56,324 nucleotides of DNA. Source: Clostridia bacterium. Lineage in GTDB: Bacteria; Bacillota; Clostridia; Christensenellales; Borkfalkiaceae. The stretch covers positions 1 to 56,324 of the forward strand of contig JAFTHW010000018.1 of NCBI GenBank assembly GCA_017457225.1, given 5' to 3'. The notes beneath the pieces are model-generated. The model was not told the DNA's origin. It did no database searches and saw only the letters and a program-made list of their open reading frames with translations. Below, piece by piece: positions 1 to 56,324 of the stretch (within the stretch, counting starts at the first letter, position 1; each line of letters starts with the position of its first letter). Both the position numbers and the translations under genes were made by a program.

Positions 1-1283
1 GTTTTGATCTTAAACCGACGATATCTGTTCCGATCCGCTTCTCCGTCTGTGAATACGACCATAGATCCGACTTTATCCACACCGCTAACGTTGGAAATAT
101 CGTAACATTCCATACGTTTGGGATATTTTTTTAAACCGAGAATGTCCTGTAAACGCTTACACGCGTTTTTCGTCATATCGTCCTTGTGTTTGATCTTGTC
201 AATGGACTTGGATAAATATTCCGCGGCGTTCTTTTCCGCCATTTCCAAAAGCTGTCTTTTGATCCCTTGCTTCGCAAGCGTGATTTCAACCTTTTTATCA
301 AATTTCTCTTTGAAATAGTTCTCTAAAATTTCCTTTTCGCAAAACTCCTGCGTGATGATCTCGTCGGGGAGTTCGTGGTTAGAATAATATTGCAAAATAA
401 ACGCCGTAAGCGCGTCTGCTTCCGAAAGCGAAGCGTCTTCCAAAGCAAAATTACTGCTGCCCTGCATAATACCGCTGCGCGTGACGAGTACGTTGACCGA
501 CGAATATAGATAATTCGTTTTTAAGGAAATGATATCCGCATTGATCGCGCGGTTCAACGACGTGATCCGTTTCAGCCTCAATTTAGAAAGCATTTGCAAC
601 TTTTCGCGGTACTCCATCGCCAACTCAAATTCTTCGTTCTCGGCGAATTTCCTCATTTTCGCTTTCAAAATCTCTTCCGCATCCTCGTACTCTCCATCTA
701 GGAAAGACATCGCTTTTTTCACACGTTCCCCGTACTCTGCTTCTGTACACGCGTGCGCGCAAGGCGCAAGGCAACGGTGTAAATGATATTCCAAACAAGG
801 CTTTTTGGGCTTTGTTCCAATCACCGTCGTGCAACAGCGGACGTTGTAAACGGAAGAGAGTACGTCTAAAATCTCTCCGCAACGGACTCCGCCCATAAAC
901 GGACCGAAATATTTTCCGTCCTTTTTGATCTTTCTTGTAATGGAAAATCTCGGACACGCCTCTTTTGTGTGCACTTTGATATACGGATACGTTTTATCGT
1001 CTTTTAAAAGGATGTTATACTTAGGTTTATATTTTTTGATCAGATTGTTTTCCAGCGCAAGCGCGTCAATCTCCGTTTGGGTGATTATATAATAAAAATC
1101 GTCGATATGCTCAACCATAGCGGCGACTTTTTCGGATTTTTGCGTAGCGTGAAAATACTGGCGCACTCTGTTTTTCAACACACGCGCTTTGCCCACGTAA
1201 ATCACGATCCCGTCCCTATCCAGCATCACGTATACGCCGGGAGTTTCGGGGAGCAATTTCAGTTTTTCTCTCAATTCACTCAT
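1..1283 (-). CDS. uvrC: UvrABC excinuclease subunit C, C-terminus outside the window
   Basis: UvrC makes the dual incision of nucleotide excision repair in the cytoplasm, working with UvrA and UvrB on bulky lesions. The visible part begins MSELREKLKLLPETPGVYVM and carries an N-terminal GIY-YIG nuclease domain (GVYVML, then IYVGKA at about residues 15-40), a cysteine-containing segment with CLEYHLHRCLAPC near residue 155, a UVR-type helical segment (FELAMEYREKLQ) near 210, and the start of the C-terminal RNase H-like nuclease region (ECYDISNVSG). About 427 of the usual roughly 600 residues are present; the C-terminus and stop lie beyond base 1. It is the last minus-strand gene seen here, downstream of the ArsR gene with an 84-base gap. 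Recognition is firm from the GIY-YIG start and overall order. Confidence 0.95.
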   Translation of the reverse strand, partial: MSELREKLKLLPETPGVYVMLDRDGIVIYVGKARVLKNRVRQYFHATQKSEKVAAMVEHIDDFYYIITQTEIDALALENNLIKKYKPKYNILLKDDKTYPYIKVHTKEACPRFSITRKIKKDGKYFGPFMGGVRCGEILDVLSSVYNVRCCTTVIGTKPKKPCLEYHLHRCLAPCAHACTEAEYGERVKKAMSFLDGEYEDAEEILKAKMRKFAENEEFELAMEYREKLQMLSKLRLKRITSLNRAINADIISLKTNYLYSSVNVLVTRSGIMQGSSNFALEDASLSEADALTAFILQYYSNHELPDEIITQEFCEKEILENYFKEKFDKKVEITLAKQGIKRQLLEMAEKNAAEYLSKSIDKIKHKDDMTKNACKRLQDILGLKKYPKRMECYDISNVSGVDKVGSMVVFTDGEADRNRYRRFKIK

Positions 1284-1367
1284 ACTGCAAACGCCAAGGC
1301 ATACTCCTTTACACTATTATATACCAAAACGCGTAATTTTGCAAGGGATTGAAGAAAAATATTCTCT

Positions 1368-1706
1368 TTAACAGCCTAAAAATTCAATTCCTTTCAATAA
1401 AACGTCATTCACGGAATCGTCTGTTAAGCTGTAAAAGATAATTTTGCCTTGACGGCAGCATTTTACGATACCCGCGCTCTTTAAAAAACGGAGCTGATGG
1501 GACACTGTCGTTTGATTGATATTGAGTATTCTTGAAAGATCGGTAACGCACAACTCGCTGATAGCGAGCGCAGACAAAATTTTTACTCGCGTATAGTCGG
1601 CGAACACCGAAAAAAAGCACACAACTCCTTCGAGTACGTCCCCCTGCGGAACGTAATCCTCGATCAGGCTTTGCGTGCGTTTATCTAAAAGCAACATTTG
1701 TGACAT
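1368..1706 (-). CDS. ArsR/SmtB-family transcriptional repressor
   Basis: Small cytoplasmic winged-helix regulator of about 112 residues. The core (residues about 35-95) has the ArsR pattern: a helix beginning FADYTRVKIL, then the helix-turn-helix with DLSRILNINQTTVSHQLRFL and a beta-wing around GKIIFYSL. The start at 1706 (MSQMLLLDK) is chosen because GGGAGGA lies 7 bases upstream; two longer in-frame starts would cover or abut that site. The classical alpha-3 CxC metal site is not obvious (ELCVTDL has one Cys), although other cysteines exist (CCRQGK, and the C-terminal Cys), so metal sensing cannot be claimed. It follows the AEC carrier and the copper ATPase on the same strand, so it might serve the metal genes, but it has its own upstream space with a 14-bp palindrome. 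Confidence 0.85.
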   Translation of the reverse strand: MSQMLLLDKRTQSLIEDYVPQGDVLEGVVCFFSVFADYTRVKILSALAISELCVTDLSRILNINQTTVSHQLRFLKSAGIVKCCRQGKIIFYSLTDDSVNDVLLKGIEFLGC

Positions 1707-1736
1707 ATTCATTCCTCCCAATATGTTTTCTTGGGG

Positions 1737-1750
1737 ATATGATAACATAT
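1737..1750. promoter_or_regulatory. Palindrome upstream of the ArsR gene, candidate operator
   Basis: ATATGATAACATAT is a perfect 5-4-5 dyad lying 31-44 bases upstream of the chosen arsR start. Autoregulating ArsR proteins usually bind an AT-rich dyad near their own promoter, so this is a plausible operator by position. Nothing in the sequence shows binding. Confidence 0.35.
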
Positions 1751-1809
1751 GCCGTCAAACGACTCCTGTTTTATTTTGTCACGATTGCGTGAATTTTGTC
1801 AGATGTAGA

Positions 1810-2760
1810 TTATACGAGCAAGGTCAATAGCCAATACAGTACGGGAATCGTATCGACCGACAAAAGCGTTGCGCCTAGCGTAAACGAAACTGCGTTCTTT
1901 GTGTCGCCGTCGTATTGGTCGGAAAACGCTGTCGCAAGCCCTGCCGTCGGCATACTGAACGCCACGAATACCGCTAAAATCATACTTGCGTTCACTGCAA
2001 ATACAAGCTTCAGTAAAAACGCCAACCCTACGCTGAGTACGGGCAACGCGATCAACTTGATCGCAGATACGTAATACGTACGCCAAGATCCGAACATTTC
2101 CTTAAAGTTTACGTCTGCCATTTTAATACCGAGAATGAGCATAGAAAGGGGCGTAACGATATTCTTAAAGTGGTTAGAATACGTCGTAATTTCAGGAACG
2201 CGTGACATTACTTTCGTTAAATTGAGTATAATTCCTATGATAAACGCGATCAGAACGGGACTTAAAAACGCTTTCTTCAGGCTGATCATCCTTTTGTCGC
2301 CCGAAATTAAATAAATTCCTACCGTGAACATCATAATATTGGTGATAATATTGAGAATGATAAGATACGTCACGACCTCGGACGTAACCCCGAACACCGC
2401 TTGCGCCAAGGGAATCCCCAAAAATCCGTTGTTGGAAAAGATCATTGCAAATCGCATAATTCCCTTTCTCTTCTCCTCTTTATCTCCTTTCGTTAAAAGC
2501 GCGGAAAGGAAGAACATTCCGAACGTGAAGACCACGCCGAATACCCCGACGATTAAAATGGATTTTGTAAAGTCTTTATTGAACGTGACCCCAAGCGTAC
2601 TGGATAAAATTAAAAACGGCATACCGACATACGTCAATAATTTAGAAAGCGCACCCGAATCCGCTTGCTTTAAAATTTTACCTTTGACGAGCAGATAGCC
2701 CGGAACTGCCAATAAAACGAATACTACGACGTTTTTTAGCATAATCACTAATGCGTCCAT
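1810..2760 (-). CDS. AEC (auxin efflux carrier) family transporter
   Basis: Integral membrane protein of 316 residues with about ten hydrophobic helices in two halves, as in the AEC/malate-permease family (PF03547). Visible family features are the N-terminal LLAVPGYLLVKGKILK, the conserved NNGFLGIPLAQAVFG loop near residue 110, and the C-terminal half with FSMPTAGLATAFSDQYDGD. Family members export or exchange organic acids or similar anions; the substrate cannot be read from sequence. The start has AGGAG 8 bases upstream. It follows the copper ATPase by 18 bases and is probably co-transcribed with it, though no functional link is obvious. Confidence 0.88.
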   Translation of the reverse strand: MDALVIMLKNVVVFVLLAVPGYLLVKGKILKQADSGALSKLLTYVGMPFLILSSTLGVTFNKDFTKSILIVGVFGVVFTFGMFFLSALLTKGDKEEKRKGIMRFAMIFSNNGFLGIPLAQAVFGVTSEVVTYLIILNIITNIMMFTVGIYLISGDKRMISLKKAFLSPVLIAFIIGIILNLTKVMSRVPEITTYSNHFKNIVTPLSMLILGIKMADVNFKEMFGSWRTYYVSAIKLIALPVLSVGLAFLLKLVFAVNASMILAVFVAFSMPTAGLATAFSDQYDGDTKNAVSFTLGATLLSVDTIPVLYWLLTLLV

Positions 2761-2778
2761 ATCTGCAACTCCTATATG

Positions 2779-5202
2779 TTACTTAATTTTCTTGACTTCG
2801 TATCCAGCTTCCGCAATCGCGGCGGTCAACGTTTCGTCTTTTACCTCGTCTGTCAGCTGCAAAACTGCGATTTTTTTCTTTAAATTCACTTCGACCGCAG
2901 AAACTCCCTCCACTGCCGATAACGCTTTCGTAACGTGCGCAACGCAATGCTGGCACATCATCCCTTCAATTTGTAACGTTTTTTTCATAACCGTTTCCTC
3001 TACAGGTTTATTTTCTTTCTTTTTTCCAAATACCGTGAGCCGTAAAGCGTTCGTAACCACAAACAGCGAACTGAGACTCATCGCCGCCGCGCCAATCATC
3101 GGAGTGAGCGTGACTCCCGCAAACGCGAATACGCCTGCCGCAACGGGAATGGCAATGCAGTTGTAAAAGAATGCCCAAAACAAATTTTGATGAATATTTT
3201 TAACCGTTGCCGCACTCAACTCGACCATGGTTGATACCAATCTCAAATCCCCACGGGACAAGATCACGTCCGCACTATCAATAGCAATATCCGTTCCGTT
3301 GCCCATCGCAACCCCAACGTCCGCCGATTTTAAGGCGGGGCTATCGTTGATTCCGTCCCCGACCATCGCGACGAAACCGCCGACCGAACGGACTCGCTCT
3401 ACCGCCTGCGCTTTCTCTTCGGGCAACGCTTCCGCGTAATAATCTTCAATCCCAACCTGCTCGGCAATGGCTTTCGCCACGTTTTCGTTATCCCCTGTCA
3501 GCATTGCCACTCGTATCTTTTTCTTTTTCAATAGCGCAACGGCTTCTACGCTTTGCTCTTTTAACGTATCCGCAACGGCGAATATTGCAATCAGTTTCTC
3601 GCCGTCCGACATAAATACAGCCGTTTTTCCGTCGGCGGAATATGCCTTTTCTTTTTCAAAAACAAGCTTCTCTTCCGTTTTTTCCAGCAATTTGCGGTTA
3701 CCCAAACGATACGTTTTTCCTTGATACTCCGCCTGAGCGCCCTTGCCGGTTACATACGAATAATTTTGCGTTTCAAGCTCCAAAGTTCCGATTCTCCTCT
3801 CCGCAAACGCTTTGATGCACTCCGCAATCGGGTGATTGGAATGACTTTCGACCGCCGTGGCGAGTTGTAACACAAAGTTCTCCTCACCGTGCAGGAGCTC
3901 AAAATCCGTTACTTCAGGTTGACCGACTGTCAACGTTGCCGTTTTATCCAACAACACGCATTTGACGTCTTTTGCTTTTTGTAACGCTTCCGCATCTTTA
4001 TAGAGCACCCCCAGCGACATTCCGCGCCCCGTCGCCGCCATCACCGCAACGGGAGTCGCCAATCCCAACGAACAGGGACAGGAGATCACGAGTACGCTGA
4101 TCCCGTAATTCGCCGCTGTGGAAACGTTGCCCGTGACCGCAAACCAGATTAAAAACGTGATCAAGGCAATGAGGGTAACTGCGGGAACAAAAATTCCTGA
4201 AATTTTATCCGCAGCTTTTTGCAAAGGCGCTTTGCTTGCGCCCGCCTCTTTTACCATACGGACGATTTGCGAAAGCGTCGTATCCGCGCCTACTTTTTGC
4301 GCCAAGACTTTGATAAAACCACTCTTTACAATATCCGAACCTGTAACGGCGTCCCCTTCTTGCATTTCCACGGGCATACTCTCGCCCGTGATCGCCGCGC
4401 GATCGATAAAACCGTGACCCTCTACGATTTTCCCGTCAACCGGTACGTATTCGCCTTGTTTTACGATCAATACGTCACCGACTTGAAGCTCTGAAAACGG
4501 AATCCGTGACTGTGCGCCGCCGCATTCCACCGTGACGGTGTTGGGCATCAATTTGATAAGTTTTTCAATCTCATCGCCTGTTTTTCGCTTGGATTTTTCC
4601 TCCAACCATTTGCCGAGCGTCACGAGAACTAAAATCATTGCCGCGGACTCGTAAAACAAATGAGAGTGCTGAATTTTACCTGCAAAAATCAGGATAGAAT
4701 ATACGAAACTGTATACAAACGATACTCCCGCCCCCAAGGATACCAACGTATCCATATTGGGCGATTTTTTTACGAGAGCTTTCGTTCCGTTTGTAAAAAA
4801 TGCAAAATTGATTCCGATGACAACCGCCGACAAGATCATTTGTAGGATAATACTTATCGTCTGCGAGGGTTGAGGAAGATCGATCATACCGCCCATCGAA
4901 AAATACATCAACGGAAGAAGAAAAATCAACGAGAGTAAAAATCTGTTTTTGAGTTTAGTCGGTTGCGGTTTCCTCTCTTTCAATACGTTTTCGTCGTATT
5001 CGCCTATGCCGTAGCCCAACTCGACGACAGCGTTGAAGATTTGCTCTCTCTTCAGCTCCGATTCGTCGTATTCCACGATCATACGCTCGCCCATCAACGA
5101 CACCTCGACGTGCGTAACGCCTTTTAATTTTCCAACCGTGCGTTCAATGCCTGCCGAACAAGCCGCACAAGTCATTCCCGTTACGGTAAATTTTTCTTTC
5201 AT
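2779..5202 (-). CDS. copA: Cu(I)-exporting P1B-type ATPase with terminal metal-binding domains at both ends
   Basis: Membrane ATPase of about 807 residues that exports monovalent copper. In order: an N-terminal HMA domain with CAAC (near residue 14), transmembrane helices, the actuator TGES motif, the CPC metal site in TM6 (SCPCSLGLATP), the phosphorylation loop, SNHP and GDGINDSPAL in the nucleotide/P domain, then YN and MSLSS in the last helices, which fit the Cu(I) subgroup. A second HMA domain with CQHC is fused at the C-terminus, like an attached CopZ chaperone. The phosphorylation motif reads DKTATLT instead of the near-invariant DKTGTLT; the acceptor Asp is kept. Start 5202 is preferred over 5208 because AAGGA is then 8 bases away. 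Driven by the promoter at 5233-5261. Confidence 0.93.
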   Translation of the reverse strand: MKEKFTVTGMTCAACSAGIERTVGKLKGVTHVEVSLMGERMIVEYDESELKREQIFNAVVELGYGIGEYDENVLKERKPQPTKLKNRFLLSLIFLLPLMYFSMGGMIDLPQPSQTISIILQMILSAVVIGINFAFFTNGTKALVKKSPNMDTLVSLGAGVSFVYSFVYSILIFAGKIQHSHLFYESAAMILVLVTLGKWLEEKSKRKTGDEIEKLIKLMPNTVTVECGGAQSRIPFSELQVGDVLIVKQGEYVPVDGKIVEGHGFIDRAAITGESMPVEMQEGDAVTGSDIVKSGFIKVLAQKVGADTTLSQIVRMVKEAGASKAPLQKAADKISGIFVPAVTLIALITFLIWFAVTGNVSTAANYGISVLVISCPCSLGLATPVAVMAATGRGMSLGVLYKDAEALQKAKDVKCVLLDKTATLTVGQPEVTDFELLHGEENFVLQLATAVESHSNHPIAECIKAFAERRIGTLELETQNYSYVTGKGAQAEYQGKTYRLGNRKLLEKTEEKLVFEKEKAYSADGKTAVFMSDGEKLIAIFAVADTLKEQSVEAVALLKKKKIRVAMLTGDNENVAKAIAEQVGIEDYYAEALPEEKAQAVERVRSVGGFVAMVGDGINDSPALKSADVGVAMGNGTDIAIDSADVILSRGDLRLVSTMVELSAATVKNIHQNLFWAFFYNCIAIPVAAGVFAFAGVTLTPMIGAAAMSLSSLFVVTNALRLTVFGKKKENKPVEETVMKKTLQIEGMMCQHCVAHVTKALSAVEGVSAVEVNLKKKIAVLQLTDEVKDETLTAAIAEAGYEVKKIK

Positions 5203-5232
5203 AAGCATTTTCCTTATCTATTATTCCTTAGC

Positions 5233-5261
5233 ATTATAGCACTTTCCTATCAAAAAGTCAA
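5233..5261 (-). promoter_or_regulatory. Promoter of the copper ATPase gene
   Basis: TTGACT (5256-5261), a 17-base spacer and TATAAT (5233-5238) preceded by TG, giving an extended -10. The predicted transcript starts near 5226, about 24 bases ahead of the start codon. I see no recognisable CsoR or CopY operator beside it. Confidence 0.75.
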
Positions 5262-5314
5262 TGAAATAAAGGCGCGGGAGTATTTACTCTCCTCAAAAAG
5301 TTTTCTTCTAACGC

Positions 5315-5346
5315 AAAAAGACGGGTGCTCAAAAGCCACCCGTCTG
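5315..5346 (-). terminator. Intrinsic terminator after rpmF
   Basis: Perfect 9-bp stem AGACGGGTG/CACCCGTCT (5319-5327 with 5337-5345), 9-base loop, then TTTTTGCG on the minus strand. It closes the yceD-rpmF unit ahead of the copA promoter. Confidence 0.85.
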
Positions 5347-5367
5347 ATGATGAGTCACAAGACGAAA

Positions 5368-5559
5368 TTAGTTATTCTTTTCTTCTTTCTGAGCGATCAC
5401 TTCCGCGCCGTCATAGAAACCACAGCTCTTGCAAACTCTGTGCGCTTGCGTCAATTCGTGGCAATGAGGGCATTCTACCAACGTAGCTGCCGTCGCTTTG
5501 TAATTTGCAAATCTCTTGTTCGTTCTGCTCTTCGATTGTTTACTCTTAGGTACTGCCAT
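5368..5559 (-). CDS. rpmF: 50S ribosomal protein L32
   Basis: Component of the large ribosomal subunit, 63 residues, the usual length. It opens MAVPKSKQSKSRTNKRFA, the strongly conserved basic N-terminus, and has a zinc ribbon made by CPHC (about residues 30-33) and CKSC (about 43-46). This is the zinc-binding form of L32. It lies 40 bases downstream of the yceD-like gene, the common bacterial yceD-rpmF arrangement, and is followed by a strong terminator; the fatty-acid genes plsX/fabH that often follow are absent here. Confidence 0.96.
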   Translation of the reverse strand: MAVPKSKQSKSRTNKRFANYKATAATLVECPHCHELTQAHRVCKSCGFYDGAEVIAQKEEKNN

Positions 5560-5599
5560 ATTTACACCTCTCGTTTTTTTCTTTCTTCTTTATCGTCGA

Positions 5600-6007
5600 T
5601 TATTGCGAATATCTTTCGCTTTCGCATTCTTCTGCACAATACAACCCAAACGGTAAACTCAACATAATCGCGTCTTCCACCGCTTTGGTTAAATCTACGA
5701 CTCCGTTCGTATAAGAGTAGTCCTCGCTGTCCTTTTTCGGCTCGAAAAAGGCGTCCAATTCCCCCTCTACGTCTTGCGCCGTTTCTTTTAAGCATCTCGA
5801 GCACTGTCCTTCCAGACGATAGGAAATCTTTCCTTTGACTTCCAGAGAGTCGTCTTCGTATAAGTCGTACTCAAGCTCCACTTTCACGGGCGAAGCAAAT
5901 TTCACGTACGGAATCCCTATGAGTGTTTCGGGCGCTTCGTAGTCAAACTCCATACTCCCGAAATACTTTTTTTGCGCGTTTAGCTTCCTAATATCGATAA
6001 TCATCAT
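5600..6007 (-). CDS. yceD: YceD/DUF177 family protein
   Basis: Small acidic cytoplasmic protein of 135 residues (134 if the second Met is used). The family signature is near residues 65-90: CSRCLKE followed by an acidic stretch with ELDAFFEP. YceD proteins are linked genetically to 23S rRNA maturation and to L32 expression; the biochemical role is not settled. It is first in a two-gene unit with rpmF. There is no Shine-Dalgarno sequence before either Met, and the promoter at 6024-6052 predicts an untranslated leader of only about 10 bases. Confidence 0.9.
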   Translation of the reverse strand: MMIIDIRKLNAQKKYFGSMEFDYEAPETLIGIPYVKFASPVKVELEYDLYEDDSLEVKGKISYRLEGQCSRCLKETAQDVEGELDAFFEPKKDSEDYSYTNGVVDLTKAVEDAIMLSLPFGLYCAEECESERYSQ

Positions 6008-6023
6008 AAAACCGACTAGACAA

Positions 6024-6052
6024 GTATAGTATATTTAAAAAACTTTGTCAAC
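6024..6052 (-). promoter_or_regulatory. Promoter of yceD-rpmF
   Basis: TTGACA (6047-6052), 17-base spacer, TATACT (6024-6029). Initiation near 6017 leaves about 10 bases before the first ATG and no ribosome-binding site. Confidence 0.75.
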
Positions 6053-6078
6053 TTTTTTTAGAATACTTTTTCGATTTT

Positions 6079-7272
6079 TTACAATAATTCTACGGTTTCT
6101 CTCGCAATTACCAATTCTTCGTTGGTCGGAATGATAAGAACTTTCACTTTTGAGTCCTTTCCCGTGATATCGCGAATGGAGCCGTTATTCTTTTCTTGAT
6201 TCTTTTCCTTGTCGATGCTTAAGCCAATATACTCCATATTTTCGCAGATCGCTTCTCTAACGCAAGGCGTGTTTTCGCCTACGCCCGCCGTAAAGACGAT
6301 ACAATCTACGCCGTTCATCGCCGCTGCGTACGCGCCTACGTATTTTTTACAGGAATACGCGAACATATCGAGCGCAAGTTGCGCGCGGTGATTGCCTTTG
6401 TCCGCCGCTGCCGTCAAATCTCGGAAGTCGCTGGAAATCCCCGAAACGCCTGCCATACCGCATTTTTTGTTGAGATAGGTCATCGCTTGGGAAATATCCA
6501 TATTTTCTTTCTTCGCCAGATATTCCGCAGCCGCAGGATCGATATCGCCGCTACGCGTTCCCATCGGAACGCCCGCAAGAGGCGTCAATCCCATCGACGT
6601 ATCCACACTCTTTCCGCCGTCGACTGCCGTAATCGAAGAGCCGTTGCCCAAATGGCAAGTGACAATCTTCAATTCTTCGGGCTTTTTACCTAAATATTTC
6701 ACCGCTTCCTGCGAAACGAATTTATGGCTCGTACCGTGGAAGCCGTAACGTCTGATTTTGTATTTTTCGTAATCCTCGTAACGGATCGCGTACATATACG
6801 CGTACTCAGGCATTGTAAAATGGAAACTCGTATCGAATACGAGCGCCATAGGCGTTTTGGGCATTGCCGCAAGACAAGCTTTGACACCGACGATTGCCGC
6901 AGGATTATGTAAGGGAGCGAGATCGCAAAGTTCGGTCATTTTTTCCATTACTTCGTCGCTTACAAGCGTGGGTTTTTTGAACGTTTCACCCGAAGCAACC
7001 GCGCGATGTCCCACCGCATCGATTTCGTCCATCGAAGAAATCACGCCCGTTTCCGCATTCGTCAACGCCTCCAAAACGAGCGCAACCGCTACGTTATGAT
7101 CGGGCATAGGCTTCTCTACGACCACTTCCATTCCTTTTGCTTTATGCGTGAGTTTAGAGCCGTCGATACCGATACGCTCGCAGTTGCCTTTCGCAATCAC
7201 ACCCTCGGTTTCCATATCGATCAACTGATACTTGAGGGAAGAACTGCCCGAATTGATTACCAATACTTTCAT
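6079..7272 (-). CDS. ackA: Acetate kinase
   Basis: Interconverts acetyl phosphate plus ADP with acetate plus ATP, the ATP-yielding last step of acetate fermentation in the cytoplasm. It is 397 residues, the standard length. The N-terminal phosphate-binding NSGSSSLKYQ motif of the ASKHA fold is at about residues 7-16, GHRAVASGE near 88, HNPAAIVGV near 122, DTSFHFTMP near 146, HLGNGSS near 207, and the TAGVGENTP adenosine-binding motif near 325. The gene follows pta by 12 bases with an AAGGAGGGGG ribosome site between them, so the two are co-transcribed. Confidence 0.98.
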   Translation of the reverse strand: MKVLVINSGSSSLKYQLIDMETEGVIAKGNCERIGIDGSKLTHKAKGMEVVVEKPMPDHNVAVALVLEALTNAETGVISSMDEIDAVGHRAVASGETFKKPTLVSDEVMEKMTELCDLAPLHNPAAIVGVKACLAAMPKTPMALVFDTSFHFTMPEYAYMYAIRYEDYEKYKIRRYGFHGTSHKFVSQEAVKYLGKKPEELKIVTCHLGNGSSITAVDGGKSVDTSMGLTPLAGVPMGTRSGDIDPAAAEYLAKKENMDISQAMTYLNKKCGMAGVSGISSDFRDLTAAADKGNHRAQLALDMFAYSCKKYVGAYAAAMNGVDCIVFTAGVGENTPCVREAICENMEYIGLSIDKEKNQEKNNGSIRDITGKDSKVKVLIIPTNEELVIARETVELL

Positions 7273-7284
7273 AAGTCCCCCTCC

Positions 7285-8283
7285 TTAAAGCTGCGTTTGC
7301 AAAGCGGTGATTGCGATCGCCGCTACGATGTCTTCGGATTTGCAACCTCTGGAAAGATCATTGAGGGGTTTTGCAAAGCCCTGACAAATAGGACCGACTG
7401 CCATAAATCCGCCGAGTCTTTCCGCTATCTTATAACCGATGTTCGCCGCCTGCAAATCAGGGAAGATAAACACGTTCGCTTGTCCTGCAACGTCCGATTC
7501 GGGCGCTTTGAGCTTCGCCACCGAAGGAACGATCGCCGCATCGAATTGTAATTCGCCGTCGAGCTTGAGATCGGGCGCTTTTTCCTTGGCGATTTTGACC
7601 GCCTCCGCAACCAACGTTACGTTCTCGTGTTTCGCGCTGCCTTTCGTAGAGAACGAAAGCATAGCGACTTTAGGATCGATGCCTGCGATGGCTTTTGCGG
7701 AGTTCGCCGTTGCGATCGCGCAGTCGGCAAGACCTTCGCTCGTGTACGTGGGATTGAGTCCGCAATCCGCGAACACTACCAATCCGTCGGGGCAGTACTG
7801 ATTCCCCTGCGGAGGACAAATCATAAGATTGAAGCTGGAAACGGAAGAAACTCCCTTTGCCGTTTTAATGATCTGAAGACCGGGACGAAGCGTATTTGCC
7901 GTAGAATGGCACGCGCCGGACACCAAACCGTCCACGTCGCCCATCTGCAACATCATCGCGCCGAAATACGTACCGTCTTGCAACAACTTCGCCGCTTGTT
8001 CGGGCGTCATTCCCTTCGAGGCGCGCAATTCGCAAAGTTTTGCATTGTACGTAGGCAATTTATCGGACGAAAGCGGATTCACAATCGTAACGCCCGTCAG
8101 ATCAATTTCGGGGTTTGCTTTTTTAATCTCCGTTTCGTCACCGAGAAGTACGATTTTCGCAACTCCCTCTTTTGTAGCGTCCGCAGCCGCTTTTACGACT
8201 CTTGAATCCTCACCCTCGCAAAGCACGATGGTCTTTTGCAGAGCCTTTGCTTTTATTTTAATCTCGTCAAGAATGTTTTTCAT
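7285..8283 (-). CDS. pta: Phosphate acetyltransferase (phosphotransacetylase)
   Basis: Converts acetyl-CoA plus phosphate to acetyl phosphate and CoA, feeding acetate kinase. At 332 residues it is the short, single-domain form typical of Firmicutes, without the N-terminal DRTGG regulatory region of enteric enzymes. Recognisable motifs are CEGEDSRV near residue 21, GLVSGACHSTA near 119, the SSFNLMICPP segment near 150, and the C-terminal FPDLQAANIGYKIAERLGG near 272. It is first in a pta-ackA operon read from the promoter at 8366-8394, with GGAGA before the ATG. Confidence 0.97.
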   Translation of the reverse strand: MKNILDEIKIKAKALQKTIVLCEGEDSRVVKAAADATKEGVAKIVLLGDETEIKKANPEIDLTGVTIVNPLSSDKLPTYNAKLCELRASKGMTPEQAAKLLQDGTYFGAMMLQMGDVDGLVSGACHSTANTLRPGLQIIKTAKGVSSVSSFNLMICPPQGNQYCPDGLVVFADCGLNPTYTSEGLADCAIATANSAKAIAGIDPKVAMLSFSTKGSAKHENVTLVAEAVKIAKEKAPDLKLDGELQFDAAIVPSVAKLKAPESDVAGQANVFIFPDLQAANIGYKIAERLGGFMAVGPICQGFAKPLNDLSRGCKSEDIVAAIAITALQTQL

Positions 8284-8365
8284 AATTTATCTCCTTGAAT
8301 CGCTTTATTATTTTTTTATTTTCGTGTATAATAATAAAAAAGAATAAAATTCTTTTTCAACCAAT

Positions 8366-8394
8366 ATTATAGCACACATTTTTCGGATTGTAAA
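8366..8394 (-). promoter_or_regulatory. Promoter of pta-ackA
   Basis: TTTACA (8389-8394), 17-base spacer, TATAAT (8366-8371) with TG in the extended -10 position. The leader of roughly 75 bases contains an AT-only dyad at 8337-8357 (AAAAAGAAT and its complement around 3 bases), which could form a weak hairpin of unknown role. Confidence 0.7.
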
Positions 8395-8413
8395 GGAAAT
8401 CAAAAGAAATAAA

Positions 8414-9556
8414 ATGAAAATTTGCGGGATTATTTGCGAATACAACCCTTTCCATAACGGGCATTTATACCAACTTTGCGAAGCCAAACGGCTTTCGGGA
8501 GCAGACGCCCTCGTTTGTTTGATGAGCGGAAATTTCGTACAACGCGGCGAAGCCGCCGTTGCGGATAAGTATATCCGAGCGAAACACGCCGTTCTCGCCG
8601 GCGCGGACGTCGTTTTGGAACTTCCTACGATCTTTGCCACTTCCAATGCGGAACTCTTCGCCAAAGGCGCGGTAAAACTCCTTTCGTCGATTCCTGCCCT
8701 CAATACCCTTTGTTTCGGAGCAGAAACCGCCGACAAAGCAGCCTTTTTACAAGCGGCAAAAATTATGAACGACGAACCGCAAGAAGTTTCCCGTAAATTG
8801 AAAGAATTCCTCCGACAAGGAATGAGCTACGCGAAAGCGCGCGCGCTTGCCTTTGACGGTTGGATTCCCGAAACGATTGTAAACTCCCCCAATAATATCC
8901 TCGGCGTGGAATATACGCGGGCGTTACTCTCTTTCGGCTCTTCCGTGAAGATCCTGCCTATCGAGCGCGTTGGCGGCGGATATTCGGATTCTTCTTTACA
9001 AGAATCGTTCTCTTCCGCAACCGCGATCCGTTCAGCTATGCAGGAAAACCGCGAATACGCTTCGCAAGTTCCCGATTTCGTTTTAAAAGATATGCCAAAA
9101 CAAATAGAAAACTGTTTAGAAACGTTGGAAAAATACGCTCTTATCGAACGTTCGGCGGAAGAAATTTCCAAAATTTGCGACTGCGCGGAAGGATTGGAAA
9201 ATGCACTAAAAAAAGCAGCGAAAGAAAAAGAAAGCCTGACGGAGATATTAACCTCGGCAAGATACACCTCTTCTAGAATCCGTCGTATCGCTCTGCAAAA
9301 CCTATTGAAAATCGACGAAGATCTCATTCGGGAAAGTCTTCATTCTCCTCTGTATCTGCGCGTTTTGGCAGCAAAGAAAGAGCGTAGCGACGTCTTATCC
9401 GCATTGAGCGAAAGTTCTTCCCCGTTAATGGTTCGCGCACACGACGAAAACGTTTTGTCGGGTGTCGCCAAAGAGTGTTTCCAAGTGGATCGGTTTGCGG
9501 AAAAAGTGTATGGTTTATTATATCCCGAAACGACGGAAAAATCCGTATTTCAATAA
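8414..9556 (+). CDS. tmcAL: tRNA(Met) cytidine acetate ligase (TmcAL, YlbM family)
   Basis: TmcAL activates acetate with ATP to acetyl-AMP and acetylates C34 of elongator tRNA-Met (ac4C), sharpening AUG decoding. The 380-residue protein has the nucleotidyltransferase signature at its N-terminus: GIICEYNPFHNGH at residues 5-17, the equivalent of HxGH, then MSGNFVQRGE near 37 and ADVVLELP near 70. The family (PF05636) was once annotated as YlbM. It stands alone on the plus strand, divergent from pta-ackA, with only a weak ribosome site, and is closed by two hairpins at 9561-9642. Confidence 0.93.
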   Translation: MKICGIICEYNPFHNGHLYQLCEAKRLSGADALVCLMSGNFVQRGEAAVADKYIRAKHAVLAGADVVLELPTIFATSNAELFAKGAVKLLSSIPALNTLCFGAETADKAAFLQAAKIMNDEPQEVSRKLKEFLRQGMSYAKARALAFDGWIPETIVNSPNNILGVEYTRALLSFGSSVKILPIERVGGGYSDSSLQESFSSATAIRSAMQENREYASQVPDFVLKDMPKQIENCLETLEKYALIERSAEEISKICDCAEGLENALKKAAKEKESLTEILTSARYTSSRIRRIALQNLLKIDEDLIRESLHSPLYLRVLAAKKERSDVLSALSESSSPLMVRAHDENVLSGVAKECFQVDRFAEKVYGLLYPETTEKSVFQ

Positions 9557-9560
9557 AAAT

Positions 9561-9590
9561 ATATGCCCGCCTTAACGGCGGGTATTTTTG
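9561..9590 (+). terminator. Intrinsic terminator after tmcAL
   Basis: Stem CCCGCC/GGCGGG (9566-9571 with 9577-9582), 5-base loop, followed by TATTTTTG. A-rich bases on the other side could give some activity in the opposite direction. Confidence 0.8.
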
Positions 9591-9602
9591 TTGAATAGAA
9601 AG

Positions 9603-9642
9603 AAAAAACCGATTTTTGCGATATACGCAAAAATCGGTTTTT
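9603..9642. terminator. Bidirectional terminator between tmcAL and tRNA-Thr
   Basis: A perfect 17-bp inverted repeat (9604-9620 with 9626-9642) around a 5-base loop, with A runs and T runs at its ends. It directly abuts the encoded CCA of the minus-strand tRNA and so terminates that transcript; it can also act on read-through from tmcAL. Confidence 0.85.
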
Positions 9643-9717
9643 GGAGCTACTGGCCGGACTTGAACCGGCGACCTGCTGATTACGAATCAGCTGCTCTACC
9701 GACTGAGCCACAGTAGC
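9642..9717 (-). tRNA. tRNA-Thr(CGU)
   Basis: A 76-base cloverleaf with encoded CCA. Acceptor GCTACTG pairs perfectly with CAGTAGC; D arm GCTC/GAGC; anticodon stem GCTGA/TCAGC around loop TTCGTAA, giving anticodon CGU (reads ACG); T arm GCCGG/CCGGC around TTCAAGT. All stems are fully paired, so the gene looks functional. Confidence 0.97.
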
Positions 9718-9744
9718 AATTACTCTCTCAACGACAGCTTTATC

Positions 9745-9773
9745 ATTATACTGAATAAAAATAAAAAAATCAA
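9745..9773 (-). promoter_or_regulatory. Promoter of tRNA-Thr
   Basis: TTGATT (9768-9773), 17-base spacer, TATAAT (9745-9750), about 28 bases before the mature 5' end of the tRNA. Confidence 0.75.
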
Positions 9774-9825
9774 GCGTTTTCTTTATGTTTTTTAAAAAAA
9801 TTTCTCTTTTTCATAAAATTTATTT

Positions 9826-10509
9826 TTATAACGAAAAATTTTTACATAAATTTACAAACGAATTGGATAAAGAACACGCTAAATACCGTAAATCCGTAGC
9901 GAATACCGTAGTTTCCCTGCACGCCGCCAAAGCCTCTTCCGCCTGCTTACAAACTCGAGCAAACGACGGGTACTCCCCTTCGTATTCGTTTGCCGTATAG
10001 GAAAATTGTTTACAAAGTATTTCCAAAAACGTTTTTGACGAGCGTTGCGTTCCGCCTTTCTCTAAACGAAAACTCTCTTGATTGATAAGGTCAATATATG
10101 CGTACAAGCGTTCGAGCGCGTTGACAACGACCGAAGCTCGACGCTTCTCTTCCCTCGTTTTGAAACGGAGCGTATCCACACTCTTTTTTACAATCGTTAC
10201 TTCTTGTCCTTGTAGGGAGTCCTGCACACTTTGCGCGTCACTCAAATCGGTATATACGGCGAGCGCGACGTACTCTCCCGTCGAATCCTCTAAAAAATAG
10301 CCCGCGCCGCCCATTTGTTGCGCTAAAAAACTCCCAGCTTCCAAATGCGTGGTTTCCGAAACGAGAAAATAGAAATTTTTACTCACGTCTACGGACACAG
10401 CGTTATGCAAAACCAGAGCGTATCCAAACGAAAATGCTACGAACAAAACAGAAAGCGCGCGCAATACAATCGGAACGCTGCGTTTGATAAAAAGAAAATC
10501 CGTTTTCAT
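9826..10509 (-). CDS. Unknown single-pass membrane protein with a SPOR-like segment
   Basis: I do not recognise this 227-residue protein. Residues about 10-32 form one hydrophobic helix after a basic start (MKTDFLFIKR), so the rest is probably outside the membrane. Residues about 45-105 alternate like a SPOR peptidoglycan-binding repeat: FYFLVSETTHLEAGSFLA, then GGAGYFL, YVALAVYTDLSDAQSV and VTIVKKS. The remaining C-terminal part is helical with scattered cysteines. The gene follows nrdG by 29 bases; its start codon sits inside a hairpin that resembles the nrdDG terminator. A cell-wall or sporulation role is conceivable, because SPOR-like extracytoplasmic domains occur in such proteins, but this is inference. 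Confidence 0.7.
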   Translation of the reverse strand: MKTDFLFIKRSVPIVLRALSVLFVAFSFGYALVLHNAVSVDVSKNFYFLVSETTHLEAGSFLAQQMGGAGYFLEDSTGEYVALAVYTDLSDAQSVQDSLQGQEVTIVKKSVDTLRFKTREEKRRASVVVNALERLYAYIDLINQESFRLEKGGTQRSSKTFLEILCKQFSYTANEYEGEYPSFARVCKQAEEALAACRETTVFATDLRYLACSLSNSFVNLCKNFSL

Positions 10510-10533
10510 ACTTTATCGTATGCAACGGATTTT
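10495..10533 (-). terminator. Hairpin after nrdG that contains the next start codon
   Basis: Stem of 10 bp (10495-10504 with 10524-10533), a small internal loop, then 5 bp (10507-10511 with 10518-10522) around a 6-base loop. It begins 5 bases after the nrdG stop and is followed by CTTTTTAT on the minus strand, so it fits an intrinsic terminator. The ATG of the downstream membrane-protein gene (10507-10509) lies in the inner stem, so the element could instead or also control that gene's translation. Confidence 0.6.
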
Positions 10534-10538
10534 TTCGC

Positions 10539-11066
10539 TTATTCCAAATATAAAACGCATTCTTTGGCTTCCAAGGTCTTTTTAACGTCAATGACGCGTT
10601 GATTGGAAGAACCACGGAATTTCAAACGGATATCTTTCAATTCCTCTACGTACGCTCCGTCCACCAATACGTCGAAAAGACCGATCAACTCTTTCGTGAA
10701 TCGAGTATTTTTACTCGTTTCGCAAAGCTCCCCCGTCTTTTCGTTGAGAACGTAGCCCGTATAGCACCAGATCGTCTTTTGCGGAAACCGCTCTCTTACC
10801 GTTTTAACAAACGGATACAGATCCGCTTGGTTTTGCGGTTCTAGCGGTTCGCCGCCGAGCAGGGATAAGCCTGCGATATAGTCGGACTCCAGCTCGGATA
10901 AAATCTTTTCACGGATCGTATCGTCAAAAGGCTCTCCGTAGGCAAAATCCCAAGCCACTTCGTTGAAACAATTTTTACAGCGGTGGGTACAGCCCGAAAC
11001 GAAGAGGGAAATACGCACTCCCTCGCCGTTGGCTATATCCGTCCACTTGATCGTTGCGTAATTCAT
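10539..11066 (-). CDS. nrdG: Anaerobic ribonucleotide reductase activating enzyme (radical SAM)
   Basis: NrdG uses a 4Fe-4S cluster and S-adenosylmethionine to make the glycyl radical on NrdD. The 175-residue protein starts MNYATIKWTDI and has the cluster motif CTHRCKNC (CxxxCxxC) at about residues 26-33, followed by the radical-SAM GGEPL motif (LSLLGGEPLEPQN) near 78. The start at 11066 is chosen because its ATG overlaps the nrdD stop (TAATG), which implies translational coupling; a longer in-frame reading is less likely. Its sole evident partner is the NrdD just upstream. Confidence 0.96.
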   Translation of the reverse strand: MNYATIKWTDIANGEGVRISLFVSGCTHRCKNCFNEVAWDFAYGEPFDDTIREKILSELESDYIAGLSLLGGEPLEPQNQADLYPFVKTVRERFPQKTIWCYTGYVLNEKTGELCETSKNTRFTKELIGLFDVLVDGAYVEELKDIRLKFRGSSNQRVIDVKKTLEAKECVLYLE

Positions 11067-13258
11067 TAAAGATGCAAGACTCGATCTTGAATTTCCTGCG
11101 TTCTGCCCTGATTCCAATATTGCGTTCCGATATAGCCGCAGGTGCGTCTTGCGACGTTCATCTTCGCTTGATCACGGTTATGGCAATGAGGACACTCCCA
11201 AACCAGCTTGCCGGACTCGTCTTTTTGGATCTGGATTTCTCCGTCGTAGCCGCAAATCTGGCAGTAGTCGCTCTTGGTGTTCAATTCCGCGTACATAATA
11301 TTCTCGTAAATGAACTTCATCACCGAAAGAACTGCGGGAATATTGTCCTGCATATTGGGAACTTCTACGTAGCTGATCGCGCCGCCGGGGGAAAGCTGCT
11401 GGAATTCACTCTCGAATTTGAGTTTCGTAAACGCGTCGATCTCTTCAGACACGTGTACGTGATAACTGTTCGTGATATAATTTTTATCCGTTACGCCGGG
11501 AATGACGCCGAAACGGTTTTGCAAGCATTTCGCAAATTTATAAGTCGTGCTTTCAAGCGGCGTTCCGTAAAGGGAGAAGTCGATGTTATGCTTCGCTTTC
11601 CATTCTTTACACTTATCGTTCATATGTTGCATAACGGAGAGCGCAAACGGTTTCGATTCTTCGTCGGTGTGCGATTTATCCGTCATATACTTCACGCATT
11701 CGTAAAGACCTGCGTAACCGAGCGAAATGGTCGAATATCCACCGTAAAGGAGTTTGTCGATCGTTTCCCCTTTCTTGAGCCTTGCCAGCGCGCCGTATTG
11801 CCACAAAATAGGAGCGGCATCCGAAAGCGTTCCGCGCAAACGGAGATGTCTTTGCAGCAACGCACGGTAACAAAGCTCCAAACGCTCGTCGAAAATCTCC
11901 CAGAACTTCTTCATATCTTTTCCCGAAGACAACGCTACGTCTACAAGGTTGATGGTTACGACACCTTGATTGAATCTGCCGTAGTACTTAGGTTTTCCGT
12001 TCTCGTCTACGTAAGGAGTCAAAAAGCTTCTGCAACCCATACAGGTATAACAATGTCCTTCGCCGTTTTTGTCTACTTTGTATTCGAGCATCTTCTTTTC
12101 GGAAATATAATCGGGCACCATACGCTTCGCCGTACATTTCGCCGCAAGCTCAGTCAAATACCAATATTTTTGATCTTCGGAAATATTATCCTCTTCCAAA
12201 ACGTAGATCAGCTTGGGGAACGCAGGAGTAATCCATACCCCCGATTCATTCTTAACACCCTTGATGCGCTGCTTGAGCGTTTCCTCAATAATGAGCGCAA
12301 GATCAGCTTTTTCCTGCTCGTTACGAGCTTCGTTCAAGTACATAAATACCGTAACGAAAGGCGCTTGACCGTTCGTCGTAAGAAGAGTCACAACTTGATA
12401 TTGAATCGTCTGAATTCCTCTACTGATCTCGTCGCGCAAACGTTTTTCCGCAATTTTCGCGATATGTTCTTCGTTCGTAATGCCCATTTCGGCAAATTCG
12501 TCCGCGACTTCCTTGCGGATCTTTTTACGGCTGATGTCGACGAACGGAGCAAGATGCGTCAGGGAAATACTCTGTCCGCCGTATTGGTTGGAAGCAACCT
12601 GCGCAATGATCTGCGTAGCAATGTTGCAAGCCGTGGAGAAACTGTGCGGTTTTTCAATGAGCGTACCCGAAATAACCGTACCGTTTTCAAGCATATCTTC
12701 CAAATTTACGAGATCGCAATTATGCATATGCTGCGCGAAGTAGTCAGCATCGTGGAAGTGGATAAGCCCCTTGTCGTGTGCCGCAACGATGTCGTCGGGC
12801 AATAAAATACGACGGGTAATGTCCTTAGAGACTTCCCCTGCCATATAGTCACGCTGCACGCTGTTTACCGTCGGGTTTTTATTGGAGTTCTCTTGCTTTA
12901 CTTCCTCGTTATTGCCCTCGATCAGCGTCAAAATCTGCGCGTCCGTCGTATTCGACTTTCTAACGAGTTCACGGGTATAACGGTACGTAATATATTTACG
13001 CGCGAGAACAAAGGATAAAGTAGCCATCAAACGGTTTTCTACCATATCCTGAATTTCTTCGACGTGCGGAGCGCGTCCTAAAATAGAACATTCTTCCGTT
13101 ACGAGTTCCGCAATCGCCAAAAGCGCCGATTCCGAAATTCTGTCCCGTTCGCCCACTTCGTTATTCGCTTTGCGGATAGCGTCAATGATTTTTTGTTTGT
13201 CGAAAGCGACCTCTTGACCGCTTCTTTTAATAATTTTCATTTCTTTTGCAATCGTCAT
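11066..13258 (-). CDS. nrdD: Anaerobic (class III) ribonucleoside-triphosphate reductase
   Basis: Reduces NTPs to dNTPs with a glycyl radical and formate-dependent chemistry; oxygen sensitive, cytoplasmic. It is 730 residues. An ATP-cone allosteric domain fills about residues 8-100 (IIKRSGQEVAFDKQKIIDAI); the barrel follows, with HFHDADYF near 170 and CMGCRSFLTPY near 415. The C-terminus has the four zinc cysteines (CQIC and CPHC, about 670-690) and the glycyl-radical loop RRTCGYIGTQYWNQGR near 705. The upstream region carries NrdR-type operators, so repression by NrdR is expected. No aerobic RNR is present in the window, consistent with anaerobic life. Confidence 0.98.
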   Translation of the reverse strand: MTIAKEMKIIKRSGQEVAFDKQKIIDAIRKANNEVGERDRISESALLAIAELVTEECSILGRAPHVEEIQDMVENRLMATLSFVLARKYITYRYTRELVRKSNTTDAQILTLIEGNNEEVKQENSNKNPTVNSVQRDYMAGEVSKDITRRILLPDDIVAAHDKGLIHFHDADYFAQHMHNCDLVNLEDMLENGTVISGTLIEKPHSFSTACNIATQIIAQVASNQYGGQSISLTHLAPFVDISRKKIRKEVADEFAEMGITNEEHIAKIAEKRLRDEISRGIQTIQYQVVTLLTTNGQAPFVTVFMYLNEARNEQEKADLALIIEETLKQRIKGVKNESGVWITPAFPKLIYVLEEDNISEDQKYWYLTELAAKCTAKRMVPDYISEKKMLEYKVDKNGEGHCYTCMGCRSFLTPYVDENGKPKYYGRFNQGVVTINLVDVALSSGKDMKKFWEIFDERLELCYRALLQRHLRLRGTLSDAAPILWQYGALARLKKGETIDKLLYGGYSTISLGYAGLYECVKYMTDKSHTDEESKPFALSVMQHMNDKCKEWKAKHNIDFSLYGTPLESTTYKFAKCLQNRFGVIPGVTDKNYITNSYHVHVSEEIDAFTKLKFESEFQQLSPGGAISYVEVPNMQDNIPAVLSVMKFIYENIMYAELNTKSDYCQICGYDGEIQIQKDESGKLVWECPHCHNRDQAKMNVARRTCGYIGTQYWNQGRTQEIQDRVLHL

Positions 13259-13315
13259 ACCTCAAACACTCCTTCCCTTTTCTTCTGTGAATTTTCACAT
13301 TTTCCTATCTCTTTC

Positions 13316-13364
13316 ACACTATATCTTGTGTTAATTTGATCTTTTTTAACACAATATATTGTGC
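13316..13364 (-). promoter_or_regulatory. Pair of NrdR boxes upstream of nrdD
   Basis: ACACTATATCTTGTGT (13316-13331) and ACACAATATATTGTGC (13349-13364) closely match the known NrdR consensus acaCwAtATaTwGtgt. Their centres are 33 bases apart, about three helical turns, as expected for cooperative NrdR tetramers. By family knowledge, NrdR with bound dATP would repress nrdDG here. The nrdR gene itself is not in the window. Confidence 0.85.
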
Positions 13365-13387
13365 CCTTCCTCAAACCGTGCTTTACT

Positions 13388-13415
13388 ATTATACCATATA
13401 TTGTGGTAAAGTCAA
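13388..13415 (-). promoter_or_regulatory. Promoter of nrdD-nrdG with an overlapping NrdR-like box
   Basis: TTGACT (13410-13415), 16-base spacer, TATAAT (13388-13393) with TG ahead of it as an extended -10. A further NrdR-like site, ATACCATATATTGTGG (13391-13406), matches the better box at 13 of 16 positions and covers the spacer and the -10 edge, a position where binding would block RNA polymerase. Confidence 0.75.
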
Positions 13416-13621
13416 GTGGATAAACACAAAATGTGGTATTGAAAAAACTTATAGCTAAGATTTAAAAAACGAATATCAAAGCTCAAAAAAGCGTGAAAAA
13501 ACAAGCACTTAAAAAAAATACTTCAAAAAGAAATATTTTATTTTCAAATACTTGTTGTTTTTTAGGGGATATTTTTTTGTTTTACAAGCCTGCGAAGACG
13601 CAAATCGCCTTTTTTATTTGC

Positions 13622-15142
13622 TCATTTTACATTGGAAATCAAGTCTTCGTAACTCGTCGCTTTTTCTAAAAGTTTTTGCAAACTTTCCGCCCCTTCTTTG
13701 GGCAAATAGCGCTCTTTTAAAAACAATACCAAGCGCTCTTCTTCGTCCGTCAATAAGGACTCTGTATTTCTACGCACGGCGCTTAAATCAATCGCAGGAT
13801 ATATGCGACGAATCGCAAGTTCGTCGCTTAAGGGGATTTCCAAATTGGAGATATTTCTAATCTCTGAACACAAAATATCGTCCATTGGATTCCCCGTTCC
13901 GCAGTCAACCGTTCCCACCATCGTGAGTGAGCCGCCGTTTTCCAAGCAACGCGCCGAGCCGAAATATTTTTTGATGAAATGCACCGTTTTGCTCTCCAAT
14001 CCGCAAGCATACGTCTTTCCGCCTGCCGATTCATTTGTTTCATTAAAAGAACGCGCAAGCGAACTGAGCGAATCCACAAGGAGCACTACGTCTCTGCCGC
14101 TCTCCACAAACCGTTTCGCGCGCTGAAGTAAAAAGTTCGCCGCAAACACGCAACGCTCTGGCTCGTCTTCGTACGTCGTATATACGAGATGGGAAGACGG
14201 CACGATTTTACGGAATTGCCCAACCGTTTCCGGAGTCTGATCGACGAGCAAGACCAACAAGTCCACTTTTGCATTTTTCGTCAACGAAGTCGCCAGCTCC
14301 AGCAGCATATTCGTCTTTCCGGCTTTAGGCTGCGAAACCACGCCGACTCGCTGTCCTTTCCCAATCGGCGAAATCCAATCCAAATATTTCAAGGTCGTCG
14401 AAACGTGAGTCGAAAGCAAAGAGAGCCGTTCGGAAGCGTAACAAACCGCTTCCTCCTCGAAATTCGTTCTTCTTACGGAATTCGTCAATACATCGTTCAC
14501 TGTTAAAATTTTCGTTGCAATGAACACGGAACTCCGTTTTTCGGCGTAACAGGAAACGATATCTCCCTCCCGAAGCCCTGCTTCACGTATCAATTCCACG
14601 GAAATGATAATTTTCTCTGCTGAATCGATGCACGTCAAAGGCAATAAACAAGATACCCCGTTGAGCTGAACCAACTGACCACTATATACGCTATCCAAGC
14701 AATCCCGAATATCTCTCGGTTCTTCTTCCGCGTTCGGAGAAGCCACCTGCAACAGATTGTGTCCAACGGTAGCAAGCCGCTTCATTTCTGCCGTAAAATC
14801 GCAAACGGGAATGGGTTTTCCCTGTTCCAAACCGTAGATTTTAAAATCTTCCGTTTCCAAAGTATCCAATCCTAAACATACCTTTTTAAGGTGTTCGATT
14901 TCGCCAATGATCTTCGGATCGATAAAATCGTTTTTGATCGGAGCGCCCCGTCTGCTTTGCGAAACGGGCTCTTTTTCTCCGCTTAAAATTTCCGCAGATT
15001 CGTCAATCAAAATCGCTTTTTGCTTGGTTGTAGGCTTTTCTACCCCGACAAAACGACCGTAAGCGCGAAGCTGATCGATTCTTTGTTTTGAAAGAAAACT
15101 CTTTACTGCATATTTAAATTGCGCGATGTCTTTTTCCGTCAT
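13622..15142 (-). CDS. rho: Rho-like transcription termination factor, divergent
   Basis: Hexameric RNA helicase that terminates transcription; 506 residues. An N-terminal helical Rho_N-like part (about 1-55) is followed by a basic linker, a diverged cold-shock RNA-binding domain (about 160-235), and the RecA-type motor. Walker A is VGVVSQPKAGKT near 268, Walker B VVLLVDSLSSLARSFN near 350, and the late motif RRIYPAIDL near 450. Against my memory of E. coli Rho several key positions differ: DERPEE reads DQTPET, the arginine-finger segment SGTRKEE reads VRRNTES, and the aromatic FGFLR of the primary RNA site is not present. Its ATG overlaps the stop of the upstream MBL gene by 4 bases. It could be a true but fast-evolving Rho or a paralogue. 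Confidence 0.85.
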   Translation of the reverse strand: MTEKDIAQFKYAVKSFLSKQRIDQLRAYGRFVGVEKPTTKQKAILIDESAEILSGEKEPVSQSRRGAPIKNDFIDPKIIGEIEHLKKVCLGLDTLETEDFKIYGLEQGKPIPVCDFTAEMKRLATVGHNLLQVASPNAEEEPRDIRDCLDSVYSGQLVQLNGVSCLLPLTCIDSAEKIIISVELIREAGLREGDIVSCYAEKRSSVFIATKILTVNDVLTNSVRRTNFEEEAVCYASERLSLLSTHVSTTLKYLDWISPIGKGQRVGVVSQPKAGKTNMLLELATSLTKNAKVDLLVLLVDQTPETVGQFRKIVPSSHLVYTTYEDEPERCVFAANFLLQRAKRFVESGRDVVLLVDSLSSLARSFNETNESAGGKTYACGLESKTVHFIKKYFGSARCLENGGSLTMVGTVDCGTGNPMDDILCSEIRNISNLEIPLSDELAIRRIYPAIDLSAVRRNTESLLTDEEERLVLFLKERYLPKEGAESLQKLLEKATSYEDLISNVK

Positions 15143-15789
15143 ATTCTTTCCTCTTTCTCCATTACCACAATTTTAACACTACCGTTCCGTTCACACGCCG
15201 ACAAATTTAACGTCTTTTCGCGGAGTATTTCCGCTTCTTCTTTGGAGAACAACTTTAAAAACGACTCCACCCCGTCAATATCGATCGTACCGCCCGACAT
15301 ACTGAAATGCATAGGGATTACGATTTGTGGACGGATTTTTAAAACGTAGGCTTTGGCGGCAGCAGCGTCGATCGTGTAGTTTCCTCCCACGGGAATACAC
15401 AAAACGTCCACTCCGCCCGCGAACTCGCAAACCTCGCCGTTGTCGGCTTCCCCGAGATCCCCCAAATGACATACGCTCACTCCGTCAGCCGAAAATGTAA
15501 ACACCGTATTTTCCCCGCGGAGCGCGCCTTTTTTCTCATCGTGATAGGTTTTTAATCCCTCAATCGACATTCCTTTATAAACGGATTTTTCCGTGCTTTC
15601 GTGGAATTTAGGAGTCCCCGCAAACGCGCCGCGATAGTTGTGGTCGTAGTGGTTGTGACTGATCGTGACAACGTCCGCCTGCAAGCCGCTGGGCAACTCG
15701 TAGCCGATGCCATAGTACGGATCGGTATAGACCGTTACGTCACCGCCTTGAATTTCAAAACAAGCGTGTCCGAAATAGCGAATCTTCAT
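15139..15789 (-). CDS. MBL-fold metal-dependent hydrolase (UPF0173-like)
   Basis: Cytoplasmic metallo-beta-lactamase-fold protein of 216 residues. It begins MKIRYFGHACFEI and has the metal site SHNHYDHNY near residues 50-58, where the family has HxHxDH, a second histidine-containing loop HLGDLG near 110, and PMHF near 163. This fits the small YtkL/UPF0173 group of L-ascorbate-lactonase-like hydrolases; substrate unknown. The start at 15789 is chosen because an AGGTGGAAAG site precedes it and the family begins MKI/MKV; a longer reading would add ten unmatched residues. It sits 13 bases after DUF1934 and overlaps rho by 4 bases, forming a three-gene unit. Confidence 0.88.
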   Translation of the reverse strand: MKIRYFGHACFEIQGGDVTVYTDPYYGIGYELPSGLQADVVTISHNHYDHNYRGAFAGTPKFHESTEKSVYKGMSIEGLKTYHDEKKGALRGENTVFTFSADGVSVCHLGDLGEADNGEVCEFAGGVDVLCIPVGGNYTIDAAAAKAYVLKIRPQIVIPMHFSMSGGTIDIDGVESFLKLFSKEEAEILREKTLNLSACERNGSVKIVVMEKEERI

Positions 15790-15802
15790 AATCTTTCCAC
15801 CT

Positions 15803-16186
15803 TTACTTATTTTTTGCAAATAAGCGCAATTTCATAGGTTGCGCTTCGCCGCCGATAATCAAATCGTATTGCAAAGACAACAAAACCGATTCATCTTTGA
15901 TGGTATAGGCGATTTTCTTCGCGAACGTTTCTATTTCGCCGTCTTGAACGCCGATCCCGATACTCCCTTTACGGATCTTCCCTTGCTCTAACACTAACCG
16001 CAGGGAATAATCCCCCGTTCTTTCCATAACGATTTCTTTGTTTTGCAACGTGAGTACGACGCTTGCGTTCTCTTCCCGATACTTAATCATCGCATACAAA
16101 GGCGACAGTTCCATTTCCCCGTCGCGGCGGGTATCGAATTCACGATCCTCCGCCGTCGTCGTAATTGTAAGAAAACAAGCGCGCAT
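15803..16186 (-). CDS. DUF1934 (YwiB-like) beta-barrel protein
   Basis: Small protein of 127 residues starting MRACFLTITTT, with the family's pattern of short beta strands: GEMELSPLYAMIKYREEN near 25, a VVLTLQNKEIVMERTG strand pair near 45, and the C-terminal LLSLQYDLIIGGE near 105. DUF1934 proteins form a calycin-like barrel in Firmicutes; the function is unknown. ATG 16186 is preferred over the upstream GTG at 16195 because GAGGAG then stands about 9 bases away. It is the first gene of the DUF1934-MBL-rho unit, with its promoter at 16209-16237. Confidence 0.82.
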   Translation of the reverse strand: MRACFLTITTTAEDREFDTRRDGEMELSPLYAMIKYREENASVVLTLQNKEIVMERTGDYSLRLVLEQGKIRKGSIGIGVQDGEIETFAKKIAYTIKDESVLLSLQYDLIIGGEAQPMKLRLFAKNK

Positions 16187-16208
16187 ATTCTTCACTCCTC
16201 TTATCTTT

Positions 16209-16237
16209 ATTATAACAATTTTTTCGACAAAAGTAAA
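16209..16237 (-). promoter_or_regulatory. Promoter of the DUF1934-MBL-rho unit
   Basis: TTTACT (16232-16237), 17-base spacer, TATAAT (16209-16214). Its -35 overlaps the far arm of the tyrA terminator. Confidence 0.6.
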
Positions 16238-16286
16238 CCCGATTATTGATTATTTTTCAAAAAATTTTCAAAAATCGGGTTTTTTC
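16235..16286 (-). terminator. Terminator-like inverted repeat after tyrA
   Basis: AAACCCGATT (16235-16244) pairs with AATCGGGTTT (16273-16282) across an AT-rich 28-base loop. T runs follow on the plus strand and a short TACTTTTG on the minus strand. The long loop makes it weaker than the other terminators here. Confidence 0.55.
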
Positions 16287-16304
16287 GACAGATTGTGTTC
16301 AATT

Positions 16305-17129
16305 TTAGTCGTTGGGGCGTTTGATTTTTTGTCGAATCAATCTTCCCTCTTTTAAAGCATCGGAAAGCGCTTGTGAATCCTCGTTTTCCAACGCTTCTTT
16401 ATACACGTTCAGTTCTTGAATCAAGCCTTTAAGTTCCTCTAAAATATATTCTCGGTTGCAAAAATACAACTGCGTCCAGATCGTTTCGTCCACGCCTGCA
16501 ATCCGCGTCATATCTTGAAAACTACCGCCTGTAAATCCGTCGCACTCCCGGACCTGTTCGCTTTTTACGTATGCGTTAGAAACGATATGCGCGAGCTGGG
16601 AGGTTAACGCGATCTTGCGATCGTGTTCTTCCGCCGAACAAAGTACGATATTCCCAAAACCCATCTCCTGTACGTATTCCAAGGCTTCGTCCAACGACTC
16701 CTGCGAGGTGGAGGCGTTTACCGTTACCACGATATTCGCTCTTTGAAACAAAGTAGGCGAAGCGGATTGAATCCCGGAAGTCTCCTTACCTGCCATTGGA
16801 TGAAGTCCTACGTAACGGTACGCTCTATCCTTTTCCGCAACCGCTCGTTCGGGGGCTTGTTTTACACCGCATACGTCCATCACGAGCGCCCCGTTTTTAA
16901 ATGCGCCCTCCCGAAGATATTGCATAGTCGCTTTCGGAGGAATGGCAAGAAATACGACGTCGTATTGCGCCGTATCTTCCGCAATCCCCTGAATATACCC
17001 CGTTTCTTGCGCGTAACGGACGTTTTTTTCGTTTATATCGAATCCGTCGACGGAATATCCTGCGCTGGTCAATGCTCCGCTTACGGAGCCGCCGATGATT
17101 CCCAAACCGATAACCGCAACTTTTTTCAT
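16305..17129 (-). CDS. tyrA: Prephenate dehydrogenase
   Basis: Converts prephenate to 4-hydroxyphenylpyruvate with NAD(P)+, the committed step to tyrosine. It is 274 residues, the monofunctional form without chorismate mutase or a C-terminal ACT domain. The Rossmann motif GLGIIGGS is at residues 8-15; GLHPMAGKETSG near 108 holds the substrate-binding histidine; TSQLAHIVSNA near 182 and GGSFQDMTRIA near 206 are the usual helical-domain motifs. No other aromatic-pathway gene is next to it; it has its own promoter (17157-17185). Confidence 0.95.
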   Translation of the reverse strand: MKKVAVIGLGIIGGSVSGALTSAGYSVDGFDINEKNVRYAQETGYIQGIAEDTAQYDVVFLAIPPKATMQYLREGAFKNGALVMDVCGVKQAPERAVAEKDRAYRYVGLHPMAGKETSGIQSASPTLFQRANIVVTVNASTSQESLDEALEYVQEMGFGNIVLCSAEEHDRKIALTSQLAHIVSNAYVKSEQVRECDGFTGGSFQDMTRIAGVDETIWTQLYFCNREYILEELKGLIQELNVYKEALENEDSQALSDALKEGRLIRQKIKRPND

Positions 17130-17156
17130 AAGTACTCCTTTGTTTCTCTTTTATCC

Positions 17157-17185
17157 ATCATATCATATTCTTTCTAAAATTTCAA
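17157..17185 (-). promoter_or_regulatory. Promoter of tyrA
   Basis: TTGAAA (17180-17185), 17-base spacer, TATGAT (17157-17162), about 28 bases ahead of the start codon. Confidence 0.65.
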
Positions 17186-17213
17186 GCGTACGAACGAAAA
17201 AAACTGCGCATAT

Positions 17214-17243
17214 GAAAAAAACCTGCGTTTTTGACGCAAGTTT
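17214..17243 (-). terminator. Probable terminator after spoIIID
   Basis: Short stem TGCGT/ACGCA (17224-17228 with 17234-17238) extended imperfectly outward, followed on the minus strand by GGTTTTTTTC. It lies between the spoIIID stop and the tyrA promoter. Confidence 0.6.
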
Positions 17244-17249
17244 CTCCCG

Positions 17250-17510
17250 TTACGATTTTACAGACTCGTTTTTATACTTTTCCCGAGTAGCGATTCCGCC
17301 TCGGATGTGCCGCTCGCTTAAATTCAGATTCAACACTTTCCGAACCTGTTCGTATAAATCCTCATTTATGTATTTCAAACGTTCGGAAACGTCTTTATGT
17401 ACCGTTGATTTGCTGATAGAAAAATGCGCGGAACACGCCCGAACGGTACAACCCGTTTCAATGATGTATTCCGCGCATTTCAACGCTCGTTCTTCAATAT
17501 AATCCCACAA
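17250..17510 (-). CDS. spoIIID: Sporulation transcriptional regulator SpoIIID
   Basis: DNA-binding protein that switches mother-cell transcription from SigE to SigK programmes during sporulation. The 86 residues match the family end to end: start MWDYIEERALK (compare MHDYIKERTIK in Bacillus subtilis from memory), helix-turn-helix around FSISKSTVHKDVSERL near residues 29-44, and the RHIRGGIATREKYK tail near 67. The start codon is TTG, supported by GGAGG 9 bases upstream and by the N-terminal match. The gene stands alone between parC and tyrA. It indicates a spore-forming lineage, though not by itself an intact sporulation pathway. Confidence 0.96.
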   Translation of the reverse strand: MWDYIEERALKCAEYIIETGCTVRACSAHFSISKSTVHKDVSERLKYINEDLYEQVRKVLNLNLSERHIRGGIATREKYKNESVKS

Positions 17511-17589
17511 AATCCCCGACCTCCGAATTTTCGATTACGGAATATATCTATGTCGGTTTTTCAAAGATTATAACTATTTTCTCGGGATT

Positions 17590-20055
17590 TTATTCCCCTT
17601 TTTTATACGGTAAGGGAATGACGCGCTCTACCGAGCCTTCGTCGTAACGGGAATGCTTCTTCGCGCGCGCGCTTTGCATCGATACGAATACATCTTCAGT
17701 GGACAATTCGGAGACTGCGTGATTTTTCTGCACGACAGCGAGCATATAAGGCACGGTTACGTAACTTGCCGAAAGTACGCTTGCGCCCTCGCGGAGCGCT
17801 ACGATGATCGAGCCTTTTCTGTAACGCTTGGATTTCTCGATTTGCGAGGAAATGACGCGTTTAAATTTACCTTCGTCCGTCGCAATCACAATTTCGCCCT
17901 CTTCGCCGATTTGGGACATAAACACTACGCTATCCTCTTCACGGAGCATAATGCCGCGAACGCCCGTAGCGACTCTGCCTTGCGTAGGAATGTCGTCTTT
18001 CACCGCATTCAGACAGATTCCGTCTTTCGTCACGATCATAATGCTGACGTCTTCGCCTTTGTCCTCTTCGACGTTGATCACTTCGTCTTCGTCGTTGAGT
18101 TTTACCGCTTGGAAATAATCTTTCTTTTGATCGTATTCTATCCAATCCGTCTTTTTGATCATACCCGTCTTAGTAAAGAACAACAGATTTCCGTACGGAA
18201 TCTTTTCTCCAACGGCAAACAATGCGATAACTTTTTCACCCTGTTCGGCTTTGTCCGAAAGCTCTTTTAGGCTCACGCCCTCATCCGAAAGTTTGGAATC
18301 CGTCGGTAATTCGGAAATGTCGAGTTTGTGACAGTTCCCGTAATTCGTAAACGCAAAAATACGTTTATCCGTAACCGTTTTAAGGGTATGAAGCGCAATC
18401 AGTTGAGGTTTGTACTTGCCGTCAAGCAATTTCTCCAAGCCATCGACCTGTTTTCCGATCAAAACTTTAAACCGATCGTCCGCGGTATATACGAGAGTAC
18501 ATTTTACTCCCGCTTTTTTCTCCGTTGCTGCCGCGATCAAGCCGTCCGCCTCCTCTCTCGTATACACGAGTTTGGATTTTCTCGGAGTGGGATACGCGTC
18601 CTTGATCTCGGTGATTTCTTCCTTTACAACCTGCAACTGTAAATCTCCGCTCTTGGAGATTTCTTTCAGCCTCTTAATGAGTTTTTTGAGTTCTTTAAGT
18701 TCCTGCTCTAACTTATAAATCTCGAGCTTCGTCAAGCGGGCAAGGCGCAAATCGAGAATTGCCTGCGCCTGCGCGTCGGAAATGGAGAATCTCTCCATTA
18801 ATTTATGCCGTGCGTCCGCCGTGCTTTCGGATTTTTTAATAATCGCGATCACTTCGTCGATATTTTGAACGGCAATAATCAAGCCCTCCAAGATATGACA
18901 ACGCTGTTCCGCTTGATGTAAATCAAACAACGTACGGCGTTTGATGACCTGTTGTTGATATTTTACGTAATGGCGAATGATTTCCATCAATCCAAGCTGT
19001 TGGGGCTTGCCGTCTGCAATCACGACCATATTGATACCGAACGTGACTTCCAAATCGGTATATTTATACAGACATTTCAAAATACCGTCGATATCGGCGT
19101 CTTTCTTTACGCGAATGACGGCGCGCATACCCGTTCTGTCCGATTCGTCCGCTACGTGATCGATCCCTGCCAGCTCGTCTTTCTTTTCTTCGCGAAGATC
19201 TACTACTTTACGCAAAAGCTGCGCTTTGTTGACCTGATAAGGCAGCTCGGTGATGACGAGGTTGGTCTTACCGTTATCCGTCTTTTCCGCAATAATTTTC
19301 GCGCGGATCGTAATTTTACCCCTACCCGTTTTATACGCCTGAATCAACTCGTTTGCGATAATGATACCGCCTGTAGGGAAATCGGGCGAGGGTACGTATT
19401 CCATCATTTCTTCAAGGGAAATGGCGGGATTGTCAATATACGCCACGACGCCGTTAATCACTTCTTCCAAATTATGCGTGGGAATGTTCGTCGCTAAGCC
19501 AACGGCGATACCTGAAGCGCCGTTTACGAGCAGGTTGGGAAATCTACCGGGCAATACGTCCGGCTCTTTCAAGCTGTCGTCGAAATTCAACGAAAACGAA
19601 ACGGTTTCTTTGTCAATATCACGGAGCAATTCGAGCGCAAGAGGCTCCATTCTCGCTTCGGTATAACGCATCGCCGCGGCGGGGTCCCCGTCTACGGAGC
19701 CGAAGTTACCGTGACCGTTCACGAGCGTTTTTCCCATATTGAAATTCTGCGCCATACGCACCATCGCGTCGTAAACCGAACTGTCGCCGTGAGGGTGGTA
19801 TTTACCCATACAGTCACCGACAATACGCGCGCTTTTTTTGTGCGGTTTGTCGGGCGTTAAACCCATTTCGTTCATCGTATATAAAATACGTCTTTGTACG
19901 GGTTTCAAGCCGTCCTCTACACGCGGAAGCGCGCGGTCGAGAATAACAAACTCCGCATAAGGAAGCATCGAAGAATGAAGAACTTTTTCCAAAGGCTGAA
20001 CGTATAATTGTCCGGTGGGTTCCATAAATTCCGGTTCTTTTTTATTCTTCGCCAT
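17590..20055 (-). CDS. parC: Type IIA topoisomerase subunit A, probably topoisomerase IV ParC
   Basis: DNA cleavage-rejoining subunit of 821 residues. The winged-helix region has [20 protein letters not shown] near residues 75-95; the catalytic tyrosine is in AMRYTEARM near 129. Positions equal to E. coli GyrA Ser83 and Asp87 are Ser and Asp, the quinolone-sensitive state. The tower/coiled-coil has [11 protein letters not shown] near 440. The C-terminal beta-pinwheel (about 500-810) lacks a recognisable GyrA box (QRRGGRG type), and the partner is ParE-like, so ParC is favoured over GyrA. Its ATG lies inside the end of parE (14-base overlap) with AAGGAGGA 8 bases upstream. Only this one type IIA pair is in the window. 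Confidence 0.8.
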
Positions 20056-22234
20056 CGCCCGAGTCCTCCTTCTTCTTTTCTATCTTATCCATAAACGCGT
20101 CGCGCTTATTAAAGTTCGCGTATTTTGCCAGGAATTCCTTTCTTCCCTCGACTTTATCGCCCATCAGCGTCGTGATCATACGCTCCGCTTTCGCCGCGTC
20201 CTCTACGGTGACTTGCGTAAGGTTTCTCGTTGCGGGATTCATCGTCGTTTCCCACAGCTGATCGGCGCTCATTTCACCAAGACCTTTATAGCGTTGCAAC
20301 TGATAACCCTTTCCGATCTTTTCGATTTTCTCGTTGAGTTCTTTGTCGTCGTACGCGTACTCTACCTTATCCCCTTTATACACTTTATACAAAGGCGGCA
20401 TACCGATATACACGTGTCCCGCGTTGACGAGCGGACGCATATAGCGGAAGAAGAACGTCAACAAAATACAACGAATGTGCATACCGTCTTGGTCGGCATC
20501 GGATAAGATGATGACTTTATGATAATTGATTTTATCCAGTTTGAAATCGGGATCGATGCCTGCGCCGATCGCGCTGATCATCGTACGAATCTCTTCGTTT
20601 TCCAAAATCTGACTGAGTTTCTTTTTCTCTACGTTAAGCGGCTTACCGCGAAGAGGCAAAATAGATTGGAATTGCCGTACGCGCGCTTGTTTTGCCGTAC
20701 CGCCTGCCGAGTCACCCTCTACGATAAACATTTCGTTGAGTTCGGGTTTCTTTCCCGAGCAGCCCGCCAATTTCCCGATTAAAGTCAAGCCGTCGATCTT
20801 ATTCTTTTCTCTTGCGTTGTCTTTCGCTTGTTTCGCCGCAAGACGGACTTTCGCCGCGCCTTGCGCTTTTTTAATGATCTCCTCCATCGTCTTCTTATAG
20901 CCGCGGACGCTTTGGAGCATATTAAAGCCTTCGATTACCGTAGATTCTACCGCCGGACGAGCCTCCGTGTTGCCAAGCTTGGTCTTGGTCTGTCCCTCAA
21001 ATTGCACGCCCGTCATTTTGATAGACAATACGGCAGTCAAGCCCTCACGGAAATCGTCGCCTTGAAAGTTGGAATCTTTTTCTTTCAAAAATCCGTTGCT
21101 TCTCGCGTATTCGTTCAACGCGCGAACCATACCCGATTTGAAACCGATCTCGTGGTACCCTCCCTCGGGGGTGGGAATGTTATTGACGAAAGAGAACATA
21201 CTCTCCGTATAATCCCCCGTATGCTGAATGGCAAACTCCACCTGAATATTGTTTTTGGTCGTCTTATAATAAATGGGCGCGGAATACAGCTTCTTTTTCC
21301 CTTCGTTCAGGCTCTTGACGAAATCGGAAATACCGCCGTCATATTTGAATACCACGCGATAGGGTTCGCTTTCCAAAGCAAGCTCGTCCACTTCCGCAAA
21401 CAGGGATTGTTGGGGCGCTGCACCGCCGTCAAAATCGTCCGTTTCTTCGGGTGTTTCCTCTGTGGCGGTTTCTGCGCCCTCGTCTTCTTCCGTATTGTCG
21501 CCGCCAACGAACAACGTGCGACTGCGTTTCGCTTCCGCCATCGAGATTCTTTCGTCAATGAGTGTAATTTCAATGCCGCGATTCAAAAACGCCAATTCGT
21601 TCAAACGCTCTTCGACCGTCTCTAAATCGAAATCCACTTCGGAGAAAATCGTCGCGTCGGGTTTAAAACGGATCAACGACCCCTTGCGATTGGTGGGAAT
21701 TCCCGTCTCCGTCAAAGGTCCGTCGGGTTTACCGGCTTCCACTTTCTTCTTTCGAGCGTCGTATTTGGAGTGGAAACTCATCTTATATACGCGCTTGTTG
21801 CGGTAGACCTCTACCGTGAGCCATTCGGAAAGCGCGTTGGTAACCGACGCGCCTACTCCGTGCAAGCCGCCCGAATATTCATAGTTCCCCTGTCCGAACT
21901 TACCGCCGGCGTGCAATTTCGTAAAGACGAGCTGAACACCCGAAACTTTTTCTTTCGGGTGTATGTCAATGGGAATCCCTCGACCGTTGTCTTCTACCGA
22001 AGCGCTTCCGTCCGTATGAAGAACTACCTTGATTTTGTTTGCGTATCCGTTTGCCGCCTCGTCGATTGCGTTGTCAACGATTTCCCATAAAATATGGTGT
22101 AAACCTTTGATGCCCGTCGAACCGATATACATACCGGGACGCATACGTACGGCTTCCAACCCCTCTAAAACCATTAGGTTTTTCGCGCCGTATTCCTCCG
22201 TACCTTTCGTTTCTTTGTTTACTTCTTTTGCCAT
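20042..22234 (-). CDS. parE: Type IIA topoisomerase subunit B, probably topoisomerase IV ParE
   Basis: ATPase subunit of about 730 residues. The GHKL ATPase domain has [18 protein letters not shown] near residue 24, [10 protein letters not shown] near 50 and [10 protein letters not shown] near 117; the transducer has [11 protein letters not shown] near 400; the TOPRIM domain has EGDSAGG near 500 and SDADQDG near 575. Features such as [33 protein letters not shown] and [16 protein letters not shown] resemble ParE more than GyrB. An unusual acidic stretch of about 60 residues ([20 protein letters not shown] and after, about residue 250) interrupts the end of the ATPase domain. Start 22234 is set by GAGG 5 bases upstream. 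Confidence 0.82.
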
Positions 22235-22314
22235 TCTATCCTCAAATAAATACTTATTTTTTAACGATGTGTGTGTGACGAAGCGAAAAACGCCAAAATC
22301 CGCCAACTTATGTC

Positions 22315-22343
22315 ATTATAACACTTTTTTCCAAATTTTTCAA
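22315..22343 (-). promoter_or_regulatory. Promoter of parE-parC
   Basis: TTGAAA (22338-22343), 17-base spacer, TATAAT (22315-22320). The leader of about 75 bases shows no clear structure. Confidence 0.7.
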
Positions 22344-22371
22344 ACGTTTAAAGAAAAATTTTTTTCTCCGT

Positions 22372-23064
22372 TTAGCTCATTATTTGCAAAAAAGCAAGAA
22401 TTTCTTCAAAATTTCGGGCGGTATAATCGGGAAAATATCCCTCTTTCACCGCATTTCCGCGTGGATTGTACCAAACAGAAGTAATCCGCGCGTCGTTCGC
22501 CGCTTTGATATCTGCAGTCAAACTGTCCCCGATCCAAACGGCTCGCTCTTTCTCAAAATTGGGAATATGCGTGACTACGTACTCGGTATAAGCCGCCCCG
22601 GGCTTATTGCAGCCGATACAATCGGAAATGAAATAGTCTTCTACGTATTGTAATACTCCCGAAAGAGAAAACCGAGATTTTTGAATCCATTCCGTTCCGT
22701 TGGTCACAAGATAAACTTTTCCCGCTTCGCACAGTTTCTTTAAAAACGCTTCCGCGCCGTCCACGTAAATAGGTCGAGTCGATAAGGAGTGTAAATACAG
22801 TTGATTGAACGTTTCGCCGTCCACGCTCTTGATCCCCAACCGTTCCAAATACAAGGGAAAACGACGGACGATTAGTTCGTTTCTCGTCAATTCTTTGCGT
22901 TCCAACGCTTCCCATAAACTGTCGTTGAGAATTTTAAATTCGTCCGCGTACCGCTCTTCCCAAGGAATTCCGCTCTTTTCAAACGCCGCAATCAGCGACA
23001 CTTTGGACGAAGCGTGAAAATCAAGAATGGTATCGTCGGCGTCTACTAAAAAAATATTTTTCAT
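22372..23064 (-). CDS. HAD-superfamily hydrolase, YjjG-like
   Basis: Cytoplasmic phosphatase of 230 residues with the four HAD motifs: nucleophile DADDT at residues 8-12, LVTNGT near 119 (motif II threonine), a lysine in GCNKPGAAY near 152, and WIGDSLTADIKAAND near 177 (motif IV). The cap is helical and of C1 type. It resembles YjjG/YfnB enzymes that dephosphorylate nucleotides, some of them non-canonical pyrimidines; the exact substrate cannot be read. The start overlaps the helD stop by 4 bases (ATGA), so the two are translated together. Confidence 0.88.
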   Translation of the reverse strand: MKNIFLVDADDTILDFHASSKVSLIAAFEKSGIPWEERYADEFKILNDSLWEALERKELTRNELIVRRFPLYLERLGIKSVDGETFNQLYLHSLSTRPIYVDGAEAFLKKLCEAGKVYLVTNGTEWIQKSRFSLSGVLQYVEDYFISDCIGCNKPGAAYTEYVVTHIPNFEKERAVWIGDSLTADIKAANDARITSVWYNPRGNAVKEGYFPDYTARNFEEILAFLQIMS

Positions 23065-25463
23065 TTCCGCTCCTCTTTACCTGTCACAACCGCAAGCTCC
23101 TTTAAAGCGCGCGTATATGCGATGTATTTCTCGCTATCGCTCATTCCCTGCGGAACAACGACGACCGTCGTGAACTCCAAGCCCTTACTTTCGTACACGG
23201 TCATAATATTGATCTTGGTTTTGGAAACTTTTCCTTTTTCCGCAAGATCGTTGTAGGATTTCCGAAGGAGTTCCGCTTTTGTTTCCTCCGTGCAAATAAT
23301 GGCTTTTAATCCTTTTTTGTCTTTAAAAAACGACGTAATTTTCCTCGCGGGAATACTCTCCACCGCAGGGCCGTCAAACCCGATCGGTTGCATATTCAAC
23401 TGCAACGAATTCGCAACAAAATCCACGATTTGGTTGGTGTTACGGTAGTTTTGATTGAGCGTAAATTTCTGAAACTCGGGAAACGCCGTATCCCAATCTT
23501 CCACGAATCTCCAAGGCGTAACGTTTTGCGCCAGATCTCCGAACACGTTGAACGCCGCTTTTTTGTTGATCTTTCGCAGCAAGTCGTACTCCCGAGCGGA
23601 AATGTCCTGCGCTTCGTCGACGAATACGTAGGAATACGCAGGCGAAAGGGACTCGCTGAGCCCCGCGCAAATCACGCAGAGCGCATACGCGTCCGAGCGG
23701 TACATTTTCCTTGAAGTCATACCGTACGAAGTTTTGTATTTCTTTACCGTTTCACGATAGAAATAACGGACGATATCCACAAAATCTTCGCTTCCGCCGA
23801 TTTCCGTAAACGTCTTTTCTCCCCGTAAATACGCGTAGAATTCCGAAAACGCTACGTTATTCTCCCCGATCGAAAAAACACGCTCTTTGACTTTTGCGAT
23901 CTCTTCTAAAATTTCTTTTCTGCGCTCGATACGATCGGCGTACATATATACGTCTACGCCCCCTACGACGCGGTGGAATCTTTTTAAATCGAAAATTTCT
24001 TTTTCCAACCCTACGCGCAACTCTTCCAGGTCTTGCTCGGTTTCCGCAACCACTCGGTCGGTATAGCGCGCGACGAATGCCGCGCTTTTATAAAACGCAA
24101 TCACCTGACGGTAAAAATATTCGGGATTTTTTGCCTGCTCGCTTTTTAAAACGCCGTCCAAAAAGTCCTCGACCGTCAAAATCCCGTTGATCAGTTCTCT
24201 AAACGGTTTGGTATAATAGAGTCCCCCCTCTTTGCGTTCTTTGATTTCACCAAGAACACAACGGCGAACACGCGTCGAAGCATTTTTGATCCCCTCGTAC
24301 GCCGCAAGCTGTTTTTTGCAATCGGAAATAATATCCGCGATAAACTCCTTACACTCCTCGCCCGTAAACAAGCCGTACAAACTGTCGTAGGCTTTATGGA
24401 GTTTTTTATTCACGTCCGTCACAAATTTTGTAGAATATACGTAACGGAGATAATCGGGATTTTCTTTTTGCGTAACGTCTATTTTATCCGACAAGTCGAT
24501 TTTCGCATTTTTCAAAACCTGCAAAAAATATTCGTACGCCGTAACCGTCTTGACCCGTTCGATCTCCAAGATCTCCGCGAGTTCGTCTATGAAAGCATTG
24601 AACGAATTGCTGGGCGTGATCACGAGAACGTCTCTTGTACGAATATCCTCGTTATTATACATCAAATAACTCAAACGGTGGAGCATCACCATCGTTTTTC
24701 CGCTCCCTGCGCAGCCTTGCAATACGAAATTCGTCTTTTCAGGACAGGTAATGATTTCGTACTGTTGTTCTTGAATGGTTTCGATAATATCCCGAACCGC
24801 CGCTTCTTCCTTTCTCGCCCTGATAATCTCTCGCAGATACGGATCGAGTACGTTTTCCTCGTCCCGATCGGCAATCTCTTCCGCGGACAAATACTCTTTT
24901 AAGGATAAATACTCATTTTTAAAATCCAGCACTTTCCCGCTCTTGGCGCGAATGGCTCTACGCAAAATCGTCTTATATTCGTATTCGTTGATGGAAAACG
25001 ACGAACAACTCTTTTGATAATATCTTCTCGCAACGGGCGCGCGCCAATCCACGATCTCGAGCTTAACGTCCCCTCTTTTACCGATATAATAACTGTTATA
25101 TCCCTCTACGTTGTCGACGAGATCCATTCGGGCAAAGTACGGCTCGTTAAAGAAAGGCTTGAACGAATCGATCTTTTCTTTCCGTTTCGCGATCTCGTCC
25201 AATAACAGATTAATCTTGCGATAGTTCTCCGCCGTATTCTCTTCCTTTTCGAGTTTGGAAATCTCCTCTTTCGCTTCTTCGATCGCTTTTTTGTGCGCGT
25301 GAATACGTACGATGCGCAACATCTGCATCACCGCGGCGATATGTTCGTCTTCGTACTCCTTTTGTTTTTCTTCGTCCAAAAGGGACAAAAACCATTCGTG
25401 ATCCCCCGATTTTTTCGGGTCGATCAGACTTGTCAGTTGTTTGTAGGGAAATTTCTTCGACAT
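23061..25463 (-). CDS. helD: HelD-type UvrD/Rep-like helicase
   Basis: A superfamily 1 ATPase of 800 residues. HelD proteins pull stalled RNA polymerase off DNA and recycle it. The N-terminal coiled-coil arm is visible (about residues 35-95, rich in Glu and Lys); YIGKRGDVKLEIVDWRAPVARRYY follows near 130, a family mark; Walker A GCAGSGKTMVMLHR is near 245; the DEAQD box lies in YVFVDEAQDISAREYD near 610; and the last motif VYESKGLEFTTVVV near 745. The start at 25463 (MSKKFPYK) has AAGGAG just upstream; the longer frame adds 26 unmatched residues. It is co-transcribed with the HAD gene. Confidence 0.9.
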   Translation of the reverse strand: MSKKFPYKQLTSLIDPKKSGDHEWFLSLLDEEKQKEYEDEHIAAVMQMLRIVRIHAHKKAIEEAKEEISKLEKEENTAENYRKINLLLDEIAKRKEKIDSFKPFFNEPYFARMDLVDNVEGYNSYYIGKRGDVKLEIVDWRAPVARRYYQKSCSSFSINEYEYKTILRRAIRAKSGKVLDFKNEYLSLKEYLSAEEIADRDEENVLDPYLREIIRARKEEAAVRDIIETIQEQQYEIITCPEKTNFVLQGCAGSGKTMVMLHRLSYLMYNNEDIRTRDVLVITPSNSFNAFIDELAEILEIERVKTVTAYEYFLQVLKNAKIDLSDKIDVTQKENPDYLRYVYSTKFVTDVNKKLHKAYDSLYGLFTGEECKEFIADIISDCKKQLAAYEGIKNASTRVRRCVLGEIKERKEGGLYYTKPFRELINGILTVEDFLDGVLKSEQAKNPEYFYRQVIAFYKSAAFVARYTDRVVAETEQDLEELRVGLEKEIFDLKRFHRVVGGVDVYMYADRIERRKEILEEIAKVKERVFSIGENNVAFSEFYAYLRGEKTFTEIGGSEDFVDIVRYFYRETVKKYKTSYGMTSRKMYRSDAYALCVICAGLSESLSPAYSYVFVDEAQDISAREYDLLRKINKKAAFNVFGDLAQNVTPWRFVEDWDTAFPEFQKFTLNQNYRNTNQIVDFVANSLQLNMQPIGFDGPAVESIPARKITSFFKDKKGLKAIICTEETKAELLRKSYNDLAEKGKVSKTKINIMTVYESKGLEFTTVVVVPQGMSDSEKYIAYTRALKELAVVTGKEERK

Positions 25464-25578
25464 ACTCTCCTTTCCTGCCTTATTTTTAATCATAACATAT
25501 TTTTTCAAAAAAGGAAAGGATTTGACGGAAAATTTTTCCAACAATTTTTTTCGACGGAATTCGACTTCTAAAAACCAA

Positions 25579-25610
25579 GAAAAAGCGCTCCGTAGTCAAA
25601 CGGAACGCTA
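25579..25610 (-). terminator. Terminator after argS
   Basis: AGCGCTCCGT (25584-25593) pairs with ACGGAACGCT (25600-25609), one mismatch, 6-base loop, followed by TTTTTC on the minus strand and by TTTTT on the plus strand. Confidence 0.8.
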
Positions 25611-25614
25611 CTTT

Positions 25615-27300
25615 TTACATCTTATCGGGAATACCGATGCCCAGAAGCGCAAACGCGTTTTTGAGCGCCTGCAAACTCGCCACCGTGAGCGCAAGACGGA
25701 AATTTTTCGTCGTTTCGTCTTCCGCGGACAGGATCTTGCAATCAAAATAGAATTTATTGAATTTTTGCGCTACGTCTACGGCAAAACGGGAAATGAACGA
25801 AGGCTCGTATTTCTCCGCTGCCGAACGAACCACTTCGGGGAATTCCGCAATCGCTTTTACGAGCTCGATCTCCTCCGTTGAAAGCTCGGGAATTTCGTAA
25901 GCTTCGGGAACTCCGCCTTTTTGCAATACGGAATTTGCTCTCGCGCAGGTATATTGCACGTAAACGCTGGTTTCGCCGTCAAAATTCAAAACTTTATCGT
26001 AAGAAAATACGATGTCTTTGATCTTGCTGTTATAGAGCGCTCCGAATACCACCGCGCCTACGCCGACTTTTTTCGCAACGTCTTCTTTGTTTTCAAGATT
26101 GGGATTCTTATCGTCAATGATCTTATACGCTTTTTCGATACATTTTTGAATAACGTCTTCCAAAAAGACTACGTTGCCCTTTCTCGTGGACATCGTACCC
26201 TCTTCCAACGACACCATACCGTATGCGACGTGCACAAGATCTTTCGACCACTCTTTTCCCATCAGTTCCAACGCCTTAAAGAACTGTTTAAAGTGCAAAT
26301 TCTGCTGGTACGCCACCACGTACAGACATTTGTGGAAATCGTATTCTTTCTTTCTATACGCTGCCGCCGCCATATCGCGCGTTGCGTACAACGAGCTTCC
26401 GTCCGATTTCAAAATAATGCAAGGCGGCATTCCGTATTCTTCCAAATCGACTACTTGCGCCCCGCGGCTCTCCACCAACAAACCCTTTTCCTTGAGTTCG
26501 TCCACGATAGGTTGCATTTTATCTGAGTAAAAACTCTCGCCGGCATAGGAATCAAAACGGATATCCAACATTTCGTAAATACGCTGCACGTCTTTTAAGG
26601 TCAATTCCTTAAACCACGTGAAAAGAGCGTAACACTCCTCGTCCCCCTGCTCGATCTTTTTGAAATACGCGCGGGCTTCATCCTCGTATTCGGGATGTTC
26701 CTCTACTTCTTTGTGGAAACGTACGTACAGCTCGTTCAAAGCGCGAATTCCGCCCTTATCTACCGTTTCCTTATCCCCCCAGCGTTTGTATGCGGAAATG
26801 AGTTTTCCAAACTGCGTACCGTAGTCGCCGAGATGGTTGATTCCCACCGTTTTATACCCAAGGAAATGGAAGATACGGTACAGCGCGCCGCCGAGTACAG
26901 TCGTCGAAAGATGTCCGATATGGAACGGTTTTGCAATATTGATGGAAGAATAGTCGATACAGATCGTCTTACCCTCGCCCTCGTTGGAAGCGCCGAATGC
27001 GTCTTTTTCCGTTAAAATTTTCTCGAGCGTACTCCGCACGAAACCACTCTTATTGATTTTAAAATTCAAATAGCCGTTCACGGCGGATACTTCGCTGATC
27101 ACGTCGTCCGTCGCAACCGAATTTTTGAGCTCCTCCGCGATCATTACGGGGCTTTTGCGGAGCACTTTGGCAAACTTAAAACAAGGCAACGCAAAATCGC
27201 CCATTTCGAGATTGGGAGGGAGCGCCAACGAATCGTACACTTCCTCTTCCGTAACTCCGTCTACTTTGATTTTTTCCGCAATATATTTCTTGTAATCCAT
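25615..27300 (-). CDS. argS: Arginyl-tRNA synthetase
   Basis: Class I synthetase charging tRNA-Arg; 561 residues, normal length. An N-terminal Add-1 domain (about 1-95) recognises the tRNA D loop. The class I HIGH motif is in IAKPFHIGHLSTT near residue 130, and the KMSK counterpart reads STRKGNVVFL near 355, the degenerate form usual for ArgRS. The C-terminal helical anticodon-binding domain ends ALLGIGIPDKM, a standard ArgRS tail. Transcribed alone from the promoter at 27337-27365. Confidence 0.97.
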   Translation of the reverse strand: MDYKKYIAEKIKVDGVTEEEVYDSLALPPNLEMGDFALPCFKFAKVLRKSPVMIAEELKNSVATDDVISEVSAVNGYLNFKINKSGFVRSTLEKILTEKDAFGASNEGEGKTICIDYSSINIAKPFHIGHLSTTVLGGALYRIFHFLGYKTVGINHLGDYGTQFGKLISAYKRWGDKETVDKGGIRALNELYVRFHKEVEEHPEYEDEARAYFKKIEQGDEECYALFTWFKELTLKDVQRIYEMLDIRFDSYAGESFYSDKMQPIVDELKEKGLLVESRGAQVVDLEEYGMPPCIILKSDGSSLYATRDMAAAAYRKKEYDFHKCLYVVAYQQNLHFKQFFKALELMGKEWSKDLVHVAYGMVSLEEGTMSTRKGNVVFLEDVIQKCIEKAYKIIDDKNPNLENKEDVAKKVGVGAVVFGALYNSKIKDIVFSYDKVLNFDGETSVYVQYTCARANSVLQKGGVPEAYEIPELSTEEIELVKAIAEFPEVVRSAAEKYEPSFISRFAVDVAQKFNKFYFDCKILSAEDETTKNFRLALTVASLQALKNAFALLGIGIPDKM

Positions 27301-27336
27301 ACTCTTTCCTCAGTCGTTTACTTTTTTTACCACACT

Positions 27337-27365
27337 ATATTAGCATATTTTTTTAATTTGAGCAA
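27337..27365 (-). promoter_or_regulatory. Promoter of argS
   Basis: TTGCTC (27360-27365), 17-base spacer, TAATAT (27337-27342). Confidence 0.6.
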
Positions 27366-27393
27366 GTATTTTTTCAAATTGGGCAACTTTAAT

Positions 27394-27422
27394 TTGCTAA
27401 ATTTTAAATTTTATATTATAAT
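27394..27422 (+). promoter_or_regulatory. Promoter of ychF
   Basis: TTGCTA (27394-27399), 17-base spacer, TATAAT (27417-27422); AAGGA follows at 27451. Confidence 0.7.
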
Positions 27423-27465
27423 AGATAGGAAATTTTAAAAATTACTTGTGAAGGAACTGTCAATT

Positions 27466-28581
27466 ATGAAACTCGGTGTCGTAGGACTCCCCAACGTAGG
27501 AAAATCCACTCTCTTTAACGCAATCACGCACGCTGGCGCGGAATGCGCGAATTATCCTTTCTGCACGATCGAGCCTAACGTAGGCGTCGTTGCCGTGCCC
27601 GACGAACGCTTAGATAAACTTGCGGCGTTGTATTCCAGTAAAAAAGTAACCCCTGCTGTGATCGAATTCGTCGATATTGCAGGACTTGTCAAAGGCGCGT
27701 CCAAAGGCGAGGGGTTGGGAAATAAATTCCTCTCCCATATCCGCGAAGTAGACGCAATCGTACACGTCGTACGCTGTTTCGAGGACAGCAACATCACGCA
27801 CGTGGACAATAAAATCGATCCCGTAACGGATATCGAAACCATCAATCTGGAACTCGTGCTTTCGGATATGGAAGCGGTGCAAAACCGTATGAATAAAGTC
27901 AAAGTCCAGGCCCGCGGCGGCTCGGATAAAAAAGCCGTGGAAGAATACGCGTTCCTCGAACGACTCTACGCGCATTTGGAAAGCGAGAAACCTGCGAGAA
28001 ACTTTGAAATCTCCGATACGGAACAGGAGTTTATGAAAAACTGCTTCCTGCTCACAACCAAACCCGTCATTTACGCGGCGAATATCAAAGAAGACGATAT
28101 GGGCAAAGAAGAGGACTCCCTCCCCTTCGTCGTCAAGGTAAAAGAATTTGCGAAAAGCGAAGGAGCAGAAGTGCTCGTCATCTGCGCGAAAACGGAAGAA
28201 GAGTTGTCGCAAATGGACGCCGACGACAAAGCTGTGTTTATGGAAGAATTCGGATTGGGAGAAAGCGGACTCGATCGCCTCATCAAAAAATCCTACGCGC
28301 TCCTCGGGCTGATCTCCTATCTCACCGCAGGCGAAAAAGAAACAAGAGCCTGGACGATCGTCAACGGAACGAAAGCGCCGCAAGCGGCGGGGAAAATCCA
28401 TACCGACTTTGAAAAAGGCTTTATTCGCGCCGACGTAGTAAATTGGGCGATTTTGCTTGAACTCGGCTCCATCGCTGCCGCGAAAGAAAAAGGCAAAGTC
28501 CGCTCCGAAGGAAAGGAATACGTAATGCAGGACGGCGACGTTGTGGAATATTACTTCAACGTTTCCAAGAGCAATAAATAA
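27466..28581 (+). CDS. ychF: Redox-regulated ribosome-binding ATPase YchF/EngD
   Basis: Obg-family P-loop protein that prefers ATP to GTP and binds ribosomes; 371 residues. G1 is GLPNVGKST at residues 6-14, G3 is [16 protein letters not shown] near 70, and the G4 position that is NKxD in GTPases reads NIKE (YAANIKED near 205), as expected for the ATP-specific YchF group. The C-terminal TGS domain ends with [14 protein letters not shown]. The start at 27466 ([10 protein letters not shown]) matches the family; an upstream GTG would add six residues. It is divergent from argS. Confidence 0.95.
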
Positions 28582-28613
28582 TTTTAAAGATAAAACGATT
28601 TAAAGATAAAACG

Positions 28614-28645
28614 ACCGCTCGACGAGTAGCCGAGCGGTTTCTTTT
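28614..28645. terminator. Bidirectional terminator between ychF and the C_GCAxxG gene
   Basis: Perfect 8-bp stem ACCGCTCG/CGAGCGGT (28614-28621 with 28631-28638), 9-base loop, then TTCTTTTT. The A-rich left side lets it serve the convergent minus-strand gene too. Confidence 0.8.
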
Positions 28646-29103
28646 TACAATTTACCGTTTGCTTGTAAGTACTCTTCCAAAATCTCCGCGGCGGAAAAGA
28701 CAATATCCGCGCACGAACGTTTTTGGTAGTATTCTTTCGTCCGAGGTTCTGCTTCCCCTCCTATTTCTACGAGCACTTTCGCATTTTTCAAAAGCTCGGC
28801 GCAAACCAGACTTCCATAACGCTCTACGAACTTTCCGCACAACTCCTGCACGATCGCGTAGACTCGCTTTTTATTCTCGGGAGAATTTTCCGCTTCCGCA
28901 AACACAAGCCCTATGACCGTCGCCATACCACTCACTGCGCCGCAGGTTAAACGGAGCCTGCCCAAACCACCGCCAAACGGCAACATGGACCTTGCCAACA
29001 CGTCCTCTTCTACCCCCGTTACATCCGCAAACGCGAGCGCTACCGCCTGCGAACAAGCGTAACCTTGACGAAAATACTCTTTTGCCTTTTCTGCTCTTGA
29101 CAT
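28645..29103 (-). CDS. C_GCAxxG_C_C family protein (probable redox protein)
   Basis: 152 residues with the family pattern of spaced cysteines: YACSQAVALAF near residue 15, LTCGAVSGMATVIGL near 53, then cysteines in ELCGKF, LVCAELL and the late KRSCADIV. PF09719 proteins of anaerobes are thought to bind a redox cofactor or metal through these cysteines; the biochemical role is not established. It has AGGAG about 9 bases upstream. Its start codon overlaps the -35 of the divergent PPTase promoter, so the two genes may interfere. Confidence 0.85.
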   Translation of the reverse strand: MSRAEKAKEYFRQGYACSQAVALAFADVTGVEEDVLARSMLPFGGGLGRLRLTCGAVSGMATVIGLVFAEAENSPENKKRVYAIVQELCGKFVERYGSLVCAELLKNAKVLVEIGGEAEPRTKEYYQKRSCADIVFSAAEILEEYLQANGKL

Positions 29104-29125
29104 TTTCTTTCTCTCCTGTTATAAT
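29097..29125 (+). promoter_or_regulatory. Perfect consensus promoter of the PPTase operon
   Basis: TTGACA (29097-29102), 17-base spacer, TATAAT (29120-29125): a full sigma-70 (SigA) consensus. Initiation about 7 bases later (near 29132) leaves only 3-4 bases before the PPTase ATG at 29136. The -35 overlaps the first codon of the divergent gene. Confidence 0.8.
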
Positions 29126-29135
29126 TGTAAGTAAT

Positions 29136-29663
29136 ATGGACAAAATCTTTTACACAGACCAAAGCCGTTTTCCGTCTTCGTTGGACTCAGTGCAATACGT
29201 TTTATCGGAATATTACGGAATCGAACATCCCGAAATTTTGCGAAACGAGCACGGAAAACCTTATTTAAAAGCCGAAACAGGGCTTTCCACCTACTTTTCC
29301 ATCTCTCATACGGACGGAAAACTGTTTATCGCCGTATCGTCCAAACCCGTCGGAATCGACGCGGAAGCGACGGATCGAAAAACCGACTACGCACCCGTCG
29401 TTAAAAAATTCACGGAACGGGAACGGGCTGAAATCGTGGATATTCCCTCGTTTTTAAAACATTGGACGGTGAAAGAGAGCGCGATCAAGTTCTTAGGCGG
29501 AAGCCTTGCAACCGACTTGAAAAAGTTGGAATATGCCGACGGAACTTTAACGTATGAACACTCGCCGATATGCGCGAACGTAACGACTCTCCGTTTTGGA
29601 AAATACGTCGTATCCGTTTGCGGCGGAACGGAGTTCTTAATGGACTCTTTCACGGCTTTTTAA
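29136..29663 (+). CDS. 4'-phosphopantetheinyl transferase (Sfp type)
   Basis: Transfers phosphopantetheine from CoA to a serine of carrier proteins. The 175-residue protein has the PPTase motifs in order: KPYL then FSISHTDGKLFIAVS near residue 50, VGIDAEATDR near 75 (metal-binding GIDxE), and FLKHWTVKESAIKFLGG near 107 (WxxKESxxK). It is shorter than Sfp (about 224), with a reduced N-terminal half. It starts MDKIFYTD; longer frames run through the divergent gene and lack support. There is no ribosome-binding site, in line with the near-leaderless promoter. It heads the PPTase-mtnN-ung-lipoprotein unit. The carrier-protein partner is not in the window. Confidence 0.88.
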   Translation: MDKIFYTDQSRFPSSLDSVQYVLSEYYGIEHPEILRNEHGKPYLKAETGLSTYFSISHTDGKLFIAVSSKPVGIDAEATDRKTDYAPVVKKFTERERAEIVDIPSFLKHWTVKESAIKFLGGSLATDLKKLEYADGTLTYEHSPICANVTTLRFGKYVVSVCGGTEFLMDSFTAF

Positions 29664-29712
29664 CAGTATAACATATCTTTTACAAAATTTCAAGCGAAAC
29701 AAGGAGAGTTTT

Positions 29713-30369
29713 ATGATTGGTATCGTAGCGGCAATGCAATGTGAAGCCGATATTGTATTAGAAGAAATGAACGTTCAACGTTCTTTAACGGTGAGCGGAA
29801 AACAAATCCACGTAGGAACGGCGTACGGTAAAGAAACCGCTGTTTGCATTTGCGGAGTAGGAAAAGTAAACGCAGCGCTCGGCACGCAGATTCTCGTGAG
29901 TAAATTCGACGTAAAATCCCTTTTCAACCTCGGCGTTGCAGGCGGATTGAACAGCGGAACGGAGCTTTGTCAAATCTATCAGATCGAAGCCGCCGTACAG
30001 TTTGATTTCGACCTCACGCAATTAAACAGAACGAAAATGGGAACGTTAGACGAATATACGGAAAATTATTTGCCCGTACAAACTCTTTCTCTGCCTTTCC
30101 CCGTCAAGAAACTCGGCACTTCCGACCGTTTCAACGACTCCCCTGCCGATTATCAACTCTTAACGAAAGAATTGGGCGCGGATATCCGCGATATGGAGGG
30201 CGCGGCGATCGCGCAAGCCGCACTTTGCGCCAAGCTTCCGTTCTATTCCCTCAAAGCTATTTCCGACGTGGCGGGAAGCGGGAGTACGACCGAACAGTTT
30301 TTACAAAATAAGAACAAAGCACTCCAAAATCTCAAAGCCGTTTTACCCACGGTTTTCGAGAAATTATAA
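29713..30369 (+). CDS. mtnN: 5'-methylthioadenosine/S-adenosylhomocysteine nucleosidase
   Basis: Cleaves MTA and SAH to adenine plus the thio-sugar, recycling radical-SAM and methylation by-products. The 218 residues contain MIGIVAAMQCEADIVLEEM at the start (catalytic Glu of the N-terminal segment), GVGKVNAALGTQ near 50, FNLGVAGGL near 75, the substrate-binding DMEGAAIAQAA near 162 and the catalytic aspartate in KAISDVAG near 187. AAGGAGAG precedes the ATG. It lies 49 bases after the PPTase and 24 before ung. Confidence 0.95.
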   Translation: MIGIVAAMQCEADIVLEEMNVQRSLTVSGKQIHVGTAYGKETAVCICGVGKVNAALGTQILVSKFDVKSLFNLGVAGGLNSGTELCQIYQIEAAVQFDFDLTQLNRTKMGTLDEYTENYLPVQTLSLPFPVKKLGTSDRFNDSPADYQLLTKELGADIRDMEGAAIAQAALCAKLPFYSLKAISDVAGSGSTTEQFLQNKNKALQNLKAVLPTVFEKL

Positions 30370-30393
30370 AAATCGTTTTACCAAGGAGAAAGT

Positions 30394-31062
30394 ATGATCG
30401 ATTTAGGCGATTGGAACGAACGGCTTGCGCCGCTGTTTACCGACGAACAGTATTTGAAAATACGGAAATTTTTGATCGAGGAATATAAACACCACGTCGT
30501 TTATCCCGATATGTACGATTTATATAACTGTTTTCGTTATACGCCGTTTGCGAACGTGAAAGCCGTTCTTTTGGGACAAGACCCCTATCACAACGTCGGA
30601 CAAGCGCACGGGCTCTGCTTTTCCGTACAGGACGGAATCGCAAAACCTCCCTCCTTGGAAAATATCTTCAAAGAATTGAAATCCGACATCGGATGCGAAC
30701 TCCCCGTTTCGGGAAATCTTACGAAATGGGCGAAAGAGGGAGTCTTGCTTTTAAACACTTCTTTAAGCGTTCGGGAGCATCAAGCAAACTCCCATTCCAA
30801 ATGCGGTTGGGCTTGGTTTACCGACAGCGTGATTCAACTGATTTCTCAGAAAAAAGAAAACGTCGTGTTTATTCTTTGGGGCGGAAACGCAAGGAGCAAA
30901 AAACCGCTCATCGACGGAACGAAGCATTGTATTTTGGAAAGCGTGCACCCCTCGCCCTTATCTGCGTATAACGGATTTTTTGGGTGTAAACATTTTTCCA
31001 AAACCAACGAATATCTTTTAAAACACGGAATTCCGCCCATTGATTGGGATTTAACGAAATAA
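30394..31062 (+). CDS. ung: Uracil-DNA glycosylase, family 1
   Basis: Removes uracil from DNA to start base-excision repair. 222 residues, normal length. The water-activating motif GQDPYHNVGQAHGLCFSV is near residue 63, with the catalytic Asp in QDPYH; NLTKWAKEGVLLLNTSLSVR near 110 holds the uracil-contacting Asn; and HPSPLSAY near 188 is the minor-groove loop with the catalytic His. AAGGAG precedes the ATG. Part of the mtnN-ung-lipoprotein run. Confidence 0.97.
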   Translation: MIDLGDWNERLAPLFTDEQYLKIRKFLIEEYKHHVVYPDMYDLYNCFRYTPFANVKAVLLGQDPYHNVGQAHGLCFSVQDGIAKPPSLENIFKELKSDIGCELPVSGNLTKWAKEGVLLLNTSLSVREHQANSHSKCGWAWFTDSVIQLISQKKENVVFILWGGNARSKKPLIDGTKHCILESVHPSPLSAYNGFFGCKHFSKTNEYLLKHGIPPIDWDLTK

Positions 31063-31074
31063 AAGGAGTTACCT

Positions 31075-31581
31075 ATGAAGAAACTTGCAGCAATGCTTAG
31101 TATCTTACTCTTCTCTTTAAGTTTTTGCGCTTGCGATCCTACAACATACGTAATACAAAGGGAGTCCCTAAATGAAGTGACTGGCGTTGAACTGATCGAA
31201 TACGAAAACCCCAATCAAAAATCCTTTAACTCTTGGGTTTTTGATCAATATGACAAACTTGTACCTTTTAACAATGAAAACGTAACCGTTTTAGAAACGT
31301 TACCAAGCGAAACGGTAAGCGATTTCTTGGATTCTTTTTCGCAAACCGATATATTACATACCTACTACGCGTATGATTCCCCAAAAGATATTTGTATACG
31401 GTTGCATTATTCTAATGGCAATTTCTTAATTATTTGGGCGGATTATAAACATGAAAGCTTTGGCGGTTATATCGGCGAATATTTATCGGACGGAACCGTT
31501 TCTTCGTTTTGGGGAAGTTTTAGTGCCTTATTTTATTACGAAAATTTGGTACACTCCTATTTTTCCGTTACATTATATTGA
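31075..31581 (+). CDS. Small lipoprotein of unknown function
   Basis: 168 residues. The N-terminus is a lipoprotein signal: MKKLAAMLSILLFSLSFCAC, with the second cysteine of CAC (about residue 20) the likely lipid site. The mature part has no motif I recognise; it is rich in aromatic residues and alternates like a beta-sandwich (for example DICIRLHYSNGNFLIIWADY). It is the last gene of the PPTase-mtnN-ung unit, 12 bases after ung, with AAAAGGAG before the ATG, and a strong terminator follows. Its base usage is slightly more AT-rich than its neighbours. The role is unknown. Confidence 0.8.
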   Translation: MKKLAAMLSILLFSLSFCACDPTTYVIQRESLNEVTGVELIEYENPNQKSFNSWVFDQYDKLVPFNNENVTVLETLPSETVSDFLDSFSQTDILHTYYAYDSPKDICIRLHYSNGNFLIIWADYKHESFGGYIGEYLSDGTVSSFWGSFSALFYYENLVHSYFSVTLY

Positions 31582-31588
31582 TTCAAAT

Positions 31589-31621
31589 AAAAAAGGAAGC
31601 GAGAGATTCGCTTCCTTTTTT
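31589..31621. terminator. Strong bidirectional terminator
   Basis: Perfect 14-bp stem (31589-31602 with 31608-31621) with core GGAAGCGA/TCGCTTCC and a 5-base loop; A6 and T6 flank it. It serves the lipoprotein unit on the plus strand and the lyase-family gene on the minus strand. Confidence 0.9.
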
Positions 31622-31628
31622 ATTGCTT

Positions 31629-32855
31629 TTACATCAATTTTTCCAAGATCTTTTTAAGGGCATATTTGCAATGCTCGTAAGTGAGTCCGCCCTGAAAATA
31701 TGCGGTGTACGGCTCTTTTATAGGCGCGTCCGCCGAAAGCTCGATCGAAGATCCCTCTACGAAACACCCTGCCGCCATAATCACTTTGCTATCGTACCCG
31801 GGCATATCCCAAGGCTCTAACGTTACGAAGCTATCGACAGGCGAAGCTTCCTGCACCGATTGAATGAACGAACAAAGCTGTTGCGCGGTATTAAAACGAA
31901 TCGCGCGCGTAATATCCGCAGGCGTTTTATCCGTCTTCGGAAAGTTCTCGTAACCTAACTCTTCCATACATTTCCCGATCAAGAGTCCGCCTTTGATCGC
32001 TTGGTTTACCACATGCGGAGCAAGGAACAATCCCTGATAAAATAACCGATAGCCGTACGCATACGAGCCAACTTCGTTCCCGATCGACGGAGCGGTTAAA
32101 CGTCTGCCGATTAAATCGACGTATTTTTCCGTTCCAACGATATACCCTCCCGTCGGAGCAAGACCACCGCCGGGATTTTTGATCAAAGATCCTACCGCAA
32201 CGTCCGCTCCTACGTCGCAAGGTTCTTGTTTTTCCACGAATTCACCGTAACAATTGTCCGTAAAAATACAGCCGTCAAAGCCCAATTCTCGTACGAACGT
32301 ACAAATTTCTCCGATTTCCGCCACCGTGAACGCGTCGCGGAGCTCGTAACCGCGAGAGCGTTGGATATAAATCATTTTCAACGACTTACCCAATCGCTCC
32401 ATTTCGGTTTTTATCTTTTCTTTATCGAATTTTCCCTCTTCCGTCAACGGAACGCAATCAAAGGAAATGCCAAAATCCTTTAAAGAGCCGTTTCCATCGC
32501 CGTAAATGACGCCGCGAATAGTATCGTAAGGCATTCCCGACACGGACAACACCGCGTCTCCCGTACGCAAAACCCCGAAAAGCGCCACCGTCAACGCGTG
32601 CGTACCCGATAACAACGCAGGCGAAACAATCCCCGCTTCCGCGCCGAATGCATCCGCGTACACGTCGCCAAGCGTAAATCTTCCGTCGTCACCGTATCCA
32701 TAACCCGTCGTTCCGTTAAAATGCCGCAACGCAATCGAACGTTTGTTAAACGCCTTTAATACCTTTTCTTGATTGTATTGACTGATCTCGTCCGCAATAG
32801 CAAAGTTTTTAACCAGTTTTTCTTCGCTTTGTTGAATCAATTCTACTGCCGTCAT
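31629..32855 (-). CDS. Methionine gamma-lyase family PLP protein (YnbB, 'aluminum resistance' family)
   Basis: PLP enzyme of the aspartate-aminotransferase fold, 408 residues (PF06838). Recognisable stretches are RHFNGTTGYGYGDDGR near residue 44, the cofactor-stacking loop SGTHALTVALFG near 83, and the Schiff-base lysine in VGSLIKNPGGGLAPTGGY near 222, followed by APSIGNEVGSYAYG near 250. The family is often labelled aluminum resistance protein or methionine gamma-lyase, but its reaction is not firmly known. The upstream intergenic region carries the 18-bp dyad array, which probably controls this gene. Confidence 0.9.
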   Translation of the reverse strand: MTAVELIQQSEEKLVKNFAIADEISQYNQEKVLKAFNKRSIALRHFNGTTGYGYGDDGRFTLGDVYADAFGAEAGIVSPALLSGTHALTVALFGVLRTGDAVLSVSGMPYDTIRGVIYGDGNGSLKDFGISFDCVPLTEEGKFDKEKIKTEMERLGKSLKMIYIQRSRGYELRDAFTVAEIGEICTFVRELGFDGCIFTDNCYGEFVEKQEPCDVGADVAVGSLIKNPGGGLAPTGGYIVGTEKYVDLIGRRLTAPSIGNEVGSYAYGYRLFYQGLFLAPHVVNQAIKGGLLIGKCMEELGYENFPKTDKTPADITRAIRFNTAQQLCSFIQSVQEASPVDSFVTLEPWDMPGYDSKVIMAAGCFVEGSSIELSADAPIKEPYTAYFQGGLTYEHCKYALKKILEKLM

Positions 32856-32884
32856 ACCGTTTCCCGTCTTTTCCGTTTTTTTGT

Positions 32885-32956
32885 ATTATGTCAGACATAA
32901 TTACTGTGTCACGCATAGCCATTATGTCAGACATAGGTATTATGCGTGACATAATG
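32885..32956. repeat. Four tandem 18-bp units with dyad symmetry
   Basis: Four units start at 32885, 32903, 32921 and 32939. Unit 1 holds the perfect 17-bp palindrome ATTATGTCAGACATAAT; unit 3 repeats ATTATGTCAGACATA; unit 4 is ATTATGCGTGACATAAT, symmetric in its outer six bases; unit 2 is a degenerate, inverted version of unit 4 (TGTCACGCATA). Dyad centres lie at 32893, 32911, 32929 and 32947, exactly 18 bases apart. The array fills most of the gap between miaA and the lyase-family gene and may be an operator array; TGACA- and CATAAT-like elements inside it could also supply promoter parts. Confidence 0.8.
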
Positions 32957-32973
32957 GGCTGTTTTTTGAAGTT

Positions 32974-33870
32974 TTATAATAATTCGAGCACCTTCTCTAC
33001 CGTCGCTTCTTTCGGGCTAAGCTTTACGTTGTTTTGCATACGTTTAAAGAAGGTTATTTGCCGTTTTGCATAGTTTCGAGTATTCTTTTTAATCCAATCT
33101 TTGATTTCTTCTTCGGAAAGCCCTGCCGCTATGCCCTCTGCTACTTCTTTGTAACCGATGCCCTGCATACATTGCATTTCTGTCGTAACGCCTTGATTCA
33201 GCAAAGAGCGAACTTCATCCATCAAGCCCTGTTCAAACATTTGCTCAACGCGAAGATGAATGCGTTCGTATAGCGTTTCCCTTGGATAATCGATAGAAAC
33301 CGCCACAAAATCAAATCTTGGAATCAATCCGTCCTGTTGCTCGGATTTCGGTTTTCCCGTTACGTCGTAGATTTCCAAAGCGCGAATTACGCGCTTTACG
33401 TCGTTATAATGGAGTATTTCCGCGCTTGCAGGGTCTTTCTCGCGTAAAATCGCGTGAACGTATTCTTTGCCTTGTTCTTCCGCCAGCGTTTCGTAGTATT
33501 TTCGGACCTCTTCGTCTGCGCCAACGTTGCCGAATTGACTCTTATAGAGCAAGGAATTGATATAAAAGCCTGTACCGCCGCAAATAATCGGCGTTTTGCC
33601 ATTGGAAAGAAGCTTCTCCACGATAGGCAACGCTTTCGATTCATAATCACTCACCGAAAAATTATCTTTAGGGGAAACGACGTCGATCAAATGATGGGGA
33701 ACTCCGTCACGTTCTTGGAGCGTTGGTTTTGCCGTCCCCACGTCTAATCCTTGATAAATTAGCATAGAATCGGCGGAAACGATCTCTGTATTTAGCTTTT
33801 TTGCACAAGCAACCGACAGCGAGGTCTTTCCCGAAGCGGTCGCGCCGCAAATTACGAGAACTTTTGCCAT
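32974..33870 (-). CDS. miaA: tRNA dimethylallyltransferase
   Basis: Adds the isopentenyl group to A37 of tRNAs reading UNN codons. 298 residues. The P-loop GATASGKTSL is at residues 8-17, SADSMLIYQGLDVGTAKP near 34 contains the catalytic Asp region, HHLIDVVSP near 66, and GGTGFYINSLLY near 98. The start at 33870 is chosen because its ATG overlaps the mutL stop (TAATG). It is the last gene of miaB-mutS-mutL-miaA; MiaB at the head of the same operon methylthiolates the very base MiaA modifies. Confidence 0.96.
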   Translation of the reverse strand: MAKVLVICGATASGKTSLSVACAKKLNTEIVSADSMLIYQGLDVGTAKPTLQERDGVPHHLIDVVSPKDNFSVSDYESKALPIVEKLLSNGKTPIICGGTGFYINSLLYKSQFGNVGADEEVRKYYETLAEEQGKEYVHAILREKDPASAEILHYNDVKRVIRALEIYDVTGKPKSEQQDGLIPRFDFVAVSIDYPRETLYERIHLRVEQMFEQGLMDEVRSLLNQGVTTEMQCMQGIGYKEVAEGIAAGLSEEEIKDWIKKNTRNYAKRQITFFKRMQNNVKLSPKEATVEKVLELL

Positions 33871-35975
33871 TAGACGATCCTCTTGAACATTTTTTCCAAT
33901 TCGGTTTTCGTCATTTTTACTATGACGGGTCTGCCGTGCGGGCATTTTAAGCCCATATTGCCGTCTATGAGCGCAAACAATGCGTCGATTTCTGCTTGCG
34001 TTAGATCCATACCGCCTTTTACCGCCGCTTTACAAGCCGCAGAAGCCAATTTATCTTTCAAAATGTCTACAAGCTTAATGGAACGGTAGCCTCCCACGTC
34101 GCCCAAGATTTCATTAAAGAATTTACCCAGGTCAATATACTGCAAATCCAAGGGAACTGCCGTTATTTTAAACGAAGTATCGCCAAAAGACTCCATATCA
34201 AATCCCATATCTCGAATATCGTTCATACGCTCACGGATAAATTCAGCTTCAAACACATTAACGTCTAAGGTATACGGCAAGAGCATAGGCTGTTGGACGA
34301 CCGAACGATTTTGCATTTGCTCTTTGAGTCGATTAAAGATCAAGCGTTCGTGCGCGGCGTGTTGATCGATGATATATACTTCGTCCGCGCGTTGGTATAA
34401 AAGATAGGTATTGAACAATTTACCAACGTAGGAACAAGTGGACACGTCAATCTTGTTTTGTTTGGATTTTTGCTCCAATTCCTCTAAAAATCGTTTATTT
34501 TCCGCAAAGAAATCCGTAGATTCTTCCGTTTTCTTCGTTTCTGCGCCTTGCGTCTTTTTCAGTTCCTCGTACGCAGGATCATCCACCTCTAATACGTTCC
34601 GACGGAAAAATAAATCAGGGTACTTTTTATGAAGTTGTTCCGCATCGTTTTTGCCTCTTTTCGGCTTGCCGTCTTTATAATTCTTCGGCATTCCCTGCGG
34701 AACGTACGGCCCGATTTGATCGAGCGGAATCACGCCTTTCTCCCTCTTTCCTGACACTTCTTCAAACGGTACGGGAGTTTTTTCTATGTTTTGTTTAAAG
34801 GTTTTCGGAGCACTCGCTTCGATTTCTTTTTGCGCTTCTTCATACGTCAAAGTCGTAAAGCCGAACACGCTTTGTTGTTTGGGCCTTGTTTCCAAAACAG
34901 GCTCTTGAATAGGAGCGGGCTCCGCCTTAATTTGGGGAGCGTTTGCAAACGCATTCGCGCGAGAATCCTGCACGATATATTCAAGAGCTTTGGAATTTCC
35001 GTCCAGCACTGCAGCTACGACGGAATAGATGCAGCTGTAAACGATTTGATTGTCGGCAAAACGGACGTCTGCTTTATTAGGATGTACGTTGACGTCTACG
35101 ACTTCGGGAGGAAGGTCGATATACAATACGTAAAAAGGATACTGTCTCTTCATTAAATAGCTACTGTACGCATTGGTGATCGCCGCCGCAATCGTCGTAT
35201 TCACAATATATCTTCCGTTTAAGAATACGCTTTGATAGCTCTTATTCGCTTTGGAAAAGTTTTGGTTTCCGATATAGCCGCGAATCCGAATTCCGTGCTT
35301 ATTCGCATCAATTTCATAGCAATTGGATAAAATGGAAGCTCCGTACACGCTGACAAGCGCTTCTTCCTTACCCCCGCCAAACGATTGCAGTACCTTTTTT
35401 CCATTGACAAAATATTGAAAGGCAATATTCGGACGATTTAGAATAAATCGGGAAACGAAATTGGTAATATCCGCTTCCTCCGCTTTTTCGGACTTCAAAA
35501 ATCCAAGCCGAACGGGCGTGTGATAAAACAGCCTTTCAACGCATACGTCCGTACCGTTCTCACCTGCCGCTTCGACGATATTGCCCAGCTCTCCACCGTC
35601 CGACGTCAAACGGTAGCATTTGCCGTCCGCCGTTTTAGAAGTAATCGTCATTTTGGAAACCGCCGCAATGGAAGCCACTGCTTCCCCTCTAAAACCTAGC
35701 GTTAAAACGTTGTTGAGATCTTCCGCTGTTTCGATCTTACTCGTTGCGTGCGGTAAAAACGCCGATTGTAAATCGTCGCGCTCGATACCGCAGCCGTTGT
35801 CGATCACTCGAATCAGTTGCGTTCCGCCTTTTTCTACGTGAATCTCAATCTCCGTAGCGCCTGCGTCAATGGAATTCTCCACCAATTCCTTGACAACCGA
35901 ATACGGTCTGTCCACAACCTCGCCTGCCGCGATTCGGTTATATACTTTTGCGGGCAATATGTTGATTTTCGACAT
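33870..35975 (-). CDS. mutL: DNA mismatch repair protein MutL
   Basis: GHKL ATPase linking MutS mismatch recognition to strand excision; 701 residues. ATPase motifs: ELVENSIDAGA near residue 31, DNGCGI near 59, TLGFRGEA near 91. The C-terminal domain carries the endonuclease-type DQHAAHERLIFNRL motif near 540, and further metal-site elements CKAAVKGG near 640 and CPHGRPVIV near 680. MutL here is therefore probably a nicking enzyme, consistent with no MutH in Firmicutes. It begins one base after the mutS stop and is coupled to miaA. Confidence 0.97.
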   Translation of the reverse strand: MSKINILPAKVYNRIAAGEVVDRPYSVVKELVENSIDAGATEIEIHVEKGGTQLIRVIDNGCGIERDDLQSAFLPHATSKIETAEDLNNVLTLGFRGEAVASIAAVSKMTITSKTADGKCYRLTSDGGELGNIVEAAGENGTDVCVERLFYHTPVRLGFLKSEKAEEADITNFVSRFILNRPNIAFQYFVNGKKVLQSFGGGKEEALVSVYGASILSNCYEIDANKHGIRIRGYIGNQNFSKANKSYQSVFLNGRYIVNTTIAAAITNAYSSYLMKRQYPFYVLYIDLPPEVVDVNVHPNKADVRFADNQIVYSCIYSVVAAVLDGNSKALEYIVQDSRANAFANAPQIKAEPAPIQEPVLETRPKQQSVFGFTTLTYEEAQKEIEASAPKTFKQNIEKTPVPFEEVSGKREKGVIPLDQIGPYVPQGMPKNYKDGKPKRGKNDAEQLHKKYPDLFFRRNVLEVDDPAYEELKKTQGAETKKTEESTDFFAENKRFLEELEQKSKQNKIDVSTCSYVGKLFNTYLLYQRADEVYIIDQHAAHERLIFNRLKEQMQNRSVVQQPMLLPYTLDVNVFEAEFIRERMNDIRDMGFDMESFGDTSFKITAVPLDLQYIDLGKFFNEILGDVGGYRSIKLVDILKDKLASAACKAAVKGGMDLTQAEIDALFALIDGNMGLKCPHGRPVIVKMTKTELEKMFKRIV

Positions 35976-35976
35976 A

Positions 35977-38571
35977 TCAATTCTCCGAATTTATTTTTTC
36001 TTTTAAATCTCCCAGAAATAACAACGCCTGCATAGGAGAAAGCGTATTCAAGTCCGTTCCAGCGAGCAGTTGCTCCACTTCGGAAAGCACCTTCTCTTCC
36101 GCTTCTTCGCGAATCTCAAAGATCTTCTTTCCACCCATTAAATCGTTCTTTTCCAACGCTTTTAAAATGCTTTTCGCCCGAGTCGTTATCTGCTTGGGAA
36201 CGCCCGCCAAAGAGGCTACTTCAATACCGAAACTGCGATGCGCGCCCCCCCTTGCGATTTTACGCAAGAAAAGTACCGTTCCGTTAAACTCTTTAACGGT
36301 TACTTTGTAATTCTTTACGCCGTCAAGGGTATTTTCAAGCTCGGTCAATTCGTGATAATGCGTAGAGAACAACGTTTTCGCGCGTACATTCTCCGCCAAA
36401 AATTCCACGACCGCCCAAGCGATAGACAATCCGTCGTACGTACTCGTACCGCGCCCGACTTCGTCGAGCACGAGTAAACTGTTCTTCGTTGCGTTGAGCA
36501 AAATAGAAGCGACTTCCGTCATTTCCACCATAAACGTACTTTGATCAAAAATAAGATTGTCGTTTGCGCCCACACGGGTAAAGATACGATCAATCAGCGG
36601 AATTTCCGCCGATTTTGCCGGCACAAACGAGCCGACGTGCGCCATCAAAGCAATCAAGGCAATTTGGCGCATATACGTACTTTTACCTGCCATATTCGGA
36701 CCGGTAATGATCGCGCAACGGTTTTCGCCGTTGTCGAGAAGCGTGTCGTTGGGCACGAAGCGGTCTTTGGAGATCGCCTCGACAACAGGGTGCCTACCCT
36801 CCGTAATCACGAGCGGAGCGCCTTCTTCCCGCATCTTCGGACGAACGTAGCGGCGTTCTTTCGCCACCGTAGCAAGCGATACCAAACAATCGAGGAGCGC
36901 CAAGGAAGAAGCAATCTCTTTCAGATTTTCAATATTCTCTTTCAGCACGCTTACGATCCGCTCGTAAATCTCCGCTTCCAAACGCAACGCCTTGTCGTTG
37001 CTCGTCAATATCTTTTCTTCTAATTGTTTTAACTCTTCGGTAAAATACCGCTCCCCCGTTGCCAACGTTTGGCGGCGAATATAATCGGCAGGCGCCTTGT
37101 CGATAAAGGATTTGCTAAGCTCGATATAATATCCGAAAACACGGTTAAAGCCCACTTTGAGATTCTTGATCCCCAAGCGTTCACGTTCCCGTTCTTCAAG
37201 CTGCTCCAAAAGATACTTTCCGTTCTGACCGATTTTTCGGAGCTCGTCCAACTCCGCATTGAATCCCGATCGAATATATCTTCCGTCTTTGATTTTTTCG
37301 GGAGTAATTTCGCTGATCGCCGCCGTCAAAAGATCGGCAAGCTGCTGAACGTCGGGAAGTCCCTCTAAAATATCCGCAATGATCTGCGAACGGAATCCCG
37401 TGAGTTGGAAACGGATACTCGGCAACGCGTTCAGGGACGTTGCGATCGCCAAACAGTCCTTGGGCATTAAATTGCCATTGGATACTTTACCGGCAAGACG
37501 CTCGACGTCTTTTACGTCTTTCAATGTTTCCAATAGCGCCATTCTAACGACGGAAGAATGGACAAGCTCCTCTACACCGTCCTGACGGTATTCGATCTCC
37601 GAAACGTTTTTCAAGGGCGAAAGCAACATTCTCGTCATCAATCTCGCACCCATGCCCGTTCGAGTCTTATCCATTACCCATAACAAAGAGCCGTATTTTC
37701 CGTTTTTTGCATTGTTGACGAGTACGTCGAGATTCCGCACCGCGATCGCGTCCAACGTCATATATTTCTCGCGGTTGACGAGTTTGATCGTACTGATATT
37801 GACAAGTCCGTGTTTTTGCGTTTCGCGGAGATATTCTATCAACGCCCCCGCCGCCGAAATTACATTCTCTTTCGCCGCAATTCCGTACGCATTCAAGGAA
37901 TGAGCCTGTAATTGCTCCAACAAATTCTTCTCCGCGTGTTTCACGTTAAACGCCCAAGGCATATAACAGGAGAACGGAGGTAACATTTTATGCTGAATTT
38001 CCCTTTCGTTTTTGGACGCAAGCAGCATATCTTCATTGCAAATGATCTCCGCCGCCGATATTTTCAATAGATGTTCTATGGAATCGCGGACTCCTTTTTC
38101 GCCAAGGAACTCCTCCGCGATAAATTCACCCGTCGTGATGTCCGCCCAAGCAACGGCAACGCCGTCCTCGGATTTGAACGCGCAGGCAATATAATTATTC
38201 TCCCGTTCGTTGAGCATTTCATCACTCGTGAGTGTACCCGCCGAAATCACGCGAACGACTTCCCTCTCTACGAGCTTGCCTCTATCCGGATCTTTTGGAT
38301 CAGAAACTTGATCGCAAATGGCGACTTTTTCCCCAAGTTCTACGAGCTTTGCGATATACGAATCCGCAGAATGATAAGGAATCCCGCACATCGGAGCGCG
38401 TTGATTGTCCCCGCAATCCCTACCCGTTAAGGTAAGATCGAGCATCTTAGAAACCTTGATCGCATCCTCGAAGAACATCTCGTAAAAATCACCGAGACGG
38501 TAAAAAACTACGCAATCTTTATACTGCTCTTTGATCGATTCGTAATGCAGCATCATATTCGTTCTTCCCAT
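35977..38571 (-). CDS. mutS: DNA mismatch recognition protein MutS
   Basis: Recognises mismatches and small loops; 864 residues, a normal MutS1. The mismatch-stacking FYE motif is in YRLGDFYEMFFEDA near residue 29. The C-terminal ABC-type ATPase has Walker A TGPNMAGKSTYMRQ near 615, the signature DQSTFMVEMTEVA near 670, Walker B LLVLDEVGRGTS near 692 and STHYHELT near 727. Four bases separate it from miaB upstream. All ATPase and mismatch residues I can check are intact. Confidence 0.97.
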   Translation of the reverse strand: MGRTNMMLHYESIKEQYKDCVVFYRLGDFYEMFFEDAIKVSKMLDLTLTGRDCGDNQRAPMCGIPYHSADSYIAKLVELGEKVAICDQVSDPKDPDRGKLVEREVVRVISAGTLTSDEMLNERENNYIACAFKSEDGVAVAWADITTGEFIAEEFLGEKGVRDSIEHLLKISAAEIICNEDMLLASKNEREIQHKMLPPFSCYMPWAFNVKHAEKNLLEQLQAHSLNAYGIAAKENVISAAGALIEYLRETQKHGLVNISTIKLVNREKYMTLDAIAVRNLDVLVNNAKNGKYGSLLWVMDKTRTGMGARLMTRMLLSPLKNVSEIEYRQDGVEELVHSSVVRMALLETLKDVKDVERLAGKVSNGNLMPKDCLAIATSLNALPSIRFQLTGFRSQIIADILEGLPDVQQLADLLTAAISEITPEKIKDGRYIRSGFNAELDELRKIGQNGKYLLEQLEERERERLGIKNLKVGFNRVFGYYIELSKSFIDKAPADYIRRQTLATGERYFTEELKQLEEKILTSNDKALRLEAEIYERIVSVLKENIENLKEIASSLALLDCLVSLATVAKERRYVRPKMREEGAPLVITEGRHPVVEAISKDRFVPNDTLLDNGENRCAIITGPNMAGKSTYMRQIALIALMAHVGSFVPAKSAEIPLIDRIFTRVGANDNLIFDQSTFMVEMTEVASILLNATKNSLLVLDEVGRGTSTYDGLSIAWAVVEFLAENVRAKTLFSTHYHELTELENTLDGVKNYKVTVKEFNGTVLFLRKIARGGAHRSFGIEVASLAGVPKQITTRAKSILKALEKNDLMGGKKIFEIREEAEEKVLSEVEQLLAGTDLNTLSPMQALLFLGDLKEKINSEN

Positions 38572-38575
38572 AGGC

Positions 38576-39913
38576 TCAATCCTCCTTTATCGGCACATCC
38601 ACTCTCTCGCCGTACAGCGAAATCCCGTTCGCGCGAACGATTTTCAACGTGACGAACTCGCCGAGGGCGTCGCTTTCACTCTCGAAATATCCCATTCGAC
38701 CGAACTCGTCGCGGCCTAAATACATTCCCTTTTTCTCATCGTACCCCTCGCAAAGGATCTCCACCGTCTTCCCGACGTATTTCTCCGATTTTTTTCTCGT
38801 GAGGGAATTGACCAATTCCACGAGCCGCATAATGCGGTCTTTTTGAATCTCTTCGGGAATTCTATCCGCCATTTCCGCCGCTTTCGTGCCCTGTCTTGGC
38901 GAATAAACGAACGTGAACGCCGATGCAAAATCCACTTGTTTTACCAACGCTTCGGTCGCAAGATAATCCTCTTCCGTTTCCCCGGGGAATCCGACGATAA
39001 TATCCGTCGTAAGCTCCGCTTCGGGAATCCGCTTGCGCAACATCTCCACTTCCGCAAGATATTTCCCACTCGTATAACGTCTGTTCATCGCTTGCAGGAT
39101 CCGATCGGATCCCGACTGTACGGGCAAATGCACAAGCCTGCATATTTTGCGGTGTTTTTCCATTACTTTCACGACGTCTTCGTTGAAATCCTTGGGATGA
39201 CTCGTCATAAACCGAACGCGGAATTTTCCGTCGATGGAGGCAACGGCGTCTAAAAGCTCCGCAAATGTCATACCGCCCTTTCCGTCTGAATTATAAGAAT
39301 TGACGTTTTGTCCAAGGAGCGTGATTTCCTTGTATCCCTCTTCGATCAAAGAGCGAACTTCGGTTATAATATCTTCCGCCTTTCTAGAGCGTTCTCTGCC
39401 CCGTACGTACGGCACGATACAATACGAGCAAAAGTTATTGCAACCGTACATAATATTTACCCAAGCGTTGGGATAACTCGTTCGATAAGCGTCGGTAAAT
39501 TCGATAATCTCCCGTTCCTTTTCAAGGACTTCGATTACCTTTTTCTTTTGATTGCGTTTCCGATTGATTAACGTTTCCAAATCCTCTAAATTCAGTGTTC
39601 CGAACATAACGTCGATAAAAGGAAATTTCTTTTTTAATACGTCCGTCTTGCCTTTTTCTTGCGTCATACATCCCCCGACCGCAATGATCAGTCCGGGTTT
39701 TTCTTTCTTGAGTTTTTTGAGCGCGCCAATATTCCCAAACGCGTGATTTTCCGCATTTTCACGAATACAACAAGTATTAAAAACGATGACGTCCGCCTCC
39801 TGCGTGGAAGAACACTCTTCGTAACCCATATGACGTAAAATACCCGCCATTTTTTCCGATTCGTGAAGATTCATTTGACACCCGTAGGTGATAATGTGAT
39901 ACTTTTGCGACAT
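38576..39913 (-). CDS. miaB: tRNA-2-methylthio-N6-dimethylallyladenosine synthase
   Basis: Radical-SAM methylthiotransferase converting i6A37 to ms2i6A37. 445 residues from MSQKYHIITYGCQMN. The N-terminal UPF0004 domain ligates an auxiliary cluster through Cys in YGCQMN, NTCCIREN and GGCMTQEK; the radical-SAM motif CNNFCSYC lies near residue 157; a C-terminal TRAM domain begins around 375. The start at 39913 matches the family; a longer reading frame upstream is AT-rich and unmatched. It heads miaB-mutS-mutL-miaA, with its promoter at 39948-39976. Confidence 0.96.
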   Translation of the reverse strand: MSQKYHIITYGCQMNLHESEKMAGILRHMGYEECSSTQEADVIVFNTCCIRENAENHAFGNIGALKKLKKEKPGLIIAVGGCMTQEKGKTDVLKKKFPFIDVMFGTLNLEDLETLINRKRNQKKKVIEVLEKEREIIEFTDAYRTSYPNAWVNIMYGCNNFCSYCIVPYVRGRERSRKAEDIITEVRSLIEEGYKEITLLGQNVNSYNSDGKGGMTFAELLDAVASIDGKFRVRFMTSHPKDFNEDVVKVMEKHRKICRLVHLPVQSGSDRILQAMNRRYTSGKYLAEVEMLRKRIPEAELTTDIIVGFPGETEEDYLATEALVKQVDFASAFTFVYSPRQGTKAAEMADRIPEEIQKDRIMRLVELVNSLTRKKSEKYVGKTVEILCEGYDEKKGMYLGRDEFGRMGYFESESDALGEFVTLKIVRANGISLYGERVDVPIKED

Positions 39914-39947
39914 AGACTTTTTCCAAAAAGGCAAATTTATTTTCTCT

Positions 39948-39976
39948 ATTATACTCTTTTTTTTTATTTTTATCAA
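39948..39976 (-). promoter_or_regulatory. Promoter of miaB-mutS-mutL-miaA
   Basis: TTGATA (39971-39976), 17-base A-rich spacer, TATAAT (39948-39953), about 35 bases before the miaB start. Confidence 0.7.
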
Positions 39977-40063
39977 GTATTTCGAGTGTTTTTGGATTGA
40001 TTCCGAGAAAAAATCTCTATGATTTTGCAATAAAAATTCCCCAAAAGCGGAATACTGTTTTCG

Positions 40064-42286
40064 ATGAAAATTCTTAAGAAACTGATTGCGGCAACTCTGC
40101 TGTTATTCCTCGTAGGAACGTTGGCGGCAACCTCCTACTATTTCTACGTCACGAAAGACGTTACACTCAACAAACAAAAGCTTTGTTTGAGCGAACAAAA
40201 CATAGTTTTGTACGACGAAACGGGCGAAGAGATTAAAAACGCCACCGCAGGCGTTCTTCGACAAACGGTAGCGTATGAACATATTCCCACTCACACCGTT
40301 CAGGCGTTCATCGCAACCGAAGACAGACGCTTTTTTACGCATAACGGATTTGACTTTAGACGGATCGTCAAAGCCGCCCTCAACAACCTGAAAGCGCAAT
40401 CCTTTAAGGAAGGTGCTTCCACCATCTCCCAACAACTCATCAAAAACACACATCTAAGCCAAGAAAAAACGGTGAAGCGTAAATTGCAGGAATGGAAACT
40501 GACCAGACAGCTAGAAAGAGAGTATTCCAAAGAAGAAATTATGGAAAAATACCTCAATACTATCTATTTCGGACACAGTTGTTTCGGGATCAATGCCGCT
40601 GCGGAATTTTATTTCGGAAAACGTCCGGAAGAGTTAAGCTTAGCGGACTCCGCCATTTTAGCTGGGCTCGTCAAAGCGCCAAACCACTATTCCCCTTTTA
40701 AAAACCGTGAAAAATGCGAACGGCGGAAAGCACTGGTATTAAGCGGTATGGTCACGACAGGATACATTACGGAAGAAGAAAAGGCGGAGGCGCTTGCAAC
40801 GCCCTTGCCCATCGCGCCGCAAACTTCCAAAAGCCACGCAGATTACGCGCAATTCGTCTTTGACGAACTCTCCGCCCTTTCCGATCGCTACGGTTTTACC
40901 GTAGGCGGTCAAATTGAGATCTATACGTATATGGATACGGAAATCCAAAACGTTTTGGAAAAGGTCGCCGAAAGCTACACGCAGAGCAATAAAACGTTTT
41001 TAACGCTTGATTCGAAAACGAACGGTTTTAAAGGCTGCGTGTCCGACGTAGGCGACATTCGGCGCTTGCCTGCGTCCGTTATTAAACCCTTACTCGTTTA
41101 TGCGCCGGCTATGGAACTCAACTATCTCTCTCCTGCCACCCCTATTTTAGACGAAAAAGTAAATTATGGCGGTTATTCGCCTGAAAATTACGACGGAACA
41201 TTCCACGGCTACGTCAGCGCGAGAGAAGCGCTCGCGAAAAGCCTGAACGTACCTGCGGTAAAAACACTTTCGGCGATCGGCGTGGAAAACGCCGTACGGT
41301 ATTTAGAACAAACGGGTTTGAGCGTAAATCAAGCGGATTATTCTTTGGCGCTTGCATTAGGCGGTATGAAAGAAGGGTTTTCCTTGAAAGAATTGTTGAG
41401 CGCTTATTCCGTATTTCCCAACGGCGGAGTGTATTCCGAGTGCGGTTTCATCTCGGCAATTTCTATCGACGGAACTCCCGTTTATCGGCGAACGAGCCCT
41501 AAAACGCAGGTATTTTCTGAATCCACGGCGTATTTGACAACGGATATGCTAAAATCGGCAGCAAAAATCGGTACGGCGAAAAAACTTCGTTCCCTGCCTT
41601 TTGATATCGCCGCAAAAACGGGCACGGTGGGTACGGCGAACGGAAACACGGACGCTTACGCGCTCTCCTTTACCTCCGAACATTGTATCGGAGTTTGGAT
41701 GGGCAACGCGGACAACACGAGAATAGAATGCACGGGCGGCGGACTCCCCTGCAACGCGCTCCTTCAAATTAACGAAAAATTATACGCAAACAAAGTGCCA
41801 AAGTCTTTCCCGACCCCCAAAGACGTCGTAAGCGTTGAACTAGATAAAACGCAATATTACGACACGCATACTATTATGCTTGCGGACGAGCTTTCCCCCG
41901 TTTCCTATCGCTTTTCCGAGCTCTTCAAAAAAGACAACTTACCTTTGAAAAAGTGTGATTCTTTCAGCAATCCAAGCATTTTGACGCCCCATTTACAGTA
42001 TGAAAACGGAAGTGTTACCATCACTTTTGACAAATCTTTACCAAACTTCTATCAATACAAGATCCAACGCACCGATTATGTCACGCATACAACTCTGTAT
42101 TTTGGAAAATTTATCGAACGGTACGTGGATCGACACTTGTCGGAAAATAAAAATTACGTCTATACGGTTACCCCATATTACAAGGAGATCGCAGGACGCC
42201 CCATCGTTCTACCTACCGTTACTACCAAAACGTTTCCGTCTCAAGACGACGATTCCGTATTGAAAAAGGATTGGTGGGACGATTAA
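40064..42286 (+). CDS. Class A penicillin-binding protein (transglycosylase/transpeptidase)
   Basis: Bifunctional peptidoglycan synthase, 740 residues, one N-terminal membrane helix (about 8-30). The GT51 domain carries the catalytic Glu in ATEDRRFFTHNGFD near residue 86, then GASTISQQLIKN near 117 and KEEIMEKYLNTIYFG near 155. The transpeptidase has SxxK as SVIK (about 346), SxN as SLN (about 402) and KTGT near 523. A C-terminal domain of about 100 residues looks like a fibronectin type III fold (VTITFDKSLPNFYQYKIQ). It is the only plus-strand gene between 32.9 and 52.9 kb; the ribosome site is weak. Confidence 0.94.
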   Translation: MKILKKLIAATLLLFLVGTLAATSYYFYVTKDVTLNKQKLCLSEQNIVLYDETGEEIKNATAGVLRQTVAYEHIPTHTVQAFIATEDRRFFTHNGFDFRRIVKAALNNLKAQSFKEGASTISQQLIKNTHLSQEKTVKRKLQEWKLTRQLEREYSKEEIMEKYLNTIYFGHSCFGINAAAEFYFGKRPEELSLADSAILAGLVKAPNHYSPFKNREKCERRKALVLSGMVTTGYITEEEKAEALATPLPIAPQTSKSHADYAQFVFDELSALSDRYGFTVGGQIEIYTYMDTEIQNVLEKVAESYTQSNKTFLTLDSKTNGFKGCVSDVGDIRRLPASVIKPLLVYAPAMELNYLSPATPILDEKVNYGGYSPENYDGTFHGYVSAREALAKSLNVPAVKTLSAIGVENAVRYLEQTGLSVNQADYSLALALGGMKEGFSLKELLSAYSVFPNGGVYSECGFISAISIDGTPVYRRTSPKTQVFSESTAYLTTDMLKSAAKIGTAKKLRSLPFDIAAKTGTVGTANGNTDAYALSFTSEHCIGVWMGNADNTRIECTGGGLPCNALLQINEKLYANKVPKSFPTPKDVVSVELDKTQYYDTHTIMLADELSPVSYRFSELFKKDNLPLKKCDSFSNPSILTPHLQYENGSVTITFDKSLPNFYQYKIQRTDYVTHTTLYFGKFIERYVDRHLSENKNYVYTVTPYYKEIAGRPIVLPTVTTKTFPSQDDDSVLKKDWWDD

Positions 42287-42325
42287 ACAAAACGGTTGCA
42301 ACAAAAAATGTTGCAACCGTTTTGT
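42287..42325. terminator. Bidirectional terminator between the PBP gene and thiI
   Basis: Perfect 17-bp inverted repeat (42287-42303 with 42309-42325) around five A residues, with core CGGTTGCAACA. It lies between convergent genes and ends both transcripts, including the long carA-to-thiI operon. Confidence 0.9.
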
Positions 42326-42337
42326 TCTGTAACGTTT

Positions 42338-43495
42338 TTATTCAATTCGGATCTTTTCCAACGAAGCAAACGCTTCCTCGATCAAGCCCTCTACGTCTAA
42401 TTTACGTTCCTCATAAAGAATATCTTTCAGTTTGGGTCGAATGGCAGGGAAATCGGGCAAGAATACCGTACAGCAATCTTCAAACGGTAAAATGGACGTT
42501 TCATACGCGCCCATTTTCACGGAACGCTCGATAATTTCGTTCTTATCAAACCCCACGAGCGGACGAAGCACGGGAAGCTGCTCCACGACCGAATTGGAGG
42601 ACGTCATTCCCTCGATCGTTTGACTTGCGACCTGTCCCAAACTCTCCCCCGTAATCAAACATTGGGCGTTGATGCGAAGCGCGTGCCGTTCGGCAATACG
42701 GTACATAAACCGACGAAGCAATGTGATCATAAACTCGGGTTTACACTTTTCGTGAATAGCTTCCTGAATATGCGTAACGCTGACCGTACAAAGATGCGTA
42801 CCGCACGTATATTCCGAAAGAATCTTCGCCAGATCCACTACTTTTTCCTTAGCCTGTTCATTCGTATAAGGATAGCTGTGGAAATGCAGACAATCCACGT
42901 TCATACCCCGTTTCGCCATCATATATCCCGCTACGGGACTGTCAATACCCCCCGAAAGAAGCAACAATCCTTTTCCTGCCGTTCCGACGGGCATACCGTT
43001 CGCGCCCTCAATGAACTCCCCAAAGACGAGCGCTACACCGTGCTCGCGAATGTCCACGCGGATCGTAAACGACGGGTTGCGTACGTCTACCGTGAGTTTA
43101 TGGAAACAACTCAAGAGTTTCCCTCCCAATTCACGGCTGATTTCTATGGAAGTCAAAGGATATTTTTTATCGCCACGATGAGATTCCACTTTAAACGAGC
43201 CGCTTTCGCGACACAACAACTTCGCCGCCTCAAAAAGAGAATCCATATCCGAAGCCGTTTCATAGGCTAAACTGAGCGTATGCGCACCAAAGACTTTCTT
43301 CAACTTCTCGATCATTTCTTCCGCGTTTTCTTCCTCAAAATTTTGCACGAGATAGCGACCGTTTTGTTTGATGAGTTCACACTCGAACCCTTTCAACGCT
43401 CTTTGAATATTCGTTTCAAACGCGCGCTCGAAAAAGCCTCTGTTCTTCCCTTTTAAAAATAATTCCGCATAGCGAATGATAATTACTTTCTTCAT
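42338..43495 (-). CDS. thiI: tRNA 4-thiouridine synthase / thiamine sulfur transferase
   Basis: Adenylates U8 of tRNA and transfers sulfur to give s4U; also able to serve thiamine thiazole synthesis. 385 residues: NFLD and THUMP domains (about 1-165) then the PP-loop ATPase with LLLSGGIDSPVAGYMM near 180 (SGGxDS). The rhodanese domain of enteric ThiI is absent, as usual in Firmicutes; the conserved cysteines in EDCCTVFLPD near 345 are present. It follows nifS by 7 bases, the standard nifS-thiI sulfur relay pair. Confidence 0.96.
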   Translation of the reverse strand: MKKVIIIRYAELFLKGKNRGFFERAFETNIQRALKGFECELIKQNGRYLVQNFEEENAEEMIEKLKKVFGAHTLSLAYETASDMDSLFEAAKLLCRESGSFKVESHRGDKKYPLTSIEISRELGGKLLSCFHKLTVDVRNPSFTIRVDIREHGVALVFGEFIEGANGMPVGTAGKGLLLLSGGIDSPVAGYMMAKRGMNVDCLHFHSYPYTNEQAKEKVVDLAKILSEYTCGTHLCTVSVTHIQEAIHEKCKPEFMITLLRRFMYRIAERHALRINAQCLITGESLGQVASQTIEGMTSSNSVVEQLPVLRPLVGFDKNEIIERSVKMGAYETSILPFEDCCTVFLPDFPAIRPKLKDILYEERKLDVEGLIEEAFASLEKIRIE

Positions 43496-43502
43496 AAATC
43501 CG

Positions 43503-44633
43503 TTATTTCATACGAGCCGTCAATTCTTTCCCGATACGGTTGAGAATGGCAGCCGCCTCCTCCACTTCTTCTTTTGTCGTCATAGGCGAAAAACTGAGCC
43601 TGAGCGCTCCGTCCGCCGTTTTTTCGTCATAGCCGCAAGCCAGCAATACTTTGCTGTACCGAAGCTTTGCGTTGGACGAACAAGCCGAGCCTGTTCCCAC
43701 AATCAATCCCAAATCGTTCGCCATATGTAAAAGCACTTCCCCTCGCAAACCAACAGCGGAAACACTGAGAATATAAGGCGAAGCGTCCTTGGACGAGAGC
43801 CGTACGTACACATCTTTATCCAACAACGAAAAAAGAGTTTCTCTATATTCCGTTAAGCGGATAAGATCCTCTTTGAGCGTTCTAAATTTCTCTTCTGCCG
43901 CGTACTCGAACTGCTTGATGCCAAACGTGTTTTCCGTACCGCTCCGCTTCCCACTCTCTTGTCCGCCTCCGATCAGGTACGCAGGCAACGCAAGGGATTT
44001 TCGTTTGATGAGTCCACCGACACCTTTCAGCCCCCCAATCTTATGCGCGCTTACCGAATACAGATCGATTTCCTTACAGAGTTTGAACGGAATTTTTCCA
44101 TATGCCTGCACCCCGTCCGAGTGAAAAATAACACGGGGATTTTTCCGTTTAACCGCCTTTGCAATCGCATTGACGTCGTTGATCGCTCCGATCTCATTAT
44201 TTACGTGCATTACCGAAACGAAGCTCGTTTTCTCGTCAATGAGTTCGAGCAGTTTCTCCACGTCCACTCTACCGTCCTTTTGCAGGGGAGCAAAACGCGG
44301 CTCTGCGACACCCCGTCGTTTGAGTTCCGAAAACGGTTCGGATACGGCGGAATGTTCGCCTGCCGTCGTGACGGCGTTTCCGCGTTTCGCAAAGGAAAAA
44401 ATCGCCTGATTGTCCGACTCTGTTCCGCAAGAGGTGAACACAAGTTCAAACCAGCTTTCGTCCGCAATTTTGGAAAGCAAAGCGGAGCGCGCTTGTTTCA
44501 AGCCGCTCTGCATCGCAAGCCCTTCACGGTATAACGCGGAGGGATTATAAAATTTTTCGTCCAACCATTCCTTTGCCCGTTCACACGCAACCGAATTCGG
44601 CTTCGTTGTCGCGGCGTTGTCTAGATAAATCAT
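43503..44633 (-). CDS. nifS: Cysteine desulfurase (NifS/IscS type)
   Basis: PLP enzyme taking sulfur from cysteine as a persulfide; 376 residues. MIYLDNAATTKPN opens the protein, the PLP-lysine lies in SVSAHKIGGLKGVG near 203, and the persulfide Cys is in GTGSACSSNAK near 320, a NifS-like loop. Paired with thiI it probably supplies sulfur for tRNA 4-thiouridine. Its start overlaps the stop of the upstream membrane-protein gene by 4 bases (ATGA). No iscU is adjacent, so an Fe-S role is not supported by context. Confidence 0.95.
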   Translation of the reverse strand: MIYLDNAATTKPNSVACERAKEWLDEKFYNPSALYREGLAMQSGLKQARSALLSKIADESWFELVFTSCGTESDNQAIFSFAKRGNAVTTAGEHSAVSEPFSELKRRGVAEPRFAPLQKDGRVDVEKLLELIDEKTSFVSVMHVNNEIGAINDVNAIAKAVKRKNPRVIFHSDGVQAYGKIPFKLCKEIDLYSVSAHKIGGLKGVGGLIKRKSLALPAYLIGGGQESGKRSGTENTFGIKQFEYAAEEKFRTLKEDLIRLTEYRETLFSLLDKDVYVRLSSKDASPYILSVSAVGLRGEVLLHMANDLGLIVGTGSACSSNAKLRYSKVLLACGYDEKTADGALRLSFSPMTTKEEVEEAAAILNRIGKELTARMK

Positions 44634-45253
44634 ACTTCTTTCCGTTTCTTTTCCTGCATAACGTAATCGCTTTCCAACGCGCTACGTCTAGCAAATTTCA
44701 AAATATGCATCAACATCGTTTCCCGACATTCTAAAACGTACAATTTTTTTCCGTTTTCATTGACGAGAATATACATAAAAAACTTATCGCCCGTCGGAGT
44801 CGCGTTAGGCGTACATATGACCAACTTCGTCATCGGATCGGATTTTATTCTCTCGTAGGAAGCGTTCTCCGTGTCCCCGATCTGTAAAACTTCCTGACAA
44901 TCCAAACGAGTTAAAAGTTTACGGCGATTCACCCCGAATACTTTGGAAATTCGGAGTTCGCCCGATACGAACGAATAATCGTAACTCACGTTGAAACGGA
45001 GTTTTAAAAAGAACAAGCCCACTCCCGTCAATAAGCACGTCGCGCCCAAAATCCCGACGACAATAGAAAGCCCTTTGATTGCTTGGGCTTCTTCCGACGT
45101 AACCGCGCCAAACGGCATATTCATCAAAAAGAACACAAACATTATCAAACCCAATACCAAAAAGATATTGGAACATACTTGCATAACGTTGTATTTTCTT
45201 TCCTCCGACGTTCCGCCTGCATTGACGGCGCTTTCCTCATAAAAAACGTCCAT
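44630..45253 (-). CDS. Two-helix membrane protein of unknown function (DUF6106-like)
   Basis: 207 residues: a short N-terminal tail, two hydrophobic helices (about 25-48 and 60-85), then a soluble domain of about 120 residues with a beta-rich beginning (YDYSFVSGELRISKVFG, RRKLLTRLDCQEVLQIG). The layout resembles a PH-like domain after a membrane anchor, and DUF6106 proteins of Clostridia come to mind, but I cannot verify this. It lies between carB::dapF (11-base gap) and nifS (4-base overlap) and is plainly part of that operon. No function is claimed. Confidence 0.75.
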   Translation of the reverse strand: MDVFYEESAVNAGGTSEERKYNVMQVCSNIFLVLGLIMFVFFLMNMPFGAVTSEEAQAIKGLSIVVGILGATCLLTGVGLFFLKLRFNVSYDYSFVSGELRISKVFGVNRRKLLTRLDCQEVLQIGDTENASYERIKSDPMTKLVICTPNATPTGDKFFMYILVNENGKKLYVLECRETMLMHILKFARRSALESDYVMQEKKRKEV

Positions 45254-45264
45254 AACGACTCCTA

Positions 45265-48200
45265 TCAGATTTCAAACGTACCTTCGTAAACGGTTTTTAC
45301 ACTACCGCTCAATTCCACGTCTCCATCCGAATGATAATTAACGGTCAAATCTCCGCCGCGAAGTTTTACGGTGACGTTGGTATCCTTTTCACAATATCCC
45401 GCAAGTACCGCCGCCACGACCGCCGCGCAAGCACCCGTACCGCAAGCCCAAGTCTCGCCGCTACCGCGTTCCCATACGCGCATTTTGATCGTTACTTTGT
45501 TCACGATGCGGATAAATTCCGTGTTAATCCCCTCGGGGAAATATTTGCATTCCTCAAATTCGGGTCCAACCTTTTTCACGTCGATTGCATCCACTTTATC
45601 GCTGAAAACAACGCAATGGGGATTTCCGACGTTGACGAGCGTGATCTTATACTCCGTCCCCGCGATATTGACGGGTTTCTCAACGATTTTTTCCTCTTTC
45701 CATACGCAGGGAATCTTTTCGCCGCGAAGCTCCGCCTTGCCGAGATTGACGCTGGCGCTGTTTACTTTTCCGCCGATGGAATATACTTTCGCCGCGCAAA
45801 CACCCGTGCCCGTTTCAATCATCATTTCTTTGGTTTTTACAATCCCTTTTTCGTAGAGGTATTTCGCCGCGCAACGAATCGCGTTACCGCCCGTAGGCGC
45901 TTCCGTACCGTCCTTATTAAACACGCGGATTTTTGCGTCTGCAATCTCAGAATTCTCGATCATCGCAATCCCGTCGCCGCCGATTCCGTAATGGGGAACG
46001 GCGTAGTTGACTGCAATGGATTCGGGACAGGTGATCTTTCCGTCGCGGTTATCCAATACGATGTAGTCGTTTCCGCAAGACTGCATTTTGGTAAAGTCGA
46101 GTTTCAATTTCTCGGTACGCAAATCGTTAATGTCTACGAGCTCGGTATTGTCTTCGGTGAAACGGCTGGCGATAATATCCGCAAGCGCGTTCGCCGTATC
46201 CAACGCCGTGAGAACGGTGATTCCGAGCAGGATTGCGTGGTGATGCAATTTAATGAAGTCGTTGATAGACTCCATATCCGTCTTACCCGTATAGACTACG
46301 TAATCGATTTTTCCCTCATCCATCAATTTTATAACCGTATCGGTTGCGGAAAGTCTATCCACCACCGTACAATCGATGCCAAGGTCGTTGATTACTTTCG
46401 CCGTACCTTTTGTTGCATACAGCGTACAACCCAGATCCCCGAACTTCTTCGCAATCGTCAAAAGATCCAGCTTGTCCTGATCATTGACGGTCATATAGAC
46501 GCCGACGGGACGGTTTGCGGACGGATGGCACATTTTAAAGCCCGCGGAAACGAGCCCCTTGAACATTGCCTCTTCCATCGTTTTACCGATGCCCAATACT
46601 TCGCCCGTGGATTTCATCTGAGGACCAAGCTGCGAGTTTACGTCGTTCAATTTTTCAAAACTGAACACGGGCACTTTGACCGCCACGTAAGGCGAAGAGG
46701 GATACAAGCCTGTACCGAATCCGAGCTTTTTCAGTTTCGCCCCCACGATAATTTTCGTTGCCAACTCTACCATAGGCACTCCCGTAACTTTGGAAATATA
46801 CGGTACGGTACGGGAAGCTCTGGGGTTTACCTCGATCACGTAAAGCTGACCGCGATAGATAAGATACTGAATATTAATCAAGCCTTTCGTCTTTAATTCG
46901 AGCGCAAGCTGTGTGGAAACTTCAATGATACGCTCGAGCATCGCATCGTCTAAATTGAACTGCGGGTATACGGCGATAGAGTCACCCGAGTGAATACCCG
47001 TACGCTCAATATGCTGCATAATGCCGGGAATTAAAACGTCCGTTCCGTCGGAGATCGCGTCGACCTCTAACTCCGTACCCATTAAATATTTATCGCAAAG
47101 CACGGGGTTTTCAATACCCTGCGCCAAAATGACGTCCATATACCGACAAACGTCTTCCTGCGTGAATGCAATCGTCATATTTTGTCCGCCAATTACGTAC
47201 GAGGGACGGAGCAGGACGGGATATTCCAATTTTTCCGCCGCCGCCAACGCTTCCTCTTTCGTCATAACCGTGATCGCTTTGGGTCTGGGAATGGAGTATT
47301 TCTCCAAAAGCGCTTCAAAACGCTCTCTGTCCTCCGCGCGGTCTACGCTGTCTGCGGACGTACCGAGAATACGGATCCCGTGCGTGGAAAAATACGCGCA
47401 GAGATTGATCGCCGTCTGACCGCCGAACGTAATGATCACGCCGTAAGGTTTTTCCACGTCGAGAACGTGCTGTACGTCCTCGGGAGTCAACGGCTCGAAA
47501 TACAAACGGTCTGCCGTATCAAAGTCGGTCGATACGGTTTCGGGATTGTTATTGATAATGACGACTTCGTAGCCCAGTTCTTTGAGCGTCCATACGCAAT
47601 GTACGGACGAGTAGTCGAATTCGATACCCTGACCGATACGAATCGGACCGGAGCCGATTACAACAATTCTCTTTTTCTTCGCTTTGTCTACGAACGGTTT
47701 TGCTTCGTCGTGCGCGTGATCGTCGAACGTCGAGTAGAAATACGGCGTTTTCGCAGGGAATTCCGCCGCGCAGGTATCTACCATTTTATACGCCACTTTC
47801 TTTCTGTAAGGGATCTTCTGTCCGCTCATCGTCTCGATGTCTTTGTCCAGATATCCCAATCTCTTACCCTCTTCGTACAAAGCTCTCGTCAACTTTTGCG
47901 TAGCCAACGCCTCTTCGTAAGCGATCAGGTTTTTAAACTTATTCAAGAACCAACGGTCGATTTTGGTAATATTAAATACTTCGTCTACCGAAACGCCTTT
48001 CTTGAGCGCCGCGTAGACGACGAAAATACGTTCGTCCGTCTTTTCGGGCAATTTTGCAATCAATTCCTCTTTCGTAGAGTGAATAAATTTCTTATAGTTG
48101 AACGTGCTCGTGGAAATTTCCGCGCCGCGAACCGCTTTCATCATCGCCATTTCAAACGACGTACCGATGGACATCACTTCGCCCGTCGCTTTCATCCTCG

Positions 48201-49320
48201 TGCCCAATTCTCTCTTTGCATACAAGAATTTATCGAACGGCCACTTGGGCATTTTAACAACCAAATAATCGATGGTCGGCTCGAAACAAGCGTACGTTTT
48301 GCCCGTAACGTCGTTCACGATCTCGTCCAACGTATAACCGAGCGCAATCTTCGTAGTCACTTTTGCAATCGGGAAGCCCGTTGCCTTAGAGGCAAGCGCC
48401 GACGAACGGCTGACGCGGGGATTTACCTCAATGACCGAATACTCAAAGGAATCGGGGTTGAGCGCGAACTGTACGTTACAGCCACCCTCTATGCCGAGTT
48501 CTGTAATAATCGAAAGCGCCGCCGTGCGGAGTATATTGTATTCTTTGGTAGAAAGCGTAACCGCAGGCGCTACGACGATGGAGTCGCCTGTATGAATACC
48601 GACGGGATCGACATTCTCCATCGAACATACGGTCAAAGCGTTGCCCGCCGCGTCGCGGAGTACTTCAAATTCGATCTCTTTCCAGCCTGCGATATATTTT
48701 TCAATCAAAACCTGCGTGATCGGCGAAAGCATCAAGCCGTTGTGCGAAATCAAGCGAAGCTCCTCTTCGTTATACGCTACGCCGCCGCCCGCGCCGCCGA
48801 GCGTGTACGCAGGACGAATGATGACGGGATATTGCAAGCGGTTCGCGATATTCACGCACTCCTCTACCGTATATGCGATGTCCGAAGGTACGCAAGGCTG
48901 AGAAATCTTTTCCATCGTTTCTTTGAACAGCTCTCTGTCCTCCGAACGATCGATCGCGTCCAGCTTCGTACCGATGAGTTTTACGCCGTGACGAGCAAGA
49001 AAGCCCGATTTTGCGAGCTTACAACCCATCGTTAAACCTGTTTGTCCACCCAAAGACGCCAACAAACTGTCGGGTTTTTCTTTGATAATGATACGCTTTA
49101 AGGACTCCTCGGTCAAAGGCTCGAGATAGATTTCATCCGCAAGCGCTTTATCCGTCATAATGGTTGCGGGGTTGGAGTTGCAGAGAACAACGTTTACACC
49201 CTCACTTTTCAATACGCGGCAAGCCTGCGCGCCTGCGTAGTCGAATTCCGCAGCTTGTCCGATGACAATCGGACCGGAGCCGATTACCAATACTTTTTTA
49301 ATATCACTTCTCTTAGGCAT
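45265..49320 (-). CDS. carB: CarB-DapF fusion: carbamoyl-phosphate synthase large subunit joined to a diaminopimelate epimerase domain
   Basis: One uninterrupted frame of 1351 codons. Residues about 1-1060 are a complete CPSase large subunit: GSGPIVIGQAAEFDYAG at the start, first ATP-grasp half with EVNPRVSRSSALASKATG near 300, second half beginning GSGPIRIGQGIEFDYSSVH near 555 with EVNPRASRTVPYISKVTG near 840, and an MGS-type allosteric domain to about 1060. After a short linker, residues about 1073-1351 are a full DapF fold: KMQSCGNDYIVLD (1078 on), GIGGDG, NVGNPHCVVF, INTEFI and the second catalytic Cys in ACGTGACA. The first DapF catalytic Cys (normally MCGN) reads TGGN, so epimerase activity is doubtful. 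It overlaps carA by 8 bases. Confidence 0.95.
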   Translation of the reverse strand: MPKRSDIKKVLVIGSGPIVIGQAAEFDYAGAQACRVLKSEGVNVVLCNSNPATIMTDKALADEIYLEPLTEESLKRIIIKEKPDSLLASLGGQTGLTMGCKLAKSGFLARHGVKLIGTKLDAIDRSEDRELFKETMEKISQPCVPSDIAYTVEECVNIANRLQYPVIIRPAYTLGGAGGGVAYNEEELRLISHNGLMLSPITQVLIEKYIAGWKEIEFEVLRDAAGNALTVCSMENVDPVGIHTGDSIVVAPAVTLSTKEYNILRTAALSIITELGIEGGCNVQFALNPDSFEYSVIEVNPRVSRSSALASKATGFPIAKVTTKIALGYTLDEIVNDVTGKTYACFEPTIDYLVVKMPKWPFDKFLYAKRELGTRMKATGEVMSIGTSFEMAMMKAVRGAEISTSTFNYKKFIHSTKEELIAKLPEKTDERIFVVYAALKKGVSVDEVFNITKIDRWFLNKFKNLIAYEEALATQKLTRALYEEGKRLGYLDKDIETMSGQKIPYRKKVAYKMVDTCAAEFPAKTPYFYSTFDDHAHDEAKPFVDKAKKKRIVVIGSGPIRIGQGIEFDYSSVHCVWTLKELGYEVVIINNNPETVSTDFDTADRLYFEPLTPEDVQHVLDVEKPYGVIITFGGQTAINLCAYFSTHGIRILGTSADSVDRAEDRERFEALLEKYSIPRPKAITVMTKEEALAAAEKLEYPVLLRPSYVIGGQNMTIAFTQEDVCRYMDVILAQGIENPVLCDKYLMGTELEVDAISDGTDVLIPGIMQHIERTGIHSGDSIAVYPQFNLDDAMLERIIEVSTQLALELKTKGLINIQYLIYRGQLYVIEVNPRASRTVPYISKVTGVPMVELATKIIVGAKLKKLGFGTGLYPSSPYVAVKVPVFSFEKLNDVNSQLGPQMKSTGEVLGIGKTMEEAMFKGLVSAGFKMCHPSANRPVGVYMTVNDQDKLDLLTIAKKFGDLGCTLYATKGTAKVINDLGIDCTVVDRLSATDTVIKLMDEGKIDYVVYTGKTDMESINDFIKLHHHAILLGITVLTALDTANALADIIASRFTEDNTELVDINDLRTEKLKLDFTKMQSCGNDYIVLDNRDGKITCPESIAVNYAVPHYGIGGDGIAMIENSEIADAKIRVFNKDGTEAPTGGNAIRCAAKYLYEKGIVKTKEMMIETGTGVCAAKVYSIGGKVNSASVNLGKAELRGEKIPCVWKEEKIVEKPVNIAGTEYKITLVNVGNPHCVVFSDKVDAIDVKKVGPEFEECKYFPEGINTEFIRIVNKVTIKMRVWERGSGETWACGTGACAAVVAAVLAGYCEKDTNVTVKLRGGDLTVNYHSDGDVELSGSVKTVYEGTFEI

Positions 49321-50392
49321 TTTTCTTCTCCTTTTCCATCATCGCAAAAAACTTTTTGTAGAAAGGATTTTCTTCCATTCCCACAAAGCAGGATTCGGGC
49401 GCAAATTGGAGGGTAAAGGCATTTTGCTCCTCGTACTCGATCCCCTCGCAGGTGTTGTCGTTTACATTCACGTAGCCGATCTTGCCTTTCGTTACCGTTT
49501 CGCTGATTACGACGTAACCGTGGTTTTGCGAAGAAATATAGACTTTCCCGCATTCCAAACACTTGACGGGTTGATTGCCGCCTCTGTGCCCGAATTTCAT
49601 CTTTTTCGTATCCGCGCCAAGCGCAAGCGCAACCAACTGGTGCCCAAGCCCTACGCCGAATACAGGTTTTTTACCGAGTAGTTTCTGCACTTCTGCGATC
49701 TGTTCGCTCCATTCTTTGGGATCTCCCGGTCCGTCGCTGATCATTACGCCGTCCGCGCCCGTTGCCAAAATCTCTTCCGCCGTCGAATCCGTCGGCATTT
49801 CCACAACCTTGCAACCCAAAGATACAAGCGTATTGACGGTACTCTTTTTGCCCCCAAGATTCCAGAGCGCTACCGTATAGTTCGCCCCGTCGTTTCCATA
49901 CGTCCGACTGTTTTTTACAGCGATCGCTTTCAGCGCGTCCTTTACCGAATATTCCGTAAGTTTCGCAATCTCGTCCGCGGACAATTTTTTCTGGCTGATA
50001 CGGGCGTTCATCACTCCCTTTTCACGCAAAATTCTTGTCAATTCGCGCGTGTCTACTCCGTAAACGCCGATGACGCCTTGTTCTTTGAGATAGGCATCCA
50101 AAGACTTTTCCGAGCGGAAATTGGAGGGAATTTCGCAGTATTCGCGAACGACGAATGCGGAAACCCAAGCTTGATTGCTCTCCGCGTCCTGTTCCGCTAC
50201 GCCGTAATTGCCGACGAGAGGAAACGTCTGCGCTACGATTTGCCCGAAATTCGAGGGATCGGTCAACGTTTCGACGTATCCTACCATATTCGTAGAAACG
50301 ACCATCTCGCCCGTGATTTCGCCTTCTGCGCCAAAGCGGTAGCCTTCAAATACAGCGCCGTTTTGTAACGTTAAATAAACTTTTTTCTTCAT
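49313..50392 (-). CDS. carA: Carbamoyl-phosphate synthase small subunit with a degenerate glutaminase site
   Basis: CarA normally hydrolyses glutamine and channels ammonia to CarB. The 359-residue protein has the full two-domain layout: CPSase small-chain domain (GYVETLTDPSNFGQIV near 38, GVYGVDTRELTR near 109) and a class I amidotransferase domain (DGPGDP near 218, SQNHGYVV near 290). But the nucleophile loop, normally GxCLGHQ, reads FGVGLGHQ (Cys to Gly, codon GGG), and the FHPE motif reads FAPE (His to Ala, codon GCG); only the Glu survives. Glutaminase activity is therefore not expected. AAAGGA precedes the ATG. Expressed from the promoter at 50644-50672 through a leader with an intrinsic terminator. 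Confidence 0.93.
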   Translation of the reverse strand: MKKKVYLTLQNGAVFEGYRFGAEGEITGEMVVSTNMVGYVETLTDPSNFGQIVAQTFPLVGNYGVAEQDAESNQAWVSAFVVREYCEIPSNFRSEKSLDAYLKEQGVIGVYGVDTRELTRILREKGVMNARISQKKLSADEIAKLTEYSVKDALKAIAVKNSRTYGNDGANYTVALWNLGGKKSTVNTLVSLGCKVVEMPTDSTAEEILATGADGVMISDGPGDPKEWSEQIAEVQKLLGKKPVFGVGLGHQLVALALGADTKKMKFGHRGGNQPVKCLECGKVYISSQNHGYVVISETVTKGKIGYVNVNDNTCEGIEYEEQNAFTLQFAPESCFVGMEENPFYKKFFAMMEKEKKNA

Positions 50393-50460
50393 AAGCGTTC
50401 AATCCTTTATATTTGTGTAAAAATTTTTTTGCGTGTTAAATCGCCCAAACGGGCAAAATT

Positions 50461-50496
50461 GTAAAAAATAAGACTGATTCCGAAAATCAGTCCCCT
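50461..50496 (-). terminator. Intrinsic terminator inside the carA leader (possible attenuator)
   Basis: Perfect 8-bp stem GACTGATT/AATCAGTC (50472-50479 with 50485-50492) with a 5-base loop, followed on the minus strand by TTATTTTTTAC. It lies about 70 bases upstream of the carA start and downstream of the promoter, so transcription must read through it to express the operon. Confidence 0.75.
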
Positions 50497-50643
50497 TTTA
50501 AAAATTGAAATGCCGTTTGAAAAAACGAAAAACGGATAAAAGCGCCAATTCCGTCGGCGTTTACTCTGCGATCTGACGTTCTTTTCGCGTATTTTTCATT
50601 TATGCTTTTCAAATACATTCCATTCACCTGTCAAATTTTTAAT

Positions 50644-50672
50644 ATTATAGCACAGTCGTTTTCGTTTGTCAA
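50644..50672 (-). promoter_or_regulatory. Promoter of the carA-carB::dapF-nifS-thiI operon
   Basis: TTGACA (50667-50672), 17-base spacer, TATAAT (50644-50649) with TG in the extended -10 position. It lies between the argJ stop and carA. Confidence 0.8.
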
Positions 50673-50718
50673 CTTGAAACAGGTCGTTTCTCTATTTTTT
50701 CCAAAATTTTTCTCGTTT

Positions 50719-51939
50719 TTATTCCACCGTTTTTCTAAACAAAATCCGCCCGTATGCCATCGCCGAATAGTTCCCGCCGTTCAATCGCACGCGAACTTCC
50801 GCGAATCGATCGCCCAGCATTTTTTTCCAAGACTCCTCTGCAAACGAAAAAATCTGCCCGCCGTCGCAAAGAATGATTTCTTCCCCATCTGAGCACAGAG
50901 AAATCTGTATCTCTCCAACGTTTAATTTGGCATTCACACTCCCGATCGCACAAAGCAAGCTCTCCGCGTCTAAACGTCCTTTCGCGGTCACGCTTTTCAT
51001 TCCAATCGCTTCTATCACCCTTTTTGCTACCGCTCTTGCAGCCTGTTTAGATTTTGCGCCCGAAACGGAACAAACGACGCCCTTTTCCCCTTCCGCGCCG
51101 TTTTCTATACAGCGCAAACAGATCTCCGAAGCCAACGCGCTGAGCGCCGAACAAAATTTTCTGTATTCGGAGTCCTCTGTTTCAATTTTACAATTCCCCG
51201 CTTTTCCGTTTGCCATCATACAAACGGTGTCGTTCGGCGACGAGATCCCGTCCACCGAAAGCAAGTTAAACGTATCGTTTACAACCGTATTCAACGCCTT
51301 TTGCAGCATTTCTCTCGTAATATTCACGTCCGTCGTCAAAAAAACGAGGAACGTCGCCATATTCGGACATACGTGGCGGTTACCCTTAAAGACTCCACCT
51401 ATTTTACACGTAAAATTTCCCAACTCGAACGAATATGCGATTTCCTCCGCAACAGAATGTTCCGAGCCGAGCGTTTCCAATACGCCAGCCTCTTTTTCAG
51501 GCGTATCCCCCAAGCCCTCTACAAGAGAAGCTATTTTCTTTTCAAAAGCGGAAAAGGCAAGCCTTTCTCCGATCTTACCGGTAGAGGCAACAATCAACTC
51601 TTTAGGAGCGATTTGCGCGCGTTTCCCCACTTCTTTGCATAACGTTTCCGCCAAATTTTCGTCGAATACGTTGGCAACACCGCCGTTGAGCACAATCCCT
51701 TGTCCCAGCCCGCTTTTTAAATGTCCCTTTGACACGGTTACAGGCGCACCCACCCATTCGTTTTGGCTGTAAACACACACCGTAGGACAGCGCCGATCAG
51801 AGACGATCAAGGCAAAATCCCGCTCGCTTGCAGCGTTCTTTTTTAAACCGCAAGAAACGGCGTTTGCAAAAAATCCCGAAGGAGCGCAAACTCCTCCGGT
51901 AATTTCCGTCCATTTTCTATTCGAGCCTATTTTTTGCAC
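50719..51939 (-). CDS. argJ: Bifunctional ornithine acetyltransferase / N-acetylglutamate synthase
   Basis: Transfers acetyl from N-acetylornithine to glutamate in the cyclic arginine pathway. 406 residues. The Ntn-type precursor cleaves itself before a threonine; the site is visible as CPNMATFLVF (Ala-Thr bond near residue 198). Other marks: GGVCAPSGFFANAVSCGLK near 15, STGKIGERL near 120 (oxyanion region), VDGISSPNDTVCMMANG near 240. The start codon is GTG with GGAGG 5 bases upstream. The gene follows the thioesterase by 12 bases and precedes the carA promoter; arginine synthesis links it in pathway terms to carbamoyl phosphate, but the other arg genes are not here. Confidence 0.92.
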   Translation of the reverse strand: MQKIGSNRKWTEITGGVCAPSGFFANAVSCGLKKNAASERDFALIVSDRRCPTVCVYSQNEWVGAPVTVSKGHLKSGLGQGIVLNGGVANVFDENLAETLCKEVGKRAQIAPKELIVASTGKIGERLAFSAFEKKIASLVEGLGDTPEKEAGVLETLGSEHSVAEEIAYSFELGNFTCKIGGVFKGNRHVCPNMATFLVFLTTDVNITREMLQKALNTVVNDTFNLLSVDGISSPNDTVCMMANGKAGNCKIETEDSEYRKFCSALSALASEICLRCIENGAEGEKGVVCSVSGAKSKQAARAVAKRVIEAIGMKSVTAKGRLDAESLLCAIGSVNAKLNVGEIQISLCSDGEEIILCDGGQIFSFAEESWKKMLGDRFAEVRVRLNGGNYSAMAYGRILFRKTVE

Positions 51940-51951
51940 GTTGTCCTCCGA

Positions 51952-52698
51952 TTATTTCTCAAATACGATCTCCGAACGGACTACCGCTTCGCCCTTTTCG
52001 TTGAATCCGTGCGCCAAATAGCTCCCGTCTTCTGTCTTTTTCCGATAGAACGACAAAACGTCGTTCTCTTTCGCCTGCTTCACGTAAGCAATGGAAAACC
52101 GTTTCAGTTTTAACAAAGCAAGTTCTTCCACCGAGAAACAGTTAAAACAATAATCCGCGTAACGGGTATTGTTGACGTGCATATTATGATCGTATTCGGA
52201 ATTTGCGATCTTAATCGTGAATTTAAGCTCGCCCTCGCTAGGATCAAACGGCGAAATCTTCCATTGCGGATCTTCCAAAGCTTTCGCCGTATTATACGTA
52301 GAATAATCTTGATTATCCAACGTTTTGGACTGCATCAGTTTCCCCGTAGCGTACTCGATCATACACCATCTCGAAGACGCGCGAATCCTTTCTTCTCCGC
52401 TTTCGGATAAAAATTGATATTCTCTTCCGAACACCACGTACGTAGGCGGCGTCGGCCACGTCTTGACCTTAATCCGTTCCCCCAACGTAATCGGAGTCAA
52501 AAATTCGCAACTGATGTTGCTGACCATAAACGCGTACCCTCTCGGTTTTACGTACGAATACCCAAACCCGAGTTCGTCCGCACTGGAGCAAGCGACTTCT
52601 TGCATATACGAAAGCGCGATCGACGGCTTTAATTCGTCCTTGAAATCCACGTCGCAATATTTAATTGGAAATTCTCTAAAATGTTCGTAGTTTTTCAT
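51952..52698 (-). CDS. Acyl-ACP thioesterase
   Basis: Hydrolyses acyl-ACP to free fatty acids; 248 residues, the bacterial double-hotdog FatA/FatB-like form (PF01643). The first hotdog has YMQEVACSSADELGFGY near residue 31 and FGREYQFLSESGE near 91; the second begins with the catalytic NMHVNNTRYADYCF near 175. The start is set at the ATG 52698 (MKNYEHF); a TTG two codons upstream is possible. No ribosome-binding site is visible, and the -10 ends only 8 bases before the ATG, so the mRNA may be leaderless. It is followed by argJ, an unexpected partner. Confidence 0.88.
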   Translation of the reverse strand: MKNYEHFREFPIKYCDVDFKDELKPSIALSYMQEVACSSADELGFGYSYVKPRGYAFMVSNISCEFLTPITLGERIKVKTWPTPPTYVVFGREYQFLSESGEERIRASSRWCMIEYATGKLMQSKTLDNQDYSTYNTAKALEDPQWKISPFDPSEGELKFTIKIANSEYDHNMHVNNTRYADYCFNCFSVEELALLKLKRFSIAYVKQAKENDVLSFYRKKTEDGSYLAHGFNEKGEAVVRSEIVFEK

Positions 52699-52706
52699 CG
52701 TCAATC

Positions 52707-52735
52707 AGTATATCACTTTCTTTAAAAAAAGTCAA
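52707..52735 (-). promoter_or_regulatory. Promoter of the thioesterase-argJ unit
   Basis: TTGACT (52730-52735), 17-base spacer, TATACT (52707-52712). Only 8 bases separate the -10 from the ATG, so the predicted 5' leader is 0-3 bases. Confidence 0.65.
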
Positions 52736-52797
52736 TAAACCTATCTTATTTTTTATAAAAAATTTGTCTTTTTTTATATATTTTTATTGGCAAGCTA

Positions 52798-52826
52798 TTG
52801 ACAAGTTTACTTATTTATGATATAAT
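52798..52826 (+). promoter_or_regulatory. Promoter of the PadR coiled-coil gene
   Basis: TTGACA (52798-52803), 17-base spacer, TATAAT (52821-52826) with TG ahead of the -10: a near-perfect strong promoter. Transcription should begin near 52833, giving a leader of about 87 bases. Confidence 0.8.
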
Positions 52827-52863
52827 ACTTTATGTAATAGAAATCCTTTAAAATAAAGGGTTG

Positions 52864-52896
52864 TTTGCCTGACAAAGCAGTACTTTGTCTGACAAA
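52864..52896 (+). promoter_or_regulatory. Two spaced palindromes in the PadR gene leader, candidate operator
   Basis: TTTGCCTGACAAA (52864-52876, one mismatch to perfect symmetry) and TTTGTCTGACAAA (52884-52896, symmetric about its centre) have centres exactly 20 bases apart, about two helical turns. They sit between the expected transcription start and the AAAGGAG ribosome site. Autoregulation by the PadR domain is the natural guess, since PadR proteins bind paired dyads in their own promoters. A small CCTTTA/TAAAGG hairpin precedes them. Confidence 0.55.
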
Positions 52897-52919
52897 AAAT
52901 ACACAAAGGAGAACGAAGA

Positions 52920-55619
52920 ATGGAAGAACAGGTTATCCGCGAAGCTTCCGACGAATCTTTGACTGGTGGCGAAGAACAGAATTTCGGGATCAGTTCCGAT
53001 TTGATCCGCGGACACATCAACACGATCATTTTGAGGAGTTTGTACGACGGCGACAAATACGGCTACGACATTATCAACGAGATCGAGAAAAAGAGCGGCG
53101 GTATGTACACTTTAAAACAACCCACTCTTTACAGCGCTTTGAAGCGTTTGGAATCTCTCAAATATGTCAATTCCTATTACGGCGACTTCTCCAACGGCGG
53201 AAGAAGAAAATACTTCTCCTTGACCGAACTTGGAAAGAGCATCACCGAACAAAACCTGTCCGAATGGGAATATTCCCGCACGATCATCGACAGCTTGATC
53301 TCGGACGGCGAAGCGCACTACGACTTCTCCTTTATTACCGATAAGCAAAAAGAGCTTGCGGAATTGAAACAAGCCCTTTCCGCTCGTGAACAGGCGTTAG
53401 AAGATGAAAAGAAAGCGCTCAACAGCTTAAAAAACGAACTGCAACGCGAACGCTCGCTGTTGTCTGCGCAAAGCTCCTCTCTCCTCTCGCAAAAATCGGA
53501 CGTAACCGAATTGAAAGAAAAAGTTGCTTCGCAAACGCAGGAATTGGAACAAAAAGAAATTGCGCTCAGCGAAAAACAAGGGGAAATCGAAGCAAAAGAA
53601 GCCGAACTACTTCAAAAAGAACAGGAGATCGGCGACGCGAAAACGCAATTAGAAGCGCAACGCGCGGAAATTGAAACGTTGAAAGCGTTGTTGGAAGCCG
53701 AAAAAGCAACCTTTGCCGCATTGGAAGAGAAAAACGCGGCATTGGAAGCGGAAAAAGAAGCTCTGCAGATTTCTTTACAGGACTCGGAAAACAATACGCA
53801 GCTGCAAGAGGAACTCTCCTCTCTGCAAGCGGAGCTTGACGATAAAAAATCCGTGATTACGGCTTTGAACTCCGCCATTGCAACACAGGAAAACACAATC
53901 GCGATGTTGAAGAGTGAAAACGAAAGCAAAAATACGGAATTTTACAACCGTACGTTGGAGCTCCGTTCTCAACAAGCGCAACTGAACTCCCAAAAAGAAA
54001 AATTGGAAGAACTGCAACGCGCGGTTGAAGAGAAAGAAGCGGCAATCGCGGAAAAGGAACAGTCGTTGGAAGAATTATCCGCTTCTATGAACTCCTCTAA
54101 AGAAGACGTTATCCACTCGTTGTCCCAGCTGGACGAACGGGAAAAAGAACTCGAAACCCGACGAGAAGAATTCGAACGGATGAAATCGGAATGGGAAGAA
54201 TCCCGATCCTCTTTCGCGCGGGAAAAAGAGTTGTTTGAATACGAACAATCGGAGCTTCGGAACAAAATCGAAACGATGGAAGTTGAACGCGATGCTCTGC
54301 GAGGCGAACACGAAGCGTTAGAAGAAAAACTCACCGCATTGCAACTCGAAAAAGACGAACTGGCAGTCCTGCAAGCCTCCTTGGCAACAGAGCGGGAAGA
54401 AATCGATAAAAAGGCGTACGAAATCACGACGAGGGAATACGCTTTGGAAGAAACGCAAAAGAGCCTCGACAACCGCCAAACGGAAACGGACGCCTCGTCC
54501 GAGGAAATGCAACGTCGACTCGAAGATTTAGAAATCAAAGAAACCGAGCTGATGCGCAACAATCAAAAACTGCAAGACGAACTCTCCACGTTGCAACAAC
54601 AGCAAAAGGATTTTGCAACCCGTCAGAGCATTTACAATCAACAGCAGTTAGATTTTATTACCCGTAAAAACGCGCTTGCCGCGCAACAGTTTGAAATGGC
54701 GGATAAGTTGGCGGCGTATAACTCGCAAGTCAAGCTGTTCAATGAAAACCTTGAGAAATTAGAAGCGGAAAAAGCGGCGCTTATCAGCGAACGTTCCGCA
54801 TACGAAGAACAGCTTCGTGTATTTGAAAAGAGAAAAGCCGACTTCGACGAGGACAAGACCAGATTTGAACAATCCCGCGAAGAAGCAAACAAAAAGACGA
54901 TGGAAGAAATGGCGACCCTACAGCTCCGCACAAACGAACTACACGAACGCGAAATCGCCCTCTCTCACCGCGAAAACGCTTTCTATAATACGACGAGAGA
55001 TTTTAACACTCGCTCCCAAAATAATACGTTCTATGGGAACTCCCCTTACGCTTCCCCTCAGCCACTCAACGGCAGGAACGGAATCAGTTACGTAGATTTG
55101 CGCGAACAGGCGAACTTAGAGGGAATCCGTTTGAATACAGCAGGAACGATGACCACAAGCGAAACGGTACAGCCTACGATCATAACCAAGCAAGCGACTT
55201 ACAATCTTGGCGCGACATTGTTTAAATCGGCGTTTATTATTTTCTGTATCATTGCCTTTGAATGTTTGACCGTATTTTTCGCAAGGGACTATTTGAGTGT
55301 GCATATTGCGTATCCCATCATCGGTTTCAGCGTCGGTTTCGCTGCATTCCTCACCTGCGCGATCTTGTACGCATACGGCTATAAGCCTTGCGTGAAACGG
55401 AAAAAACATCCCTCGTATGTCGTGACCGTAGCGATCGTATTCGTGATCACCGTGATCATCGTAAGTATGATTGCCGTTTACTGCAAAGCAAAACTTTCCG
55501 ATCCTGCGGAGCTCCTCTCCTACGTGATCATTCCTATCGTATATCTTATGAACGCTCTTTTCTTTTCCCTATTTTATTACACGTTCTCCTTGAGAACTCC
55601 TGGCATTGAGAAGAAATAA
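52920..55619 (+). CDS. PadR-type DNA-binding protein with a very long coiled coil and four membrane helices
   Basis: 899 residues. Residues about 28-125 are a PadR winged helix: LIRGHINTIILRSLYDGDKY, YGYDIINEIEKKSGG, QPTLYSALKRLESLKYV and the wing GGRRKYFSLTELGK. Residues about 141-690 are almost unbroken coiled coil, rich in Glu, Gln, Lys, Leu and Ala. A Ser/Asn/Thr-rich linker (about 695-765) follows, then four hydrophobic helices: about 768-790, 798-825, 838-862 and 868-892, ending LRTPGIEKK. With an even number of helices both ends should face the cytoplasm, so the coil and DNA-binding domain hang inside the cell from the membrane. AAAGGAG stands 8 bases upstream. Usual PadR proteins are 110-180 residues. 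No ligand or target is evident. Confidence 0.9.
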   Translation: MEEQVIREASDESLTGGEEQNFGISSDLIRGHINTIILRSLYDGDKYGYDIINEIEKKSGGMYTLKQPTLYSALKRLESLKYVNSYYGDFSNGGRRKYFSLTELGKSITEQNLSEWEYSRTIIDSLISDGEAHYDFSFITDKQKELAELKQALSAREQALEDEKKALNSLKNELQRERSLLSAQSSSLLSQKSDVTELKEKVASQTQELEQKEIALSEKQGEIEAKEAELLQKEQEIGDAKTQLEAQRAEIETLKALLEAEKATFAALEEKNAALEAEKEALQISLQDSENNTQLQEELSSLQAELDDKKSVITALNSAIATQENTIAMLKSENESKNTEFYNRTLELRSQQAQLNSQKEKLEELQRAVEEKEAAIAEKEQSLEELSASMNSSKEDVIHSLSQLDEREKELETRREEFERMKSEWEESRSSFAREKELFEYEQSELRNKIETMEVERDALRGEHEALEEKLTALQLEKDELAVLQASLATEREEIDKKAYEITTREYALEETQKSLDNRQTETDASSEEMQRRLEDLEIKETELMRNNQKLQDELSTLQQQQKDFATRQSIYNQQQLDFITRKNALAAQQFEMADKLAAYNSQVKLFNENLEKLEAEKAALISERSAYEEQLRVFEKRKADFDEDKTRFEQSREEANKKTMEEMATLQLRTNELHEREIALSHRENAFYNTTRDFNTRSQNNTFYGNSPYASPQPLNGRNGISYVDLREQANLEGIRLNTAGTMTTSETVQPTIITKQATYNLGATLFKSAFIIFCIIAFECLTVFFARDYLSVHIAYPIIGFSVGFAAFLTCAILYAYGYKPCVKRKKHPSYVVTVAIVFVITVIIVSMIAVYCKAKLSDPAELLSYVIIPIVYLMNALFFSLFYYTFSLRTPGIEKK

Positions 55620-55628
55620 CGCAAACTA

Positions 55629-55665
55629 AAAAACTCCTCGTCCGTCGGGCGGGGAGTTTCTCTTG
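55629..55665 (+). terminator. Terminator after the PadR coiled-coil gene
   Basis: Long GC-rich stem of about 13 bp with two G-T pairs (AAACTCCTCG with CGGGGAGTTT at its ends), tiny loop, then TTTCTCTTG. The T tract is short. Confidence 0.65.
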
Positions 55666-55706
55666 TAAAAAATCGCGATAATTTTTGATTTTACACAAAA
55701 AAACGA

Positions 55707-55735
55707 TTGACGGAGTTTGTTTTATTTGTTATAAT
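55707..55735 (+). promoter_or_regulatory. Promoter of the tRNA-Val pair
   Basis: TTGACG (55707-55712), 17-base spacer, TATAAT (55730-55735), 16 bases before the first tRNA-like sequence. Confidence 0.75.
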
Positions 55736-55750
55736 AACCGAGTAATCTCT

Positions 55751-55856
55751 GGAGGCGTAGCTCAGTTGGTTAGAGCGACTTGACGTGTAGGTCGGAGTTC
55801 GCGCGAGCCTTGTGAAGCTTTGATTTGAAAAAATCAAAACGCTCTCGCGTCCACCA
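55751..55856 (+). pseudogene. Broken tRNA-Val copy with an inserted hairpin
   Basis: The first 27 bases are identical to the intact tRNA-Val that follows, and the 3' end (TCTCGCGTCCACCA) is identical as well. Between them the anticodon arm is altered (ACTTGACGTG), the T stem is destroyed, and about 30 extra bases are present, including a perfect hairpin TTTGATTT-GAAA-AAATCAAA (55819-55838). Total 106 bases against 77. No standard cloverleaf can be drawn. It is transcribed ahead of the intact gene from the shared promoter. Confidence 0.8.
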
Positions 55857-55869
55857 AAAAATTGAATAT

Positions 55870-55946
<77 letters not shown>

Positions 55947-55950
55947 AACA

Positions 55951-55976
55951 AAAGCACCCTTTGGGGTGCTTTTTTA
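55951..55976 (+). terminator. Terminator after tRNA-Val
   Basis: Perfect 9-bp stem AAAGCACCC/GGGTGCTTT with a 4-base loop, continuing into TTTTATA. Confidence 0.9.
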
Positions 55977-56272
55977 TACAGCAAGAGAGATGCGAGAAAA
56001 TCCGATTTAGAGTCTCGCACGAGCCTCAGGCGATATGGGCGCCATTTACTAATCGAACGAAAAAAAAAGAACAAATATTATTCAGAGATTTGTTTGTAGG
56101 TTCATTTTACTATATTTTCCGTGATTGTCAAGAGGGAAGTTTTTGAAAAATTGCAAGTAAATATCCCCCACTAGAAGTGGGGACTTTATTTTTACGCACT
56201 AAAGTGCGTGCATACTGGCACGGCACCCCAGTGCCACACTAACTCGCCTACCGCATACAAGCAAGCCGTGAT
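55977..56272. other. Gene-free stretch near the window end
   Basis: About 300 bases with no credible gene. The first half is unremarkable and AT-rich. The second half (56166-56236) holds three closely spaced stem-loops, described separately. Confidence 0.6.
56166..56236. repeat. Cluster of three stem-loops
   Basis: Stem-loop 1: CCCCACT/AGTGGGG (56166-56182, 3-base loop). Stem-loop 2: ACGCACT/AGTGCGT (56194-56209, 2-base loop). Stem-loop 3: TGGCAC/GTGCCA (56216-56236), with an alternative register GGCAC/GTGCC. On the minus strand they lie just downstream of a partial gene. They might be a terminator region, or the structured end of a mobile element of the IS200/IS605 kind; the window ends too soon to tell. 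Confidence 0.55.
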
Positions 56273-56324
56273 TTACTTTTGCTTTTTATCTTTCTTTTGC
56301 GGATTTGATTCCAACCATTTCTTA
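56273..56324 (-). CDS. C-terminal end of an unidentified gene
   Basis: Reading the minus strand inward from the window edge gives an open frame ending KKWLESNPQKKDKKQK and TAA at 56273-56275. Only 16 codons are visible. The basic tail and the stem-loops after it suggest a real gene end, but nothing can be said about its function. Confidence 0.35.
   Translation of the reverse strand, partial: KKWLESNPQKKDKKQK

Follow-up and report, generated by a model that had tools for sequence, protein, structure and literature searches.

Does a carbamoyl-phosphate synthase (CPSase) whose small subunit has lost the residues that hydrolyse glutamine still take its nitrogen from glutamine? The question is raised by carA on contig JAFTHW010000018.1 of a Clostridia bacterium (Borkfalkiaceae; assembly GCA_017457225.1), the whole 56,324-nucleotide stretch of which is referred to here as the window (Table 1). 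The predicted protein matched the CarA families NCBIfam PRK12838 (1.4e-119) and TIGR01368 (8.6e-113, above the TIGR01368 cut-off) and, as expected of a CPSase small subunit, it contains both the CPSase_sm_chain domain (Pfam PF00988, 1.7e-49) and the class I GATase domain (PF00117, 2.6e-34) and is directly adjoined by carB, whose start it overlaps by 8 bases. No stop codon interrupts the frame. An earlier note on this DNA had reported that the catalytic Cys and His were replaced, and both codons were confirmed. By alignment to E. coli CarA (PDB chain 1c30_B), Gly248 and Ala331 stand in the places of Cys269 and His353, leaving only the Glu of the Cys-His-Glu triad of a glutamine-hydrolysing CPSase (CPS II), a residue which we take to correspond to E. 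coli Glu355. Chain 1c30_B itself reads ISLGHQ at the nucleophile site. In E. coli CarA, Cys269 and His353 are both essential (excerpt of PMC6245113). A second, normal carA was sought, as the note had advised, and none was found at E ≤ 10 in the window genome (42 contigs, about 5% contamination, 92% complete), in which ArgF-like and PyrB-like genes were both present.

Table 1. Features of the carAB region, in window coordinates.
Feature	Position	Strand	Details
carA, CPSase small subunit	49313..50392	minus	359 aa ORF; glutaminase triad incomplete
Gly248 in place of nucleophile Cys (E. coli Cys269)	49649..49651	minus	codon GGG, motif FGVGLGHQ
Ala331 in place of catalytic His (E. coli His353)	49400..49402	minus	codon GCG, motif LQFAPES
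CarB part, residues 1-1065	46126..49320	minus	PRK05294 E=0, TIGR01369 E=0
DapF (diaminopimelate epimerase) domain at CarB C-terminus	45265..46125	minus	TIGR00652 2.9e-74
Gly in place of first catalytic DapF Cys	45889..45891	minus	TGGNAIRC instead of xCGNxxRC
Terminator-like hairpin in carA leader	50470..50494	minus	2 in stretch vs shuffle mean 0.6
Promoter-like site TTGACA-17-TATAAT	50644..50672	minus	12/12 match; upstream of carA
argJ homologue upstream of carA	50719..51939	minus	TIGR00120 1.7e-66; PF01960

The distribution of the loss was followed through 57 genomes of the genus, together with CarA copies from six other genera. A CarA of this type, adjoining a CarB-DapF fusion, was found in 45 of the 57 genomes, and 41 of these 45 lack the nucleophile Cys. 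Gly occupies the position in 37 of the 41 Cys-less copies (the window copy included), and the four Gly codons all occur. None of the 40 lost-type copies that could be read has the catalytic His, and in 28 aligned rows its column varies among seven residues, A, V, T, D, M, S and N. The triad is complete in four sister genomes of the genus and in 19 of 20 copies read from the six other genera. All 36 full-length lost rows formed one clade in the CarA tree (support 100/99), and an independent CarB tree separated 28 lost from 21 intact rows with support of 100. The two trees show the loss of Cys and His to be a lineage trait with a single origin within the genus. In agreement with the earlier note's argument against a recent accident, chance and an error in a single genome can be set aside, given the 41 of 45 copies without the Cys. 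Of the Gly and Ala that the note proposed to look for in relatives, Gly is nearly always present, but at the His site Ala is not fixed. CarA losses independent of the main clade were seen in G034 and G075 (genus g4), and G052 and G053 carry an additional intact, divergent CarA plus PyrG.

The explanation that we consider probable, and that the earlier note had put forward, is that this CarAB is an ammonia-only CPSase in which CarA is retained as a structural or regulatory subunit. Support for it is indirect, and comes in part from other glutaminases that are disabled or missing in the same genomes, HisH and PurL excepted. CarB would take free NH3 that diffuses in and is not delivered from glutamine, and would make carbamate and then carbamoyl phosphate to feed both ArgF and PyrB. 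CarA would no longer hydrolyse glutamine, and its retention may reflect a role in stabilising, sealing or regulating CarB. We infer ammonia to be the substrate and the role of CarA to be structural or regulatory, and likewise that Gly is favoured at the nucleophile position because it relaxes a strained turn there. Both ATP-grasp halves of CarB are present, as previously noted, and correspond to two PF02786 stretches; 625 of 1050 columns are invariant among 49 family members. Counting against the use of ammonia, E. coli CPSase requires it at very high concentration (excerpt of PMC6245113).

Most of the residues that we assign to the glutamine site from their E. coli role persist in lost CarA: Asn290 and Gly221 in 28/28 rows, Lys182 and Gly292 in 27/28, Gly223 in 26/28 and Gln252 in 23/28. 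Two new states, Val37 and Ser184, are each fixed in 28/28, which resembles a new constrained role. Such a pattern would suit a CarA that senses glutamine without hydrolysing it, gating an ammonia-using CarB and tying carbamoyl phosphate to nitrogen status. We regard this as rather unlikely, as Ser47, presumably also a glutamine contact, is kept in just 10 of 28 rows and the GATase part is the fastest-evolving relative to CarB. If CarA were structural only, conservation of Asn290, Gly292 and Gln252 would not be needed.

The 36 lost CarA frames have no early stop and span 352–363 aa, bar one cut at a contig end; apparent in-match stops in several CarA (of the full-length copies, G031, G019, G025 and G038) were dismissed, as these frames of 352–357 aa simply end a few residues early. 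Median pairwise dN/dS in lost CarA was 0.138 for the N-terminal part and 0.164 for the GATase part, against 0.179 and 0.144, respectively, in the intact set. By itself this comparison shows no relaxation; because synonymous changes approach saturation and more than one genus is represented in the intact set, the ratio to CarB was relied on instead. Over the 40 closest pairs of each set, dN relative to CarB was 6.63 in lost versus 1.89 in intact genomes for the GATase part (approximately 3.5 times faster) and 6.25 versus 2.85 for the N-terminal part. Lost CarA is still under constraint, yet evolves faster relative to CarB. This acceleration, and the seven residues at the His column, could mean that CarA is slowly decaying towards loss and that CarB works alone; that is doubtful given open frames, a dN/dS of about 0.15, a retained N-terminal domain and a Gly maintained at the nucleophile column through every one of its codons. 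Of the 17 CarB changes that became fixed in the lost clade, 14 lie within residues 1–550, compared with 31 of 71 in five control clades (Fisher p 0.006); they include positions 237, 268, 316, 322, 323, 353 and 357.

Parallel changes were found in other amidotransferases of the lost genomes. PurF has lost Cys1 and its propeptide in 37/37 genomes read, and of 17 aligned sequences 16 have DGK, DGA or DGG in place of the NGN motif. An upstream start restoring the Cys is unlikely, as many genomes have a stop a few codons before the Met; G039 does have a Cys codon immediately ahead of the Met, yet that frame offers no start codon before it. In E. coli, replacement of PurF Cys1 by Ala or Ser abolishes glutamine use and leaves ammonia use (excerpt of PMC3261824). 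GuaA lacks the glutaminase domain in all 34 uncut frames (326–352 aa; 19 of them read as sequence), and at about 55% identity to the matching part of the intact enzyme it may be a substitute and not a truncated form. CTP synthase (PyrG) was found in 2 of the 41 lost genomes and not in the other 39, and NadE was short in 32, long in four and not found in five. The four intact genomes have PurF with Cys (4/4), PyrG (4/4) and long NadE (4/4), and GuaA was long in the three in which it was found. In G034, GuaA is only 331 aa, yet PyrG looks intact.

The parallel changes in PurF, GuaA and NadE give the impression of a switch in nitrogen economy across the genome, and the loss in CarAB is best read as belonging to a wider move from glutamine to ammonia. 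It seems somewhat favoured that, in this lineage of gut Clostridia, CarAB, PurF, GuaA and NadE have become ammonia-only enzymes, with glutamine still used by HisH, PurL and possibly some others. The routes would differ: a point change that removed the nucleophile, removal of the propeptide along with the N-terminal Cys, and absence of the glutaminase part. Catalytic residues are kept by HisH-like genes in 13/13 and by PurL in 8/8 lost genomes read, and a glutamine synthetase-like match was present in 52 of 57 genomes, the window genome (G000) among them. Glutamine is thus still made and used, which counts against the ammonia-only reading of CarAB; complete abandonment of glutamine and the idea that losing glutamine synthetase drove the change were both rejected. 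The intact HisH and PurL, and an extra GATase-like frame of 224–243 aa in four lost genomes (G015, G037, G044 and G045), leave room for another glutaminase docking on CarB and supplying NH3, with the enzyme still fed by glutamine. We think this very improbable, because CarA remains available to fill the docking site, the only class I GATases found in the window genome are CarA and HisH, and the shared loss in PurF and GuaA would call for several such partners. Errors of assembly or sequencing, for all the fragmentation and contamination of the window genome, are scarcely credible with the Cys missing in 41 genomes, including four that correspond to named contigs in public records of roe deer, sheep and goat origin, and for the lineage as a whole error and pseudogene were alike rejected given these genomes and their uninterrupted frames.

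Returning to the ammonia-only reading, the closest parallel is vertebrate CPS1 (PDB 5dot/5dou), likewise an ammonia-using CPSase that keeps an inactive glutaminase-like domain. In human CPS1, Ser replaces the nucleophile Cys and glutamine cannot be used (excerpt of PMC4655335). The CarA described here shares with CPS I a glutaminase domain without nucleophile Cys, although this is not universal in CPS I, as the bullfrog enzyme keeps the triad (excerpt of PMC7657897). Whereas vertebrate CPS1 is a single fused chain, activated by N-acetylglutamate and serving urea synthesis, the present enzyme has separate carA and carB, is presumably biosynthetic, has Gly for Cys, has also lost the His and carries a DapF-like C-terminal domain. 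The best reading of these sequences is that CarAB works like vertebrate CPS I while having its own, separate origin in a bacterial enzyme of two subunits. E. coli CarAB (PDB 1bxr, 1c30 and 1jdb) has the same architecture and both subunits are clearly homologous, but its physiological donor is glutamine. Independent shifts from glutamine towards ammonia have also occurred in CPS III/I of Alcolapia fish and frogs, where, in Alcolapia and two frogs, the triad is kept and glutamine-binding residues are changed (excerpt of PMC7657897), in contrast to the loss of nucleophile and His here. Methanobrevibacter smithii, likewise a gut microbe, has an unusual small CPS, a 41-kDa protein whose dimer stands for the two synthetase domains (excerpt of PMC6022934), unlike the full CarB plus CarA here. 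According to a 2018 review, glutamine is the nitrogen donor of every bacterial CPSase (excerpt of PMC6245113); the present enzyme, in contrast, is likely a natural bacterial counterpart of CPS I. We recognised no description of this bacterial case in a literature search mostly at the level of listings and abstract openings.

If the wider reading is true, nitrogen would pass straight from environmental ammonia into carbamoyl phosphate, purines, GMP and NAD, making ammonia an obligate nutrient. Free ammonia probably goes straight into arginine and nucleotide synthesis in these uncultured gut bacteria, offering a testable molecular reason for a possible dependence of some gut bacteria on it, and the "glutamine-hydrolyzing" annotation is probably wrong for these genes. 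With the intact sister species as controls, the lineage could be used to study how an ammonia CPSase evolves, how CarB adapts and what CarA does other than hydrolysis.

All CarB frames of this type that could be followed to their end carry the DapF fusion (CarB frames are interrupted in the assemblies of G020, G031 and G045). Of the two Cys positions that we take to be the catalytic pair of diaminopimelate epimerase, the first is missing from all fused copies read, in this genus and in others, and the second is kept in ACGTG; the stand-alone DapF of the window genome has both. Upstream of carA the promoter scan found a single site, and as shuffled sequence yields on average 1.0 site of at least 9/12, only the exactness of the match is notable. 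The leader hairpin is a possible attenuator candidate; a known RNA element was rejected, as an Rfam search of the leader gave no match at gathering score. The predicted argJ homologue (225 bits, under the 298-bit TIGR00120 cut-off) gives carA an arginine gene context.

Alignment to E. coli CarA bore out the reading in the earlier note that the small subunit of carbamoyl-phosphate synthase (CPSase) encoded here has neither its catalytic Cys nor its catalytic His: the nucleophile motif is FGVGLGHQ, with Gly for Cys269, and the His motif is LQFAPES, with Ala for His353. The triad Glu is kept, and carB comes after carA with an overlap of 8 bases. The window genome (G000; 1.38 Mb in 42 contigs, 92% complete with 5% contamination) is probably a metagenome assembly, and the search for a second carA that the same note had proposed returned a single CarA at E <= 10. 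Two class I GATase genes (CarA and HisH) and two carbamoyltransferase genes were found in this genome, the latter read from sequence and neighbours as ArgF and PyrB, so that, to judge by the assembly, both arginine and pyrimidines must depend on one CPSase.

Features of the carA-carB locus and of a NadE-associated gene on another contig of the same genome
Feature	Contig	Position	Strand	Remarks
carA, CPSase small subunit	JAFTHW010000018.1	49313-50392	minus	359 aa, full length; score above curated TIGR01368 cut-off
CarB with fused DapF domain	JAFTHW010000018.1	45265-49320	minus	1351 aa in total
Gly codon replacing first catalytic Cys of DapF domain	JAFTHW010000018.1	45889-45891	minus	
argJ homologue, upstream of carA	JAFTHW010000018.1	50719-51939	minus	225 bits, below the 298-bit curated cut-off
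carA leader	JAFTHW010000018.1	50470-50672	minus	exact consensus promoter and terminator-like hairpins
Glutamine synthetase-like gene	G000:C31	20837-23161		near short NadE

CarA matches were found in 48 of the 57 genus genomes searched and were absent from nine. In 45 genomes the CarA is of the type adjoining a CarB-DapF fusion, and 41 of these lack the Cys (lost copies, as opposed to intact copies with the Cys-His-Glu triad), which makes the loss a lineage trait. The 41 lost copies, 36 full or nearly full length and five fragments, carry Gly (37), Asp (2), Glu (1) or Ser (1) in the Cys column, and His was absent from all 40 in which its position was readable; Cys, His and Glu are all kept in G001, G002, G055 and G056. 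In G003, G054 and G034 the only CarA is a second, divergent one, which is intact in the first two and lost (Gly, Gln) in the third. G052 and G053 each combine a lost CarA with an intact divergent copy, and the contigs of these intact copies may be foreign, because that of G053 also carries PyrG. A family search gave CarA matches in 202 of 301 genomes. Among the matches listed, 20 copies were read from six other genera (g4, g7, g9, g10, g11 and g12; g5, g6, g15 and g16, with mostly weaker matches, lie outside this set), and 19 keep the triad; the exception, G075 of genus g4, has Gly at Cys and Ala at Glu and keeps His. In a CarA tree of 65 rows, none shorter than 340 aa, the 36 lost genus rows form one clade (support 100/99), and the copies of G075 (L143) and G034 (L088) are separate Cys-to-Gly losses on long branches of 0.54 and 0.63, respectively. 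In a CarB tree of 49 rows a branch with support 100 sets all 21 intact rows apart from the others. Relatives include 'Candidatus Scatosoma pullicola' and Clostridia assemblies from roe deer rectum, sheep rectum and goat caecum; the ruminant hindgut is high in ammonia, and the four lost-type relatives with a recorded source are not enough to connect the trait with a host.

The most surprising part is a parallel loss across unrelated glutaminase folds within this one lineage; the trait counts reflect shared ancestry and do not stand for independent events. PurF of the four intact genomes has a propeptide followed by CysGlyValPheGly, and in CarA-lost genomes all 37 PurF read start MetAlaVal(Phe/Leu)Gly, with neither propeptide nor Cys; the search gave no PurF match in the other four lost genomes, the window genome among them. 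Seven genomes without a CarA match likewise have PurF without propeptide and Cys. All 34 uncut GuaA frames of lost genomes span 326-352 aa, which leaves no room for the glutaminase domain (19 of the 34 were read as sequence; three further frames are cut and four genomes lack a match), compared with 518-593 aa in three intact genomes. In the window genome GuaA has 325 aa, with a guaB-like frame upstream of it. Short GuaA shares about 55% identity with the corresponding part of intact GuaA, so replacement is possible. G050 and G052 have an additional long GuaA, on contigs C14 and C38, respectively; these contigs and G053:C33, all with intact glutamine enzymes in otherwise lost-type assemblies, are possibly contamination. 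In G034, too, the GuaA frame is short, but PyrG looks intact. PyrG (CTP synthase) is present in all four intact genomes and in two lost genomes (G052 and G053), and was not found by search in 39 of the 41; such absence calls depend on completeness, which varies among these genomes, and those without a PyrG match include seven relatives listed at 93% completeness or more. Short NadE uses ammonia and long NadE glutamine, the types being assigned here by length. Of the 41 lost genomes, 32 have a short NadE (245-327 aa, one of them cut) and four a long one (G016, G025, G030 and G041), and in five the search found none; NadE is long in all four intact genomes. The four lost genomes with long NadE have altered CarA and PurF, and NadE therefore changed separately. 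In many lost-type genomes the short NadE lies near a glutamine synthetase-like gene whose frame spans about 700-750 aa and which we take to be type III; this proximity may bear on how short NadE arrived. HisH-like genes with Cys and His were found in 13/13 lost and 2/2 intact genomes read, and PurL with its catalytic residues in 8/8 and 3/3, so glutaminase loss is selective and not general decay; the roles of PurL, HisH and DapF motifs, and of single glutamine-pocket residues, are taken as background except where a paper is cited. A further GATase-like frame occurs in four lost genomes (G015, G037, G044 and G045).

Frames of the 36 lost CarA in the tree run for 352-363 aa with no premature stop; the one exception, in G044, is cut off at 342 aa by a contig edge. 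On the CarB topology, the GATase part of the 28 lost rows had a protein tree length of 9.02, compared with 1.79 for CarB; in the 21 intact rows the two values were 3.36 and 1.94. For the 40 closest pairs, which share genomes and are not independent, the median dN taken relative to CarB was 6.63 (lost) and 1.89 (intact) for the GATase part, 6.25 and 2.85 for the CarA N-terminal domain, and 2.83 and 2.34 for DapF. The dN/dS of lost CarA, about 0.14-0.16 with synonymous sites near saturation, is well below 1, with no clear difference from the intact set by that measure. In the 65-row set 36 rows have Gly at the nucleophile, encoded by all four possible codons (GGG 23, GGT 6, GGC 4, GGA 3), and Gly itself therefore appears to be held there; we infer that it suits the tight turn holding the nucleophile in the GATase fold. 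Seven different residues occupy the His column in the 28 lost rows. CarA Val37 and Ser184 occur in 28/28 lost and 0/21 intact rows. Of the CarB changes separating the lost set from the rest, 14/17 fall in residues 1-550, against 31/71 in five control clades (Fisher p 0.006; the halves were compared after the changes had been listed, which makes the test less than fully independent). This half contains the carboxyphosphate site and is in contact with CarA, according to a 2018 review (PMC6245113). In G020, G031 and G045 the assembled CarB frame is interrupted.

These sequences make it probable that free ammonia would be the substrate of CarB and that CarA would be retained as a structural or regulatory subunit. 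Much of the glutamine pocket of CarA is conserved, as would suit the main rival explanation, that CarA still binds glutamine and acts as a sensor, which we consider improbable. Direct use of ammonia by CarB fits known biochemistry. In CPS1 the glutaminase domain is inactive and has Ser for the Cys, and a different route for ammonia has been proposed there and perhaps in E. coli CPS (PMC4655335). CarB of E. coli can form carbamoyl phosphate from ammonia, though the concentration needed is very high (PMC6245113), and E. coli PurF lacking its Cys retains ammonia use (PMC3261824). An event of this kind is known from vertebrates; we found no description of a bacterial ammonia-type CPSase with inactive CarA in the literature searched, and the 2018 review assumes glutamine for all bacterial CPSases (PMC6245113).

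The CarB-DapF fusion, with the first catalytic Cys of DapF absent, also occurs in the other genera read, there with CarA mostly intact, and a separate DapF with both Cys is encoded elsewhere in the window genome; judged by its residues, the domain on CarB is a conserved pseudo-epimerase on a CPSase. The ArgJ homologue reads KGNRHVCPNMAT where we would expect KGSGMIxPNMAT and may have altered activity. The carA leader is possibly under attenuation control.
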